DNA of 64,000 nucleotides from an endosymbiont of Lamellibrachia barhami. GTDB taxonomy: Bacteria; Pseudomonadota; Gammaproteobacteria; Chromatiales; Chromatiaceae. Position numbers and translations under genes: made by a program. Where the stretch lies: the NCBI RefSeq assembly GCF_011947365.2, contig NZ_JAAVSH020000001.1:2210696-2274695 (forward strand), in the 5' to 3' direction. The notes below the pieces were generated by a model that was given only the letters and a program-made list of their open reading frames with translations, ran no database searches and had not been told where the DNA came from. Shown in pieces: positions 1-64,000 of this stretch. How positions within the stretch are numbered: the first letter of the stretch is position 1; each line of letters begins with the position of its first letter.

Positions 1-1342
1 GCAGGCGGGCGGCATCCTGGCGGCGCCCTGCAGTGTGTTCCAGCGCCGTCTCTATCATCACTGTCTCAAAGTCTGAACCCGCTTCATCAAGCAGGGCTTC
101 CGCACCGGATTGCAGACGGCTGCGCGTCCAGGCACGCAGCTGTTGCCGCCAGTCTCCACTGATTTCACTCCGCGACTCTTCCTGTCGCAGCTCCGGCGGC
201 AGATCCTCGATATGGATCTCCTGACCAGAAGCCATCACTGTGAGCCAGCGGGCAGTATTTTCCAACTGTCGGACATTACCTGGCCAGTCGAGTTGGCGCA
301 GAAATTCTGTGGTTTCCGGCAATAAAATCTTCGCCTCAACCTCCAACTCTTCAGAGGCATTGGCAAGAAAGTGGCGCATCAAGAGCGCAATATCCTCTTT
401 TCGTTCCCGCATTGCGGGAATATGGATTCTTATCACGTTGAGCCGGTGAAACAGGTCCTCCCTGAAGTCGCCCCTTTTCACCAGCCCTTCCAGATTCTGG
501 TGGGTGGCGGCTATGATCCGCACATCGACCTTCACCGGTTCATGACCACCCACGCGGTAGAACTGGCCATCCGCCAATACCCGCAGCAGCCGGGTTTGCA
601 ACTCCGCCGGCATGTCACCAATCTCATCCAGAAAGAGTGTGCCGCCATCCGCCTGTTCAAAACGCCCTTTACGGCGGCTCTGTGCTCCAGTGAAAGCACC
701 ACGTTCATGACCGAATAGCTCGGACTCCATCAGATCCTTGGGTATGGCCGCCATATTCAGGGCGATAAAAGGCGCCTCGGCACGAGGGCTGTGGCGGTGC
801 AAGGCTTGCGCCACCAGTTCTTTACCCGTACCCGATTCCCCATTGATGAGCACCGTGATATTCGAACGGGCCAGCCGCCCTATGGCGCGAAAAACCTCCT
901 GCATGGCCGGCGCTTCACCGATGATCTCAAGCCCCCCTATCTGCTCCTCATCCACCGGTTGAGAATGCGTAAGGTGCTGCCGGCAGGCGCGGCGAATCTG
1001 ATCGACCGCCTCATCCACATCGAAGGGTTTCGGCAGATACTCAAAGGCGCCCTTATGATAAGCAGAGACTGCGCTTTCGAGATCTGAATGTGCCGTCATA
1101 ATGATCACCGGAAGCGATGGATAGCGGGCCTGGATCATCTCCAGCAACTCCAATCCGTCGATCCCCGGCATGCGTATATCGGAAACGATGACGTCCGGCT
1201 GCTCTGCCTTCAAGGCATCGAGCACACCATTACCCGTTTCAAAACTGGTGACCACCATGTCCGCCTTCTGCAGCGTCTTCTCCAACACCCAGCGGATGGA
1301 GCGGTCATCATCGATTACCCAAACCCTACACTCTGTTTCCAT
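1..1342 (-). CDS. ntrC: Nitrogen regulation response regulator NtrC (3' end cut by window edge)
   Basis: This is the sigma-54-dependent activator that NtrB phosphorylates when nitrogen is limiting. The visible 447 codons show a receiver domain (acidic cluster at residues 11-13, phospho-acceptor Asp about 55 in [14 protein letters not shown] near 105). An AAA+ domain follows with Walker A GESGTGKE, the sigma-54 contact motif GAFTGA and Walker B LFLDEIG. The C-terminal Fis-like helix-turn-helix starts around the left edge and its last 20 or so residues lie outside the window. The start ATG at 1342 overlaps the ntrB stop as TGATG, so the two are translationally coupled. NtrC is usually about 470 residues, which fits. 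Confidence 0.96.
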
Positions 1343-2415
1343 CAGCTCGATTCCAAAGGAAGTAATACGGTGAAAATTGTCGCGCCGGGACGACTGGTAA
1401 ATTCAATCAAACCGTTGTGCTGATTGATCAGGGATTGCGCAATCGAAAGACCCACGCCCATACCATCACTGCTGCCGGAGACCATGGGGAAAAAAATCCT
1501 GTTTTGCAGTGACTCGGGGATACCGGGACCGTTGTCGAAGATATTGACTTTCAATACCAGACGGTGGCGTTCATTACCGATAGTAAACTGCCTTAGCACC
1601 CGTGTTTTCAGACCGACCACTCCTTTATTGCCCACCGCCCGGACAGCGTTGCGCAAGATGTTCAGAAAGGCCTGAATCAACTGATCGAAATCCCCCACGA
1701 CATCGGGAATACTGGGATCGTAATCCCTCTGAATCCTCAGTCGATCACCCGCCTCGACCTGCACCAGGTTGCAGATACGCTCCAGCACATGATGAATACT
1801 GAGGGGTCTCTTTTCCGGTAGACGGTTGGGACCCAGCATACTGTTCACCAGATTCTGCAGTCGATCTGCCTCCTCGATGATGATCTGGGTGTACTCTTTC
1901 AGCGACTCATCAGGAAGTTCCCGTTCCAGCAGCTGTGCTGCACCCCGCAACCCTCCCAGAGGATTTTTTATCTCGTGAGCCATACCCCTTACGAGGGCGC
2001 GTGAGACCTGGCCCTGGGAGAGCAACTCCTCTTCCCTGTTGATGCGCAGCTGTCGATCCAGTTGCTGCAGTTCGACGAGCAACTCCTCCTCCCCACTGTT
2101 ATCCCGCAGCGGCACCACCGTACAATCGACGGTGATCTCCCTGCCATCCGCCAGCGGCAGAGTAATTTCCCGCTCAGTGAACGGCTGCCCTGATTCGCTG
2201 GCCCGCCCCAGGTTAGATTCAACCGTTCCACCTGGACAGTGGATCAGATCATCCACCCGCTGACCGATAACCTGTCTGGCACTCACTGCAAACAGCATCT
2301 CACCGGCAGGATTGATGTATTTCAAAATAAAAGCCTGGTCGAAAAGGAGAATCGAGTAACTCAGATTCTCCAATACCCGTCTTTCCAGCGTGCTTGTCTG
2401 CTGCTGTTTATCCAT
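1342..2415 (-). CDS. ntrB: Nitrogen regulation sensor histidine kinase NtrB
   Basis: A cytosolic two-component kinase/phosphatase that sets NtrC phosphorylation in response to PII. The 357 residues comprise an N-terminal PAS domain (about 10-120), a dimerisation/phospho-acceptor region with the H-box GMAHEIKNPLGG (His about 147), and an HATPase domain with N-box and DNGPGIP and GMGVGLSIA motifs near the C-terminus. No membrane segment is present, as expected for NtrB. It is the first gene of ntrBC. The ATG at 2415 has no clear ribosome-binding site. The first 25 codons are present again at 3546-3620 as a truncated copy, because of the tandem duplication in this region. Confidence 0.96.
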   Translation of the reverse strand: MDKQQQTSTLERRVLENLSYSILLFDQAFILKYINPAGEMLFAVSARQVIGQRVDDLIHCPGGTVESNLGRASESGQPFTEREITLPLADGREITVDCTVVPLRDNSGEEELLVELQQLDRQLRINREEELLSQGQVSRALVRGMAHEIKNPLGGLRGAAQLLERELPDESLKEYTQIIIEEADRLQNLVNSMLGPNRLPEKRPLSIHHVLERICNLVQVEAGDRLRIQRDYDPSIPDVVGDFDQLIQAFLNILRNAVRAVGNKGVVGLKTRVLRQFTIGNERHRLVLKVNIFDNGPGIPESLQNRIFFPMVSGSSDGMGVGLSIAQSLINQHNGLIEFTSRPGATIFTVLLPLESS

Positions 2416-2427
2416 ATCTGGCTGACA

Positions 2428-2443
2428 TGCAATAACCGAACCA
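2428..2443 (-). promoter_or_regulatory. Candidate sigma-54 promoter of ntrBC
   Basis: On the minus strand TGGTTCG-N4-TTGCA matches the sigma-54 consensus TGGCACG-N4-TTGCW at all but two -24 positions, with the invariant GG and GC ten bases apart. An NtrC-type palindrome lies about 200 bp upstream. The predicted transcript would start only a few bases before the ntrB ATG, giving almost no leader. Either ntrB translation is weak or this match is fortuitous. The same motif recurs in the duplicated copy at 3633-3648. Confidence 0.4.
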
Positions 2444-2614
2444 ATTTGAAAAGTTAGGGATGCTATTCCGTTCCTGCACGACGCAACAGCGTACTAACCG
2501 GGCATACACGGGTGTTTGTAACCACCGAGCAGAACTTCCCGGATCGATATGTCTTAAACAAGGTTGAATGACTCTCCCTGTTATTGGACATAACGGAATG
2601 GAGCGCAGAGCTGT

Positions 2615-2631
2615 CGCACCATTATAGTGCG
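2615..2631. promoter_or_regulatory. NtrC-type binding site (copy 1)
   Basis: CGCACC-ATTAT-AGTGCG is close to the NtrC operator consensus TGCACC-N5-GGTGCA. It lies about 200 bp upstream of ntrB, between ntrB and the broken DUF4124 copy, as expected for autogenous control of ntrBC. An identical site exists in the second copy at 3820-3836. Confidence 0.6.
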
Positions 2632-2659
2632 TACGGCTGTGGCAAAACCAGAGCCGGTA

Positions 2660-3189
2660 TCAGGGAGCGGTAACCGGGGCCTTGCGGGAGATGAAGTGAT
2701 AATGGGTGTGGAGATCAACCGTTTTCCGGTCTCATCAGAATTCGTGCCTCCCGGTGTATGGGTTCCCAGGCTCCAAAGTGCATTCAACGTAGACTGGGTT
2801 GCACCGCCGATATCTCCGCTGATCCGATTGCCATCCAACAAAGACCTGAATGGCGTCACCGGATAAGCTTACTGGAGGAAGAGACTCAGCCCACACCCCT
2901 GTGCCCTCGTTATTGCGAAGAATAGTGGCGTCATTCTCGGTTCGGCAATCTCGAAAAGCGGCATATCCGATTCATCCGGCAGATTCAGATGCTCCGCGGA
3001 TGCAGTCCGCTTTTCGCCATCATGGGAACGGGTAGATGACTGCCCTGGAATCAAACCTTTTCCGCGCCTTCTCTGGAATTGATCTGAATAGTCGATATCC
3101 CCGTCGAGGTGAGGTCCACTTATAGACATCCTTTGCCACCACCGGAAGTGTCAGCACCACCAAGTAAAACTGGTATCAGAGATTCGCAT
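2660..3189 (-). pseudogene. Degenerate copy of the DUF4124 secreted protein gene
   Basis: This is the copy-1 counterpart of the intact gene at 3865-4383. Start and stop positions correspond (ATG at 3189, TGA at 2660), but several small insertions and deletions shift the frame. Only fragments are readable, such as the ISGPHLDGDIDYSDQF-like and GNRISGDIGGATQ-like pieces. It cannot give a full product unless the indels are sequencing errors. Confidence 0.8.
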
Positions 3190-3399
3190 GCACATCAAGC
3201 ACTGAACTTAAGCCGGTTGCGATGGACAAGCGATCAATGTCGCAAAATGGTCAACGGATTACTGGGCGGGTGTACTGGCCTCCAGCAAAACAGATCATCA
3301 ACACAATTCTACAATCATTCTTATGGTGCAGGCTATCTGAGCACAAAAAGCGTCTCCCGCAATCAGGCGGCTCACTATCAACCTACTGACGCAGGCGTC

Positions 3400-3545
3400 G
3401 GGCCTATGTGTCGCTTACTTCCTATGGCTTCCTTCAGACCCAGCCGTTACCAGCTACGCCCTTGCCAATCGGATTGTCTTCCCCTCGATCGGGGTGACGC
3501 CCTCTTCTTTCAGAGGGCCGGGTTTGCCTGCTTCGCAGGGCAAAC
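3400..3545. other. 146-bp hairpin-rich junction sequence of unknown origin
   Basis: Present once, exactly between the two duplicated copies. Its right half forms three consecutive hairpins: CCCC(TCGATC)GGGG at 3481-3494, GCCCTCT...AGAGGGC at 3499-3518, and GTTTGCCTGC...GCAGGGCAAAC at 3522-3545. The last hairpin ends at the base where the ntrB fragment begins. No gene is recognised. It could be the remnant of a mobile-element terminus. Confidence 0.6.
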
Positions 3546-3620
3546 GAAAAGGAGAATCGAGGAGCTCAGATTCTCCAATACCCGTCTTTCCAGCGTGCTT
3601 GTCTGCTGCAGTTTATCCAT
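3546..3620 (-). pseudogene. Truncated 5' fragment of ntrB
   Basis: The first 25 codons of ntrB (start ATG at 3620, MDKLQQTSTLERRVLENL...) are present again, then the frame runs into the 146-bp junction sequence. Compared with the intact gene there are few substitutions (for example CAG to CTG at codon 4). This fragment marks the left boundary of duplication copy 2. Confidence 0.85.
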
Positions 3621-3819
3621 ATCTGTCTGACATGCAATAACCGAACCAATTTGAAAAGTTAGGGATGCTATTCCGTTCCTGCACGACGCAACAGCATACA
3701 AACCGGGCATACACGGGTGTTTGTAACCACGGAGCAGAACTTCCCGGATCGATATGCCTTAAACAAGGTTGAATGACTCTCCCTGTTATTGGACACAACG
3801 GAATGGAACGCAGAGCTGC

Positions 3820-3836
3820 CGCACCATTATAGTGCG
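3820..3836. promoter_or_regulatory. NtrC-type binding site (copy 2)
   Basis: CGCACC-ATTAT-AGTGCG, identical to the site at 2615-2631. With the sigma-54-like motif at 3633-3648 it would drive the truncated ntrB fragment and then read towards the full ntrB gene. Confidence 0.55.
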
Positions 3837-3864
3837 TACGGCTGTGGCAAAACCAGAGCCGGTA

Positions 3865-4383
3865 TCAGGGAGCGGTAACCGGGGCCTTGCGGAGATGGAA
3901 ATTGATAATGGGTGTGGAGATCAACCGTTTTCCGGTCTCATCCAGAATTCGTGCCTCCAGTGTATGGGTTCCCAGGCTCAGATCATTCAACGTGAACTGG
4001 GTTGCACCGCCGATATCTCCTTCGATCCGATTGCCATCAACAAAGACCTGAATGGCGTCACCGGATAGAAGCACTGGAGAGAGACTCAGCCCCACACCCA
4101 CAGTGCCCTCGTTATTGCGAATAGTGGCGTCATTCTCCGGTTCGGCAATCTCGAAAACGGCATATCCCGATTCATCCGGCAGATTCGTCTCCTTGGATGG
4201 ATCCCGCTTTTCGCCATCATGGGAACGGGTAGATGACTGCCCTGGAATCCAAACCTTTTCCGCGCCTTCTCTGAATTGATCTGAATAGTCGATAACCCCG
4301 TCGGGCGAGGTCCACTTATAGACATCCTTTGCCACCACCGGAAGTGTCAGCACCGCAAGTAAAACTGGTATCAGAATTCGCAT
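3865..4383 (-). CDS. DUF4124-type secreted protein of unknown function
   Basis: 172 residues. An N-terminal signal peptide (MRILIPVLLAVLTLPVVAKD) is followed by the DUF4124 signature DVYKWTSPDGVIDYSDQF, then a linker and a C-terminal beta-rich segment (about 80-165). Such proteins are found in the envelope of many gammaproteobacteria and have no known activity. The gene lies between glnA and ntrBC on the same strand. It ends well before the ntrB promoter region and begins downstream of the glnA terminator. A frameshifted second copy lies at 2660-3189. The family assignment rests on the YKWxxxDGxxxYSD-like motif. Confidence 0.8.
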   Translation of the reverse strand: MRILIPVLLAVLTLPVVAKDVYKWTSPDGVIDYSDQFREGAEKVWIPGQSSTRSHDGEKRDPSKETNLPDESGYAVFEIAEPENDATIRNNEGTVGVGLSLSPVLLSGDAIQVFVDGNRIEGDIGGATQFTLNDLSLGTHTLEARILDETGKRLISTPIINFHLRKAPVTAP

Positions 4384-4541
4384 GCATCAAGCATAGACAA
4401 GCCGGTTGCGATGGACAAGCGATCAATGTCGCAAAATGGTCTTTGGATTACTGGGCGGGTGTACTGGCCTCCAGCTAAAACAGATCCATCAACACAGCAA
4501 TTCTACAATCATTTCTTATGATTGCAGGCTATCACAGGCAT

Positions 4542-4573
4542 AAAAAAAGCGTCTCCCGCAATCGGGAGACGCT
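4542..4573 (-). terminator. Rho-independent terminator of glnA
   Basis: On the minus strand an 11-bp GC-rich stem (AGCGTCTCCCG / CGGGAGACGCT) is followed by seven T residues, about 30 bases after the glnA stop. The duplicate at about 3344-3375 has lost pairing in the right arm, so it should no longer terminate. Confidence 0.9.
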
Positions 4574-4602
4574 CCTCTCAACCTACTGACGCAGGCGTCA
4601 GA

Positions 4603-6009
4603 CTAGAGGCTGTAGTACATGTCGAATTCCACCGGATGGGTGGTCATGCGCAGGCGAGTCACCTCTTCCATCTTCAGCGCGATGAAGCTGTCGATCAGAT
4701 CGTCGGTAAAGACGCCACCGGCAATAAGGAACTCACGGTCCGCATCCAGTTCTTCCAGCGCCTGATCCAGACTGTGGCAGACGGTGGGGATCGCCATGGC
4801 TTCCTCGGCAGGCAGGTCATAGAGATCCTTGTCCATGGCATCGCCAGGGTGGATCTTGTTCTGGATGCCGTCCAGGCCGGCCATCATCATGGCGGAGAAG
4901 GCCAGGTAAGGATTGGCGGTCGGATCGGGGAAACGCACCTCGACGCGACGGCCCTTGGGGTTGGAATCCCACGGGATGCGAATGGAGGCTGAGCGGTTAC
5001 GGGCCGAGTAGGCCAGCATGACCGGCGCTTCGAAGCCGGGGACCAGACGCTTATAGGAGTTGGTGGAGCTGTTGGTGAAGGCGTTCAGAGCGCGGGCATG
5101 TTTGATGATGCCGCCAATGTAGTAGAGTGCGATTTCAGACAGACCACCGTACTGGTTACCGGCGAAGATGTTCTCGCCGTCTTTTCCCAGGGACTGGTGC
5201 ACATGCATACCGGAACCATTGTCACCCACTATAGGCTTGGGCATGAAAGTGGCGGTCTTGCCATAGGCGTGAGCAACATTCCAAGTCGCGTATTTCTGGA
5301 TCTGTACCCAGTCAGCGCGCTCTACGAGGGTGGAGTAACGGGTGCCGATTTCGCACTGTCCTGCGGTCGCCACCTCGTGGTGATGCACTTCAACCGGCAC
5401 ACCCATCTCTTCCATTGCCAGACACATGGCCCCGCGCAGGTCGTGCAGGGAGTCGACAGGAGGTACGGGGAAGTAGCCGCCCTTAACACTGGGACGGTGA
5501 CCGATGTTGCCGTCTTCATAGACACGCTCGGAGTTCCACTCGGCCTCATCAGAGTCGATCTTCACCATGCTGCCGCTCATGTCGACTCTCCAGCGAACAT
5601 CGTCCAGCACGAAGAATTCCGGCTCAGGACCAAAGTAAGCGGTGTCGGCAATACCGGTGGACTGCAGGTAGGCCTCGGCACGCTTGGCAACGGAGCGGGG
5701 ATCGCGCTCGTAACCCTGCATGGTGGCGGGCTCGAGGATATCGCAACGGATGATCAGCGTGTTCTCGTCCGAGAAGGGATCCATTACAGCGGTGGCGTCT
5801 TCAGGCATCAGAATCATGTCAGACTCGTTGATACCCTTCCAACCGGCGATAGAGGATCCGTCGAACATCTTTCCGTCAGTGAACATACTTTCACCAACTT
5901 CATGGGTCGGCAGCGTAACGTGCTGTTCCTTTCCGCGGGTATCGGTGAAGCGCAGATCGACAAACTTCACATCGTTGTCTTTCATCATCTTCAGAGCTTT
6001 AGAGGCCAT
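4603..6009 (-). CDS. glnA: Glutamine synthetase type I
   Basis: Forms glutamine from glutamate, ammonia and ATP in the cytosol as a dodecamer. The 468 residues cover the beta-grasp N-domain ([13 protein letters not shown]), the catalytic signature FDGSSIAGW, the ATP-binding region with [19 protein letters not shown], and the adenylylation loop DKDLYDLP (Tyr near 398), so activity control by GlnE is likely. Three ATG codons are adjacent at 6015, 6012 and 6009. The only ribosome-binding site, GGAG at 6016-6019, is correctly spaced (6 nt) for the third, which is used here. The sigma-54 promoter and NtrC sites upstream indicate nitrogen control. A terminator follows. Confidence 0.98.
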
Positions 6010-6118
6010 CATCATCTCCAGGATATCGGGTTATTATCGGGGCGGCTGGTTAAACGCCGCTATACTAAACCTTAGTGTCGGGACGTGACTATACCAGACA
6101 CCGTGAGTAACGCTTATG

Positions 6119-6134
6119 AGCATTATTCATGCCA
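6119..6134 (-). promoter_or_regulatory. Sigma-54 promoter of glnA
   Basis: The minus strand reads TGGCATG-AATA-ATGCT against the consensus TGGCACG-N4-TTGCW. There are two mismatches, with the GG/GC pair intact and correctly spaced. Transcription would start near 6107, leaving a leader of about 100 nt before the glnA start at 6009. Two NtrC-type sites lie upstream, at about -295 and -325 from that start. Confidence 0.7.
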
Positions 6135-6393
6135 CGATTGTTTCTCTTGATCTTTCCAGACTGCAGGGCGGGAGGAATCCAGTCTTTTTTTTCTGGATCG
6201 CCAGAACCTTCTCCCAGACTCTGGGTCCGGACGGCCGGGTCGGCATATCTAAAAATACCAATAAAATTAATGCTCTATATCTGAAATAAGTCACTTCTCA
6301 ATAAGTCTGCGTCGAAACCGCAGAATGTGGTGTGGTACAAACCGCATCTGCATACAGACGATAATTGAGAAGTTACTGAAACCACAACAGGCG

Positions 6394-6441
6394 TGCGCTA
6401 TTATGGTGCGATCCGCAAGGCAAAAGCACTGTTATAGTGCG
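6394..6441. promoter_or_regulatory. Pair of NtrC enhancer sites upstream of glnA
   Basis: TGCGCT-ATTAT-GGTGCG (6394-6410) and AGCACT-GTTAT-AGTGCG (6425-6441) both match TGCACC-N5-GGTGCA. Their centres are 31 bp apart, i.e. three helical turns, like the paired enhancer of enterobacterial glnA. They abut the 3' end of efpL. The 6142-6393 interval between them and the sigma-54 promoter holds no gene. Confidence 0.7.
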
Positions 6442-6452
6442 GCCGCTGTCGT

Positions 6453-7019
6453 CTAGGCCCGAGAGATGAATTTTCCCGTCGTTGTATTGACCTTCACCAC
6501 TTCACCATTCTCCAGATACTCCGGAACCTGGATCTCGACGCCTGTGTTGAGCATTGCCGGCTTGGTTCGGCCTGTTGCCGTTGAGCCCTTGATACCCGGT
6601 GTCGTCTCCATGATCGTCAGGGCAACGGACTGTGGAAGTTCAATGCCGATGATGGCGCCATCCACCAGCAGGGCTGTTATGCCGTCCAGGCCTTCTGCCA
6701 GAAAGCCGGTCTGCCCCCCCAGGTCTTCGCTGTTCAGGCCGTACTGACTATAGTCCTCCAGATCCATGAAGGTGAAGATCTCCCCGTCCATATAGGAGAA
6801 CTGGACCTGCCGGCGCAGACAGTCGATATCCTTCAGAAAATCATCGCCTTTGAACGACTCATCCAGTTTTTGACCCGTCTGCAGATTGATGAAGCGGATT
6901 TTATAGAGGGTCGCCGCACCCCGGGAGGAGGGGCTTTTGGCCTCGACCTGTTTCACGCTATGGGGCATTCCGTTGATTTCGACGATTACGCCCCGTTTTA
7001 AATCACAAGCTTTCGGCAC
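6453..7019 (-). CDS. efpL: EF-P-like translation factor EfpL (YeiP type)
   Basis: 188 residues with the three-domain EF-P fold: KOW-like N-domain, central OB domain and C-terminal OB domain. It relieves ribosome stalling at proline-rich and other difficult sequences. It is EfpL/YeiP rather than canonical EF-P because the loop between strands 3 and 4 reads SPSSRGAATLYK, with Arg at the tip instead of the modifiable Lys. FKGDDF, ELPQSV and the C-terminal IQVPEYL are also as in YeiP. The start ATG at 7019 has a GGAGT-like ribosome-binding site. It ends at the glnA enhancer region. A separate canonical efp is expected elsewhere. Confidence 0.9.
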   Translation of the reverse strand: MPKACDLKRGVIVEINGMPHSVKQVEAKSPSSRGAATLYKIRFINLQTGQKLDESFKGDDFLKDIDCLRRQVQFSYMDGEIFTFMDLEDYSQYGLNSEDLGGQTGFLAEGLDGITALLVDGAIIGIELPQSVALTIMETTPGIKGSTATGRTKPAMLNTGVEIQVPEYLENGEVVKVNTTTGKFISRA

Positions 7020-7124
7020 CTGTTTACTCCTGGAGTTCGTTGATTGAATTTTCCGATCACCCCTGCTCCTCTGCCACTGTTGGGAAAGATATTTCCTTTT
7101 ATTCCGTTGCAGGACGGAGACAAA

Positions 7125-8297
7125 CTAGTTTCCGAACCAGAGGCGGATCTTGCCAAACACATCTGACTGGTTGAATGCCTTCTGAAATGCCTGGCGCAAT
7201 TGTGCGATCCCCTCTTCACCTTCATAACAATCGAATGGCAGGTAGAGATCGACATCGATGCGACCGGAAAGGTAGTGCAACACCAAACGTTGCCTGCGGG
7301 CATAACAGGCGATATTCCTGCAGGCGACATCGAGCAAGCGCTCGGCCTCTTGCCGCAACGGGAGGTCACTACAGGGGGCATTGGTTTCATCATCTTCCGG
7401 GTCGATATGCACCGTCACATCGAACAGCTCTTCAACCTCGTTTATCAATCGCATCTGTACCACTTCCGCAATCCTGTGTCCTTCTGAAACGCTCAACCAT
7501 GAGTCAACCTGCACATGAACATCCGCCGATGCGTGTCCCCCCATGCGGCGGGTGCGCAGCATGTGAATGCTATTGACACCGCTCACGGAATCGATGATCC
7601 CGCGAATCTCCGCCACTGTCTCCTCATCCAGCCCCGCATCCACCAGTTCCTGCATCGCCCCCCAGCCAAGATTCCAGCCAATGTGTACTATCATCACGCC
7701 GACCAGTACCGCAGCAATGGCATCCAGGTAGGGTAGACCCGCCAAGGTTCCCCCAATACCGATCAACACCACCACGGAAGAGATAGAGTCGGAGCGATGG
7801 TGCCATGCGTTTGCCCGCAGCAGATTTGAATTGATCCGTTGCGCCAGATATTGGGTGTAGTGGTAGAGCCCTTCATTGGCAAGGATGGAGAATGCCGCAA
7901 CATAGAGTGTAAAGGAACTCGGGGTCAGCAGCTGTTCCGGTGCAAAAAGCCGCTCCACCGCATCCCAGATGACACCCAGTCCTACAAGCCCGAGCAGCGC
8001 GCCCAATGCCACGGTACCGGCAGTCTCGAAGCGGCCGTGGCCGTATGGGTGTTGCTCATCCGGCGCTTCTTTAGCATGCCTTGCGGCGAACAAGACCAAC
8101 GCGTCCGACAGCAGATCCGAAAGCGAGTGCACGCCATCCGCCAACAGAGACTGTGACTGACCAAGCCAGCCAAACAGGATTTTGACGAAAGCGAGTACCA
8201 GGTTGACCACAGCGCCGACCAGGGCGGCCAACCGTGTCTCTCTATACCTCGCCTCCTGCATCTCATGATGTAGGTGTTGATGCTGATGCTGATGCAT
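7125..8297 (-). CDS. Cation diffusion facilitator (CDF) metal-efflux transporter
   Basis: 390 residues. A His-rich cytosolic N-terminus (MHQHQHQHLHHE) is followed by about six membrane segments (about 22-220). The metal-site motifs are ADGVHSLSDLLSD in TM2 and AWHHRSDSISS in TM5. A cytosolic CDF dimerisation domain follows (about 225-310), then an extra C-terminal domain of about 75 residues with two Cys near its start (CSDLP, VACRNIACYARR). It probably exports divalent metal by proton antiport; the motifs fit Zn/Fe/Mn members but do not settle specificity. It is spaced 3 bp from the TusA-like gene on the same strand, so it is probably co-transcribed with the sulfur-transfer pair. Confidence 0.9.
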   Translation of the reverse strand: MHQHQHQHLHHEMQEARYRETRLAALVGAVVNLVLAFVKILFGWLGQSQSLLADGVHSLSDLLSDALVLFAARHAKEAPDEQHPYGHGRFETAGTVALGALLGLVGLGVIWDAVERLFAPEQLLTPSSFTLYVAAFSILANEGLYHYTQYLAQRINSNLLRANAWHHRSDSISSVVVLIGIGGTLAGLPYLDAIAAVLVGVMIVHIGWNLGWGAMQELVDAGLDEETVAEIRGIIDSVSGVNSIHMLRTRRMGGHASADVHVQVDSWLSVSEGHRIAEVVQMRLINEVEELFDVTVHIDPEDDETNAPCSDLPLRQEAERLLDVACRNIACYARRQRLVLHYLSGRIDVDLYLPFDCYEGEEGIAQLRQAFQKAFNQSDVFGKIRLWFGN

Positions 8298-8300
8298 AAG

Positions 8301-8543
8301 CTACTCCGCCTCCCCCACTTCTATCACCACAGTATATTCGGCCCTGTCGGAGCGGGTCTCAATGACTTTATGGCCATTGATCCGGCACCAGGCCGGGATG
8401 TCATTCATCACTCCCGGATCGGTGCAAATCGCTTCCAGGATAGTGCCTGGCGTAAGCGTCTCTATCTTATCCTGCACCCGAATCACCGGCATCGGGCAGA
8501 GCAAACGCCGTGCATCAAGAGTGACCCTGCTCAAATGTGCCAC
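8301..8543 (-). CDS. TusA/SirA-family sulfur carrier protein
   Basis: 80 residues with the hallmark motif LLCPMPVIRVQ near residues 14-24, whose Cys carries persulfide sulfur in TusA, and the two-layer TusA fold pattern. The GTG at 8543 sits directly behind a GGA, too close for a ribosome-binding site. A TTG at 8534 (77 residues) has GGAG at proper spacing and may be the true start. It overlaps the end of the PP-loop gene by 13 bp, so coupled translation and joint function in sulfur transfer are likely. It could be a dedicated partner rather than the general tRNA-thiolation TusA. Confidence 0.85.
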   Translation of the reverse strand: MAHLSRVTLDARRLLCPMPVIRVQDKIETLTPGTILEAICTDPGVMNDIPAWCRINGHKVIETRSDRAEYTVVIEVGEAE

Positions 8544-9574
8544 TCCTGGGGAATTTCATGTGGCTTGATCGGTTCGACCTTCAGGGCGTGACTGCTGCCC
8601 TCCCGATCCACCACTTCGAGTTCCACCAGATCAGCATCGCGTCCCTGACTGTAGCGGGCAACCAGACGGGCGGCCAGTTCAATATCCGCTGCCGTGGGTT
8701 CGCCATCGATCAACGCCAGCGGACCACCGTGGCTGATCGTCTTGATCGTGACAAACTGCTTGCGGTAACCCTGCAGGAAATTGCCCTCCCCCTCCTCTCT
8801 GGCAATAATCACCTTGAAATGGGGTGCCGGGCGCAAATGGCGTCCCACCTTGAGCAGCATGATGTCATCCATCTCATACTGCTTGCTGCCGCGCGCGCGC
8901 CAGAGATCCGCGAGTTTCACTGAATATTGGGCATCGGTGAGGAAACAGCAGCCCCCCGCCGGCTGTGCGTAGTCTTTAAAGCCGAATTTTGCCGCCAATG
9001 CCATCTGGGGTTTGCGGCTTCTTCCGCTGAAGTCGTAAAGTCTCTCCCTGTCCACCCATCCCTCATGCTCCGGCAGGGTTTGCGGCAGATTCTTTGCGCA
9101 AAGCGGCCGCAGCAGCAGATCCTCCGCCCCCGACTCACCCGATACTACCGGCATGGTCTCCTTGCGTTGGGACATGGGGCGTTGCCCGATCACCTCGCCG
9201 GTAATAATGAAATCAAAATCCTTTTTTCTGAGCCACTCCAAGGCTTTGCTCACCATAAAGATCTTACAGTCGAGACAGGGATTCAGGTTGGCGCCATAAC
9301 CGTGCTTCGGATTGAAGACGATATCCTTGTATTCCTCCACAATATCGACAATGTGCAACTTGATGCCAAGCTGTTCCGCCACCCAGAGTGCATTGTTGCG
9401 CTTTGATTTTTTCTGGTCTTTTTTGCGGATGGCATGGGTATGACCTTCGACACAGAAACCGGTGTAGAAGTTGATGCCCTCGACATGGATACCCTGTTCC
9501 TGGATCACCTTTGCGGCCAATAGTGAGTCGAGGCCACCAGAGATCAGAGCCACGGCTTTTCGCTGTTCGGTCAT
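8531..9574 (-). CDS. PP-loop ATPase with C-terminal NFACT-R/DUF814-like domain (tRNA-thiolation-like)
   Basis: 347 residues. The PP-loop motif SGGLDS at 12-17 indicates adenylation chemistry as in MnmA, ThiI and TtcA. Candidate catalytic cysteines lie in NPCLDCK (Cys100, Cys103) and PAGGCC (Cys209, Cys210), roughly the spacing of the MnmA pair. Residues about 230-340 ([14 protein letters not shown]... and [10 protein letters not shown]) resemble the NFACT-R/DUF814 RNA-binding domain. Relatives are often labelled as tRNA 2-thiouridine enzymes, but this is not MnmA itself. The overlap with a TusA-like gene suggests sulfur delivery to a nucleotide or RNA substrate. The actual substrate is unknown. 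Confidence 0.75.
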
Positions 9575-9646
9575 ATATGTTTCGTCGTCTGGCGTGTAAA
9601 ACCTGGATTATACGGAATTGCGCCAAATGCGGCATCTCATCGAAGT

Positions 9647-9675
9647 TAGCCAAGTTGTTGGCGCATCGTTATACT
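9647..9675 (+). promoter_or_regulatory. Candidate sigma-70 promoter of glyQS
   Basis: TAGCCA (9647-9652, 4/6 match to -35) and TATACT (9670-9675, -10) are 17 bp apart and about 36 bp upstream of the glyQ start. The region between the divergent PP-loop gene and glyQ holds no other gene. Confidence 0.5.
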
Positions 9676-9711
9676 GACGCGATTTTTCCACCTAAACTAT
9701 GGAATCCCGAC

Positions 9712-10653
9712 GTGAATCGAGCTTCTGACAGCAACAGTCCTGATGTATCGACCTTTCAGGGTCTGATCTTTGCGTTGCAACAGTACTGGGCAGACCAGGG
9801 CTGCGTGATCCTTCAACCCTATGATATGGAGATGGGTGCCGGCACTTTTCACTCCGCCACTTTCCTCCGCTCCATCGGTCCCGAGCCTTGGAGTTGCGCC
9901 TATGTGCAGCCTTCACGCCGCCCCACCGACGGGCGCTATGGAGAGAATCCCAACCGCCTGCAACACTACTATCAGTTCCAGGTCATCCTGAAACCCTCAC
10001 CGCTGGATATTCAGGAACTCTATCTGGGATCACTCAAGGCGCTGGGTCTCGACCTGCTGGTACACGATATTCGTTTCGTCGAGGACAACTGGGAGTCCCC
10101 CACTCTCGGTGCCTGGGGGCTTGGCTGGGAGGTCTGGCTCAACGGCATGGAGGTGACTCAATTCACCTATTTTCAGCAGGTGGGTGGCCTCGACTGCCGC
10201 CCGGTCACCGGTGAGATCACCTACGGTCTTGAGCGCATCGCCATGTATCTGCAAGGCGTCGAAAGCGTCTACGATCTGGTCTGGGCCAATGGCCCCGCCG
10301 GCCCGGTAACCTACGGTGACGTCTTTCACCAGAATGAGGTTGAACAGTCGGCCTTCAACTTTGAACACGCCGATGTGGATGCCCTCTTCGGTTGGTTCGA
10401 CACCTGTGAAAAAGAGAGTCAGCGCCTCATCAAAATTGGTCTGCCGCTGCCCGCATATGAACAGGTCCTCAAGGCCTCTCATACCTTCAACCTGCTGGAT
10501 GCGCGTCACGCCATCTCGGTGACCGAACGACAACGCTACATCCTGCGCGTTCGCTCCCTCTCACGCGCCGTGGCCCAAGCCTATTACGACAGCCGCGAAG
10601 CCCTTGGATTCCCCATGCTGAAAGAGAACAGGGAGGTTGCCAACCATGGCTGA
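9712..10653 (+). CDS. glyQ: Glycyl-tRNA synthetase alpha subunit
   Basis: 313 residues. The catalytic subunit of the bacterial alpha2beta2 enzyme that charges tRNA-Gly. The sequence matches GlyQ almost throughout: [26 protein letters not shown] (class II motif 2 region), [20 protein letters not shown] and [17 protein letters not shown]. The open frame extends 67 codons upstream, but that part has no GlyQ similarity. The GTG at 9712, just before the conserved start and behind GGAA, is taken as the start. Its stop overlaps the glyS start by 8 bp, a coupled operon. Confidence 0.95.
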
Positions 10654-12718
10654 CTCCAAAGATCTGCTGATCGAGATCGGCACTGAAGAACTGCCCCCCA
10701 AGGCCTTGGCAAAACTCTCCACGGCGTTTCTCCGTGGCATCGATGAACAGTTGAAACAGCTGGGACTGCCACGCAATTCCATCAAACCCTACGCCACCCC
10801 TCGCAGGCTTGCCGTATTCATCGAGGCCCTTCAAACCAGCCAGTCCGACAAAGAGATCGAACGCAAGGGACCTGCGGTCAAGGCCGCATTCGATGCTGAC
10901 GGCAATCCAACCAAGGCGGCCGAAGGTTTCGCCCGCTCCTGCGGGGTGAGCGTCGATCAGCTGGAGACTCAGGATACCCCAAAAGGCGCATGGCTGATCC
11001 ACCGGCAGATTGAATTGGGCCGGTCCACCATTGAGTTGATACCGGAGATCGTGGAAAAGTCTCTCGCCACTCTGCCCATACCCAAACGTATGCGCTGGGG
11101 CAGCCGTAGTGAAGAGTTCGTGCGGCCGGTACATTGGGTCGTACTGCTGTTTGGTGATGAGGTCGTTCCCGGCCAGGTGATGGGACACACGGCAGGCCGC
11201 ACAACCCGTGGACATAGATTTCACCATCCCGAACCGATTGAGATCGATACACCTGCAAACTACGCAGAACTGCTGAAAAGCAAAGGTTATGTCATCGCCG
11301 ACATTGCCGAGCGCAAGGCCAAAATCGAGCAGCAGACCAGAGAGACAGCAGAAGCCGAAGGTCTCCAGGCCGCAATCGATCCCAACCTGTTGGACGAGGT
11401 CACCGCCCTCAATGAGTGGCCGATTCCTGTGATTGGCAGCTTCGATGGCCGCTTTCTCGACGTTCCCTCAGAATGCCTGATCCAGGCGATGCAGGATCAT
11501 CAGAAATACTTCCCTGTTGTCGACAAGACAGGCGCTCTACAGCCCCGATTCATTACTATAAGCAATATTGACAGCAAGGATATTGAACAGGTTCGTTCCG
11601 GCAATGAGCGAGTCATCCGCCCCCGGTTCAGCGATGCCGCTTTCTTCTGGGAGCAGGATCTGAAAAAACCACTCGACCATCACATCGAGTCGCTGAAAAG
11701 CATTCTGTTTCAGAAAAAACTGGGAACGCTGTACGACAAGAGCGGGCGCATCGCCTCACTGGCAGAATCCATTGCCGATCAAGTTGGTCTCGACAAGGCG
11801 CTTGCATTCCGCGCAGCCTGGCTCTGTAAATGCGACCTTATGTCCCAAATGGTGGGTGAATTTGCCAGCCTGCAGGGCACCATGGGGCGCTATTATGCCG
11901 TGCGCTCAGGTGAGGACGGCCAGGTTGCTCAGGCAATGGAAGAGGTCTACCTGCCCCGGCATGCCGGCGATCGCCTGCCCGAAACCGACTGTGGTCGCAC
12001 CATTGCCATCGCTGATCGCCTCGATACCCTGATGGGCATCTTCGCTATTGGCCAGAAACCGACCGGCGCCAAGGATCCTTACGGCCTTCGCCGCGCTGCT
12101 TTGGGTGTACTCCGCATCCTCATCGAGACCCCCATGGATCTCGACCTTGAACAGTTACTCTCCACTGCTGCTGAGGGTCTTGCCAAGCAAGTGGATACAG
12201 AGGAGAGCCTGGATCAGGTCTTTGAATACATGATGGAACGTCTCAAGGCGTACTACGCCGACCAATCCATCCCCGCTGATTCAGTGGATGCAGTGCTCGC
12301 CCGCCGTCCCACCCGTCCCGCAGATTTCAATCTCCGGGTCCGGGCAGTCACTGAATTCCGCAAACTGCCTGAAGCCGAGAGCCTTGCTGCCGCCAACAAA
12401 CGCATTCGCAACATTCTCAAGAAGACCGATGAGACCTTCCCCGAGCAGGTAGCCAATGACCTGCTACAGGAAGCCGCAGAGAAAGCGCTCGCTGCAAAGG
12501 TCGATGAGTTACAGCCCAAGGTCGTCCCGCTGTTTGCCAAAGGCCATTATACGGAAGGTCTGCAAATCCTCGCCAGTCTGCGCGAACCTGTCGATGATTT
12601 CTTTGACCAGGTCATGGTGATGTCGGAGGATGAAACGCTACGGAGAAATCGTCTTGCCCTGCTTTCACGGCTTGAGGGTCTCTTTCTCAGTGCCGCTGAC
12701 CTATCACGCCTTCAGTAA
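10646..12718 (+). CDS. glyS: Glycyl-tRNA synthetase beta subunit
   Basis: 690 residues, the usual length. The beta subunit binds and positions tRNA-Gly for GlyQ. Family stretches include [15 protein letters not shown] at the N-terminus, [49 protein letters not shown] with [12 protein letters not shown], and a C-terminal anticodon-binding-like domain. The ATG at 10646 is chosen over the in-frame TTG at 10637 because GGGAGG at 10631-10636 is well placed for it. It overlaps glyQ by 8 bp. Confidence 0.97.
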
Positions 12719-12730
12719 CCGAGACTAAAC

Positions 12731-13066
12731 ATGAACCCCGATTCATACAAGCATATGCTGGACGCCGTACAGGCCTTCCACGATAAGCACCGTTTCAAGG
12801 AGACTGGCGGCGAGGAGATGACCTATCGCATCGCGTTAATGGCGGAAGAGTTGGGGGAGATCTCCTCCTGTGTCACAAAAGGTAAGAGCAATGAGTCACT
12901 TGCTGAGGAAGTGGCCGATCTGCTGATCCTTGTCATGGGCACAGCCATCGCCCAGGAGTTCGATCTCAAGCAGGCCTTTTGGGACAAGATGGAGAAGCTT
13001 AACAAGCGGGATTCCCGCATGGTCAACGGCCGCATCAGGGTCTCAGAATTCCGTGATGTCGACTGA
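12731..13066 (+). CDS. MazG-like nucleotide pyrophosphohydrolase
   Basis: 111 residues. An all-alpha NTP-PPase (MazG family) with the metal-binding pattern AEELGEISS (about 36-44) and EEVADLLILVMG (about 58-69), i.e. EExxE followed by ExxD. Such enzymes hydrolyse non-canonical or excess NTPs to NMP and PPi. It lies 12 bp after glyS and is probably in the same transcript. The substrate cannot be told from sequence. Confidence 0.8.
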   Translation: MNPDSYKHMLDAVQAFHDKHRFKETGGEEMTYRIALMAEELGEISSCVTKGKSNESLAEEVADLLILVMGTAIAQEFDLKQAFWDKMEKLNKRDSRMVNGRIRVSEFRDVD

Positions 13067-13105
13067 TATTATTAGATATTCTTTGATAGTAAGCACTTAC
13101 TCGCA

Positions 13106-13642
13106 ATGAAAATCATCATCCTGGACAGAGACGGTGTCATCAACGAGGATTCAGATGATTTTGTCAAATCCCCGGACGAGTGGATTCCTCTGCCCGGCAG
13201 CCTTGAAGCGATCGCCCGTCTCAACCATGCCGGTTTTCGTGTTTTCGTTGCAACCAACCAGTCAGGCGTGTCTCGCGGTTACTTCTCCATCGACACCCTG
13301 AACAAGATGCACAACAAAATGCAGACGTTGTTACAGAAACATGGAGGCCATATCGATGGCATTTTTTTCTGTCCCCATGGACCGGATGACAACTGTGACT
13401 GCCGCAAACCCAAGCCTGGTCTCTACCAGCAGATTTCACATCGTTCCCGGACGCCGCTGCATCAGGTACCCATCATTGGTGACTCGTTACGTGACCTGCA
13501 GGCCGCCTCTGCCGTTGGCGCAAATCCCATCCTGGTGAGAACCGGAAAAGGTAACAAGACGCTCTCATCATTGCCGAATGAGTTGAAAGATATTCCCGTC
13601 TACCAAAACCTCTCTGAGGCCGTTGATGCGCTTTTGACCTGA
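13106..13642 (+). CDS. gmhB: D-glycero-beta-D-manno-heptose-1,7-bisphosphate 7-phosphatase
   Basis: 178 residues, the family length. A HAD-superfamily phosphatase in ADP-heptose synthesis for the LPS inner core. HAD motif I is ILDRDGVIN (residues 4-12). The GmhB-specific Zn-binding cluster is CPHGPDDNCDCRKPKPG (about 92-108). Motif IV is IIGDSLRDLQAA. FVATNQSGVSRGYF is also a family hallmark. It lies 40 bp after the MazG-like gene and 10 bp before the acyltransferase gene. Confidence 0.95.
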   Translation: MKIIILDRDGVINEDSDDFVKSPDEWIPLPGSLEAIARLNHAGFRVFVATNQSGVSRGYFSIDTLNKMHNKMQTLLQKHGGHIDGIFFCPHGPDDNCDCRKPKPGLYQQISHRSRTPLHQVPIIGDSLRDLQAASAVGANPILVRTGKGNKTLSSLPNELKDIPVYQNLSEAVDALLT

Positions 13643-13652
13643 TTGACATGCC

Positions 13653-14378
13653 ATGACCTTTATCCGCTCCATTCTCTTTTTTACCTTTCTTGTTCTCAGT
13701 ACTATCGTCATTGCCGGTTTTGGCAGTCTCTTTGGCTGGTTCTTCCCGTTGCAAAAACGCTTTTTCATCAGCAACGCCTGGAGCAGAGTCAACCTGGCTG
13801 CACTCTCGCTACTCTGTGGCCTCAACTATCGTATTGATGGTCTGAATAACATTCCTGATGACAAGAGTGTCATCATCCTCTCAAAACACCAGTCTGCCTG
13901 GGAGACCATCGCCTTTCTCAGTATCATTCCGCTCAACAAGGCCTGGGTGCTGAAACAGGAGTTGCTCAGAGTGCCTATATTTGGATGGGCATTACTTCTC
14001 TTCCAACCGATTGCACTCGATCGAAAAGCAGGTCGAAAGGCTGTGGTACAACTTATCCGTGATGGTACTGAAAGACTCGAATCCGGGCTTTCGGTAATCA
14101 TCTTTCCCGAAGGCACCCGTGTCGCACCTGGTACTCACAAACGTTATGGAATTGGTGGTGCACTACTGGCAGAGAAATCCGGTTTTCCTGTATTGCCTGT
14201 CTCACACAACGCCGGGGTGTTCTGGAAACGCAGGGGCATCAACAAATTTCCGGGTACCATCGATGTAAGAGTAGGCCCCCTCATCGAGACCAAAGGTCTC
14301 GATGCCAACGAGATCAATGCGAAGGTGGAAAAGTGGATCGAAGGGACGCTCGAGACTTTGCCGCAAGGAAGAGCTTGA
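13653..14378 (+). CDS. plsC: 1-acyl-sn-glycerol-3-phosphate acyltransferase (PlsC family)
   Basis: 241 residues. A membrane enzyme that acylates lysophosphatidic acid. It has an N-terminal hydrophobic helix (about 5-27), the catalytic HxxxxD-class block I SKHQSAWE (HQSAWE in place of NHxxxxD, as in many PlsC-like proteins), block II around PIALDRKAGR, and block III IIFPEGTRV. The ATG at 13653 is 10 bp after gmhB, so it is likely the last gene of the glyQ transcript. An alternative role, such as lyso-ornithine-lipid acylation, cannot be excluded. Confidence 0.9.
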   Translation: MTFIRSILFFTFLVLSTIVIAGFGSLFGWFFPLQKRFFISNAWSRVNLAALSLLCGLNYRIDGLNNIPDDKSVIILSKHQSAWETIAFLSIIPLNKAWVLKQELLRVPIFGWALLLFQPIALDRKAGRKAVVQLIRDGTERLESGLSVIIFPEGTRVAPGTHKRYGIGGALLAEKSGFPVLPVSHNAGVFWKRRGINKFPGTIDVRVGPLIETKGLDANEINAKVEKWIEGTLETLPQGRA

Positions 14379-14499
14379 ACCTGTGGTATTACTGATAGTA
14401 AGTACTTGCTTCGGCTAAAGGCTGGCAAATCTTGCGTCAAGCCTGATGAAGCCCTTCAGCCAGTAGCGACAACCTTCGGCTTGCCCGGTGACACGGCCA

Positions 14500-14534
14500 C
14501 CTTTAGCCTTTAACCTTTAACCTTTAACCTTTTT
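14500..14534. repeat. Heptamer array (CCTTTAA)5 with flanking GGCCGTGTCACCG
   Basis: Five units CCTTTAG, CCTTTAA x3, CCTTTTT lie between the convergent plsC and gyrB genes. Read on the minus strand this is (AAAGGTT)n followed by GGCCGTGTCACCG. The same composite, with variable unit number, occurs at 58204-58250 and 61314-61346. Confidence 0.85.
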
Positions 14535-14545
14535 AGCCTAATTCA

Positions 14546-17038
<2,493 letters not shown>

Positions 17039-17103
17039 TCAAAACGACAAAATCATTAGGGATGCAAATGCTTCAGATACAGAGGTGATTATGAAACTCT
17101 TAA

Positions 17104-18168
17104 CTATTTTACTGCGCCATGTTCCACGTGAAACATCTTCACGTCATCACTATATTTTTCAATCATTGTGGCGCCATCGATTGCTGTAAGAAACGTTTGG
17201 AAGCCACAAGAATCGATAAGTGAGAGTAGAGCAGTATTTGTTTTTCGATCTAGCTCAGCGGAGAAGTCATCCATAAGAAGGATGGGGTTGGTGTTTGTGC
17301 GTTCTTTTTGTGCAATAAGCTGCGATAGAACCATCAAAGTGGCAACAATCTTTTGTTGGCCGCGTGAAAGAATTTCCTTCGCCGGAAGAGAATTCACAGT
17401 GATACGTATATCAGCCCTATGAGGCCCAGTGGTTGTAAAACCTGCAGACAGATCAGTTTTGACTTGTGCCTGAAGAGAATCTTCAAGTGAAAGTGAATTA
17501 CTCCAGCCTTTATAGAACCTGAAGCTAATTATTGGAACACCCTGGAACATAGCAGCAAGAGACTCAAATACAGATTTCCAGCTACTATAATAATCTGTAC
17601 GCAATTGGTTAATCCGCTCACCGTATTCGATCAGTTGAGAATCCCAAACATTCCAGCCTGTAACACCTGAGCGCAACGAAGCATTTCTTTGCTGCAGAGT
17701 TGTTGAATATTGCCGCATCAGTGAGACATACGAGTGTTCCACGTGAAACACTCCCCAATTCAAGAATCTCCTTCTATTGTCAGGACCTTCTTCAATCAGA
17801 CGGTGAATTATTGGTGTGACTATCCCTATAGGGAGTAGTTTGGCGACTTCTGAGACTCGAGATACTGGTGTCCCATTGAGTTGAATTCTCTTTTTGTTAT
17901 TTTCCAAACCAAAACCGACTCGCATTATCGAAAGGTTTGTGTTTTGAGTTTCTGAGTAGACGGAGAGTCTCTTTTTCCCCTCCTGGATAAGATTTTTTCC
18001 CTTAGTGCCCTTGAAGCTTTTTGCCCGGGCAAGTAGAAATATTGCTTCAAGTAAGCTTGTTTTACCTGCCCCATTATCACCACAGAAAATATTGATTCCA
18101 GGTTGTGGTGATATATCGACTGAGTCAAGAATACGGAGATTTTGGATTTGTAATTTCGTTATGTTCAA
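17104..18168 (-). CDS. recF: DNA replication and repair protein RecF
   Basis: 354 residues. An SMC-like ATPase that loads RecA at gapped DNA with RecOR. Walker A is GDNGAGKTSLLEAI at about 30-43. The signature is LSRGQQKI and the Walker B/D-loop is ILLMDDFSAELD. It lies 63 bp after dnaN. The coding sequence contains two parS-like palindromes (17120-17135 near the C-terminus, and 17735-17750), each encoding the residues FHVEH. GC content is lower than in most neighbouring genes, as in the rest of the recF-dnaN stretch. Confidence 0.96.
   Translation of the reverse strand: MNITKLQIQNLRILDSVDISPQPGINIFCGDNGAGKTSLLEAIFLLARAKSFKGTKGKNLIQEGKKRLSVYSETQNTNLSIMRVGFGLENNKKRIQLNGTPVSRVSEVAKLLPIGIVTPIIHRLIEEGPDNRRRFLNWGVFHVEHSYVSLMRQYSTTLQQRNASLRSGVTGWNVWDSQLIEYGERINQLRTDYYSSWKSVFESLAAMFQGVPIISFRFYKGWSNSLSLEDSLQAQVKTDLSAGFTTTGPHRADIRITVNSLPAKEILSRGQQKIVATLMVLSQLIAQKERTNTNPILLMDDFSAELDRKTNTALLSLIDSCGFQTFLTAIDGATMIEKYSDDVKMFHVEHGAVK
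17120..17135. promoter_or_regulatory. parS: parS-like centromere site 1
   Basis: TGTTCCACGTGAAACA differs by one base from the conserved bacterial parS palindrome TGTTTCACGTGAAACA. It lies inside the 3' end of recF, about 13 kb from parAB in the same origin region, where ParB would nucleate. Confidence 0.85.
17735..17750. promoter_or_regulatory. parS: parS-like centromere site 2
   Basis: An exact second copy of the 16-bp site TGTTCCACGTGAAACA, 615 bp from the first and also inside recF. Two identical 16-mers in one gene are very unlikely by chance. Both encode FHVEH in the recF frame. Confidence 0.85.
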
Positions 18169-18231
18169 GATCAGGTGAAAAAAACAGCACTGTTTATCAA
18201 TGCCGGTTTTTATCTCTTTTCTAATTTCTGT

Positions 18232-19332
18232 TTATATTCTCATGGGCATGACGACATATCTATTTCTACTGTTGTCCTTCCCGTAGATCAAAGCACTGCT
18301 GTTTGAGTCCTTGAGTTCAATGATTATTTCGTCCTCTTTGATTGCAGAGAGTACATCTATAAAATAACCCACATTGAAACCTATCTTTATTTCATCACCA
18401 CTGTAATCGACTTCCAGTTCTTCCTCAGCCTCCTCCTGCTCTGGATTATGCGCTTGAAGCTGAAGCGTGTTGTTGCTGGCTGAAAACCGAATTCCGCGGT
18501 ACTTTTCATTTGAGAGGATGGATGCTCTGGTCAGAGACTGTTTTAGAAGAGCCTTGTCAGCACGAAGTTCCTTGTTTGTGCCACTTGGCATAACACGCTG
18601 ATAGTCGGGAAAACGACCATCAATAAGTTTTGATGTAAAAACAGCGCCATCCATAAGTACTCGAACATAGTTGGCGCTTAGCTCAATCTTAATTTCATCT
18701 TCACTATCTTTGAGCAATCTACCCAATTCCAAAACAGCTTTACGAGGTAATATGATCTGAACATCTAAATCAGTGTCTACAGAGTTTTTACACTCACTCA
18801 GTGCAAGACGATGTCCATCAGTGGCAACAGTTCTAACATCACCATCTCGTATTTCCAGCAACATCCCGTTTAGATAATATCGAACATCCTGTTGAGCCAT
18901 TGCAAATTGAGTCATCTCTATTAGCTGTTTGAGCTCAGCCTCTTTAAGCGTAAACACTGAGCTGCTGGCCGTTGGCTCGATTACTGGATAATCCTGCGCA
19001 GACAGTATGCCGAGGGTGAAACGGCTTCGCCCTGAACGAAGTTTTGCCTTGTCACCATCAACCTCAAGAGTAATGCCAGCTCCTTCGGGCAGAGCTTTAC
19101 ATATATCCAGCATTTTTCTTGCAGGTACAGTGAAGTCACCTTCTCCACTACACTCGGCCACTGCCTGAGTCCTCAGTTCAACCTCCAGGTCTGTCGCTGT
19201 TATCTGGATCTCATTGGGTCTAGCGTTGATAAGGATATTGGACAGAATGGGTAGCGTCTGTCTTCTTTCGACAACCCCACCAATCCGTTGTAGTGGATCC
19301 AATAGCGCTTCTCGTTTGGTAACTATTTTCAT
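18232..19332 (-). CDS. dnaN: DNA polymerase III beta sliding clamp
   Basis: 366 residues, the family length, with three repeated clamp domains. Typical stretches are LDPLQRIGGVVERRQTLPILSNILI at the N-terminus, ATDLEVELR, YYLNGMLLEI, ATDGHRLALS and the C-terminal YVVMPMRI. The ring tethers polymerase III and binds clamp-interacting proteins. It lies between the candidate oriC and recF, in the usual dnaA-dnaN-recF order. Confidence 0.98.
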   Translation of the reverse strand: MKIVTKREALLDPLQRIGGVVERRQTLPILSNILINARPNEIQITATDLEVELRTQAVAECSGEGDFTVPARKMLDICKALPEGAGITLEVDGDKAKLRSGRSRFTLGILSAQDYPVIEPTASSSVFTLKEAELKQLIEMTQFAMAQQDVRYYLNGMLLEIRDGDVRTVATDGHRLALSECKNSVDTDLDVQIILPRKAVLELGRLLKDSEDEIKIELSANYVRVLMDGAVFTSKLIDGRFPDYQRVMPSGTNKELRADKALLKQSLTRASILSNEKYRGIRFSASNNTLQLQAHNPEQEEAEEELEVDYSGDEIKIGFNVGYFIDVLSAIKEDEIIIELKDSNSSALIYGKDNSRNRYVVMPMRI

Positions 19333-19560
19333 ATTCTCTACCCAAGGTAGTTATAGTTAGTTTATTTTATATATCTACTTATAGTTATTATTAGGCATTC
19401 GTATTTATGAGGATAAGTCATATAACACACTGTTTTTAATAGTTTTTATGACATTTTTGCCTGTTGATGACACTCACTGTAAGTTTGTGGTTTCCTGTTT
19501 ATCTCTTGTGGATAAATGCCCATTTTTATTTTGAGCGTTTTTATCAACATCTTATCCACA
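19333..19560. other. oriC: Candidate chromosomal replication origin (oriC)
   Basis: The 228-bp dnaA-dnaN gap is very AT-rich, especially 19340-19440. It carries three DnaA-box-like 9-mers: TGTGGATAA (19507-19515), TTATCAACA (19541-19549) and TTATCCACA (19552-19560). Two are perfect matches to the consensus. An AT-rich stretch beside a box cluster is the expected origin layout. The opposite flank of dnaA has only one perfect box (21035-21043). The gap must also contain the dnaN promoter. Confidence 0.6.
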
Positions 19561-20910
19561 TTAACTGCTTAGAGTCCTCAACAGGTTTGAATAGTCCTCA
19601 GATATTCGTACATCACTATCCCGCAATTCCTTGATCTTTTTGTTGGCATGAATGACGGTGGTATGGTCTCTACCCCCGAAAGCGGTTCCGATCTCGGGCA
19701 GGCTATGATTTGTCAACTCTTTTGCCAGCGTCATCGCGATCTGTCTGGGTCTGGCGATGGAACGACTCCGCTTTGCTGAGAGTAGATCTGAAGTACGTAT
19801 GTGAAAATACTCTGCAACGGTTTTTTGGATGTTGTCGATCGTGACCTGTTTGTCCTGTGCAGCGATCATGTCCCGCAAAGCATTTTTGGCAAAGTCGAGA
19901 TTGATACTTGTTCCGGTGAAGGTTGAGTTGGCGATAACACGCCGCAAAGCACCTTCCAGCTCGCGAATATTGGAACGAATACGTTTGCCCATGAAAAAGG
20001 CAACCTCGCTGGGAAGTTCTGCATTCAGTTGCAGTGCCTTGCTCTGCAGAATAGCGACTCGGGTCTCCAGATCGGGGGGTTCGATAGCGACTGTCAGACC
20101 CCAGCCAAATCTTGATTTGAGACGCTCTTCCAGTCCGCCAACCTCTTTGGGAAATCGGTCACTGGATAAGATAATCTGTTGTTGAGATTCGAAGAGTGCA
20201 TTGAACGTATGGAAGAACTCTTCCTGCGACCGCTCCTTGCCAGCGAAAAACTGAATATCATCAATCAGCAGTGCATTGACTGAACGGTATTTTCGTTTGA
20301 ACTGATCGATTGTATTGTGCTGCAATGCCTTGACCATTTCTGAAACGAAGCGTTCAGAATGGAGGTATATGACCCGGGCATTGGGATTGTGCAGCAAAAT
20401 AGTGTTACCCACCGCATGCATCAGGTGGGTTTTTCCGAGTCCTACCCCGCCGTATATGAATAGAGGATTGTAGGCTCTGCCGGGATTCTCGCCAATCTGC
20501 ATCGAAGCGGCACGGGCAATCTGGTTGGATTTTCCCTCAACGAAGGTTTCGAAGGTGAAGTTAGGATTGAGATGGCTCTCAATGTACGGACTTCCCTTTG
20601 ATGGAATAATGGTTTGAACACCTGTCCTGTTGGCCTGATGGGCATTTCTCTGTTTGACGGCAGCAGATTTTTTCTTTGATCCGATATCGATGGAGATGAC
20701 CGGTGTTTTAGCCAGAGAGAGGGTGCCAAGATAGGTTTTGATCGATTCGAGATAGTGGTTGCGCACCCAGTCTTGTACAAAGCGGTTGGGTGCCAATAGA
20801 CGGAGGCGGTTGTTTTCCTCAATAACCTGAAGAGGACGAATCCAGGTATTGAACTGCTGAGGTGAAAGCTCCTGTTCGAGGTGCTTGCTACAACGTTGCC
20901 AAAGATCCAA
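19561..20910 (-). CDS. dnaA: Chromosomal replication initiator DnaA
   Basis: 449 residues. Domain I (1-85) binds DnaB/HobA-like partners. Residues about 86-115 form a short variable linker. The AAA+ domain has [19 protein letters not shown] and [16 protein letters not shown]. The C-terminal domain IV DNA-binding signature is [15 protein letters not shown]. It melts oriC in the ATP-bound form. DnaA boxes lie just downstream (19507-19560) and one upstream (21035), consistent with autoregulation and with the origin in this cluster. Confidence 0.98.
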
Positions 20911-21034
20911 CTTGTTTGTCTCCGAATGACAGCCATCGTGACCATCTGCTGATGATCCGATAAAATTATGTTGTTTGAAATGGAGATGGAATTCTCACTG
21001 TTCTGGTCACCAAGTCTACTCTGCGATTAGAGAC

Positions 21035-21043
21035 TTATCCACA
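21035..21043 (+). promoter_or_regulatory. Single perfect DnaA box upstream of dnaA
   Basis: TTATCCACA in the dnaA-rpmH divergent gap (20911-21174). One box is compatible with DnaA autoregulation. The gap is also the classical gammaproteobacterial origin position, so a secondary or alternative origin element cannot be ruled out. Confidence 0.6.
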
Positions 21044-21086
21044 GTTTCAAGGTTGTAGGACGTCTGTTTTTTGTTCCTGATATTTG

Positions 21087-21116
21087 TTGACAAAATAAGA
21101 CCCTACGTTATATGAT
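21087..21116 (+). promoter_or_regulatory. Sigma-70 promoter of rpmH-rnpA
   Basis: TTGACA (21087-21092) and TATGAT (21111-21116), spaced 18 bp, lie about 60 bp upstream of rpmH. A strong promoter suits ribosomal protein expression. Confidence 0.7.
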
Positions 21117-21174
21117 GCGCCTCTTTTTTTCGTCCGTATTTTACGGGAACGCCCAGGCAATATCGGTAAAGATC

Positions 21175-21309
21175 ATGAAAAGAACTTTTCAGCCCAGTAA
21201 TCTCAAACGCGTACGTACCCACGGTTTCCGCGCTCGGATGGCCACGCGCAATGGTCGTAAGGTGATCAAATCCCGTCGTGCCAAGGGCCGCGCCTGTCTG
21301 ACATCGTAA
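21175..21309 (+). CDS. rpmH: 50S ribosomal protein L34
   Basis: 44 residues, [18 protein letters not shown]..., the standard basic L34 sequence and length, ending ACLTS. An upstream in-frame extension of 21 codons has no family similarity, and the promoter at 21087-21116 overlaps it, so the ATG at 21175 is the start. First gene of the rpmH-rnpA-yidD-yidC-mnmE run. Confidence 0.98.
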
Positions 21310-21318
21310 TTTCTGTCC

Positions 21319-21684
21319 TTGCAGGCAGTTCAGGGGAGGTTTCCCCGCAGATCAAGATTATTGAAGCCCGACGAATATCGTCGGGTTTTTAGTCGGGCAG
21401 AACGCTCAACAGATAATCTTTTTCTGGTACTTGCGAGAGAGAATGGCCTGGAGTTTGCGAGACTGGGGTTGGCAATTTCCAAGAAAAATACGCGCCGCGC
21501 AGTGGATCGGAACCGATTGAAACGCTTGGTACGCGAAAGTTTCAGGTTAAATCAGAAATTGTTGGCAGGTCTGGATATCGTGGTATTGAATCGGCGTGGT
21601 AAGCTGCTTATGGACAACGGTCGATACACGGCTTCATTATTGCAGCACTGGAAGAGGCTGGCAGAAAGATGCGCCATATCCTGA
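21319..21684 (+). CDS. rnpA: Ribonuclease P protein component
   Basis: 121 residues. A basic protein that assists RNase P RNA in 5' processing of tRNA. The family motif [16 protein letters not shown] at about 55-70 is the RNR RNA-binding signature, and [14 protein letters not shown] precedes it. The start is uncertain: no ATG is available, and a TTG at 21319, 10 bp after rpmH, gives the usual length, presumably by coupling. Its 3' end overlaps yidD by 16 bp. Confidence 0.92.
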
Positions 21685-21905
21685 TCCTCCTTGTCCGGGC
21701 GTACCAGCTTGTTATAAGCCCTGTCCTGGGAAATCACTGCCGTTTCTATCCAACTTGCTCCGCCTATGCGGTTGAAGCTCTCGAAAAACATGGATTTTTT
21801 CGCGGCCTGATACTCTCTCTGCGTCGTGTCTCTCACTGTCACCCTTGGCACGAAGGTGGAATCGATCCGGTTCCAGAACCTACTGAAAAGAAGTCCCATG
21901 GATAA
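21669..21905 (+). CDS. yidD: Membrane protein insertion efficiency factor YidD
   Basis: 78 residues. A small membrane-associated protein that aids YidC-mediated insertion. It has the family pattern [22 protein letters not shown], the Cys-containing core, and [12 protein letters not shown] near the end. It overlaps rnpA at the start and yidC by 8 bp at the end, the canonical arrangement. Confidence 0.95.
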
Positions 21906-23553
21906 TATAAGACTGATTCTCCTGTTTGCCTTTGCCTTCATCTGCCTGCTGCTTTATCAGGAGTGGATGACCGATTATGGATCACCCCAAGTCGCAGCGC
22001 CGCAGCAGACGGCTGAAGTCGTGCCTGCCGCAACCGAATCTGCCGGTGTGCCGACCGCTTCGGTAACTGCTGCGGCAACAGGCAGCGGAGATCAGGCCGT
22101 TCCCATGGCGGCGGGAATCACCGCCTTGGGTGGGAAGATGGTCCAGGTTGAAACCGATCTGCTGAAAGTCGAGATCTCTACGCTGGGTGGAACCATACAG
22201 CGTGTACATCTACTCGATTATCTGGTCTCGCCAGAGACACCAGAGCAAAAATTCGAACTCTTCTCTCCGACGATGCCGAATCTGTTCATCGCCCAGTCCG
22301 GCATGATTGGAAGCGAAGAAGGGAAGGCACCGACACACGAGGCCGAATATCAGATCGAACAGAGTGAGTTCCGTTTGTCAGAGGGGCAGGACACAATCGA
22401 TGTGGCCATGACTTGGGCAGGCAGTGATGGCCTCAAGGTTACCAAACACTTTATCTTCAACCGCGGCAGCTATCTGATAGATGTTACCCACGAGGTGGAT
22501 AACCAGTCAGCGAAGCCTTGGGCTGCGAGAGACTATGCGCAACTGCAGCGTACAGCTCCGGGGGATCAGTCGATGCTGAATACCTACACCTACACCGGTG
22601 GCGTCTACTACAATCCCGAAGCGAAATACGAAAAGGTCGATTTCGAGGAGATGGCTGAGAAAAAACTCAATGTCAATTCCACCGACGGTTGGCTGGCCAT
22701 GATCCAGCACTATTTTCTGGGAGCATGGATTCCACCAAAAACGCAGTTGGAACACTATTATACTAACAGTCTGCCGGGTCCAAAATATCTTATCGGCAGC
22801 TACTCCCCATCCACGACGGTTGCCCCGGGCGACAGCCACAGTTTCAGTAAACAGCTCTACGCCGGCCCAAAATTGCAGGACCAGCTGGAGACAGTTGCCC
22901 CTGGTTTGGAACTGACCGTGGATTATGGATGGCTGACCGTGATTGCTCAGCCGATCTTCTGGCTGTTGAAAACGATCCACAGTTGGGTAGGCAACTGGGG
23001 CTGGTCGATCATCCTTCTGACTATCATCATCAAAGCGCTTTTCTTCAAGCTCTCTGAGACCAGCTACAAGTCTATGGCGAATATGCGCAAGCTGACACCG
23101 AGACTTCAGGCCATGAAGGACCGTTACGGTGATGATAAGCAGCGCCTGAACCAGGCGATGATGGAGATGTACAAGAAGGAGAAGGTCAATCCCCTGGGCG
23201 GCTGTCTGCCGATTGTGGTGCAGATCCCTGTTTTCATCGCCCTCTACTGGGTGTTGCTGGAGAGTGTGGAGTTGCGGCATGCGCCGTTTATGCTGTGGCT
23301 CGATAACCTCACCGCCAAGGATCCCTACTTCGTGTTGCCGCTGATCATGGGCGTCTCCATGTTCGTACAGCAGAAGCTCAATCCGGCACCACCGGATCCA
23401 ATGCAGGCCAAGATCATGATGAGTCTGCCCTTCGTCTTTACCATTTTCTTCGCCTTCTTCCCGTCGGGTCTGGTGCTCTACTGGGTTGTGAACAATCTGA
23501 TCTCCATTGCTCAGCAGTACTACATCACCCGCAAGATAGAGCAGGCAGGATAG
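21898..23553 (+). CDS. yidC: Membrane protein insertase YidC
   Basis: 551 residues. The N-terminal membrane anchor ([20 protein letters not shown]) is followed by a large periplasmic beta-domain (about 60-340). The conserved five-helix insertase core follows ([54 protein letters not shown]). It inserts inner-membrane proteins alone or with SecYEG. The ATG at 21898 gives the typical N-terminal anchor; the upstream frame is shared with yidD and is not similar to YidC. Confidence 0.97.
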
Positions 23554-23572
23554 TCAGTATCGGCTAATCAAA

Positions 23573-24919
23573 GTGCAGCCGCGAGATACCATCGCTGCTG
23601 TTGCCACCCCGCCCGGCCGTGGCGGGGTCGGGATCATTCGGGTTTCAGGTCCGCGTTGTGTCGATGTGGCCACAGCGGTGGCAGGTAACCTGCCGAACCC
23701 CAGGTACGCGCAATTCAGCCGATTTTCTGATGTTGATGGCTCCATTATCGACGAAGGCATCTGTCTCTATTTCCCTGCCCCCCACTCCTTCACCGGTGAG
23801 GATGTCCTTGAACTGCAGGGGCATGGTGGACCGCTTATTCTCGATCTCATGCTGCAGCGGGTGCTGGGGATAGGCGTTCGTGCCGCCCGCCCAGGGGAGT
23901 TCAGTGAACGTGCCTTCCTCAACGGAAAACTCGACCTCGCCCAGGCTGAGGCGATCGCGGATCTGATAGATGCAGAGACCACCTCTGCGGCCCGTCTGGC
24001 CAGCCGTACCCTGCAGGGTGTTTTCTCCGAGCGAATCCACACGCTGGTTGAGGGACTTATCAACCTGAGGCTCTATGTTGAATCGGCCATCGACTTTCCT
24101 GAGGAGGAGATAGACTTCCTCTCTGATGGAAAAGTGAGTACTAACTTACAGGCAATCATCGATGAACTCACAGCTGTACAGAAAAGTGCCCATACAGGAC
24201 GCCTGATGCGCGATGGCATGACATTGGTGATTGCCGGTCGTCCAAATGCGGGAAAGTCGAGTCTGCTCAATGCGCTGGCGGAAAGGGATTCCGCAATCGT
24301 GACAGAGATTCCAGGCACGACAAGAGACCTGTTGCGGGAGCAGATTCAGATCGATGGCATGCCGATCCACATCATCGATACAGCAGGCATGCGTGAGAGT
24401 GCCGATCCGGTTGAACAGGAAGGAATACGGCGGGCGAGAATTGAGATCGATCAGGCAGATCGCATCCTCTGGGTCTTCGATGGCAGGGATGACCCCGATC
24501 ACCTCGCGCTGGATCGGGAGAGCCTGCCTGGCCATATTCCTCTGACTCTGATCAGAAACAAGATCGACCTGAGCGGTTCTCCCCCAGCCCTGACGGTCGA
24601 TGAGGGATTGACTGAGATTTCCATCGCCGCCAAATCCTCGCTGGGGATCGACCTGCTAAAGGATCATCTGAAACAGGCCATGGGCTACACTGGCAGTGTG
24701 GAAGGTGAATTTATCGCCCGTCGTCGTCACTTGAATGCGCTGGCAAACGCCATGAACCTTCTTCATCAGGGAATGCGGATGCTGGAAGAGACTGCCGCTG
24801 GCGAGCTGCTGGCGGAAGACCTCCGTCTCGCCCAGCAATCTCTCAACGAGATAACCGGGGAATTCACTGCTGACGACCTGCTGGGTCGCATCTTTTCCAC
24901 CTTTTGTATCGGCAAGTAA
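23573..24919 (+). CDS. mnmE: tRNA modification GTPase MnmE
   Basis: 448 residues. With MnmG it installs the 5-carboxymethylaminomethyl group on wobble uridine. It has the N-terminal formyl-THF-binding domain ([21 protein letters not shown]), a G domain with [21 protein letters not shown] and NKIDLSG, and the invariant C-terminal FCIGK Cys motif. A GTG at 23573 is the start, in frame with the conserved N-terminus. MnmG is encoded 1.9 kb downstream, with three unrelated genes between. Confidence 0.97.
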
Positions 24920-24957
24920 AACGGGTTTTTTCAGCAGAAGTTTTTGTGAGAAGCGGT

Positions 24958-25572
24958 ATGAGCAGCAAGGCGCATTGGGAAAAGGTCTATAGAGAAAAGT
25001 CACCATTTGAAGTCAGCTGGTATCAAAAAGCCTCAAGCATCTCCTTTAAAATGATGGAAAGGAGTGGGCTTGAGGATCAACCGGCTATCATCGATGTGGG
25101 TGGCGGCGCTTCAGTACTGGTGGACAGACTGTTGCAGGAAGGTCTGAACAATCTCACGGTATTGGATATCTCATCCACGGGCATGGAGTATGCCAAAGTG
25201 CGTCTTGGTGACAGGGCAACTTTGGTAAACTGGATAGAGTCGGATATCACCGAATTTGAGTCACCGAAACAGTACGATATTTGGCATGACCGGGCGGTAT
25301 TCCACTTTCTCACCGATGCAGAAATGCGCGAGAAATATCTGGGCGTCATGCGACGTTCTTTGAATGGGGATGGTACTGTGATCATCGCTGCGTTTGCCAT
25401 TGGCGGACCGACAAAGTGCAGCGGTCTGGATATCGTGCAGTACGATGCCGAAAAACTGCAGAAGGTTCTGGGCAGTGAATTTGTGCTGATGGAACAGCGT
25501 AATGAGAGACATATTACCCCGGCAGAGAAGCTTCAGGATTTTGGTTACTACCGTTTTCGCAGACAGGTATAG
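24958..25572 (+). CDS. Class I SAM-dependent methyltransferase
   Basis: 204 residues. It begins HWEKVYREKSPFEVSWYQ, a common start of small-molecule methyltransferases of the TehB/thiopurine-like group. Motif I is IIDVGGGASVLVD (SAM binding). Acidic motif II is VLDISSTGMEYAK. The conserved DIWHDRAVFHFL follows. The start is the ATG at 24958. The substrate is unknown. It sits in the mnmE-mnmG interval together with a second methyltransferase-like gene and an OsmC gene, an accessory insertion into an otherwise conserved block. Confidence 0.85.
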   Translation: MSSKAHWEKVYREKSPFEVSWYQKASSISFKMMERSGLEDQPAIIDVGGGASVLVDRLLQEGLNNLTVLDISSTGMEYAKVRLGDRATLVNWIESDITEFESPKQYDIWHDRAVFHFLTDAEMREKYLGVMRRSLNGDGTVIIAAFAIGGPTKCSGLDIVQYDAEKLQKVLGSEFVLMEQRNERHITPAEKLQDFGYYRFRRQV

Positions 25573-25603
25573 ATACCGCTTGAGCCACCGCACTTTCCAT
25601 TGA

Positions 25604-26389
25604 ATGAAAACGCCGCCACCGGTCATGGTTGCCAAACAGCTGTTGAATAGAGGTTTAGTGAGCGTGTGGCAGCAAGAGCGCCTGCGCTGGCTGGATTTTG
25701 GCGATGGCGCAGTGCAGTCGATTATCGATATTGATCATCCCGATCAACTGATCTCCCCAGTTTACCACGCAATGTTGGCACCGATGCTGTTTGTGCCTAT
25801 ACCAAAGCGGATACTGTTGCTTGGTGTTGGCGGTGGGGCCTTGGCCCGTTATTTCAACTACCGATTTCCCGCTGTTCAGGGTGAGGCAGTGGAGATATTG
25901 TCACCGATGGCAGAGATAGCGAGGCGATATTTTGATTTTCCCGCCGAGGAAAATGGTTGGAGATTGATCGTTGAAGATGCCAGGCAATATGTGTCTGTTC
26001 CCTCTGAAAAGTACGATTTGATCATAGTCGACATTGCGCATCAGCAGAAGACGCCGGACTGGATAACAGCACCGAAGTTTCTGCAGGATTGCCGCAGAAC
26101 TTTGACGGATTGCGGTGTTCTGGTGCTGAATCTGTTGATGCAGGATGCTGAAAGTTTCGGCCAGTCCTTGTGGAACCTGCGGCGCTGTTATGACAAACGA
26201 GTGGTTTGCCTTTCAGTTCCGGAGTACAAAAATATAGAATTGTTTGCCTTCCATGGATCAGTTCCACAGCAACTGTCCGGAGAACTCGAATCCCGTGCAT
26301 CAGAGATGGCGAAGCGTTGGGGAATAGCATTTTTGCCGCTGGCGGAGAGGATGCGTCAGGAAAATCCTGTCGGCAGTGGTGTATTTTAA
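25604..26389 (+). CDS. Spermidine-synthase-like methyltransferase-fold protein
   Basis: 261 residues with the spermidine synthase fold: ILLLGVGGGALARYF (motif I), VEILSPMAEIARRYF, VEDARQYV and YDLIIVDIAH. The polyamine-synthase catalytic Asp region is only partly kept, so it may be a SpeE-like paralogue rather than a true aminopropyltransferase. It starts 31 bp after the preceding methyltransferase gene. It ends about 29 bp before the OsmC gene, within the mnmE-mnmG interval. Confidence 0.75.
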   Translation: MKTPPPVMVAKQLLNRGLVSVWQQERLRWLDFGDGAVQSIIDIDHPDQLISPVYHAMLAPMLFVPIPKRILLLGVGGGALARYFNYRFPAVQGEAVEILSPMAEIARRYFDFPAEENGWRLIVEDARQYVSVPSEKYDLIIVDIAHQQKTPDWITAPKFLQDCRRTLTDCGVLVLNLLMQDAESFGQSLWNLRRCYDKRVVCLSVPEYKNIELFAFHGSVPQQLSGELESRASEMAKRWGIAFLPLAERMRQENPVGSGVF

Positions 26390-26417
26390 GATTAGTTCAG
26401 GTGAATTGGAGATAACA

Positions 26418-26810
26418 ATGGATACGATAGAGGTCAGCTTTCCCGGAGGAAAGAGAATCGATGCCAAGGTTGGGAATTTTGTCATCCACACAGATCAGTC
26501 AGAAAAATATGGGGGTAGTGCGTCGGCGCCGGAACCCTTCGATCTGTTTCTTGCCTCCATTGCCACATGTGCAGGTATATTCGCCTGGAATTTTTGTGAA
26601 ATACGGGAACTCTCAACAGAAGGTTTGGCGCTGCACATGGACTGTGAACGGGATGAGAAGAAGAAACTCTTCTCCCATATAATCTTGAGACTCACACTGC
26701 CGGCGGATTTTCCCGAAAAATATCAAAAGGGTATTCTACGGGCGATGGAACTCTGTGCGGTGAAAAGACACATGATGGATTCACCGGCGTTTTCAATTGA
26801 ACTGAAATAA
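26418..26810 (+). CDS. OsmC-family redox protein
   Basis: 130 residues. The Cys-containing OsmC/Ohr fold: the first Cys in SIATCAGIFAWNF (about 55) and the second in ELCAVKRHMMDSP (about 117) are the peroxidatic/resolving pair expected in the family. The start is the ATG at 26418 behind GGAGA at 26408; the upstream in-frame extension has no ribosome-binding site. A role in detoxifying organic hydroperoxides is inferred. It lies 18 bp before mnmG. Confidence 0.85.
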   Translation: MDTIEVSFPGGKRIDAKVGNFVIHTDQSEKYGGSASAPEPFDLFLASIATCAGIFAWNFCEIRELSTEGLALHMDCERDEKKKLFSHIILRLTLPADFPEKYQKGILRAMELCAVKRHMMDSPAFSIELK

Positions 26811-26828
26811 CAGAGTCACCGGAGTTTA

Positions 26829-28706
26829 ATGTTTTACACCGACACCTATGATGTGATTGTAGTGGGGGGCGGCCATGCAGGCACCGAGGCTGCGCTGGCC
26901 GCTGCGCGTATGGGTGCACGAACCTTGCTGCTGACCCACAACATCGAGACCCTTGGACAGATGAGCTGTAACCCGGCCATCGGAGGTATCGGTAAGGGCC
27001 ATTTAGTGAAAGAGGTGGACGCACTGGGCGGCATCATGGCCCATGCAGCGGACCTTGGTGGTATCCAGTTCCGCATTCTCAACTCCCGCAAAGGCCCCGC
27101 AGTGCGAGCCACCCGTGCGCAGGCGGATCGGGTTCGTTACAAGGCGGCGGTGAGATTTGCCCTGGAGAATCAGCCCAATCTCGATCTCTTTCAACAGGCA
27201 GTGGACGACCTGTTGGTTGAGGGGGATAGCGTCACCGGTGTTACGACACAGATGGGGTTGAAGTTCAGTGCCCGCGCAGTGGTGTTGACGGTGGGTACCT
27301 TCCTTGGGGGCCGCATCCATATCGGATTGTCCAACTATGAAGGGGGACGCGCCGGTGATCCCCCGGCCAATGCCCTCTCCCTCCGTCTTAGGGAGTTGCC
27401 TTTTAAAGTGGAACGCCTCAAAACCGGTACCCCGCCACGCATCGATGGGCGCAGCATAGATTTTTCTGTGCTGCAGGAGCAGCCGGGGGATGAGCCGACA
27501 CCGATTTTCTCCTTTCTGGGTCAGCGGGAGGAACACCCGCGACAGATCAGTTGTTACATCACCCATACCAACGAACAGACCCATGACATCATCCGTGGCG
27601 GCATGTCCCGTTCGCCAATGTACACTGGTGTGATCGAGGGGGTTGGACCGAGGTACTGCCCCTCCATCGAAGACAAGATTGTCCGCTTTGCCGATAAGAA
27701 CTCCCATCAGATCTTCATCGAACCAGAGGGCCTGGATACCAACGAGGTCTATCCTAATGGCATATCCACCAGCCTGCCCTTTGATGTGCAGTATGAACTG
27801 GTGCGTTCTATGAAGGGATTTGCGCAGGCCCACATCATCCGTCCGGGTTATGCCATCGAGTATGACTTTTTCGATCCCCGTGGCCTCAAGTTTTCGTTGC
27901 AGACCCAGCATATGGCCGGGCTCTTTTTTGCCGGACAGATCAATGGCACTACAGGCTATGAAGAGGCGGCGGCCCAGGGTCTGCTGGCAGGTTTGAATGC
28001 AGTGTTATTCAGCCGGGAACAGGAGGCCTGGTCTCCCCGGCGGGATGAAGCCTATCTCGGCGTAATGGTTGATGACCTGGTTACCCAAGGTACAGCTGAA
28101 CCCTACCGTATGTTCACCAGCCGGGCGGAGTACCGGTTGTTGCTGAGGGAAGACAATGCCGACCTGCGGTTAACCGAAACAGGACACGAACTCGGTCTGG
28201 TGTGTGAAAAACGCTGGGCCGCTTTTGATCTCAAGCGCGAGACGATAGCACGGGAGCAGCAACGCTTGAGGGATACCTGGGTACGGCCGAGGGATCTTTC
28301 GGAGGATGAGGCTGCTCGGGTGGTGGGTGCCCCTCTGACAAGAGAGGTGCGGGCTCTTGCACTTCTGGTGCGACCCGAGGTGACCTATGCCGGATTGATG
28401 AGTCTGCCCGGGATCGGGCCGGGTGAGTCGGATCGGCAGGTGGCCGAGCAGATCGAAGTTCAGGCCAAATATGCCGGTTATATCGATCGGCAGCGGGATG
28501 AGATTGAACGGCAACGGGCGAATGAATCCATGTCTCTGCCCGATGATTTTGACTTTGCGGAAGTCCGGGGACTCTCTGCGGAGATAAGGGAGAAGTTCCT
28601 ACGTCACCGGCCGGAAACCCTGGGTCAGGCGGGGCGCATCCCCGGGGTCACCCCTGCGGCCATATCGATGTTAATGATCCATCTGAAACAGGTCGCGGAA
28701 AAGTGA
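26829..28706 (+). CDS. mnmG: tRNA uridine 5-carboxymethylaminomethyl modification enzyme MnmG
   Basis: 625 residues. The FAD-containing partner of MnmE in wobble-uridine modification. It has the N-terminal Rossmann motif [20 protein letters not shown], the conserved [66 protein letters not shown] and the C-terminal helical tRNA-binding domain. It overlaps rsmG by 4 bp (GTGA). Confidence 0.98.
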
Positions 28707-29338
28707 CGAGGATCTTAGTGGAGTCTCGATGGGGAGAACGGCTTGATTTGGGCCTCGATAGAATGTCACTGTCGATCCCGGTAGATGTATGTAAGCACTT
28801 ACTCCGCTTTCATGCCCTGCTTATAAAGTGGAACAAGGCTTACAATCTCACCGCTGTGCGCGATCCGTTGGAGATGATAGGTCGACACTTGCTCGATAGC
28901 CTTTCGGTGCTTCCATATCTTCACGGTGAAGAAATTTTAGATATGGGAACGGGTCCGGGCCTTCCCGGTATCCCTTTGGCGCTGCTACGGCCAGATGCCC
29001 ATTTCGTATTGCTCGACAGTAACAACAAAAAAATCCGTTTTGTTCGTCAGGTCGTGCTTGAGTTGGGAATTGTGAATGTTATTCCCGTGCATGCCAGGGT
29101 CGAAACCTACCAGCCGAATCAACCCTTCGACACCTTGATCTCCAGGGCCTTCACTGCCCTGCCCCGGATGGTTGAACTGACCCGCCACCTGCGCGCGCCC
29201 GGTTGCAGGTTACTGGCGATGAAGGGCATGGTGCCGGAAGATGAGCTTGCCGGGCTTCCGGCGGAGATGAAAAAGGAAGTGATCCGGTTACAAGTGCCGT
29301 TCACGGATGCTGAGCGTCACCTGATTATTGTCGAATAA
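28703..29338 (+). CDS. rsmG: 16S rRNA (guanine-527-N7)-methyltransferase RsmG
   Basis: 211 residues. SAM-dependent enzyme that modifies G527 of 16S rRNA. Typical blocks are [42 protein letters not shown] (motif I), [12 protein letters not shown] and [14 protein letters not shown]. The start GTG at 28703 overlaps the mnmG stop. The next gene in the usual order, parA, is displaced about 1 kb downstream by a PEP-CTERM gene. Confidence 0.96.
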
Positions 29339-29381
29339 TCGCTTTTCGGTTTAATTCCCCCACATCTTGCTGCAAGGAGAC

Positions 29382-29516
29382 GTAGGTCGGATTAGACACG
29401 CAATGGCACAGAGCTGGAATTTTCCACATCATTTTATGCGCGATGTCATCCGACAAAACAGCGTCGGGTTACGATGCGCGGCAAGCTAGGCACGGTGCGC
29501 ATCTAACCCGACCTAC
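29382..29516. repeat. MITE-like inverted-repeat element
   Basis: 135 bp bounded by GTAGGTCGGATTAG (29382-29395) and its near-complement CTAACCCGACCTAC (29503-29516). An internal TCGGGTTACGATGCGCGGC repeats the terminal motif. It fills most of the rsmG-to-PEP-CTERM gap (29339-29551). This type of GTAGGTCGG palindrome is widespread between genes in gammaproteobacteria. Confidence 0.75.
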
Positions 29517-29551
29517 AACTTGATGCCCTCAAATAGTCCGAACGGGGGGAC

Positions 29552-30202
29552 TTACTTGTCAGAGTAATCTTCTCCACCGAACTGCTTCCATCGGCGCCGA
29601 AAAAAGACGAGTACCAGAATTGCCGATCCGAACAGCAGATAGGTTCGTGGTTCAGGTATTTGGGCGGAGTAGGCGAAGTTATCGATATTCAGAAAACGGC
29701 CAGAAAGAGATTCGAAGGAGATGGAACTGATGGCTTCATCCGAGATAAACCCGGCAAAAGTTCTATGGTGAGGCTTTGCGGTTGCTATATCGAAGATATC
29801 CCCGGAGGACAAAATGACCCGAACGTCCGAGGCGAACGGTCGGAAGGTCATCAAGTCCACACCGATGGCATAGATGGACTGAGGCAGATAGGCGGTGATG
29901 CGGCCTTCAGCGCGTTGGTCAGAGAGCACATCACCGGAGTCCCAGTCGTAGAATCTGCGGTAGTAGTCGGGATCCACAGTATAGAGATCACCGCTGCCCT
30001 GGAAAACAACATCGGCGAAATGGGCCTGATCACGGTAGGAACGCCAGCGCCCACGCTCATTTTCCTCGAAATCTATGGTGGTGACACTACCCAGCTTGCT
30101 GGAAAATGTGTCCCAGTCGTTAAAGGAGATAATGCTGGCTTGTGTGGCGCTGGCTGTTGCCAATAGCAGCAAGATAAACGCCCATTTACCCATTGAAGTC
30201 AC
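29552..30202 (-). CDS. PEP-CTERM sorting-domain exported protein
   Basis: 216 residues. An N-terminal signal peptide (hydrophobic run FILLLLATASATQA) leads to an extracellular beta-rich domain without a clear enzyme motif (about 30-180). A classical PEP-CTERM tail ends the protein: IPEPRTYLLFGSAILVLVFFRRR at about 182-204, with a transmembrane helix and a basic cluster. PEP-CTERM proteins are sorted by the EpsH/exosortase system and usually go to exopolysaccharide matrix, so the host should encode that system elsewhere. The start may be the second ATG, three codons in. Confidence 0.85.
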   Translation of the reverse strand: MTSMGKWAFILLLLATASATQASIISFNDWDTFSSKLGSVTTIDFEENERGRWRSYRDQAHFADVVFQGSGDLYTVDPDYYRRFYDWDSGDVLSDQRAEGRITAYLPQSIYAIGVDLMTFRPFASDVRVILSSGDIFDIATAKPHHRTFAGFISDEAISSISFESLSGRFLNIDNFAYSAQIPEPRTYLLFGSAILVLVFFRRRWKQFGGEDYSDK

Positions 30203-30400
30203 GCCGATGCCTCAAATTCGATCTGTATTAAGGAGGTTGTCGGTCATTTCAGGGCGTAGTTTAATTATTCAGGATCTTGTTTCCTTTTCAGCTGCTGGCG
30301 TAAAACCGTGAAATTCCGATCTTCATCAACAGAGCAGGTATCGCATCGGCCTCCTGCCCGTTATCATAGCGGGTTCCAGTCTCAACCCGGTCTGAAATTC

Positions 30401-31177
30401 ATGGGACATATCATTACCGTCGCGAATCAGAAAGGCGGCGTGGGCAAAACCACAACTGCCGTCAACCTGGCCGCCTCCCTGGCAACGCTGAAGAAGCGTG
30501 TTCTCATGGTGGACCTCGATCCACAGGGCAATGCGAGTATGGGGTGTGGGGTGGACAAGTACCGGCTTGAGCGTTCCAGCTGCGATGTGCTGTTGGGGGA
30601 CGTACAGTTGCACGAGGCTGTGATGAAAACCCCTGAGGCCGGATTTGATGTGCTGCCCGCCAATGCGGATCTGACGGCAGCGGAGGTGGGATTGATGAAC
30701 GCCACCCTGCGGGAAAAGCGTTTGAGCCTGGCGCTGGCGACGACAAAAGACGAGTATGATTTCATCATCATCGACTGCCCACCATCCTTGAACATGCTGA
30801 CATTGAATGCACTGGTAGCAGCGGATGCAGTATTGATACCGATTCAGACCGAATACTATGCGCTGGAAGGGCTAACCGCGCTGATGGGCACGGTGAGGCA
30901 GGTTCAATCCCATCTCAATAGTGGTTTGGAAATCGAAGGTATCCTGCGTACCATGCACGACCCCCGCAATAACCTGGCGGTTGATGTATCCACTCAGCTG
31001 ATCACCCATTTCAAGGATAAGGTGTTCAACACCATCATTCCGCGAAATGTACGGGTCGCCGAAGCGCCGAGTCATGGCAAACCGGTTTTACTGTATGATA
31101 GATCTTCCCGTGGTGCGACGGCCTATCTGGCTCTGGCGAGTGAAGTGGTGCGTCGGAATCGCAAGCGGGCATCCTGA
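30401..31177 (+). CDS. parA: Chromosome-partitioning ATPase ParA (Soj)
   Basis: 258 residues. Deviant Walker A ANQKGGVGKTTTAVNLAA at about 7-24, then LDPQGNAS, IIIDCPPSL and the C-terminal conserved SRGATAYLALASEVV. With ParB it segregates the replicated origins. The start is the ATG at 30401; an in-frame N-terminal extension is unlike the family. It pairs with parB and the parS sites in recF. Confidence 0.97.
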   Translation: MGHIITVANQKGGVGKTTTAVNLAASLATLKKRVLMVDLDPQGNASMGCGVDKYRLERSSCDVLLGDVQLHEAVMKTPEAGFDVLPANADLTAAEVGLMNATLREKRLSLALATTKDEYDFIIIDCPPSLNMLTLNALVAADAVLIPIQTEYYALEGLTALMGTVRQVQSHLNSGLEIEGILRTMHDPRNNLAVDVSTQLITHFKDKVFNTIIPRNVRVAEAPSHGKPVLLYDRSSRGATAYLALASEVVRRNRKRAS

Positions 31178-31209
31178 TACAATTTAATACAGCGACGGTA
31201 CGCAGAGAG

Positions 31210-32100
31210 ATGGCGGCGAAGAAACGGGGCCTCGGGAGAGGATTGGATGCACTGCTTGGCGGCATCAACAGTGACAGTGCAGCGGCGGATGACACCGCGG
31301 ATAGAAAGGGGTCGAGAGGCAATCTTACGCATCTGCCGGTTGATCTGATCCAGCGGGGTCGCTACCAACCCAGACGGGACTTTAACCCTGACAGTCTGCG
31401 GGAACTGGCCGACTCCATTGCCGCTCAGGGTGTCATCCAGCCGGTAGTGGTGCGGGAGATCGAAAACAACCGCTATGAGTTGATCGCCGGTGAACGGCGT
31501 TGGCGGGCAGCACAGCAGGCTGGTCTCGATACCATCCCGGTGGTCATCAAAGAGGTCACCGAACAGGCCGCCATGGCCATGGGGTTGATCGAAAATATCC
31601 AGCGGGACGACCTCAATCCGTTGGAAGAGGCCAACGCCCTCAGCCGGCTACTGCTCGAATTTGAACTGACCCACCAGGCCGTGGCCAAGGCGGTGGGTAA
31701 ATCCCGTACAACGGTCACCAACCTGTTACGTCTGCTGGAGTTGAACGAGGATGTCAAAATCCTGATCGAGAGCGGACGCCTTGAAATGGGCCATGGTCGT
31801 GCCTTGCTTGGCCTGAAAGACCGTGCCCAGAGCAATGCCGCAGAAAAAGTTGTCGCAGACGGGCTTTCGGTACGCGAAACAGAACGTTTGGTTCGGCGTA
31901 TCCAGGGGGAGCAGGATGCACCTGCGAAGGTGGTCAGCAAGACCGAAGATGACCCAGATATCCGCAGACTGCTGAGCGATCTCTCAGAGCGTCTTGGTGC
32001 CAGGGTCAACCTGCAGCAGAATGCAAAAGGCAAAGGCAAGCTGGTCATCGCCTACAACAGCCTCGACGAGCTGGAAGGGATTTTGGATCATATAAAGTGA
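31210..32100 (+). CDS. parB: Chromosome-partitioning protein ParB (Spo0J)
   Basis: 296 residues. The N-terminal KKRGLGRGLDALLGG leads to the ParB/Srx-like CTP-binding domain with QPRRDFNPDSLRELADSI, ELIAGERRWRAAQ and ENIQRDDLNPLEEA. The helix-turn-helix LTHQAVAKAVGKSRTTVTNLLRLL binds parS. A C-terminal dimerisation domain follows. It is coupled to parA, 32 bp apart, and probably acts at the two TGTTCCACGTGAAACA sites in recF. Confidence 0.97.
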   Translation: MAAKKRGLGRGLDALLGGINSDSAAADDTADRKGSRGNLTHLPVDLIQRGRYQPRRDFNPDSLRELADSIAAQGVIQPVVVREIENNRYELIAGERRWRAAQQAGLDTIPVVIKEVTEQAAMAMGLIENIQRDDLNPLEEANALSRLLLEFELTHQAVAKAVGKSRTTVTNLLRLLELNEDVKILIESGRLEMGHGRALLGLKDRAQSNAAEKVVADGLSVRETERLVRRIQGEQDAPAKVVSKTEDDPDIRRLLSDLSERLGARVNLQQNAKGKGKLVIAYNSLDELEGILDHIK

Positions 32101-32201
32101 GGAATTGGACCCCTATCGATACAAGTTGTCGTAGTATTGTTTGTAGTCCATCTTCGCCTTGGCACCTTGTGCTTCGATATCAGTATATTTGAACTCCTGC
32201 A

Positions 32202-32876
32202 TCAAGGTCTTGGGCCCGAGTTTAATAAGGCATTTTTAATTGCCGGACTCTTGAACATGGTTTCCAAGTTGCCCCTATATATGATCGTGTGCATATCCCA
32301 AAGGTTATGGCTCTCACTTGGTTTGTTTGCTTGGCTGCCAGAAAAACGCTCGTGATCAATTACTTTTCCATGTATATCAGCAATATAAATATCAAAGTCA
32401 TATTGATATCTAAACTTGAAACCACCAGCATCCCATTTCGATTCATATACAGACGCAATAATAGCTTTGTTAAACCTTGGGTCGGCCATTTGATCGATGG
32501 CATCGTTTACAGACGTTCCCTTATCTACTTTAATAATATTTACCTCAATGCCGGAATCGTTAAAACCTTCCTTGATTATGTTGGACAGAAAGTCTACGAA
32601 ACGTTCTTCTTTAGGCCTTTCTGGTCTATCTAAGGTCATGGGTATTCCAAAAGCACCGCGCACAAGTCCTTCAAACTTTTCGCTTTTATCGCCAGTCAAA
32701 ACATAGGGTCTTTTGTCGATCACTGCTAGAGATATATTCTTATCACCAATTGAATAAAATTCTGGTGTTATTTGATCCCTTGTGACGGGAGATGCGCAGC
32801 CGGTAACGACAATCAGAAGCAGGATTGACAGGTTTTTAACAGCAAAATTCACAGTTCTCTCCCTAATGTTTTTCAT
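32202..32876 (-). CDS. Putative lipoprotein of unknown function
   Basis: 224 residues. The N-terminus has a lipobox VTGCAS (Cys about 27) after a hydrophobic stretch, so export and lipid anchoring are likely. The remaining sequence shows no motif I recognise. The gene is noticeably AT-richer than its neighbours and reads against the parAB and atp transcripts. It sits where most gammaproteobacteria have parB directly followed by atpI, consistent with a recent insertion. The YAJG-like lipoprotein families are a possible comparison. Confidence 0.7.
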   Translation of the reverse strand: MKNIRERTVNFAVKNLSILLLIVVTGCASPVTRDQITPEFYSIGDKNISLAVIDKRPYVLTGDKSEKFEGLVRGAFGIPMTLDRPERPKEERFVDFLSNIIKEGFNDSGIEVNIIKVDKGTSVNDAIDQMADPRFNKAIIASVYESKWDAGGFKFRYQYDFDIYIADIHGKVIDHERFSGSQANKPSESHNLWDMHTIIYRGNLETMFKSPAIKNALLNSGPRP

Positions 32877-33076
32877 TGCACTATCGATGTGCCCCTGTAT
32901 ATGTACCAGAAAACAACTTTTAATCGAGTATATTATCGACCTTCATTGATGCACATCAATCACAGATCGTTTGCTTTTTTATGAGTGATGAAGTGACTGT
33001 CCAGTGGCAACATAAATACCCGCCATATCAGATACAGTTGTGGTTTATAGCCGTTCCAAATTTATTCGCCTATCAT

Positions 33077-33105
33077 TTGACCCTATATTAAAAAAAACTT
33101 ATACT
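33077..33105 (+). promoter_or_regulatory. Sigma-70 promoter of the atp operon
   Basis: TTGACC (33077-33082) and TATACT (33100-33105) separated by 17 bp, a near-consensus promoter. The predicted start near 33112 leaves almost no leader for a GTG start at 33117, which argues for the ATG at 33150 in atpI. The rest of the 32877-33149 gap holds no gene. Confidence 0.75.
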
Positions 33106-33149
33106 TGTCCACCTAAGTGAAAGTGGTTAAAGGGGTGCCGGGAACTCGG

Positions 33150-34405
<1,256 letters not shown>

Positions 34406-34428
34406 ATTCTTAACACTTTTACTACTAA

Positions 34429-34689
<261 letters not shown>

Positions 34690-34743
34690 TCCGGCCGATA
34701 ATCGAACCGACTATCATCTCGTCAAATACGAGGTAATTCCGGG

Positions 34744-35214
34744 ATGAACATCAATCTGACTCTGATCGGTCAGCTACTCTCTTTTATGGTGTTCGTGTGG
34801 TTCACGATGAAATTCGTCTGGACCCCGATCATGGGCGCGCTTGAAGTGCGTAAGAAAGAGATAGCCGACGGTCTTGCTGCAGCAGAACGTGGGCAGCATG
34901 AACAGGAGCTCGCAAAAGAGCGTGCTAAGGGCGTGCTTCACGAAGCGAAAGCCCAGGCGGCGGAGATCGTTGCCCAGGCGCAGAAGCGAGGCGCTGAAAT
35001 TGTAGACGAAGCGAAGGGTAGCGCCCGTACCGAAGGGGAGCGAATCCTGACCGCTGCGCAGGCGGAGATCGAACAGGAGACAAACCGGGCGCGCGAACAT
35101 CTGCGTGGAAAGGTTGCCGAGCTGGCTATTGCCGGTGCGGAGAAGATCCTGAAGAAAGAGATCAACGCCGAGACGCATAGAGATATCGTCGACGGTCTGG
35201 CCAAAGAGATCTAA
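34744..35214 (+). CDS. atpF: F0F1 ATP synthase subunit b
   Basis: 156 residues. N-terminal membrane anchor ([20 protein letters not shown]) and a long charged coiled coil (about 35-150) that forms the stator stalk. It begins [10 protein letters not shown] as in enterobacterial homologues. Confidence 0.97.
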
Positions 35215-35223
35215 GGCACCGCT

Positions 35224-35763
35224 ATGGCAGGAGAATCTACCACTATTGCCCGCCCTTACGCGGAAGCCGTTTTTGCCCGTGCCGAAGAGACCGACAAACT
35301 CGACCTCTGGTCCGAGATGTTGGGGCTGTTGGCAGCGGTTGTTCAGGATTCGACCATGGCCGGTGTCATCAAGGATCCGCTGTTTGATCGTCAACAGCTG
35401 ACCGAATTGATGCTGGAGATCGGTGGCGGACGTCTGAACGAAGAGGGTTCAAACCTGGTCAGGCTCCTGGTGCAGAATGGACGTCTTGTGGTTCTGCCGG
35501 AGATCGTCGAGGTGTTTGAACTGCTGAAGGCTGAACGCGAGCGTGTACTTAAGGTACATGTCACTTCCGCCTTCGCACTCAACCCTGTCCAGGAAAAACA
35601 TATTGCCGAGGCCCTGAAGGCCAAACTCGGACGTGATGTCACCATCACCAGCGAAAAGAATACCGATCTGATCGGCGGCATCCACATCCGCGCTGGCGAC
35701 ATGGTTATCGACGGATCCGTCCGGGGACAACTGCAGCAACTGGCGAACGAATTGGGAATCTAA
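35224..35763 (+). CDS. atpH: F0F1 ATP synthase subunit delta
   Basis: 179 residues. Links the stator b subunits to the alpha3beta3 head. Family features are [12 protein letters not shown] at the N-terminus and [25 protein letters not shown] near the C-terminus. It is 9 bp after atpF. Confidence 0.96.
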
Positions 35764-35776
35764 GCGAGAAGCCATC

Positions 35777-37318
35777 ATGCAACTCAATCCATCCGAGATC
35801 AGCGAACTGATCAAAAGCAAGATCGAGAAATTCGATCTTAAGACCGAGGCCCGTAACGAGGGTACGATTATCAGTCTCACCGACGGTATCGCCCGCATCC
35901 ACGGACTCGAGGACGCCATGTCTTACGAGATGCTGGAGTTCCCGGGGAATACCTTTGGTCTGACCCTCAACCTGGAGCGCGACTCAGTCGGCGCCGTGAT
36001 ATTGGGTGACTACAAACATCTCACCGAGGGTGATGCGGTCAAGTGTACCGGTCGCGTACTCGAAGTACCGGTGGGTGAAGGTTTGCTGGGCCGGGTGGTT
36101 GACGCCCTGGGTAAACCGATAGACGGCAAGGGCGCGATAGAAGCCACTGAAACCGCAACCATCGAAAAGGTTGCACCTGGCGTTATCTCCCGTAAATCGG
36201 TCGATCAGCCGGTACAGACCGGCATCAAGGCAATCGACGCCATGGTGCCGATTGGCCGCGGCCAGCGTGAGTTGATCATCGGTGACCGTCAGACCGGTAA
36301 GTCGGCCTTGGCGATCGATGCGATCATCAACCAGAAAGGCACGGGTATAAAGTGCATCTATGTCGCCATCGGCCAGAAGAACTCCACCATCGCGCAGGTG
36401 TGGCGCAAGTTGGAAGAGCACGGCGCGATGGAGCACACCATCATCGTCGCCGCCCCAGCTGCCGACTCTGCCGCCATGCAGTTCCTGGCCCCCTATGCCG
36501 GCTGCTCCATGGGTGAGTACTTCCGCGATAAGGGCGAAGATGCGCTGATTGTGTATGACGATCTGACCAAGCAGGCCTGGGCATACCGCCAGGTCTCTTT
36601 GCTGCTGCGTCGCCCGCCGGGCCGTGAAGCCTATCCGGGTGATGTATTCTACCTTCACTCCCGTTTGCTGGAGCGTGCGGCCCGGATCAACGCGGATCAG
36701 GTTGAAAAGAACACCGACGGTAAGGTTACCGGCAAGACGGGGTCTCTGACCGCTCTGCCGATCATCGAGACGCAGGCAGGTGACGTATCGGCTTTCGTAC
36801 CGACAAACGTTATCTCCATCACCGACGGCCAGATCTTCCTCGAGGCGGACCTGTTCAATGCTGGCATCCGTCCGGCGATCAATGCCGGTCTCTCCGTATC
36901 ACGGGTGGGTGGCGCAGCGCAGACCAAAATCATCAAGAAATTGGGTGGTGGTGTGCGATTGGCGTTGGCGCAATATCGTGAGTTGGCCGCCTTCTCCCAG
37001 TTTGCCTCCGATCTCGATGCCGCGACCCGTGCCCAGCTGCAACTTGGCGAGCGCGTAACCGAACTGATGAAGCAGGGTCAGTACTCGCCCCTCAGTGTGG
37101 CCGATATGGCGACCACACTGTTCGCTGCCAACGAAGGTTATCTGAACGACATAGAGGTGAGTAAAGTCGTGGATTTTGAAGCGGCGTTGCACGACTACAT
37201 GAAGAGCAACCAAAAGGCACTGGTCGACCAGATCAACGAGAAATCGGACTACAATCCCGAGATCGAGCAGGCGTTGCACGGGGCATTGAAGGATTTCAAG
37301 GCCAACCATACTTGGTAA
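35777..37318 (+). CDS. atpA: F0F1 ATP synthase subunit alpha
   Basis: 513 residues, the family length. Walker [16 protein letters not shown] and the P-loop region, [19 protein letters not shown], and the catalytic-interface Arg in [14 protein letters not shown] are present. Non-catalytic nucleotide-binding subunit of F1. Confidence 0.98.
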
Positions 37319-37370
37319 CCAAAGAGCATTGGAATATCAAACGATAGGGCCAAAATAGGGTTTTAGAGAT

Positions 37371-38231
37371 ATGGCAGGCGCAAAAGAGATACGCACCCAG
37401 ATCGCCAGCATCAAAAACACGCAGAAGATTACTTCTGCGATGGAGATGGTGGCGGCCGCGAAGATGCGTAAGGCCCAGAACAGGATGGATGCGACCCGTC
37501 CCTACGCGGAGAAGATGCGTATGGTGATCAGTCACCTGTCCCATGCTCATCCTGAGTATCGCCACAGCTTCATGATCGACCGTGAGGTCAAGCGGGTCGG
37601 TTATATCATCGTCTCGTCCGACCGAGGTCTTTGTGGCGGTCTGAACAGTAATCTGTTCCGCAGGCTGGCGAAAGAGATTCAGTCTCAGACAGAAGCGGGC
37701 GTGGAAGTGGATTTCTGTACCATAGGCACCAAAGCGCTGGGTTTTTTTGGACGTTTCGGCGGTAACGTGACCGGGCAGGCGACCCATCTCGGCGATGCGC
37801 CGCACATTGAGGATCTGATCGGTACAGTGAAGGTATTGCTGGATGCTTATGGCGCTGGTGAAATTGATCGCATCTATGTGGCATACAATCGGTTCGTCAA
37901 CACCATGACGCAGAATCCGACTGTTGAACAGTTGGTGCCGATCAGCGCCGAGGCAGATCAAGGCCTGCAGCACCACTGGGACTATATCTACGAGCCGGAT
38001 TCCAAGGAAGTGCTGGACAACCTGCTTGGCAGATATGTGGAGTCCCTGGTTTATCAGGCCGTGGTAGAGAATGGCGCCTGCGAACAGTCAGCGCGAATGG
38101 TTGCGATGAAGTCCGCCTCCGATAATGCGGGGGATCTCATCAATGAGTTGCAGTTGATCTATAACAAGGCTCGTCAGGCAGCGATTACCCAGGAAATTTC
38201 CGAGATCGTCAGTGGTGCCGCAGCGGTTTGA
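37371..38231 (+). CDS. atpG: F0F1 ATP synthase subunit gamma
   Basis: 286 residues forming the central rotor shaft, with family stretches [26 protein letters not shown] at the N-terminus and [25 protein letters not shown] at the C-terminus. It lies between atpA and atpD as usual. Confidence 0.98.
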
Positions 38232-38256
38232 AGCGCGGACCTTGCCACAGAATTAG

Positions 38257-39678
<1,422 letters not shown>

Positions 39679-39703
39679 TCCCACTGTTAGGGAGTGCTAA
39701 GCT

Positions 39704-40129
39704 ATGGCAATGACAATCCATGTCGATATTGTGAGCGCCGAAGGCGAGATCCATTCCGGTAGTGCGGAGATGGTCTATGCGCCGGCGGTAATGGGTGAGG
39801 TGGGAATTGCACCGCGTCATACTCCGCTGGTTACCCGGCTGAAGCCGGGAGAAGTTCGAGTCGACGCCGGTGGCGGTGAGATGCAGCACTTTTTTGTCTC
39901 TGGCGGCATTCTGGAAGTGCAACCCCATGTGATCACTATTCTGGCGGATACCGCCGCCCGTGCTGCAGATCTTGATGAAGTGGCAGCCCAGGCAGCCAAA
40001 CGACGCGCTGAAGAGGCGATGGTGGATAAGTCTGCCGAATTTGAATATGCCAAGGCACAGTCCGAGTTGGCGGAAGCGGTTGCGCAGCTGCGCACCATCG
40101 AAAGTCTTCGTAAGAGGGGTCGCGGCTAG
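39704..40129 (+). CDS. atpC: F0F1 ATP synthase subunit epsilon
   Basis: 141 residues. An N-terminal beta-sandwich ([31 protein letters not shown]) and two C-terminal helices (about 90-135) that can inhibit ATPase activity. Last gene of the operon; a strong terminator follows at 40155-40184. Confidence 0.97.
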
Positions 40130-40154
40130 ACCGTTCTGATTGCACCGTTCAACA

Positions 40155-40184
40155 GGGTCTCTCTGCTACGAGAGGCCCTTTTTT
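40155..40184 (+). terminator. Rho-independent terminator of the atp operon
   Basis: A stem GGGTCTCT/AGAGGCCC with a short loop, followed by six T residues, 25 bp after the atpC stop. It lies just upstream of the FKBP gene start, so that gene probably has its own promoter or relies on readthrough. Confidence 0.9.
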
Positions 40185-40196
40185 GGTTTTAAATCT

Positions 40197-40685
40197 ATGT
40201 CTAAAGAAGTGATCAAAACAGGCAAATTTGTCTCCCTGACCTATTCCATTGTTGAGGGGGAAGGCAATGTCCTCGAACAGAGTGACCTGCCGGTCAACTA
40301 TATTCACGGCGGTGAGACTGAGCTGATCGGTGGCATGGACGCTGCAGTTAAGGGCCGCTCTGCTGGAGATAATGTGTCGTTTACCCTCACCCCGGATCAA
40401 GGTTTCGGGGATCATGATCCAGATCTGACTTTTACCGATGACATTGAAAACGTGCCCCCTGAATTCCGTAAGCTGGGCGCTGAAGTTCAGATGCAGAATG
40501 AGCAAGGTGAACCCAAGAGTTTTTTCGTCACCAGGATTGAAAACGGCAAGCTGACGGTTGATGGTAACCATCCACTTGCCGGCAAGACACTCACGGTCAA
40601 CATCAAGATTGTTGAAGTGCGTGACGCAACCAAAGAGGATGCTATGAGTGTTGGTGTTCCCGGCCAGACCCCAACCCTCAACTAA
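40197..40685 (+). CDS. FKBP-type peptidyl-prolyl isomerase (SlyD-like)
   Basis: 162 residues. An FKBP fold with an inserted flap domain, as in SlyD: VSLTYSIVEGEGNVLEQSD, NYIHGGETELIGGMDAAVKG, HPLAGKTLTVNIKIVEVRDAT. A role in folding or metal-protein maturation is inferred; there is no His-rich SlyD metal tail. The start is the ATG at 40197, right after the atp terminator; an upstream extension overlaps that hairpin and is rejected. Confidence 0.88.
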   Translation: MSKEVIKTGKFVSLTYSIVEGEGNVLEQSDLPVNYIHGGETELIGGMDAAVKGRSAGDNVSFTLTPDQGFGDHDPDLTFTDDIENVPPEFRKLGAEVQMQNEQGEPKSFFVTRIENGKLTVDGNHPLAGKTLTVNIKIVEVRDATKEDAMSVGVPGQTPTLN

Positions 40686-41007
40686 ACACTTATTTCACTT
40701 TTGCTTCCCGCCAACAGGTGCGCTCCGCGCGCACTGCCGTTATACTCAGAAAAACGCATAAAAGGGATTGCCTGCACCACCCGCTGCCGGGCGATGAAGA
40801 CCAGGAAGATGGACGCTTTTTTTGAGACCTTATTAATGATTTATTAGTGTTGGGCTTTGAATTCGCTCCCATTTGTGATGAATTTAAAGTCATGGCGTTT
40901 CCTGCCGACACCCTTTTTCAGGGCATCCTGAAACCGAATTGATTTGATGCGGTGAATGGTGCAACACAGAACAATTCTACTACCAGCAAGACAATCATGG
41001 AGCATGC
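40686..41007. other. 322-bp non-coding gap before glmU
   Basis: No convincing gene. A short minus-strand frame here is low-complexity and has no family similarity. The region presumably holds the glmU promoter; AT-rich stretches (ATTAATGATTTATTAGTG near 40831) are visible, but no confident -35/-10 pair was found. GGAG at 40999-41002 is the glmU ribosome-binding site. Confidence 0.6.
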
Positions 41008-42378
41008 ATGAAACTCGGTGTTTTGATCCTCGCAGCCGGTCAGGGTACGCGGATGCGATCCCACCTTCCGAAGGTGCTACATCCATTAGCCGGCAAGCCG
41101 CTTCTATCCCATGTGGTTGAGACAGCACAGGCGTTTTCCCCCGACAGAATCACTGTCATCTATGGGCATGGTGGAGAGCAGGTCAAGACGGCGCTGGCTG
41201 ATCAACACCTCGATTGGTGTGAGCAGAAAGAGCAGTTGGGTACGGGCCACGCCGTAATCGAGGCACTACCCCACCTCAAGTCAGACGATCGAGTATTAAT
41301 CCTCTATGGGGATGTGCCTCTAATCAGCGGTGCGACCCTTGAGGCGTTGATGGCTAGATTGGGAAAGAGTGATCTCGCGTTGCTGACGGTCAAGCTTGAA
41401 AATCCCAGTGGTTACGGCCGGATCGTGCGTGATAGCGACCACCGCATCACCAGTATCGTTGAGCAGAAGGATGCCTCCGAGGCAGAGCTTGCGATCAACG
41501 AGATCAACACCGGCATCATGGCGGTAAGCCGCGCCAGGCTCGAGGATTGGCTTGCCCGTATTGACGATAACAATGCCCAGCAGGAGTACTACCTGACCGA
41601 CATCATCGCCCTGGCGGTTGAGGATGGCGTAGAGGTCCAGTCGGTGTGCCCCACCAGTGAGGAGGAGGTGATGGGGATCAACGACCGTGCGCAGCTGGCC
41701 TTTCTGGAGCGTTACTATCAGCGGCAACGCGCCGCTGAATTGATGGCGGCCGGCGCCTCTCTGGCGGACCCGGCTCGGGTGGATATTCGTGGCGAGCTGG
41801 TTGTCGGTCAGGATGTGTTTATCGACTGCAATGCCATATTTGAGGGCCGGGTCGAATTGGCGGACGGCGTGAAAATCGGCCCTAATGTGGTAATAAAAAA
41901 TACCCGCATTGGCGCAGGTGTGGAGATCCTACCCAACTGCGTCATCGAAGATGCGGAGATAGGCGCAGGTTCCCGTATCGGTCCCTTCGCCCGGGTGCGC
42001 CCGGAGACGAAACTTGCCGAGCAGGTGAATGTCGGCAACTTTGTCGAGATCAAGAAATCGACCGTGGGCAGAGGTAGCAAGATCAACCATCTGAGTTATG
42101 TGGGTGACAGCCTGGTTGGCCACTCGGTGAACATTGGCGCGGGCACCATCACCTGCAACTACGATGGCGCCAACAAACACCAGACGATTATCGGGGATAA
42201 CGCCTTCATCGGCTCCGATACCCAACTGGTTGCGCCTGTGGTGATTGGCGATGGCGCCACCGTCGGTGCCGGTTCAACCATCACCCGGGACGCCGCTCCC
42301 AATAGCCTGACCCTGAGCCGTGCGAAACAGATCACCGTGAGCAGCTGGCATCGTCCGGTCAAACAACCCAAAAAATAA
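41008..42378 (+). CDS. glmU: Bifunctional UDP-N-acetylglucosamine pyrophosphorylase/acetyltransferase GlmU
   Basis: 456 residues. Makes UDP-GlcNAc, the precursor of peptidoglycan and LPS. The uridylyltransferase N-domain has LAAGQGTRMRSHLPKVLHPLAGKPL and LYGDVPLIS. The C-terminal left-handed beta-helix acetyltransferase is recognised by repeated hexapeptides (IGAGSRIGPFARVRPET and NIGAGTITCNYDGANKHQT). glmS follows 19 bp downstream, so both steps of UDP-GlcNAc supply are co-expressed. Confidence 0.98.
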   Translation: MKLGVLILAAGQGTRMRSHLPKVLHPLAGKPLLSHVVETAQAFSPDRITVIYGHGGEQVKTALADQHLDWCEQKEQLGTGHAVIEALPHLKSDDRVLILYGDVPLISGATLEALMARLGKSDLALLTVKLENPSGYGRIVRDSDHRITSIVEQKDASEAELAINEINTGIMAVSRARLEDWLARIDDNNAQQEYYLTDIIALAVEDGVEVQSVCPTSEEEVMGINDRAQLAFLERYYQRQRAAELMAAGASLADPARVDIRGELVVGQDVFIDCNAIFEGRVELADGVKIGPNVVIKNTRIGAGVEILPNCVIEDAEIGAGSRIGPFARVRPETKLAEQVNVGNFVEIKKSTVGRGSKINHLSYVGDSLVGHSVNIGAGTITCNYDGANKHQTIIGDNAFIGSDTQLVAPVVIGDGATVGAGSTITRDAAPNSLTLSRAKQITVSSWHRPVKQPKK

Positions 42379-42396
42379 TAGGCAGGAGCGCAAGTT

Positions 42397-44223
42397 ATGT
42401 GTGGCATTGTTGGCGGAATCGCGCAGCGGGACGTAGTGCCGATTATGATGGAAGGCCTCAGCCGGCTCGAATATCGGGGTTATGATTCGGCGGGTATCGC
42501 AGTGCTGGATCAGACGGAAAAAATACAGCGTATCCGCTCTGTCGGAAAAGTGGCAATGCTGCAGGAGATGGTGGATAGCGGCAATGTCAGCGGCAATCTC
42601 GGGATTGCTCATACCCGTTGGGCCACCCACGGCATGCCTGCAGAGCGAAATGCCCATCCTCACATGAGTGGGGAGCAGGTGGCGATCGTCCACAACGGTA
42701 TTATCGAAAATTATGCCCTACTGCGTAGAGAACTCGAAAACCAAGGTTACCGCTTCACCTCCGAAACCGACACGGAGGTTATCGCGCACCTGCTGGGCAG
42801 TATCCTGAAAGATGAACAGGATCTGCTAAAAGCCGTACAGAAATCGATTACCCGGCTGGTTGGCGCTTATGGCCTGGCTGTAGTCAACACGAATGACAAA
42901 GACAGGTTGGTTGTCGCCCGGGCCGGCAGTCCGTTGGTGATTGGTATCGGTGTTGGCGAACACTTTATCGCCTCAGATGTCTTTGCACTGTTGCCGGTAA
43001 CCCAGCGCTTCATCTTTCTCGAAGAGGGGGATGTTGCAGAGATCACCCGTGAAAGCGTACGTATCTTCGATAACAAAGGGAACCCGGTGGAACGGCCGGA
43101 GCGCACTTCCGAGCTCTCCGCCTCCACAGCAGAAAAGGGTCCCTATCGTCACTACATGCTCAAGGAGATCTTCGAGCAGCCGTCGGTGATTGCAGAGACC
43201 CTGGAGGGCCGCATCCACAAGGGTCGCTTGCTCGAGGACAGTTTTGGCCACAAAGCGAAGGCGCTGCTCGATAAGACGAAAAATGTCCACATCATTGCTT
43301 GTGGTACCTCATACCATGCTGGAATGGTGGCGCGTTACTGGCTCGAAGAGGCCGGTGTCCCTTGCAGCGTGGAGGTGGCCAGCGAGTTCCGCTACCGCAA
43401 GGTCGTGGTGCCGGACGATACCCTCTTCATCACCATCTCGCAGTCGGGTGAGACGGCGGACAGTCTGGCCGCGTTGCGCGGTTCCAGAGAGATGGGTTAC
43501 ATCGGCAGCCTCACTGTCTGCAATGTGCCGGAAAGCTCCCTGGTGCGGGAATCCAATGCCGTGCTGATGACCCGCGCCGGTCCTGAGATCGGTGTCGCCT
43601 CCACCAAGGCGTTCACCACCCAGCTGGTGGCTTTGCGCCTGCTGACTCTGGCGCTGGCACGCCGTTTTGGCATGACCCCCGAGCAGGAAGAGGTCTACGT
43701 CAACGAGTTGCACGCGCTGCCCCGCCAAGTGGAAGTGGTGCTGGAACTCAGTGATGCGATAAAGGAGATGGCGAATGCCTTTTCGGAAAAGAACCATGCC
43801 CTCTTCCTGGGCCGGGGCACCTTCTATCCCATCGCCATGGAAGGTGCGCTGAAACTCAAGGAGATCTCCTATATCCATGCGGAGGCCTACCCTGCTGGTG
43901 AACTGAAACATGGTCCGCTGGCCCTGGTTGATGCGGAAATGCCGGTGGTCTGCGCCCTGCCCAATGACCCGTTGCTGGAAAAGGTCATCTCTAATCTGCA
44001 GGAGGTTCGGGCGCGGGGCGGTGAACTCTTCCTGTTCAGTGATCACGACGTTCAGATCGATCTTGACCGCTTTCAGAATTTGACCCTGGCGGACATCTAC
44101 CCTTCGACTGCGCCCATCGTCTACACTATTCCGCTGCAACTGCTCTCCTATCATGTAGCGGTACTAAAGGGTACCGATGTGGATCAGCCGCGAAATTTGG
44201 CAAAGTCGGTGACGGTGGAGTAG
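42397..44223 (+). CDS. glmS: Glutamine-fructose-6-phosphate aminotransferase GlmS
   Basis: 608 residues. Converts fructose-6-phosphate and glutamine to glucosamine-6-phosphate. The N-terminal nucleophile [12 protein letters not shown] (Cys2), [11 protein letters not shown], and two SIS domains ([14 protein letters not shown] and the C-terminal [24 protein letters not shown]) are clear. It ends [13 protein letters not shown], the sequence that forms the attTn7 recognition site in many bacteria. The region just behind it is accessory (44224-45455). Confidence 0.98.
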
Positions 44224-44489
44224 GCTTGAAGAGGGGAATGTTGCGAATGGGGTGTTGTGACTTCATTGATAATTCGACCCCGGCCCCTCTAGAATAACCT
44301 GGACGAATAAGGACATTGGGCTATGACATGGAAAATTGTAAGCTTGCCGATCCGAATAATTGGGGATTACCACGGTTGTTAGAATGAACTGCAGGACTTT
44401 GCCTATGGACAGTTTGTAATATCGGACTGATTTGCTAAATATACTTGGTAGTTTTTCTGATGAGGACAAGTGGAAGCCTATAGTTTGTC
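44224..44489. other. glmS-downstream intergenic segment with direct repeat
   Basis: No gene is visible. The segment lies at the position where Tn7-type elements insert (just past the glmS stop). It contains TACCACGGTTGTTAG at 44368-44382, which recurs exactly at 45164-45178 beyond the next gene; flanking bases also match partly. Together they bracket the gene at 44490-45128. No Tn7-like terminal repeats or transposase genes were found. Confidence 0.7.
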
Positions 44490-45128
44490 TTACTTCGGCT
44501 TTTCTAATATACCAATTAGTTCGTCAATATCCCCGATGATCGTAGATTCGAATACCTCGCCGAGCACATCCATTTCCGGCATCATGTCAGAAAGATCCAC
44601 AAGAAACTGTTTCGTAGGATCTCTTGTGTCATCTATATATGCATCTAGCAGCTTCTTTGTTGAATTCACTTGAAACCGCCCTAAAACGAAGTAACAATCT
44701 GAGACTGTTCGATCAAGGTCACCGATCAGCGAGTATAATTTTTTATCGATATCTTCAAAATCAGTTAGACGACTTACATCTGTTAAGTCGTGGATTTGAT
44801 GGACCCAAGAATACACGTATTCTTGAACCCTTATTATAGATTGCTGATTCCCATGTATTTCTTTCACTTCACTCAATGACATAAAATCAGATCCCTTCGA
44901 TCTTATTTCCCGTAATCGTTTTATGCATCCCCTTGCTTTTGATAGTTCATCTTTTAGCTCACGCTTCTTTCTAAGAATCCACCGATTCTTTATCCGGTTT
45001 TCCCGTATTGTAGACACGAAATAAATGAACGCTGCGGTTATGATCGCCCCAGCCAATTCTGGTGGAATATTTTCAACTACCCACTGATTTACCGAGTTTA
45101 ATGCATACAGGGATTCTTCTTTTTCCAT
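44490..45128 (-). CDS. Orphan membrane-anchored protein of unknown function
   Basis: 212 residues. A single transmembrane helix near the N-terminus (ELAGAIITAAFIYFVSTI, about 24-41) is followed by a basic, Arg/Lys-rich stretch and a long helical, coiled-coil-like cytosolic domain (about 50-200). No family is recognised. It is AT-richer than the surrounding glm genes, is on the opposite strand and is flanked by 15-bp direct repeats, so it looks like a horizontally acquired gene in the glmS hot spot. A defence or regulatory role is possible but unsupported. Confidence 0.7.
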   Translation of the reverse strand: MEKEESLYALNSVNQWVVENIPPELAGAIITAAFIYFVSTIRENRIKNRWILRKKRELKDELSKARGCIKRLREIRSKGSDFMSLSEVKEIHGNQQSIIRVQEYVYSWVHQIHDLTDVSRLTDFEDIDKKLYSLIGDLDRTVSDCYFVLGRFQVNSTKKLLDAYIDDTRDPTKQFLVDLSDMMPEMDVLGEVFESTIIGDIDELIGILEKPK

Positions 45129-45455
45129 TGGTTCCTGCCCTAACGTTGTAATAATAAGGGACGTACCACGGTTGTTAGTATGAGCTTCCGCTGGCTGTTC
45201 CTTCCAGTTTAGACCAAACCTGAGGGTCTGCTTCTGGCCTTAAGCGCTCATTTGGAACGGGTGGAAATCCCCTCCGGCGGTGAAAGCTGGCTGCTTGCCC
45301 CTTACTCAATCGTCCGCGGTCAGTGAATGCTCTACCGTCTTTAAGCATTCTCTTCGTTTGGCATTGGGCGGTGAAGTGGGGGATACTTCACAGTTGCCAC
45401 TCACCGCCGTGCTGCAGGGCCGGCGTAACGACCCTATCAACCTGGAGTCTGCAAG
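45129..45455. other. 327-bp gap upstream of the HMGL-like gene
   Basis: Contains the second TACCACGGTTGTTAG repeat (45164-45178). A short plus-strand frame at 45280-45474 has no family similarity and is not considered a gene. The interval probably includes the promoter of the next gene; no clear consensus boxes were found. Confidence 0.55.
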
Positions 45456-46421
45456 ATGTTTCGTAAAGAGCTGAAGGTCCTGGATTGCACAATCCGGGAC
45501 GGGGGCCTGATCAACAATTACCAGTTCTCGCTGGATTTCGTGAAGGCGGTATGGCGGGCGACCTGCGATGCAGGCGTCGATATTGTGGAGTTGGGCAAGA
45601 AGCTGACCGAGAGCGACGAGTACACCCGGGACAAATACGGCGCCTGGAACTTCTGCGACGATGACGACCTGCGGCGTGTTATCGACTCCCACGAGTGCGA
45701 AAACCCACCCCTGGTGGCGGTTATGTACGACGTGGGCCGGGTGGATATCCACAAACTGCAGCCGAGGGACCAAAGCCCCATCGATATGGTCCGCATCGCC
45801 TGCTATGTGCACCAGATAGATGCAGGCCTGGAGTTGGTGAAACGCTGCAAAGACTTGGGGTATCTCACCACCGTGAACATCATGGCCGCCTCTGCCGCCA
45901 TCGAAACCGAGCTGGTGGAGGGGTTACAGGAGGTCGATCAGACCACTGAGCTGGACTACCTCTACCTGGTGGATAGCTTTGGCGCCTTCTATTCTGAGCA
46001 GGTGACCTATTATCTCAAGCTGTACCAGAAATACGCGCCGAGCAAGGAGCTGGGTTTTCATGCCCACAACAACCAGCAACTGGCCTTTTCCAATACCCAG
46101 CAGGCGATCATCGATGGGGTCAACCTGCTTGACGCCACCATCAACGGCATCGGCCGTGGTGCCGGCAACTGTAACCTCGAGTTACTGTTGAACTTCCTTA
46201 AGAACCCGAAGTTCCACGTGCGTCCCATCTACAAGGTGATTCAGGAGGATTTCGTCCCCCTGCGGGAACAGATCGAATGGGGCTTCAACGACATCTACGG
46301 CATCAGCGGCCACCTCAACCAGCACCCACGCGATGGCATGAAGGTGCGCGGCAATCCGGCATTGAAGGACAAGTGCTACGATTTCTACCTTGAGTCCCTG
46401 CGCCTGGAGGGTGGGGATTGA
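45456..46421 (+). CDS. HMGL/DRE-TIM metallolyase family protein, 4-hydroxy-2-oxovalerate aldolase-like
   Basis: 321 residues. It opens VLDCTIRDGGLINNYQF, the DRE-TIM signature (here CTIRDGG) that binds the divalent metal and keto acid. A TIM barrel follows with FHAHNNQQLAFSNTQQAI (metal-ligand His pair) and NLLDATINGIGRGAGNCNLELLL (family loop). The family includes aldolases and HMG-CoA lyase-like enzymes. The substrate cannot be read from the sequence, and no partner dehydrogenase lies beside it. A bidirectional hairpin follows the stop. Confidence 0.8.
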   Translation: MFRKELKVLDCTIRDGGLINNYQFSLDFVKAVWRATCDAGVDIVELGKKLTESDEYTRDKYGAWNFCDDDDLRRVIDSHECENPPLVAVMYDVGRVDIHKLQPRDQSPIDMVRIACYVHQIDAGLELVKRCKDLGYLTTVNIMAASAAIETELVEGLQEVDQTTELDYLYLVDSFGAFYSEQVTYYLKLYQKYAPSKELGFHAHNNQQLAFSNTQQAIIDGVNLLDATINGIGRGAGNCNLELLLNFLKNPKFHVRPIYKVIQEDFVPLREQIEWGFNDIYGISGHLNQHPRDGMKVRGNPALKDKCYDFYLESLRLEGGD

Positions 46422-46422
46422 G

Positions 46423-46456
46423 AAAAACCAAGCGGGCGCCGTTCATGGCGCCCGCT
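46423..46456 (-). terminator. Terminator hairpin shared by the HMGL-like gene and msrA
   Basis: A perfect 10-bp stem AGCGGGCGCC/GGCGCCCGCT with a six-base loop between convergent genes. On the minus strand it is followed by TTGGTTTTT, making an intrinsic terminator for msrA. On the plus strand the T-run is weak. Confidence 0.8.
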
Positions 46457-46465
46457 GCATTATCA

Positions 46466-47062
46466 TCAATGACTTCCCCAAAGTGACTCCACCCGCTGAT
46501 CCCGCCGGCAGGCATAGCGGTAGTACTGATAGCGCACAGGGTTCTTGAGGTAGTAATCCTGGTGGTACTCCTCGGCGGGATAGAAGGTCGCAACAGGTTT
46601 CAATTCGACTTTGATCTGTTCTGCAAAAGGTTTGTTCTGTCTGATCCTGGAGAGTGACTGATATGCCGCTGCCTTTTGTTTTGACCCCCGGTAAAAAATA
46701 ACCGGCCGGTACTGTTCGCCGCGATCGCAGAACTGGCCATCGTCGCGGGTGGGGTCGATATGGCGCCAGTAGTAGTCGAGGATTTCTTCGTAGCTCACCC
46801 GCTTAGGGTCATAGATCACCTCAACCGCCTCGATATGACCGGAGTCGCCCATTGAGACTTCTTCGTAGGACGGCATATCCAGATGCCCATCTGTGTAGCC
46901 GGAGATTGCATCCACCACGCCGTCCAGTTTTTCGTAGTCGGACTCGACACACCAAAAACAGCCGCCGGCGAGGATCGCCGTCTCATATTGGGTGCTCTGG
47001 GCTTGAAGCGGCGGGGATAAAAGTACCGTGAGCATTGCGATGCTGGGTATGTGTTTGTTCAT
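46466..47062 (-). CDS. msrA: Peptide methionine sulfoxide reductase MsrA, exported form
   Basis: 198 residues. A cleavable signal peptide (MNKHIPSIAMLTVLLSPPLQAQ) precedes the MsrA core, so reduction of methionine sulfoxide should occur in the periplasm. The catalytic motif GGCFWCVESDYEKLDGV, the GYTDGH block, and YYWRHIDPT/YRPVIFY family stretches are present. The start is the ATG at 47062; a longer frame of 66 codons upstream has no family similarity. Confidence 0.92.
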   Translation of the reverse strand: MNKHIPSIAMLTVLLSPPLQAQSTQYETAILAGGCFWCVESDYEKLDGVVDAISGYTDGHLDMPSYEEVSMGDSGHIEAVEVIYDPKRVSYEEILDYYWRHIDPTRDDGQFCDRGEQYRPVIFYRGSKQKAAAYQSLSRIRQNKPFAEQIKVELKPVATFYPAEEYHQDYYLKNPVRYQYYRYACRRDQRVESLWGSH

Positions 47063-47243
47063 GGTTTCCTGTCTCTGCGCTGAATGAGGCGGGATCGGAG
47101 TCAAGTTTGACTGGGATTCCTCTACGTTAGAACGAAGAATAGTGGGTATGTTCAGAGAAACCATCACGATTTGATAACAATGGTCTAACAAGTCGAAAAA
47201 CAGAGGGTTTTTGTAAGAATAAACCCCACGGCTAGGTATCTGC

Positions 47244-48224
47244 TCACTGAATGGCAGCATAACGCGCCGCCCCCAGCAGGGCAGCCCGGTCGTTGAGGAT
47301 TACCTTTACCGGTATCGCTTCCATCAGATGGCGCATGCGGCCTTTGTCGAAAAAGGCTTTGAGGAAGATAGGTTGCTTGAGACGTTGCAGAATCCTCGGC
47401 GCGATGCCCCCGCCAAGGTAGACGCCGCTGGACGCCATTATCTTTAGGGCGTGATTGCCCGCCTCGCGTCCGTAGAGGTGGATGAAAAGATTCAGTGCCT
47501 CGTCACAGATCGGATCTTTTCTCGCCATGGCAGCGTTGGAGATGGCCGGGGCGCCGCCGAGTTTGTGCACCTCCTGTTTCAGCCAGCCGGGGGTGGGGGT
47601 GCGGCGGTAGGTGCGCAGAAAGCTGTGGATGGCCTCCAGCCCTGGGCCAGAGACCAAACGCTCCCAGCTGACATGACCATACTTCTCCGCCAGGGTTTGG
47701 TAGAGAGCGAACTCCAGTTCGTTGCTGGGGCTGAAATCGGTGTGGCCGCCCTCTGATGAGAAGGGCCGATGGACGCTGCCGTCCCAGTAGAGTCCGGCCT
47801 CTCCCAGTCCGGTACCGGCGGAGACGATGGAAGCGTTCCCCGGCTGGTCGGCCCTGCCGGGATTGAGCAGGTGGAAGTCTTTGGGGGAGAGCGCGCTTAT
47901 GCCCCAGGCGTTGGCCTCCAGGTCATTGATCAGCCAAGTGTCGTCGAAGCCGAAATGGTCGGTGATGGCGCGGGCGGTGATCTTCCATGGGAGATTGGTG
48001 GTCTCACAGCTCTGGTTGACCACTGGACCGGCGATACCGAAACAGGCCCGTTGAATACGCCAGGAGAAGTGCTCGCTGAAATCGTCGAGGATCGCCTCCA
48101 GCGAGTCGAAGTTCCGGCTGGGATAGGTGGATTCCAGCAGGGCCTCTCCCGGCCTGTTCTCTTCGATTCTGTATAACGCCAGACGTGTGTTGGTGCCGCC
48201 GATGTCGCCTGCCAAAACTTCCAT
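47244..48224 (-). CDS. glk: Glucokinase
   Basis: 326 residues. Phosphorylates glucose with ATP. The N-terminal phosphate-binding motif is LAGDIGGTNTRLALY. The conserved INDLEANAWGISAL, VSAGTGLGEAGLY and the substrate-binding SSEGGHTDF are as in bacterial Glk of the ROK-unrelated (Glk) family. The role is presumably in glycogen or sugar turnover. It is transcribed towards msrA, with a 181-bp gap that contains no other gene. Confidence 0.95.
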   Translation of the reverse strand: MEVLAGDIGGTNTRLALYRIEENRPGEALLESTYPSRNFDSLEAILDDFSEHFSWRIQRACFGIAGPVVNQSCETTNLPWKITARAITDHFGFDDTWLINDLEANAWGISALSPKDFHLLNPGRADQPGNASIVSAGTGLGEAGLYWDGSVHRPFSSEGGHTDFSPSNELEFALYQTLAEKYGHVSWERLVSGPGLEAIHSFLRTYRRTPTPGWLKQEVHKLGGAPAISNAAMARKDPICDEALNLFIHLYGREAGNHALKIMASSGVYLGGGIAPRILQRLKQPIFLKAFFDKGRMRHLMEAIPVKVILNDRAALLGAARYAAIQ

Positions 48225-48291
48225 TCAGATATGCCTTGTTCTAAGGATGTAAGACCATTCTAGCCTAGTCTCTATTCGGAAACCCATAACT

Positions 48292-48373
48292 CACCACGAA
48301 GAACACAAAGTGCACGAAGAAGGATTATTGCGAATCAATTTTTTGGCTTCGTGCCTTCGGGTTCTTCGTGGTG
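48292..48373. repeat. Inverted-repeat (CACCACGAAGAA) element
   Basis: A perfect 12-bp inverted repeat, CACCACGAAGAA (48292-48303) and TTCTTCGTGGTG (48362-48373), with internal GAAG/CTTCG-rich bases. It lies in the glk-uvrD gap. Elements of this ACGAAG type are dispersed in many proteobacterial genomes. Confidence 0.7.
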
Positions 48374-48427
48374 AAAAGGGGTTTCTTGGCGGATGCTGCG
48401 AAGGCAATAATTGATTAAGATAGGCGT

Positions 48428-50590
48428 ATGGATGTCTCCCCTATTCTCGATCCACTGAATGAAGCACAGCGTGACGCGGTCAGCGCCTCGGTAGGCAATA
48501 CTTTGGTGCTCGCTGGTGCCGGTAGCGGCAAGACCCGTGTCCTGGTGCATCGCATCGCCTGGCTGTTGACGGTGGAGGAGGCTACGCCCTGGTCGGTGCT
48601 GGCGGTGACATTTACCAACAAGGCGGCCAGGGAGATGCGTGGACGCATCGAGGCGCTGTTGGGTCAGCCCATCGGCGGCATGTGGGTCGGCACCTTTCAT
48701 GGGCTGGCGCACCGCCTGCTGCGAGCCCACTGGAAGGAGGCGGGTCTGCCTCAGAGTTTCCAGATCCTCGACTCCGACGACCAGTTCCGCATGATCAAGC
48801 GGATCCTGAAGAGTCTCGACCTGGATGATGCCAAGTGGCCGCCCCGGCAGGTTCAGTGGTATATCAACGGCAAGAAGGATGAAGGGTTACGCGCCCAACA
48901 TCTGGATGATGGCGGTGATCCCTACCAGCAGCAGATGATCCGCATCTATACCGAATACCAAGCTGCCTGTGAGCGTGGCGGGATGGTGGATTTCGCCGAG
49001 CTGCTACTGCGTGCCCATGAGTTGTGGCGCGACCGGGCCGATATCCTGCAACACTACCAGGCGCGCTTCCGTCATGTGCTGGTGGATGAGTTTCAGGACA
49101 CCAACGCAATCCAGTACGCCTGGCTGAAGCTGTTGACCAAGGGTCAGGACAACCTCTTCGTGGTGGGCGATGATGACCAATCGATCTACGGCTGGCGAGG
49201 CGCGCAGGTGGAGAATATCCGCAATTTTGAGCAAAACTGCTCCAATAGCCGTATGTTCAAATTGGAGCAGAACTACCGCTCTACCGGCAATATCCTCAAC
49301 GCGGCCAATGCACTGATCGGCAACAACCCCTCGCGTCTGGGCAAGCAGCTCTGGACGGCTGACGGCGAAGGCGAGCTGATCAATCTCTACTCTGCCTTCA
49401 ACGAGGTGGATGAGGCGCGGTTTGTCATCGAACGTATCCGCCAGTTCATCTCCGACGGCAACAGCCGCAGTGAATCGGCGATCCTCTACCGTACCACCGC
49501 CCAGTCGCGGCTCTTTGAAGAGGCACTGATCCAGTCGGCGATCCCCTACCGGGTCTATGGCGGGCTGCGTTTCTTCGAGCGCGCTGAGATCCGGGACGCC
49601 ATGGCCTATCTGCGTCTGCTCAATAACCCGGATGACGATGCCGCCTTCGAACGTGCGGTGAATATGCCGCCACGGGGGATCGGACCCAAGACCGTCGATG
49701 CGGTGCGGGCGCATGCCAGGGATTTCAACGTCTCTCTCTGGGTGGCGACCGCTGAACTGCTCAAAGGCGGCGCCATGCCCCGCCGGGCGGCCAACTCACT
49801 GCAGGGATTTCTCGATCTGGTCGAGGCGCTGCGGATCGATACTGCGGCCCTGGATCTGCCGGAGAAGGTCGAGCAGGTGCTGGCTGCCAGCCGTCTGCCG
49901 GAACACTTCGAGAAGAGCCGGGACGGCAAGGGGCAGGATCGCAAGGAGAATCTGGAGGAGCTGGTCAATGCCACCCGCCAGTTCGGTTACGAGGCCCACG
50001 CAGACGAGGAGATGGACGAGCTATCCGCCTTTCTCTCCCACGCCGCGTTGGAGGCGGGGGAGGCCCAGGGCGATCCCTTCGAGGACTGCGTGCAGCTGAT
50101 GACCCTGCACTCCGCCAAAGGGCTGGAGTTCCCTCTGGTCTTCCTGGTGGGTGTCGAAGAGGGGCTCTTTCCCCACAGTATGTCGGCAGATGACCCGGAG
50201 CGCCTGGAGGAGGAGCGGCGACTCTGTTATGTGGGGGTGACCCGCGCCATGCAGACGCTCTATCTGTGCCATGCCGAAAGTCGCCGTCTGCACGGGCAGG
50301 AGAACTATCCCCGCCCCTCCCGTTTCCTGCGGGAGATCCCCTCGTCACTGATGCGGGAGATCCGCTCCGGGCCTCAGGTCACCCAGCCCCTCTACAGCAA
50401 CCCGGCTCACGCTTACACCGATGAGTCGGTGGGTTTCAGTCTGGGTCAGCGGGTCATTCACCCCAAGTTTGGTGAAGGAGTCGTCCTGAATGCCGAGGGC
50501 CAGGGGCGCAGCGCCAGGGTGCAGGTCAATTTTGAAACCGAGGGCAGCAAGTGGCTGGTGGTCGCCTATGCGAACCTTTCGCCTTGTTGA
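48428..50590 (+). CDS. uvrD: DNA helicase II UvrD
   Basis: 720 residues, the same length as the E. coli protein. An SF1A 3'-5' helicase for nucleotide-excision and mismatch repair. Helicase motifs: LAGAGSGKTRVLVHRIA (I), TFTNKAAREM (Ia), VDEFQDTN (II), VGDDDQSIYGWRGA (III), LEQNYRST (IV), LMTLHSAKGLEFP (V) and VGVTRAMQ (VI). The C-terminal part includes a typical tail (VIHPKFGEGVVL). The start is the ATG at 48428. Confidence 0.97.
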   Translation: MDVSPILDPLNEAQRDAVSASVGNTLVLAGAGSGKTRVLVHRIAWLLTVEEATPWSVLAVTFTNKAAREMRGRIEALLGQPIGGMWVGTFHGLAHRLLRAHWKEAGLPQSFQILDSDDQFRMIKRILKSLDLDDAKWPPRQVQWYINGKKDEGLRAQHLDDGGDPYQQQMIRIYTEYQAACERGGMVDFAELLLRAHELWRDRADILQHYQARFRHVLVDEFQDTNAIQYAWLKLLTKGQDNLFVVGDDDQSIYGWRGAQVENIRNFEQNCSNSRMFKLEQNYRSTGNILNAANALIGNNPSRLGKQLWTADGEGELINLYSAFNEVDEARFVIERIRQFISDGNSRSESAILYRTTAQSRLFEEALIQSAIPYRVYGGLRFFERAEIRDAMAYLRLLNNPDDDAAFERAVNMPPRGIGPKTVDAVRAHARDFNVSLWVATAELLKGGAMPRRAANSLQGFLDLVEALRIDTAALDLPEKVEQVLAASRLPEHFEKSRDGKGQDRKENLEELVNATRQFGYEAHADEEMDELSAFLSHAALEAGEAQGDPFEDCVQLMTLHSAKGLEFPLVFLVGVEEGLFPHSMSADDPERLEEERRLCYVGVTRAMQTLYLCHAESRRLHGQENYPRPSRFLREIPSSLMREIRSGPQVTQPLYSNPAHAYTDESVGFSLGQRVIHPKFGEGVVLNAEGQGRSARVQVNFETEGSKWLVVAYANLSPC

Positions 50591-50636
50591 AACTGAGTGA
50601 AACAGCCCGCCGAATGGGCAGAACCTGGAGAAGTTG

Positions 50637-51722
50637 ATGAAACGCCGTGAATTTATAAAAAAAGTGGGTGCCGGCTCTTTGGTTGCAGGCGCGGCCCTTG
50701 CCGTTTCGCCGGTGGTGCAGGCAAAGGTGCAATTCAAATGGAAGATGGTTACCACTTGGCCGAAGAACTTCCCCGGCCTCGGTACTGGGGCGAACAATCT
50801 GGCCCAATTGATCACCGAGATGAGCGGTGGGCGTATCAAGGTTAAGGTCTATGGCGCAAAAGAGCTGGTGCCGGCGTTCGAAGTATTCGACGCAGTCTCC
50901 CGCGGCACCGCCGAGATGGGCCATGGCGCGGCCTACTATTGGAAGGGTAAGAGCGAGGCGGCGCAGTTCTTCTCCACGGTGCCCTTCGGCATGACGGCAC
51001 AGGAGATGAATGGCTGGTTGTACTATGGTGGCGGTCTCAAACTGTGGCGCGAACTCTACAAAAAGTTTGGCATGATCCCCGCCCCGGCCGGTAACACCGG
51101 TGTGCAGATGGGTGGCTGGTTCAACAAGGAGATCAACAGCGTGAATGATCTCAAGGGGTTGAAGATGCGCATCCCCGGCCTGGGCGGCGAAGTGTTGAAG
51201 CGGGCGGGTGGCACACCGGTCAATCTGCCCGGTGGTGAGCTGTTTACCTCACTCCAATCCGGCGCCATTGATGCCACCGAGTGGGTGAATCCTTACAACG
51301 ACCTCGCCTTCGGTCTCTACAAGGCGGCCAAGTACTACTACTATCCGGGCTTCCACGAGCCCGGCACCACGCTGGAGGCGGTCATCAACCAGAAGGCCTT
51401 CGATGTGCTGCCCAAAGACCTGCAGTCCATCGTGCTCAACGCCTGCAAGGTGGTGAATCAGGATATGCTGGCGGAGTACACCGCGCGTAATCCAGCAGCA
51501 CTCAAGACCCTGGTGGAGAAACATAAGGTCGATATCCGCAGCTATCCGAAGGATGTCATAGCGACCCTGCGTAAATACTCGGAAGAGGTGGTGCTGGAGC
51601 TGGCCGGCAAGGATGAATTCACCAAGCGGGTCTATGACTCCTACAGCGCTTTTCTGCAGGGAGCCCGTGAGTGGGGCGCGCTCTCCGATATGGCCTATCT
51701 CGACGCCCGCGACCGGGGCTGA
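50637..51722 (+). CDS. TRAP transporter solute-binding protein (DctP family)
   Basis: 361 residues. The N-terminus KRREFIKKVGAGSLVAGAALA resembles a Tat signal (RR followed by EFI and a hydrophobic run), then a periplasmic binding fold: FKWKMVTTWPKNFPGLG, AEMGHGAAYYWKGK, VNLPGGELFTSLQSGAIDATEWVNPYND. The partner dctQ/dctM genes are not in the window, so this is an orphan binding protein here. GGAG at 50627-50630 supports the ATG at 50637. The ligand, probably a carboxylate, cannot be assigned. Confidence 0.88.
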   Translation: MKRREFIKKVGAGSLVAGAALAVSPVVQAKVQFKWKMVTTWPKNFPGLGTGANNLAQLITEMSGGRIKVKVYGAKELVPAFEVFDAVSRGTAEMGHGAAYYWKGKSEAAQFFSTVPFGMTAQEMNGWLYYGGGLKLWRELYKKFGMIPAPAGNTGVQMGGWFNKEINSVNDLKGLKMRIPGLGGEVLKRAGGTPVNLPGGELFTSLQSGAIDATEWVNPYNDLAFGLYKAAKYYYYPGFHEPGTTLEAVINQKAFDVLPKDLQSIVLNACKVVNQDMLAEYTARNPAALKTLVEKHKVDIRSYPKDVIATLRKYSEEVVLELAGKDEFTKRVYDSYSAFLQGAREWGALSDMAYLDARDRG

Positions 51723-51751
51723 TCGGCAGCGCCAGATCCCAGGAATCAGAA

Positions 51752-51778
51752 CGTAGGGTGCAACCCGCGCACCCTGCG
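51752..51778. repeat. Short hairpin repeat abutting hemW
   Basis: CGTAGGGTGC (51752-51761) and GCACCCTGCG (51769-51778) form a near-perfect hairpin that ends immediately before the ATG at 51781. This GTAGGGTGC motif is a common dispersed palindrome. It leaves no ribosome-binding site for that ATG. Confidence 0.6.
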
Positions 51779-51780
51779 TT

Positions 51781-52938
51781 ATGGACACTCAGCATCAGAT
51801 GATCCCCCCTCCCCTCTCCCTCTATGTGCATATCCCCTGGTGTGTGCGAAAGTGCCCCTACTGCGATTTCAACTCCCATGCGGCGGATGGAGGCCTGGAT
51901 GAAGCCGCCTATGTGGAGGCGCTGCTGGCGGATCTGAGTGTCGATACAGCCAATCTTAAAGATCACCCGCTGCAGAGTATCTTCATCGGTGGAGGTACGC
52001 CCAGTCTCTTCTCCCCAGCGGCGATTCAGCGGTTACTGGTTGGCATACGGGAGCGAATCGATTGCCCTGAAGGCATGGAGGTCACCCTGGAGGCCAACCC
52101 CGGAACTCTGGAGGCTGAATATTACACCGGCTTTCGCGCGGCTGGCGTTAATCGTCTCTCCATTGGTGTACAGAGTTTTGACGCTGAAAGTCTGCGGATC
52201 CTGGAGCGGATACATGGCCTGGACGAAGCGATCAATGCGGTTGAGTCCGCAAAGACGGCCGGGTTCAAGCGCATTAATCTGGATCTGATGTTCGGCCTGC
52301 CGGGGCAGTCACTGGAGGCAGCCAGGCGGGACGTGGAGTTGGCGCTACAGCTCGATCCCGGTCACATCTCCTACTATCAATTGACCCTTGAGCCCAACAC
52401 CCGTTTCCATCATGCGCCCCCACAACTGCCGGATGACGACCTGATATGGGAGATACAGCAGCGGGGACAGGCGCAGCTGGCGGCTGGGGGATATGATCAG
52501 TATGAGATCTCCGCCTATGCCCGGCAGGGTGAAACGTGCCGCCACAACCTCAACTACTGGTCGTTCGGTGACTACCTGGGAATAGGCGCCGGCGCCCACG
52601 CCAAGATGACAGATAAGGCTGGCGGAATCAGACGCTCTTGGAAGATGCGGAGTCCTGGCGATTATCTGCAGGGACGTGCCGGTGGCTTGTTTACTCAGGG
52701 AGAGAAAACATTGGCGCCGGAAGAGCGGGTGCTGGAGTTTATGATGAATGGGATGCGCCTGTGTGAAGGCATCGAGATTGCGATGTTTGAAGCCCGTACA
52801 GGCTTGGATTTGTCGCGCATGAACCACGCGCTCGAAACGGCAGAATCACGGGGTCTGCTGGAGAGAGGTGAAGGACGCATCAGGCCGACTGAACTGGGTC
52901 AGCGCTTCCTCAATGATCTGTTGCAGCTTTTCACCTGA
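51781..52938 (+). CDS. hemW: Radical SAM heme chaperone HemW
   Basis: 385 residues (379 if started at the ATG at 51799, which gives MIPPPLSLYVHIPWC and matches the E. coli N-terminus). The radical SAM cluster motif CVRKCPYCDF binds the [4Fe-4S] and SAM. Typical family stretches are SIFIGGGTPSLF, GVNRLSIGVQSFD and SYYQLTLEPNTRFH. It is a heme-trafficking/coproporphyrinogen-oxidase-like protein; it lacks the second SAM-site features of HemN, so the chaperone assignment is preferred. Confidence 0.93.
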   Translation: MDTQHQMIPPPLSLYVHIPWCVRKCPYCDFNSHAADGGLDEAAYVEALLADLSVDTANLKDHPLQSIFIGGGTPSLFSPAAIQRLLVGIRERIDCPEGMEVTLEANPGTLEAEYYTGFRAAGVNRLSIGVQSFDAESLRILERIHGLDEAINAVESAKTAGFKRINLDLMFGLPGQSLEAARRDVELALQLDPGHISYYQLTLEPNTRFHHAPPQLPDDDLIWEIQQRGQAQLAAGGYDQYEISAYARQGETCRHNLNYWSFGDYLGIGAGAHAKMTDKAGGIRRSWKMRSPGDYLQGRAGGLFTQGEKTLAPEERVLEFMMNGMRLCEGIEIAMFEARTGLDLSRMNHALETAESRGLLERGEGRIRPTELGQRFLNDLLQLFT

Positions 52939-52961
52939 AAGCAAAAGATTTGGAGGGCAGG

Positions 52962-53264
52962 ATGAAAAACGACTATGTGCCGATAGCTTGTTTGCTGCAT
53001 GAGCAGTTTGAATATGCGGTACTCAAAAGGGCCTGGCTTGAGCTGGTTTGGCGGGATGAAATGGGGTTGGAGTTGCACGGCAAGCTGCGCCCAACCGACG
53101 TCTATACTCAAGCAGGGGCCGAATATCTGCAGGGGGTCACAGAGTTGGATGAGAGGGTGAAGATCCGCCTGGATCTGATCGGAGAGGCCCGCTGGAGTGA
53201 CAGCGGGGAGGCCTTTGAGGGTTGGGACAGGTCGGCGTGCCGGAAACCTGACAGCCAAGAATAA
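52962..53264 (+). CDS. rof: Rof-like Rho-binding antiterminator
   Basis: 100 residues. The start YVPIACLLHEQFEYAVLKRAW and the short beta-rich core resemble the ROF family (Rho inhibitor, YxPIxC... signature). GGAGGG at 52952-52957 is a strong ribosome-binding site for the ATG at 52962. Regulation of Rho termination would be the role. The assignment rests on the N-terminal motif and length. Confidence 0.6.
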   Translation: MKNDYVPIACLLHEQFEYAVLKRAWLELVWRDEMGLELHGKLRPTDVYTQAGAEYLQGVTELDERVKIRLDLIGEARWSDSGEAFEGWDRSACRKPDSQE

Positions 53265-53403
53265 TGCATGATAACACCATGATATTTAAGAGGTTCCCTT
53301 CTTGCAATCGACGCTATGATTAAATCTGGGAAGCAGGTTCTGCGACAAGGTAAGGGAGCCGTGGTAGTTTTTTACCATCTCAGGCGTTTTAGGTGCGACT
53401 CGG

Positions 53404-53760
53404 ATGAATAAGAATAATTTTGACACTATGGATTTTGATTCCATGCTTGCCGTGGCCAAGGAGCGTCCGGAGGATTTCGAACGCCTGCGTTTGGCGGCGA
53501 TCGACGAATTCATCGAGAGTGCCCCGGAGGAGCGCCGGCAGCGACTGCGTTGCCTGCAGTGGCGCATTGACCAGGTGCGTCGCAACCGTACCCCGTTGAG
53601 CGCCTGCCTGCAGATATCCCGCATGATGTGGGAGCAGCTTCATGGGGAGTTTGGTCTGCTCGCAAGAATCAGCGGATTGAAGGACAAACCCAGGACAGAT
53701 ACGACGGCGGGGCCTTGCTCTGCCAAAGTGATCGATTTCAGGGCCTCCGGCGGGCACTGA
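53404..53760 (+). CDS. DUF3135 domain protein
   Basis: 118 residues. The family pattern FDSMLAVAKERPEDFERLRLAAIDEFIESAPEERRQRLRCLQWRID, then NRTPLSACLQISRMMWEQLH, identifies a small DUF3135 protein common in gammaproteobacteria. Function is unknown. It lies between rof and rpmE. The 53265-53403 gap has no gene. Confidence 0.8.
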   Translation: MNKNNFDTMDFDSMLAVAKERPEDFERLRLAAIDEFIESAPEERRQRLRCLQWRIDQVRRNRTPLSACLQISRMMWEQLHGEFGLLARISGLKDKPRTDTTAGPCSAKVIDFRASGGH

Positions 53761-53891
53761 ATCTCCGCCTCTGCATCGCAAGTCCAGCGCGGCAATAGAA
53801 TGCTTGCCTATAGCGCCGGTTTCTTATATGATTGCGCGCCTTCTCCGCCCGGTATGGCGGTAATTTATAGTTTCAAGATAGTGGGTCTGAC

Positions 53892-54095
53892 ATGAAAGCG
53901 GATATCCATCCTAAGTACAATGAGGTCAAGGTCGTTTGCAGTTGCGGCAGCGAGTTTGTTACCCGTTCCACCTTGGCTAAGGAAGAGCTGCACGTCGAAG
54001 TCTGCTCTGCCTGCCACCCCTTCTACACTGGTAAGCAGAAGATGCTGGATACTGCCGGACGCGTCGACAAGTTCCGCAAAAAATACGGCCGTTAA
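53892..54095 (+). CDS. rpmE: 50S ribosomal protein L31 (zinc-binding form)
   Basis: 67 residues. [12 protein letters not shown], the CxC...CxxC Zn ligands (CSCGS near 16-20 and [12 protein letters not shown]), then the basic tail. This is the Cys-containing C+ type, so a zinc-regulated C- paralogue is likely elsewhere. A terminator-like hairpin follows at 54170-54194. Confidence 0.97.
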
Positions 54096-54156
54096 TCTCG
54101 CCGCGTTGCCCGGTTCGCGGTCTGTGATCGCGCAGCTGGCGGACCAAACGAGGCAG

Positions 54157-54933
54157 ATGACAGTAAAAAGGCTCCGCAGTGCGGGGCCTTTTTTGTTGTT
54201 GCTCTTTCTGGCGCTGCTGTTCAGCAGTTCAGTCGGTGCCGGCTGTCCATCCCTGCACTCTGGTGATCTGCAGGAAGTTGAGGAGGTCTTTGATGGCGAC
54301 ACTTTGCTGCTGGTCGATGGCCGCAGGATTCGCTTGATCGGTATCAATACACCTGAAACGGGTTGGAAAGAGACCCCCGACGAACCCCATGCGAAGGCCG
54401 CGAAGCGGCAGCTGGAACGGCTTATCGCCAAATCCGGCAACTGGATCCGCCTGGAGATAGGGCAGCAGCGACGGGATCGTTATCGACGCCTGCTGGCGCA
54501 CATCTATAGCCAGGATGGAAAAAATCTCAACGAGGCCCTGTTGCAGGATGGGGCCGGTTTTCAGATCGTATTCCCGCCGAACCTCGACCATCTGCAATGT
54601 TATCGTGAGGCAGAAAGCCGGGCGCGCGCTGCTGGACGGGGTGTTTGGGTCGATGCGCCGGTGGCCGATGCGGTTGGGCTGGCGCGCTCAGTCGAAGGGT
54701 TTCGATTGCTGCGGGGCCGGATTGAAACGCTGCAACAGAGCCGCCGTTCTCTCTGGTTGAAAATTGCCGGGGTGAAGTTGCGCGTCGACCGCTCGGATCT
54801 CGACCACTTCGTGGACTGGCGGCCGGAAGACCTGGTGGGTCAGAGTATTGAAGTACGAGGCTGGATCCGGCGTTATAAGGGGAGCCAGCGTATACGAATC
54901 CGGCATCCGTCTGCCATCAAAGTAGTCTGGTAG
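54157..54933 (+). CDS. Secreted thermonuclease-like (SNase) endonuclease
   Basis: 258 residues. A signal peptide (basic MTVKRLRS, hydrophobic FLLLLFLALLFSSSVGA) is followed by an SNase domain (about 38-170): DGDTLLLVDGRRIRLIGINTPE with the metal Asp and first catalytic Arg, and DRYRRLLAHIY, a typical SNase block. A C-terminal OB-like extension (about 180-258) is present. The ATG at 54157 is used; the frame open upstream overlaps rpmE. Its stop TAG is supplied by the first bases of the repeat at 54930-54997. Confidence 0.85.
   Translation: MTVKRLRSAGPFLLLLFLALLFSSSVGAGCPSLHSGDLQEVEEVFDGDTLLLVDGRRIRLIGINTPETGWKETPDEPHAKAAKRQLERLIAKSGNWIRLEIGQQRRDRYRRLLAHIYSQDGKNLNEALLQDGAGFQIVFPPNLDHLQCYREAESRARAAGRGVWVDAPVADAVGLARSVEGFRLLRGRIETLQQSRRSLWLKIAGVKLRVDRSDLDHFVDWRPEDLVGQSIEVRGWIRRYKGSQRIRIRHPSAIKVVW
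54170..54194 (+). terminator. Terminator hairpin of rpmE inside the nuclease signal-peptide codons
   Basis: An 8-bp stem GGCTCCGC/GCGGGGCC (one G-T pair) with a three-base loop, followed by six Ts. It ends the rpmE transcript about 75 bp after its stop. The hairpin overlaps codons 5-13 of the next gene, coding for the basic N-region and start of the signal peptide. Confidence 0.8.
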
Positions 54934-54997
54934 GCCCGATCAAGCGTAGCGGATCGGGCGCGGGCTTGCCGGTTCCGCTACGCTTGAACCGGCCTAC
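54930..54997. repeat. Inverted TAGGCC palindrome repeat
   Basis: GTAGGCCCGATCAAGCG at the left and CGCTTGAACCGGCCTAC at the right form an inverted pair of palindromic arms. The TAG of both ends supplies the stop codons of the two convergent flanking genes (nuclease, stop 54931-54933; Cys-rich gene, stop 54994-54996). Related arms occur at 58325-58413 and 61347-61376. Confidence 0.75.
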
Positions 54998-55194
54998 TTT
55001 GGAGATGGCAGATTAATCTGGACGTTTGGTTTGCAACCATCCTGGGTGGAGCAGCCACTCCCCTGCTTGCAGGCCCCACAACCCACCTTGTAACCCTTGT
55101 AATCGGGGTCCTGCCGTGACAGCCAGCCCTGAAACAGCACCCAGCCGCCGCACAGCAGCATCAATCCCAGGAGTGAAAGTATATGGATGAGCAT
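54994..55194 (-). CDS. Small Cys-rich single-pass membrane protein, last gene of the rnf cluster
   Basis: 66 residues. One N-terminal transmembrane helix (about 5-24) and a cytosolic tail with CxxC-x5-C-x5-C (Cys39, 42, 48 and 54 in CGACKQGSGCSTQDGC). The Cys-rich tail could bind an Fe-S cluster or a metal, or act as a maturation factor. It is 12 bp after rnfA on the same strand, so co-transcribed. It sits where rnfB follows rnfA in the acetogen-type rnfCDGEAB order, but it is far too short to be RnfB. NqrM is a possible analogue, although its motif differs. Confidence 0.7.
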   Translation of the reverse strand: MLIHILSLLGLMLLCGGWVLFQGWLSRQDPDYKGYKVGCGACKQGSGCSTQDGCKPNVQINLPSPK

Positions 55195-55206
55195 TGGTAA
55201 CCCTCC

Positions 55207-55785
55207 TCAGGTTGAGCTGAACAGCCCGGCAAACCCCATGAATGCCATGGAGAGGATGCCGGCGATGATCAGGTTCATGGCGGTGCCGCGAACCAGCACG
55301 GGCATGTCGATGATTTCGGTCTCCTCCCGCAGTCCCGCCATCAGGACCATCGCCAAGGTGAAACCGGCACCGGCGCCGAGGGCGAAGACCATCCCTTCGG
55401 CGAAACCGTAACCCCGGTTGGTGGCGAAGATTGCGAGGCCCAGAATGGCGCAATTGGTGGTGATCAACGGCAGGAAGATGCCCAGCGCCTTGAACAGGCT
55501 GGGACTGAGCTTCTTGATCGCCATCTCGATGAACTGCACCGTGGAGGCGATGACCACGATGAAACTGATCAGTCGCAGATAGGGGGCGTGGATCAGCACA
55601 TAGGTGTTGAGAAACCAGGAACAGAGTGCGGTGATGAGCAGCACGAAGGTGGTGGCCAGCCCCAGCCGGAATGAGGTTTCGAGCCTCCCGGAGACGCCAA
55701 GAAAGGGGCAGAGCCCAAGAAAGTAGGCCAGCACGAAGTTGTTGACCAACATGGCGCTGACAAAGATCCAGATCAGATTATCCAT
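55207..55785 (-). CDS. rnfA: Electron transport complex subunit RnfA
   Basis: 192 residues, six transmembrane helices. Cys residues in LGLCPFLGVS and ITTNCAILG match the positions that bind the [2Fe-2S] cluster between RnfA and RnfE. The complex couples electron transfer between ferredoxin and NAD to ion movement. It begins six bases after the rnfE stop, part of the rnfCDGEA unit on the minus strand. Confidence 0.95.
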   Translation of the reverse strand: MDNLIWIFVSAMLVNNFVLAYFLGLCPFLGVSGRLETSFRLGLATTFVLLITALCSWFLNTYVLIHAPYLRLISFIVVIASTVQFIEMAIKKLSPSLFKALGIFLPLITTNCAILGLAIFATNRGYGFAEGMVFALGAGAGFTLAMVLMAGLREETEIIDMPVLVRGTAMNLIIAGILSMAFMGFAGLFSST

Positions 55786-55791
55786 GTGTGC

Positions 55792-56448
55792 TTACCCCCT
55801 GGCCTGTTCTGCGGCAACAACCTGTTGCAGAAACCGGGCCTTGCGCTCGGTGACCCAGTTGAAGAAGAGCAGGATCAGACCGAGGGTGATGAAGCCGCCC
55901 GGCGGCAGGATCATGATGACCCAAGGTTCAAATCCTGCGCCGAACAGATCGATGCCGAAGAGGCTGCCGTTGCCCAGGATCTCGCGCACGCTGCCCAGTG
56001 CAAACAGGGCGATAACAAAGCCGGCGGACATGCCGATGGCATCCATCACCGCGAAACCCACGGAATGCTTGGCAGCAAACGCCTCCTGGCGGCCGAGGAT
56101 CATGCAGTTGGCCACGATCAGCGGGATAAAGGCCCCCAGCTCCTTGTGGATGGAGGGAAACAGGGCCAGCAGGGTGTAGTCGATCACCGTCACGAAGGTG
56201 GCGATGATGACGATGTAGAGGGAGATGCGCACCTGCTTCGGGATCAGGTTCTTGAAGGCGGAGACCAGGGCGCTGGAGCCAACCAGCACGAACAGGGTGG
56301 CAATACCCATCGCCAGCGCATTGATGGCGGAGTTGGTGACCGCCAGCATCGGACACATGCCGAGCACCTGTACGAAGACGGGGTTGTCCCGCCAGAGGCC
56401 TTTCATCATCTCCTGTATTGCGGAGGGGTCTTTGATGTTGATTGCCAT
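55792..56448 (-). CDS. rnfE: Electron transport complex subunit RnfE
   Basis: 218 residues. A paralogue of RnfA with the family motifs DNPVFVQVLGMCPMLAVTNSA, the second Cys region VANCMILGRQEAFA, and six helices. The start is the ATG at 56448 (MAINIKDPSAI); a longer frame upstream belongs to the rnfG 3' region. It overlaps nothing and lies 13 bp after rnfG. Confidence 0.95.
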   Translation of the reverse strand: MAINIKDPSAIQEMMKGLWRDNPVFVQVLGMCPMLAVTNSAINALAMGIATLFVLVGSSALVSAFKNLIPKQVRISLYIVIIATFVTVIDYTLLALFPSIHKELGAFIPLIVANCMILGRQEAFAAKHSVGFAVMDAIGMSAGFVIALFALGSVREILGNGSLFGIDLFGAGFEPWVIMILPPGGFITLGLILLFFNWVTERKARFLQQVVAAEQARG

Positions 56449-56461
56449 AATCGATGTCTCA

Positions 56462-57178
56462 CTAATTACCAGGGGCCGGGGTGGGAGACGTATCTCCCTT
56501 CCCTTCATCCGCCGCCTTTTTGCTTACCAGTTCCAGTTTCGGCTCATTGCCAGGGGCCGGCAGCCGATCCTCCCAGCGTACGCGGGCCTCGTTGATGATC
56601 CTCACCACCGCCTTGGCGGAGATGGTGGCGCCGGTGATGGAGTCGATCTCATAGGGGGCGGATTTGGTGCCCTTCTTGACGGCCTTTATCTTGGGGTCGA
56701 CGGAGAGATCATCAAAGTTGGCGACAAAGGCCATATCTTTGAAAATCTTGTCGCCCAAACCTGGGGTTTCCCGGCTCTCCAGGATCTCCATGCCGACGAT
56801 CTTGCGCTGCTCCGGCAGATAGCCGTAGAGCACGCGGATCGTGTCCTGAAAGCCGGGGCCTGCACCCTCCACGGCATAACCGATGAACTGGCCTTGATTG
56901 CCATAACCCCCATAGATTGTATCCTCATCGGCGCCTTTTTCAGTGCGCACCCGCAGTTTTCCGTTGTCGAACTGCAGTTTCTGCATGGTGGTGACCTTCG
57001 GCAGCACCTTGAAAACCGCCTCTCGCAACTCACGGGCCTTATTGGCGGTGATGGTGGGCAGGGTGGTCTCGTAGATGCTGATGATGATGATGCCGGAGAT
57101 CAGACCGGCAAAGGCCAGTGAGAGGGCCAGTTTGGTGGAGCTGGGCTCCTGCTCCAGGGATTGCTGTTCGCTGGTCAT
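56462..57178 (-). CDS. rnfG: Electron transport complex subunit RnfG
   Basis: 238 residues. An N-terminal transmembrane helix and a periplasmic FMN domain. The flavinylation motif SITGATISAKAVV is at about 180-192, with FMN attached to Thr185. Also present are the conserved ETPGLGDKIF and GYLPEQRKIVGMEILESRE stretches. It needs ApbE for flavinylation. The ATG at 57178 overlaps the rnfD stop (ATGA). Confidence 0.95.
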   Translation of the reverse strand: MTSEQQSLEQEPSSTKLALSLAFAGLISGIIIISIYETTLPTITANKARELREAVFKVLPKVTTMQKLQFDNGKLRVRTEKGADEDTIYGGYGNQGQFIGYAVEGAGPGFQDTIRVLYGYLPEQRKIVGMEILESRETPGLGDKIFKDMAFVANFDDLSVDPKIKAVKKGTKSAPYEIDSITGATISAKAVVRIINEARVRWEDRLPAPGNEPKLELVSKKAADEGKGDTSPTPAPGN

Positions 57179-58194
57179 GCCTTTTTCACTCCCCGTCCAA
57201 ACACCCTGGGCTGGGTATAGCGATCGATGAGTGGCGTGGCGGCATTCATCAGCAGAATGGCGTACATCATGCCCTCCGGCATGCCGCCGAAGACGCGGAT
57301 CAGAACCACCAGAAAACCGATACCGGCACCAAATATCCAACTGCCCCTGGGGGTGAGCGGTGAGGTGACCGGGTCGGTCGCCATGTAGATCGCCCCAAGC
57401 ATCATGCCGCCGGAGAAGAGGGTGAAGAGTGGGCTGGGAAAGCGTTCGGCATCCACCGCAAACAGGATGCCGGAGAAGATGCAGGCGGTGAGAAAGATGC
57501 TGGCGGGGATGCGCCAGTCGAGGTCGCGGCGGAACCAGAGCCAGAGTCCGCCGAGCAGCAACAGCAGGCTGCTGGTTTCACCCAGGGAGCCGGCGGTGTT
57601 GCCGATAAAGAGGCTGGAAATGGCAGTGCCCTCATATTCGAACTTCATCAAACCGAGGGGGCTGGCGCCACTCATGGTATCCCAGGTCGCCTGCATGAAG
57701 GGGGCGGCCAGGGTGCTGGAGTAGAGGTCGAAAAAGTGTTCCGGGCCCTGCGCCGCATACCAGGTGGTCATGGCAATGGGAAAGGTGCCGAGCAGGAAGG
57801 CGCGACCCACCAGCGCCGGATTGAAGAGGTTGTTGCCCAGTCCGCCCCAGATCACCTTGCCGAGGCCGATGGCCACCACGCCGCCGAGGAAGGCTATCCA
57901 GACCGGCAAAGCGGGTGGAAGGGTCAATCCCAGCAGCAGGCCGGTGAGGGCTGCGCTGCCGTCACCCAGTGCAGTGGCGCGTGTTTGCGCCGGAGTAAAC
58001 GCCCACTCTGTGGCGACAGCGCCGATGATTGAGGCGAGCAGAACCAGTAGGGCGCTGAGGCCGAAAAACCAGAGACCGGCCAGGGTGGCGGGCAGCAGTG
58101 CGTACCAGACATCGCGCATCGCCTGGGGTGTGGTCATGCCTTGCACTAGTAGTGGCGCAGGTTGTACCAGTAGATTTGGGTCTTTCTTCTTCAT
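57175..58194 (-). CDS. rnfD: Electron transport complex subunit RnfD
   Basis: 339 residues, multiple membrane helices. The FMN-attachment-type motif DTMSGASPLG lies in the central region, with GNTAGSLGETSSLLLLLGGL and the conserved C-terminal YAILLMNAATPLIDR. No ribosome-binding site precedes the ATG at 58194; a heptamer repeat array (58204-58250) occupies its leader, unlike the rest of the cluster. Confidence 0.95.
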   Translation of the reverse strand: MKKKDPNLLVQPAPLLVQGMTTPQAMRDVWYALLPATLAGLWFFGLSALLVLLASIIGAVATEWAFTPAQTRATALGDGSAALTGLLLGLTLPPALPVWIAFLGGVVAIGLGKVIWGGLGNNLFNPALVGRAFLLGTFPIAMTTWYAAQGPEHFFDLYSSTLAAPFMQATWDTMSGASPLGLMKFEYEGTAISSLFIGNTAGSLGETSSLLLLLGGLWLWFRRDLDWRIPASIFLTACIFSGILFAVDAERFPSPLFTLFSGGMMLGAIYMATDPVTSPLTPRGSWIFGAGIGFLVVLIRVFGGMPEGMMYAILLMNAATPLIDRYTQPRVFGRGVKKA

Positions 58195-58203
58195 TGTTTG
58201 TTA

Positions 58204-58250
58204 AAAGGCGAAAGGTTAAAGGCAAAAGGCAAAAGGGGGCCGTGCCACCG
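58204..58250. repeat. Heptamer array (AAAGGnn)5 + GCCGTGCCACCG
   Basis: Five AAAGGNN units (AAAGGCG, AAAGGTT, AAAGGCA twice, AAAGGGG) followed by GCCGTGCCACCG, only 9 bases before the rnfD start. The same composite occurs near gyrB (minus-strand orientation, 14487-14534) and before nrdG (61314-61346). Confidence 0.85.
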
Positions 58251-58324
58251 GATAAGCCAAATGTTGTGGTTTCTGTCATTCATAAAAAAGTATTGTCTCT
58301 AACAAACACTGATAGCTTTTAGTC

Positions 58325-58413
58325 GTAGGCCGGTTCAAGTGTAACGGAACCGGCAAACTGATTCGTTCTGCCTAAGTCTGGATGCCCGATCCGCTGCGCT
58401 TGATCGGGCCTAC
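58325..58413. repeat. TAGGCC palindrome element, rnfC-rnfD gap
   Basis: GTAGGCCGGTTCAAGTGTAA (58325 on) with CGGAACCGGC, and GCCCGATCCGCTGC...GATCGGGCCTAC (to 58413), form paired palindromic arms of the kind seen at 54930 and 61347. It ends 6 bases before the rnfC stop. The remaining gap (58251-58324) holds nothing recognised. Confidence 0.75.
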
Positions 58414-58419
58414 ATGTTT

Positions 58420-59769
58420 TTAGCCGTTTGCCCTTTTATGCTGCTGTCGTAAGTTATTCTTTGCGGTGCGGATATGCTGCACGATCGGTATCCCTGAGGG
58501 ACAGGCGTAGGTGCAGGCGCCGCACTCCACGCAGTCGTTGACGTTCAGGGCGTTCATCTCATCGAACAGCCGCGCCTTGGCAAGCCGGGCGAAACGCGAC
58601 GGATTGAGGAAATAGGGACAGGCCTCGAGACAGCGTCCGCAGTGGATACAGGGGTATTCGCGGGGGCGTCCGGTTTCGGCTGCGGTGAAGGCGAGGATGC
58701 CGGAGGTGCCTTTCAGCACCGGCACGTCCAGACTGGCGATGGGCGCGCCCATCATCGGACCACCAGAGATCACCTCACGGGTGTTTTCGCTCAGGCCGCC
58801 GCAGAATTTCAATACATCCCGGATAGGGGTGCCCAGTGGAACGGTCAGGTTTGCGGGGTAGTGAATGCCGGGACCGGAGACGGTGACCACCCGCTCCATC
58901 AGTGGGCGGCCCAAATCGAACCACTCTGCGACAGCCACTACAGTGCCGACATTGTTGACCACGATACCGCAATCCCGGGGCAGCTGCCCGGCAGGAATCT
59001 CGATGCCGTAGGTCGCCATGATCAGCATCTTCTCGGCGCCCTGGGGATATTTCATCGGCAACCCGACCACTTCGATGGGCTCGTCGCCGATGGTTTGGCG
59101 CAGAATCTCGATGGCATCGGGTTTGTTGTCCTCCACCCCGATGGTGGCTTTTTCCGCCCCCAACTTGCGGCGGATGATCTCTGCTCCCCGCACCACCGAT
59201 TCGGGGCGCTCCACCATCAGCCGGTGGTCGGTGGTCAGGTAGGGTTCGCACTCGGCACCGTTGATCAGCAGATTACGGATCTTCTGTCCTTGGGGGATGG
59301 CGTACTTTACATGGGCCGGGAAAGCGGCACCGCCCATGCCCACGATACCCGCCCTCTGCACCTCGGCGATGAAGCCATCCATGGAGAGGGACTCCCAGTC
59401 GATGGCCGGGCGGGGTTGAAACTGTTGGGTGGAGTAGGGGTCGGCCTCGATCTCGATGGCTGGCTTGAAGGAGCCGTCCGTATAGCGATGCGGCTCGATA
59501 CCCACCACTTTGCCGGTAACAGGGCTATGCAGGGCCGTGGACATGAAGGCGCCGGGTTCGGCGATCATTTGACCCCGTGTGACCGCGTCACCCTTCTTCA
59601 CCACCGGCTTGGCAGGTACACCGATATGCTGTCCCAGGGGCATCACATAGCGGGAAACAAAGGGTACGCGTTGCACCGGCAGGTCAACCGTCTGCTCCTT
59701 GAGGGGATCAGGGTGGACGCCGTGCCGAAAGGTCGGGCGAAGATTCAGAAATGAGTTGAGCAGAGACAT
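58420..59769 (-). CDS. rnfC: Electron transport complex subunit RnfC
   Basis: 449 residues. The NADH-binding soluble subunit. Motifs: VGMGGAAFPAHVKY, LLINGAECEPYLT, and two [4Fe-4S] ferredoxin-type motifs CIHCGRCLEACP and CVECGACTYACP near the C-terminus. The length is that of short RnfC forms without an Ala-rich tail. First gene of the cluster, followed by a large repeat-filled gap before rnfD. Confidence 0.96.
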   Translation of the reverse strand: MSLLNSFLNLRPTFRHGVHPDPLKEQTVDLPVQRVPFVSRYVMPLGQHIGVPAKPVVKKGDAVTRGQMIAEPGAFMSTALHSPVTGKVVGIEPHRYTDGSFKPAIEIEADPYSTQQFQPRPAIDWESLSMDGFIAEVQRAGIVGMGGAAFPAHVKYAIPQGQKIRNLLINGAECEPYLTTDHRLMVERPESVVRGAEIIRRKLGAEKATIGVEDNKPDAIEILRQTIGDEPIEVVGLPMKYPQGAEKMLIMATYGIEIPAGQLPRDCGIVVNNVGTVVAVAEWFDLGRPLMERVVTVSGPGIHYPANLTVPLGTPIRDVLKFCGGLSENTREVISGGPMMGAPIASLDVPVLKGTSGILAFTAAETGRPREYPCIHCGRCLEACPYFLNPSRFARLAKARLFDEMNALNVNDCVECGACTYACPSGIPIVQHIRTAKNNLRQQHKRANG

Positions 59770-59903
59770 TCTTCAGAAACAGAGGAAAAAAAGCCATTAA
59801 AGTCGCCTAGTCTAGCAAAAAACGTCCCCTGCCTGCCCCTACAAAATTACAGCGAAATATGATTCCAGGAATCTGCTGCGCCAGAGGCCGTTTAGGAGAG
59901 GTG

Positions 59904-60626
59904 ATGACCAAACATATCGGGATCCTGACTGCGGGCGGCGACAGCCCCGGCCTCAATGCAGCGATCCGCGGCGTCGGTAAGGCGGCGCAGAGTTATTACG
60001 ACATGCAGATGATTGGTTTCATGGACGGCTTTCGGGGTCTGGTGGATAACCGCACCACCCGTTTGGACGGGGGTGTGCTCTCCGGCATTCTGACCCAAGG
60101 TGGCATCATCCTGGGCACCAGCCGGGATAAACCCCACCGCATGGTGTTTGCGGGCAAGAAGCAGGACATGACAGATGTGATTGTGGAGAACTATGCGGCG
60201 AATCACCTTGATGCGCTTGTCTGTCTGGGTGGCGGGGGGACCCAGAAGAACGCCCTGCAACTGATGGAGAAGGGGTTGAACATCATCACCCTGCCCAAGA
60301 CTATCGATAACGATGTGGGCAAAACCGATACGACCTTCGGCTTCGATACCGCCCTGGGCATCGCCACTGAAGGCATCGACAGGCTTCACAGCACTGCTCA
60401 CAGTCACCATCGGATCATCGTGGTGGAGATCATGGGACATCGGGCCGGCTGGCTCGCTTTGGGCGCCGGCATTGCAGGCGGGGCGGATGTGATCCTACTG
60501 CCGGAGATCCCTTACGATATCGAGAGCGTAGCCGAGGCGATTCGCGCCCGGGTGCGCAGCGGCAAGAACTTCAGTATTGTCGCCGTGTCGGCACCAGTTT
60601 TGGGGATAGCTGAGCCTCGTCCATAA
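59904..60626 (+). pseudogene. 3'-truncated PfkA-family phosphofructokinase
   Basis: 240 codons. The N-terminal two-thirds of a PfkA-family enzyme: [19 protein letters not shown] where ATP-PFKs have [14 protein letters not shown] with the catalytic Asp, and [17 protein letters not shown]. PFKs are usually 320-400 residues; here the family sequence breaks off at about residue 228 and the next gene ends at 60669, so the last third is missing. The GGGGT variant of the phosphate-binding loop suggests a distinct PFK branch, possibly PPi-dependent. It may be a decayed gene or a partial product. The start is the ATG at 59904 behind GGAGAGG. Confidence 0.8.
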
Positions 60627-60668
60627 TTCTGCGTCGGTAGGATGCTCGCTATAGGAGCGGTTCCAAGG

Positions 60669-61298
60669 CTATGCAGAGAGTCTCTGATCGAGAGCGTGAT
60701 GGGTATCGCACGGTTGCAACTGATGGTGGGCTACGCCTGCCTGCTGTAGTTGGTACTGAAGTTTTTTCAGTTTCTGCGGTGACAATAACTTGGTGTGAAC
60801 AGTGGTACGGACCTCATAAGCCACGCCGCTGGCCATCAGCAGTTGCAGGCTCTCCCAGGCATTTTCTCCACTACCACTGACGCCGGTCAGGGCTGCGTAA
60901 TCTTCTGGCAGTGCCTTGATGTCCAAACCGATCCAGTCGAGCAGAGGTAGCAGTTCGGCCAGTCTTTCAGGGTAGGCCCCGGCGCTGTGCAGGCCGATCT
61001 TAAACCCCAGCGCTTTGACCTGTTGAATAGCAGGTTTGAGGGCGCTCTGCAGGGTGGGTTCGCCGCCGCTGAAAACCACGGCGTCCAACAGTCCCTGACG
61101 CTGTTCGAGAAAGGCGATGATCTCATCCCATTCGATCAATGCAGGATCGCTGCTTATGCGGGGCAACAGATGGCCATTGTGGCAGTAGCGGCAACGCCAG
61201 GGGCAGCCCTGGCAGAAGATGACCGCTGCCAGTTCGCCCGGATAGTCGATGGTGGTCATTGGCGTGAGACCACCGACCTGTAGTGTTGTTTGCTGCAT
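60669..61298 (-). CDS. nrdG: Anaerobic ribonucleotide reductase activating protein NrdG
   Basis: 209 residues. A radical SAM enzyme that generates the glycyl radical on NrdD. The cluster motif is CQGCPWRCRYCHNGHL, preceded by TTIDYPGELAAVIF. GGEPTLQS is the GGE SAM-binding block. No ribosome-binding site is seen; a heptamer array lies about 16 bp upstream. It follows the NrdD tail gene. Confidence 0.92.
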   Translation of the reverse strand: MQQTTLQVGGLTPMTTIDYPGELAAVIFCQGCPWRCRYCHNGHLLPRISSDPALIEWDEIIAFLEQRQGLLDAVVFSGGEPTLQSALKPAIQQVKALGFKIGLHSAGAYPERLAELLPLLDWIGLDIKALPEDYAALTGVSGSGENAWESLQLLMASGVAYEVRTTVHTKLLSPQKLKKLQYQLQQAGVAHHQLQPCDTHHALDQRLSA

Positions 61299-61313
61299 GA
61301 TAATAATGAGGCT

Positions 61314-61346
61314 AAAGGCTAAAGGCTAAAGGAGACCGTGCCGCCG
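61314..61346. repeat. Heptamer array (AAAGGnn)3 + ACCGTGCCGCCG
   Basis: AAAGGCT, AAAGGCT, AAAGGAG, then ACCGTGCCGCCG, in the gap between the NrdD tail gene and nrdG. Immediately followed by a TAGGCC palindrome arm (61347-61376). Confidence 0.85.
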
Positions 61347-61376
61347 TAGGCCGGTTCAAGCGTAGCGGAACCGGCA
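61347..61376. repeat. TAGGCC palindrome arm
   Basis: GTAGGCCGGTTCAAGCG...CGGAACCGGC, a half-element corresponding to the left arm at 58325. It stands 22 bp before the stop of the tail gene. Confidence 0.7.
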
Positions 61377-61397
61377 ACCTAAATCGTTCTGCAAAAA

Positions 61398-61571
61398 CTA
61401 AACCTGGCCCTGGTGAAGTTGAGCCTGGCTCTCTTTGAAGCAGCGCCGATCCCTGTGTTCCGACTGCTTACCGGGATTGAAGGCCGAGACGGGACGGTGG
61501 TAACCCATCACCCGGGTCCAGACTTCGCAGCGGGTACGCTCTTCCTCTTTCAGTTCAATGGCAGCTTGCAT
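61398..61571 (-). CDS. Separate glycyl-radical tail of class III NrdD (out-of-frame small gene)
   Basis: 57 residues: ERTRCEVWTRVMGYHRPV, SAFNPGKQSEHRDR and a short C-terminus. This resembles the C-terminal glycyl-radical domain of NrdD, where R[VI]xGYxRPV...N.GK carries the radical Gly (Gly23 here). It lies in the +1 frame relative to nrdD and starts at an ATG (61571) within the nrdD 3' end, with GGAG about ten bases upstream. The nrdD frame itself stops at 61555 without this domain. Either the subunit is split in two chains or a programmed frameshift joins them. A sequencing frameshift is less likely, given the start codon and ribosome-binding site. Confidence 0.75.
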   Translation of the reverse strand: MQAAIELKEEERTRCEVWTRVMGYHRPVSAFNPGKQSEHRDRRCFKESQAQLHQGQV

Positions 61572-63603
61572 GGTTGTGTAACTCCTGTTGTTTATGGGCG
61601 ATCAATTCGTCGTCACAGCTTGGGCAGAACTCGTGCTCGCCGCTGAGATAACCGTGCTTCGGACAGATCGAAAAGGTTGGGGTGATGGTGATATAGGGCA
61701 GGCGGAAGCGCTCCAGTGAACGTTTGACCAGACGCCGGCAGGCCTCGGTAGAGCTGATGCGCTCGTTCATATAGAGGTGCAACACCGTGCCGCCCGTGTA
61801 CTTTTGCTGCAAAGGTTCCTGGCGGGCAAGTGCCTCGAAGGGGTCGTCGGTAAATCCCACCGGCAGCTGTGAGGAGTTGGTGTAGTAGGGCTTCTTCAGC
61901 GTGCCTGCCTGGAGAATCTCGGGCCAACGCTTGCGATCTTCCTTGGCGAAGCGGTAGGTAGTGCCCTCTGCAGGCGTCGCCTCCAGGTTGTACATGTTGC
62001 CGGTCTGTTCCTGGAACTCGACCATGCGTTCGCGGATATGGTCGAGGAGGCGGATCGCCATGGCGCTACCCGCTTCAGCGGTGATGTCCTGCTCATCCGC
62101 AGTGAAGTTGCGAACCATCTCATTGATGCCGTTTACGCCGATGGTGGAGAAGTGGTTGCGCAGGGTGCCGAGATAGCGTTTGGTATAGGGGAAGAGTCCC
62201 GCATCCATGTGGCGCTGTATCACCTTGCGTTTGATCTCCAGACTGGTGCGGGCGAGGCGCAGCAGTTCATCGAGCCGCTGCATCAATGCGCTTTCATCCC
62301 CTTGGTAGAGGTGCCCCAGGCGGGCGCAGTTGATGGTCACCACCCCCAGCGAGCCGGTCTGCTCCGCCGAGCCGAACAGGCCGTTGCCGCGTTTCAGCAG
62401 TTCCCGCAGGTCGAGCTGCAGACGGCAGCACATGGAGCGGACCATATTCGGCTTGAGGTCGGAGTTGAGGAAATTCTGGAAGTAGGGCAGGCCATACTTG
62501 GCGGTCATGGCGAATAACAACTCCGCATTTTCGCTCTCCCAGGGGAAGTCGGGGGTGATGTTGTAGGTGGGGATGGGAAAGGTAAAGACCCGGCCCTTGG
62601 CATCCCCTTCAGTCATTACCTCGATATAGGCGCGATTGATGAGATCCATCTCGTGCTGCAGCTCGCCGTAGGTGAAATCCATCTCTTCACCGGCGATGAC
62701 CGGTATCTGCTCGCGCAGGTCCTCCGGGCAGACCCAGTCGAAGGTCAGATTGGTGAAGGGAGTCTGAGTACCCCAGCGGGAGGGTACGTTGAGATTGTAG
62801 ATTAACTCCTGAATGTACTGCCGGACCTGCTCGTAACTCAGACTATCCTGGCGAACATAGGGGGCCATGTAGGTGTCGAAAGAGCTGAAGGCCTGGGCGC
62901 CGGCCCACTCGTTCTGTAATGTGCCGAGGAAGTTGACGATCTGCCCCACGGCGGAGGACATGTGCTTGGCTGGACCCGATTCCACTTTTCCCGGCACGCC
63001 GTTGAGTCCTTCATGCAGCAGGGTGCGCAGGGACCAGCCGGCGCAGTAACCTGCCAGCATGTCCAGATCGTGGATGTGGATGTCGCCTTCCCGGTGCGCC
63101 TCCCCCACTTCGGGCGGATAGACATGGCTCAGCCAGTAGTTGGCGAGCATCTTGCCTGAGGTGTTGAGAATCAGACCGCCAAGGGAGTAGCCCTGGTTGG
63201 CGTTGGCACTCACCCGCCAGTCGGCCCGCTCAAGATATTCATTGACCGAAGTGGAGACATCCACCAGCGTGCGGCGATCCTGCCGCAACTTTTTATGCTG
63301 TTCACGATAGACGATGTAGGCGCGGGCGGTTTGCAGGTGGTTGGCGCTGATCAACACCTGCTCGACGATATCCTGGATGCGCTCGATATCCGGGATCTGG
63401 TGTCGATAACCCGTATGGGCCAGCACCTTCACTACCTGGGCGGTGAGTAGCTGGGCCTCAGACTCATCGAGTTCTCCTGTGGCCTGGCCTGCCTGCAGGA
63501 CTGCGGTCCTGATCTTGGCGGCGTCGAATGCTGTTTGTGACCCATCCCGCTTTTCTACCTTGATGGGTAGAAATAACGGTGATTTTTCGAGTTTGACGGA
63601 CAT
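61555..63603 (-). CDS. nrdD: Anaerobic (class III) ribonucleoside-triphosphate reductase, catalytic part
   Basis: 682 residues. The N-terminal ATP-cone (PIKVEKRDGSQTAFDAAKIRTAVLQ, about 14-100) is followed by the ten-stranded barrel with active-site Cys in VRSMCCRLQLDLREL. The C-terminal zinc-type ligands lie in CPKHGYLSGEHEFCPSC. The usual glycyl-radical C-terminus is missing; it lies in the overlapping frame at 61398-61571. GGAGG at 63608-63612 is the ribosome-binding site. An FNR-type operator lies upstream, fitting anaerobic induction. Confidence 0.9.
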   Translation of the reverse strand: MSVKLEKSPLFLPIKVEKRDGSQTAFDAAKIRTAVLQAGQATGELDESEAQLLTAQVVKVLAHTGYRHQIPDIERIQDIVEQVLISANHLQTARAYIVYREQHKKLRQDRRTLVDVSTSVNEYLERADWRVSANANQGYSLGGLILNTSGKMLANYWLSHVYPPEVGEAHREGDIHIHDLDMLAGYCAGWSLRTLLHEGLNGVPGKVESGPAKHMSSAVGQIVNFLGTLQNEWAGAQAFSSFDTYMAPYVRQDSLSYEQVRQYIQELIYNLNVPSRWGTQTPFTNLTFDWVCPEDLREQIPVIAGEEMDFTYGELQHEMDLINRAYIEVMTEGDAKGRVFTFPIPTYNITPDFPWESENAELLFAMTAKYGLPYFQNFLNSDLKPNMVRSMCCRLQLDLRELLKRGNGLFGSAEQTGSLGVVTINCARLGHLYQGDESALMQRLDELLRLARTSLEIKRKVIQRHMDAGLFPYTKRYLGTLRNHFSTIGVNGINEMVRNFTADEQDITAEAGSAMAIRLLDHIRERMVEFQEQTGNMYNLEATPAEGTTYRFAKEDRKRWPEILQAGTLKKPYYTNSSQLPVGFTDDPFEALARQEPLQQKYTGGTVLHLYMNERISSTEACRRLVKRSLERFRLPYITITPTFSICPKHGYLSGEHEFCPSCDDELIAHKQQELHNHASCH

Positions 63604-63692
63604 CTCGATCCTCCTGTATTTCCATTATAGATGCGTCATCTTGTGGCGTTACGCTCTGCCATACACAATATGTTGTGGTTTTGTTATTTTGT

Positions 63693-63706
63693 TTGACCCA
63701 GATCAA
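63693..63706. promoter_or_regulatory. FNR/Anr-type operator upstream of nrdD
   Basis: TTGACCCAGATCAA matches the FNR consensus TTGAT-N4-ATCAA at 9 of 10 positions. It lies about 95 bp upstream of the nrdD start, in the gap shared with the divergent gene. TATAAT on the minus strand at 63624-63629 could be the -10 element of nrdD. Confidence 0.7.
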
Positions 63707-63817
63707 TCGTTTTGGGAAAAGACGGATTTTGCTTGGATCAGGGAGAGACGAGGCTAAATATTTGGCAAATCCGGCCGATAACTTTTGAACTGTCGTGATC
63801 CCAGAAATTGAATACCA

Positions 63818-64000
63818 ATGTCCAAATCTGTTTTTACACTGTCTGACGGCGCCGCCTTTGTTCCCGAGTCCTCGAAAGAAGCGCTGGAGCAGGAAGCGGC
63901 TGAGAAATTCTCCATCAGTGACTTCGTTAAGGGGTTGGGTGAAGATTTGGTCGCCAACCGACTGGCGCTGCCAACACTGCCAGCCCTCTCCATCGAGGCG
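63818..64000 (+). CDS. N-terminal part of a possible HDOD-domain protein (cut by window edge)
   Basis: 61 codons to the right edge from the ATG at 63818. After a variable, Glu/Ala-rich N-terminus, LALPTLPALSIEA resembles the opening of HDOD domains (LPxLP signature), which occur in regulators of two-component and c-di-GMP signalling. Only this motif supports the call. No strong ribosome-binding site is seen. Transcribed divergently from nrdD, so it may share the FNR-regulated gap. Confidence 0.45.
   Translation, partial: MSKSVFTLSDGAAFVPESSKEALEQEAAEKFSISDFVKGLGEDLVANRLALPTLPALSIEA

Follow-up and report, generated by a model that had tools for sequence, protein, structure and literature searches.

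In anaerobic cells, DNA precursors are supplied by class III ribonucleotide reductase, which has been described as one polypeptide plus an activase. The locus studied here raises the question of where such an enzyme carries its glycyl radical when the nrdD gene stops short of the radical glycine and the remaining piece lies on a separate small open reading frame (ORF). The window, i.e., the whole stretch of DNA that was analysed, comprises 64,000 nt from an endosymbiont of Lamellibrachia barhami (contig NZ_JAAVSH020000001.1, positions 2,210,696-2,274,695), and inspection of its ORFs and translations revealed the minus-strand gene order nrdD, a 57-aa ORF and nrdG2.

Gene organization and family membership

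The nrdD gene (61555..63603, minus strand, as are all features of the cluster below) encodes a catalytic chain of 682 aa (77.6 kDa) with an ATP-cone (PF03477), a barrel and a zinc ribbon, and the chain matched NF006126 (1149 bits), PF13597 (588 bits) and TIGR02487 (475 bits). Its finger loop, SMCCR (residues 390-394; 62422..62436), is of the double-cysteine class III type and meets the class feature of an MGCR or MCCR motif, the motif classes being those of PMC9669993 (available in part). The zinc-type ligands C647-x2-H650-x9-C660-x2-C663 (61615..61665), assigned from sequence only and without metal-binding data, are retained and all four were invariant in two alignments of relatives (A1, 13 rows; A3, 31 rows). 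The initial annotation had NrdD ending after these ligands without the radical glycine, and this held: the chain covered only positions 2-531 of the 562 of PF13597, with C647-C663 followed soon after by the stop.

The missing part of the family model, positions 532-561, was matched by the small ORF (61398..61571; 57 aa, 6.77 kDa; 34.6 bits, cut-off 26.2). This ORF starts with an ATG at 61571 in the +1 frame relative to nrdD, overlaps the nrdD end by 17 nt and is preceded, 10 nt upstream, by an AGGAG ribosome-binding site that lies within the nrdD coding region (61582..61586), so the RVMGYHRP tail with its own start and ribosome-binding site was likewise found as annotated. One class III feature, a C-terminal radical glycine carried by the catalytic chain itself, is thus absent from NrdD and present only in the pair, and the NrdG feature is provided by the third gene of the cluster, the radical-SAM activase gene nrdG2 (60669..61298; TIGR02495, 210.7 bits, cut-off 131.15).

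The predicted radical glycine is Gly23 of the small ORF (codon 61503..61505, within RVMGYHRP), which a profile of 26 small ORFs aligned, weakly (E 0.08), with residue 621 of T. maritima NrdD; Gly621 is the radical glycine of that enzyme (PMC4493059, partial text). The small ORF alone found no match among PDB chains (phmmer, E 1), and PF13597 was the sole Pfam family matched at E 0.01 in 26/26 scanned tails (alignment A4). Across 123 tails, the residues R (-11), T, R, V, M, G, Y, R (+3), P, N (+9), G, K, E and R (+19), numbered from the glycine, were 99-100% conserved, which is partly a selection effect because split loci were recognised by part of this motif. Outside the selection pattern, a cysteine 8 residues N-terminal to the glycine (Cys15, codon 61527..61529) was present in 122/123 split tails. 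The same site in nine distinct fused enzymes more than 40% identical is Cys in five (L068, L092, L129, L145 and L148) and Thr or Ser in four (L034, L035, L052 and L186), and an Asp follows the last zinc-ribbon cysteine in 122/123 split cores (the remaining one was not read). As a guess, Cys15 may bind zinc or staple the two chains together; there is only a correlation for this, and no coordinates.

Two further features of the region were recorded. A short tandem repeat of ctaaagg units (61299-61340) lies in the spacer that separates nrdG from the small gene; the C-terminal ends of the tails differ among congeners, and such repeats are possibly the cause. On the plus strand, a 6-phosphofructokinase ORF of 255 aa (59859-60626) looks truncated, its PF00365 match ending at position 220 of 277.

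A proposed two-chain reductase and its inferred need for the small subunit

The locus very probably encodes a class III (anaerobic) ribonucleotide reductase of two chains, with a radical subunit acting in trans. This proposal starts from observed gene structure, conservation, selection, genetic unlinking and co-occurrence; no protein has been seen, and expression, docking and the radical are inferred. The 682-aa NrdD would supply the ATP-cone for regulation, the barrel for catalysis, whose finger loop forms the thiyl, and the zinc ribbon, and the 57-aa peptide would carry the glycyl-radical loop. The peptide is envisaged to dock by the zinc ribbon so that the RVMGY loop enters the barrel, like the covalent C-terminus of an ordinary NrdD; NrdG2 would then remove a hydrogen from Gly23, from which the radical would move to a finger-loop cysteine and on to the substrate. 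Since glycyl-radical enzymes are cut by oxygen at their radical-bearing glycine (PMC4390871, seen in excerpt), a small radical carrier may be cheaply replaceable with the 78-kDa chain kept, an exchange after oxygen damage that is again an inference. The small subunit docked on NrdD and activated by NrdG, which the initial annotation had put forward, is accordingly supported as the best reading of the locus, with docking and radical formation in trans remaining inferred.

Whether NrdD depends on the peptide can be approached through co-occurrence. In a class sample of 274 genomes, 28 matched PF13597, comprising 20 headless cores (i.e., without the glycine-bearing model positions), 6 fused enzymes and 2 partial or weak matches, and a separate tail was present in 20/20 of the headless-core genomes. 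A phylum sample of 398 genomes gave 57 with PF13597 matches, and its headless-core genomes had a separate tail in 12/12 cases, three of these 12 (the genome of the window included) being also in the class sample. A small peptide that is merely a regulator or spare part, with NrdD working without it, for example by means of a radical on another residue, is very unlikely against this background of headless cores that co-occurred with tails in every such genome of both samples. Moreover, the partner of the small protein YfiD, pyruvate formate-lyase, has a radical domain of its own, whereas the NrdD core here has none. YfiD nevertheless lends this alternative a precedent as a known free-standing glycyl-radical spare part (PMC8683613, accessible in part).

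Evidence for a separate gene

The two-chain reading also requires that the tail be made as its own polypeptide. The tail was detected in 38/92 genomes, the genome of the window counted, and in 30 loci taken from 41 listed places it was always on an ORF distinct from the core. Split records pooled from several searches numbered 133, of which 123 were left after removing copies. In these 123 non-redundant loci, the small ORF was distributed over all three frames relative to nrdD (48/42/33) and its start fell anywhere from 86 nt ahead of the nrdD stop to 298 nt past it (median +28), tail starts having been chosen with a preference for an ATG and a Shine-Dalgarno sequence. An in-frame ATG was available in 123/123 loci. 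When the nearest ATG was taken irrespective of any Shine-Dalgarno sequence, a match of at least 4 bases was found at 86% of the 123 starts, versus 9.6% of 1706 internal in-frame ATGs.

Selection was assessed among six congeneric genomes. In its own frame the small ORF showed 0.238 synonymous and 0.038 non-synonymous changes per site, and in the two shifted frames the purifying pattern was gone (0.036/0.094 and 0.031/0.089 synonymous/non-synonymous). The dN/dS of the tail, computed on codons 7-50 and hence outside the nrdD overlap, was 0.05-0.25 (15 pairs from the six genomes), and that of the core, over its last 350 codons, was 0.03-0.11 in congeneric pairs.

The tail can also be genetically unlinked from the core. 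In the genomes of two cores without an adjacent tail (L120 and L124; genomes G711 and G712), one core and one tail each were found on different contigs, the tail being followed by nrdG as a tail-nrdG pair apart from the only core, and in G625 the core and such a pair share a contig, approximately 9 kb apart. A separate polypeptide is the only simple reading for these three genomes. For a third core with no tail beside it (L071), the contig ends 135 nt past nrdD and no tail was detected in its genome (G713), which leaves one core with no known tail, possibly owing to the contig end. The core and tail share one frame in G525, broken by stops, and in G608 and G676, without stops.

These data bear on a programmed +1 frameshift or stop read-through that would join the tail to NrdD as one chain. 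The +1 frame and the 17-nt overlap recur identically in the five other congeneric genomes searched, and in-frame stops lie inside the PF13597 match in G525 and G494, both in favour of such a mechanism; nonetheless, the use of all three frames, the starts up to 298 nt past the stop, the enrichment of Shine-Dalgarno sequences at tail starts and the non-adjacent tails of G711, G712 and G625 make it extremely unlikely. A sequencing or assembly error, or a decaying gene, is suggested only by the general frequency with which a gene split into two frames is an artefact, and can be practically dismissed since five congeners and 73 of the best 80 named relatives keep the split, and both parts are under purifying selection among the congeneric genomes. 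Frameshift, read-through and artefact were hence all rejected on the three frames, the selection and the occurrence of tail and core on different contigs; a missing or extra base, or a single fused peptide, either of which would have overturned the initial annotation, likewise failed against the split in five congeners and 123 loci.

Structure models

The predicted fold of a natural fused relative (L148) reached a pLDDT of 82.7 and best matched class III reductases (Foldseek E 8e-29). The window core alone was predicted at a pLDDT of 72.2, with stretches below 50 that include residues 126-147, 274-283, 393-419 and 642-659; the flap, loop 2, the finger loop and the zinc ribbon were among the low regions. 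The flap, loop 2 and the radical domain form one network according to the portion available of PMC11226230. Because L148 was also below 50 at residues 389-409, covering part of the finger loop, and the alignments of the two models differed in depth (38 and 29 rows), the low confidence of the core was given little weight and merely agrees with a missing partner.

Range among bacteria and evolutionary history

Among named genomes, the best 80 of at least 592 relatives (593 stretches) were examined, of which 73 were split, 4 were fused and 3 (L120, L124 and L071, discussed above) had no tail beside nrdD. Split members include Pseudomonas brassicacearum, P. chlororaphis, Stutzerimonas stutzeri, Thiobacillus thioparus and Microbulbifer marinus. 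Plasmids gave 133 matching records, and six of them were examined: the enzyme was split in Cupriavidus necator H16, Sulfuricystis multivorans, Paracoccus denitrificans, Bradyrhizobium ottawaense and Sulfuricurvum kujiense, and fused in the sixth, Actinomyces oris. Given the latter and the 4/80 fused named relatives, this type of enzyme does not strictly require separation. In several more phyla, split forms were found in metagenome bins only and may be misbinned.

In a tree of 107 rows, the split type and six fused enzymes formed a clade of 104 rows (SH-aLRT 100), within which the six fused enzymes were scattered among 95 split ones. A topology with every split row in a single clade was not rejected by an AU test on a 48-row subset (p 0.104), and re-fusion versus several fissions is therefore undecided.

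The nrdDG operon of C. necator H16 is of the split type, and nrdDG of this strain is essential for complete denitrification (PMC2864759, partly available). In the public annotation of its plasmid pHG1, the core is named "ribonucleoside triphosphate reductase" and a 66-aa ORF "nrdD", and thus databases contain the pieces without an explanation; the entry 5138 listed in a genome paper is inferred to be the tail. The initial annotation had suggested that small nrdD-linked frames may occur in other proteobacteria, and this was right in that NCBI calls such ORFs "nrdD", as in H16; no paper explaining them was found. In the open-access literature, as far as its accessible text goes, no description was found of a class III enzyme split in this way, with the radical on a subunit of its own, an earlier mention for H16 or Neisseria bacilliformis not being excluded.

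Viral and probable prophage copies of the small gene

A tail profile identified 139 relatives in IMG/VR, and the best 80 of these were examined; they comprised 69 DNA clusters and 47 tail types at 90% identity. Neither a core nor nrdG was found near the viral tails at any of these best 80 of 139 loci (tblastn, E 1e-4; flanks of up to 4 kb per side, less at contig ends). In the whole IMG/VR records, which may be fragments, only the tail end of PF13597 was matched in 80/80 of the best 80 of 139, with one exception (G786) that had an additional weak match to positions 486-538 (E 2e-4). The small gene alone on many viral contigs is perhaps a replacement part for the host enzyme. Among 50,697 records of cultured phages in INPHARED, the tail was nearly absent (two weak matches in one search and one in another), and the open-access literature, seen in part, yielded no description of phage copies of the small gene.

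As for genomic context, 16 neighbour proteins from nine of the 80 viral loci were scanned and 12 matched PHROGs. A packaging, virion, tail-fibre, lysis or integration gene was present at seven of the nine loci (L196, L204, L208, L214, L216, L221 and L240), L246 had a replication initiator as its neighbour, and L229 gave no match. In addition, a locus in bacterial genome G031 (L188), whose own NrdD is split (L022), was identical to viral record L244 across 8129 nt. Genome G321, also with a split NrdD, carries an extra tail (L189) beside RecE-like and NrdA-like genes, probably in a prophage with several nucleotide-metabolism genes.

The glycine was retained in 80/80 and the cysteine in 78/80 of the best 80 of 139 viral tails. 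A cysteine-rich N-terminal module, defined by a pattern of our own, occurred in 11/80 of them, and in several module-bearing tails the PF13597 match begins earlier, at positions 513-523, the zinc-ribbon region. Two N-extended phage tails matched phrog_4132, a PHROGs family of unknown function that the window tail also matched (E 1.7e-9).

The phage copies are best explained as spare radical subunits, a role inferred without any biochemistry. On balance, we lean towards a two-chain enzyme whose exchangeable radical subunit is exploited by phages from many lineages, including temperate ones, as a lone spare part that would revive or boost the oxygen-damaged reductase of the host for phage DNA synthesis. 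The main rival is that the phage copies are decoys which block host NrdG or NrdD and are not working radical subunits; this is rather unlikely and yet has to be kept in view, as phages often inhibit host enzymes and some copies bear the extra cysteine-rich modules. In a decoy the glycine could be lost without harm, yet the viral tails have kept it, and phages generally require more dNTPs; the former argument is weakened since the search and script patterns include part of the motif, so that glycine-less viral copies are under-sampled.

Two observations in G031 concern tails away from nrdD. A further free-standing tail gene was found there (L187, minus strand, approximately 4.5-4.9 kb), and a nearby ORF (3573-3800, minus strand) without a Pfam match has a cysteine-rich pattern resembling the N-terminal module of some phage tails.

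Relation to known systems and implications

The enzyme resembles the single-chain class III reductases of T. maritima, Prevotella copri and phage T4 in its barrel, finger loop, zinc ribbon, radical loop and NrdG-type activase, a likeness that rests on PF13597, sequence and PDB fold matches; in those enzymes the radical loop forms the C-terminal end of the catalytic chain, whereas here it is a separate gene product. With YfiD/GrcA (PMC8683613, as above) the tail shares, by sequence, the feature of a small free-standing glycyl-radical-domain protein, and it is predicted to complement a core in trans. The YfiD/GrcA feature of homology to the pyruvate formate-lyase C-terminus is not met, PF13597 being found alone in the 26/26 tails scanned. 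YfiD/GrcA serves pyruvate formate-lyase, whereas the bacterial tail has an NrdD-type sequence and provides the sole radical domain that its enzyme has; in role, the phage copies are closer to YfiD than the bacterial tail is.

The split class II reductase NrdJa/NrdJb is likewise a two-chain reductase with C-terminal domains on the second chain; however, it belongs to another class, and NrdJb has an IscU-like domain and a zinc finger without a radical glycine (PMC9669993, in the portion seen). The same family-wide analysis describes split class II enzymes and, in its available text, places the class III radical domain C-terminally. Interrupted phage nrdD genes (PMC3653736, available in part) also have nrdD in pieces, through introns, inteins or fragmentation in T4, 949 and phiAS4; here, by contrast, the viral records examined hold the radical piece only and the bacterial split is widely conserved. 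The family phrog_4132, matched by the window tail and the two N-extended phage tails, has no assigned function, and the present results suggest that it is an NrdD-type radical subunit; the spare-part reading, if true, would give this phage family its function.

A radical placed on an exchangeable 57-residue subunit would permit direct study of glycyl-radical transfer, with a carrier that can be synthesised, labelled and swapped. Furthermore, nrdD plus nrdG cloned without the small gene, including from Pseudomonas and Cupriavidus species, should yield an inactive enzyme. If the phage copies work, they would be a minimal means of phage control over the dNTP supply of the host.

Additional features of split loci

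Several loci showed individual peculiarities. Two split cores (L014 and L093) have long C-terminal extensions past the zinc ribbon that are rich in proline and alanine. The split NrdD of G190 (L058/L062) contains approximately 310 additional residues within the core with a LAGLIDADG match, probably an intein. In G302 (L046), a degraded tail-like stretch (approximately 1167-1496, minus strand) lies upstream of the intact motif in the same frame and is possibly an old duplicate. Finally, G717 carries both a split and a fused NrdD (L179 and L185).
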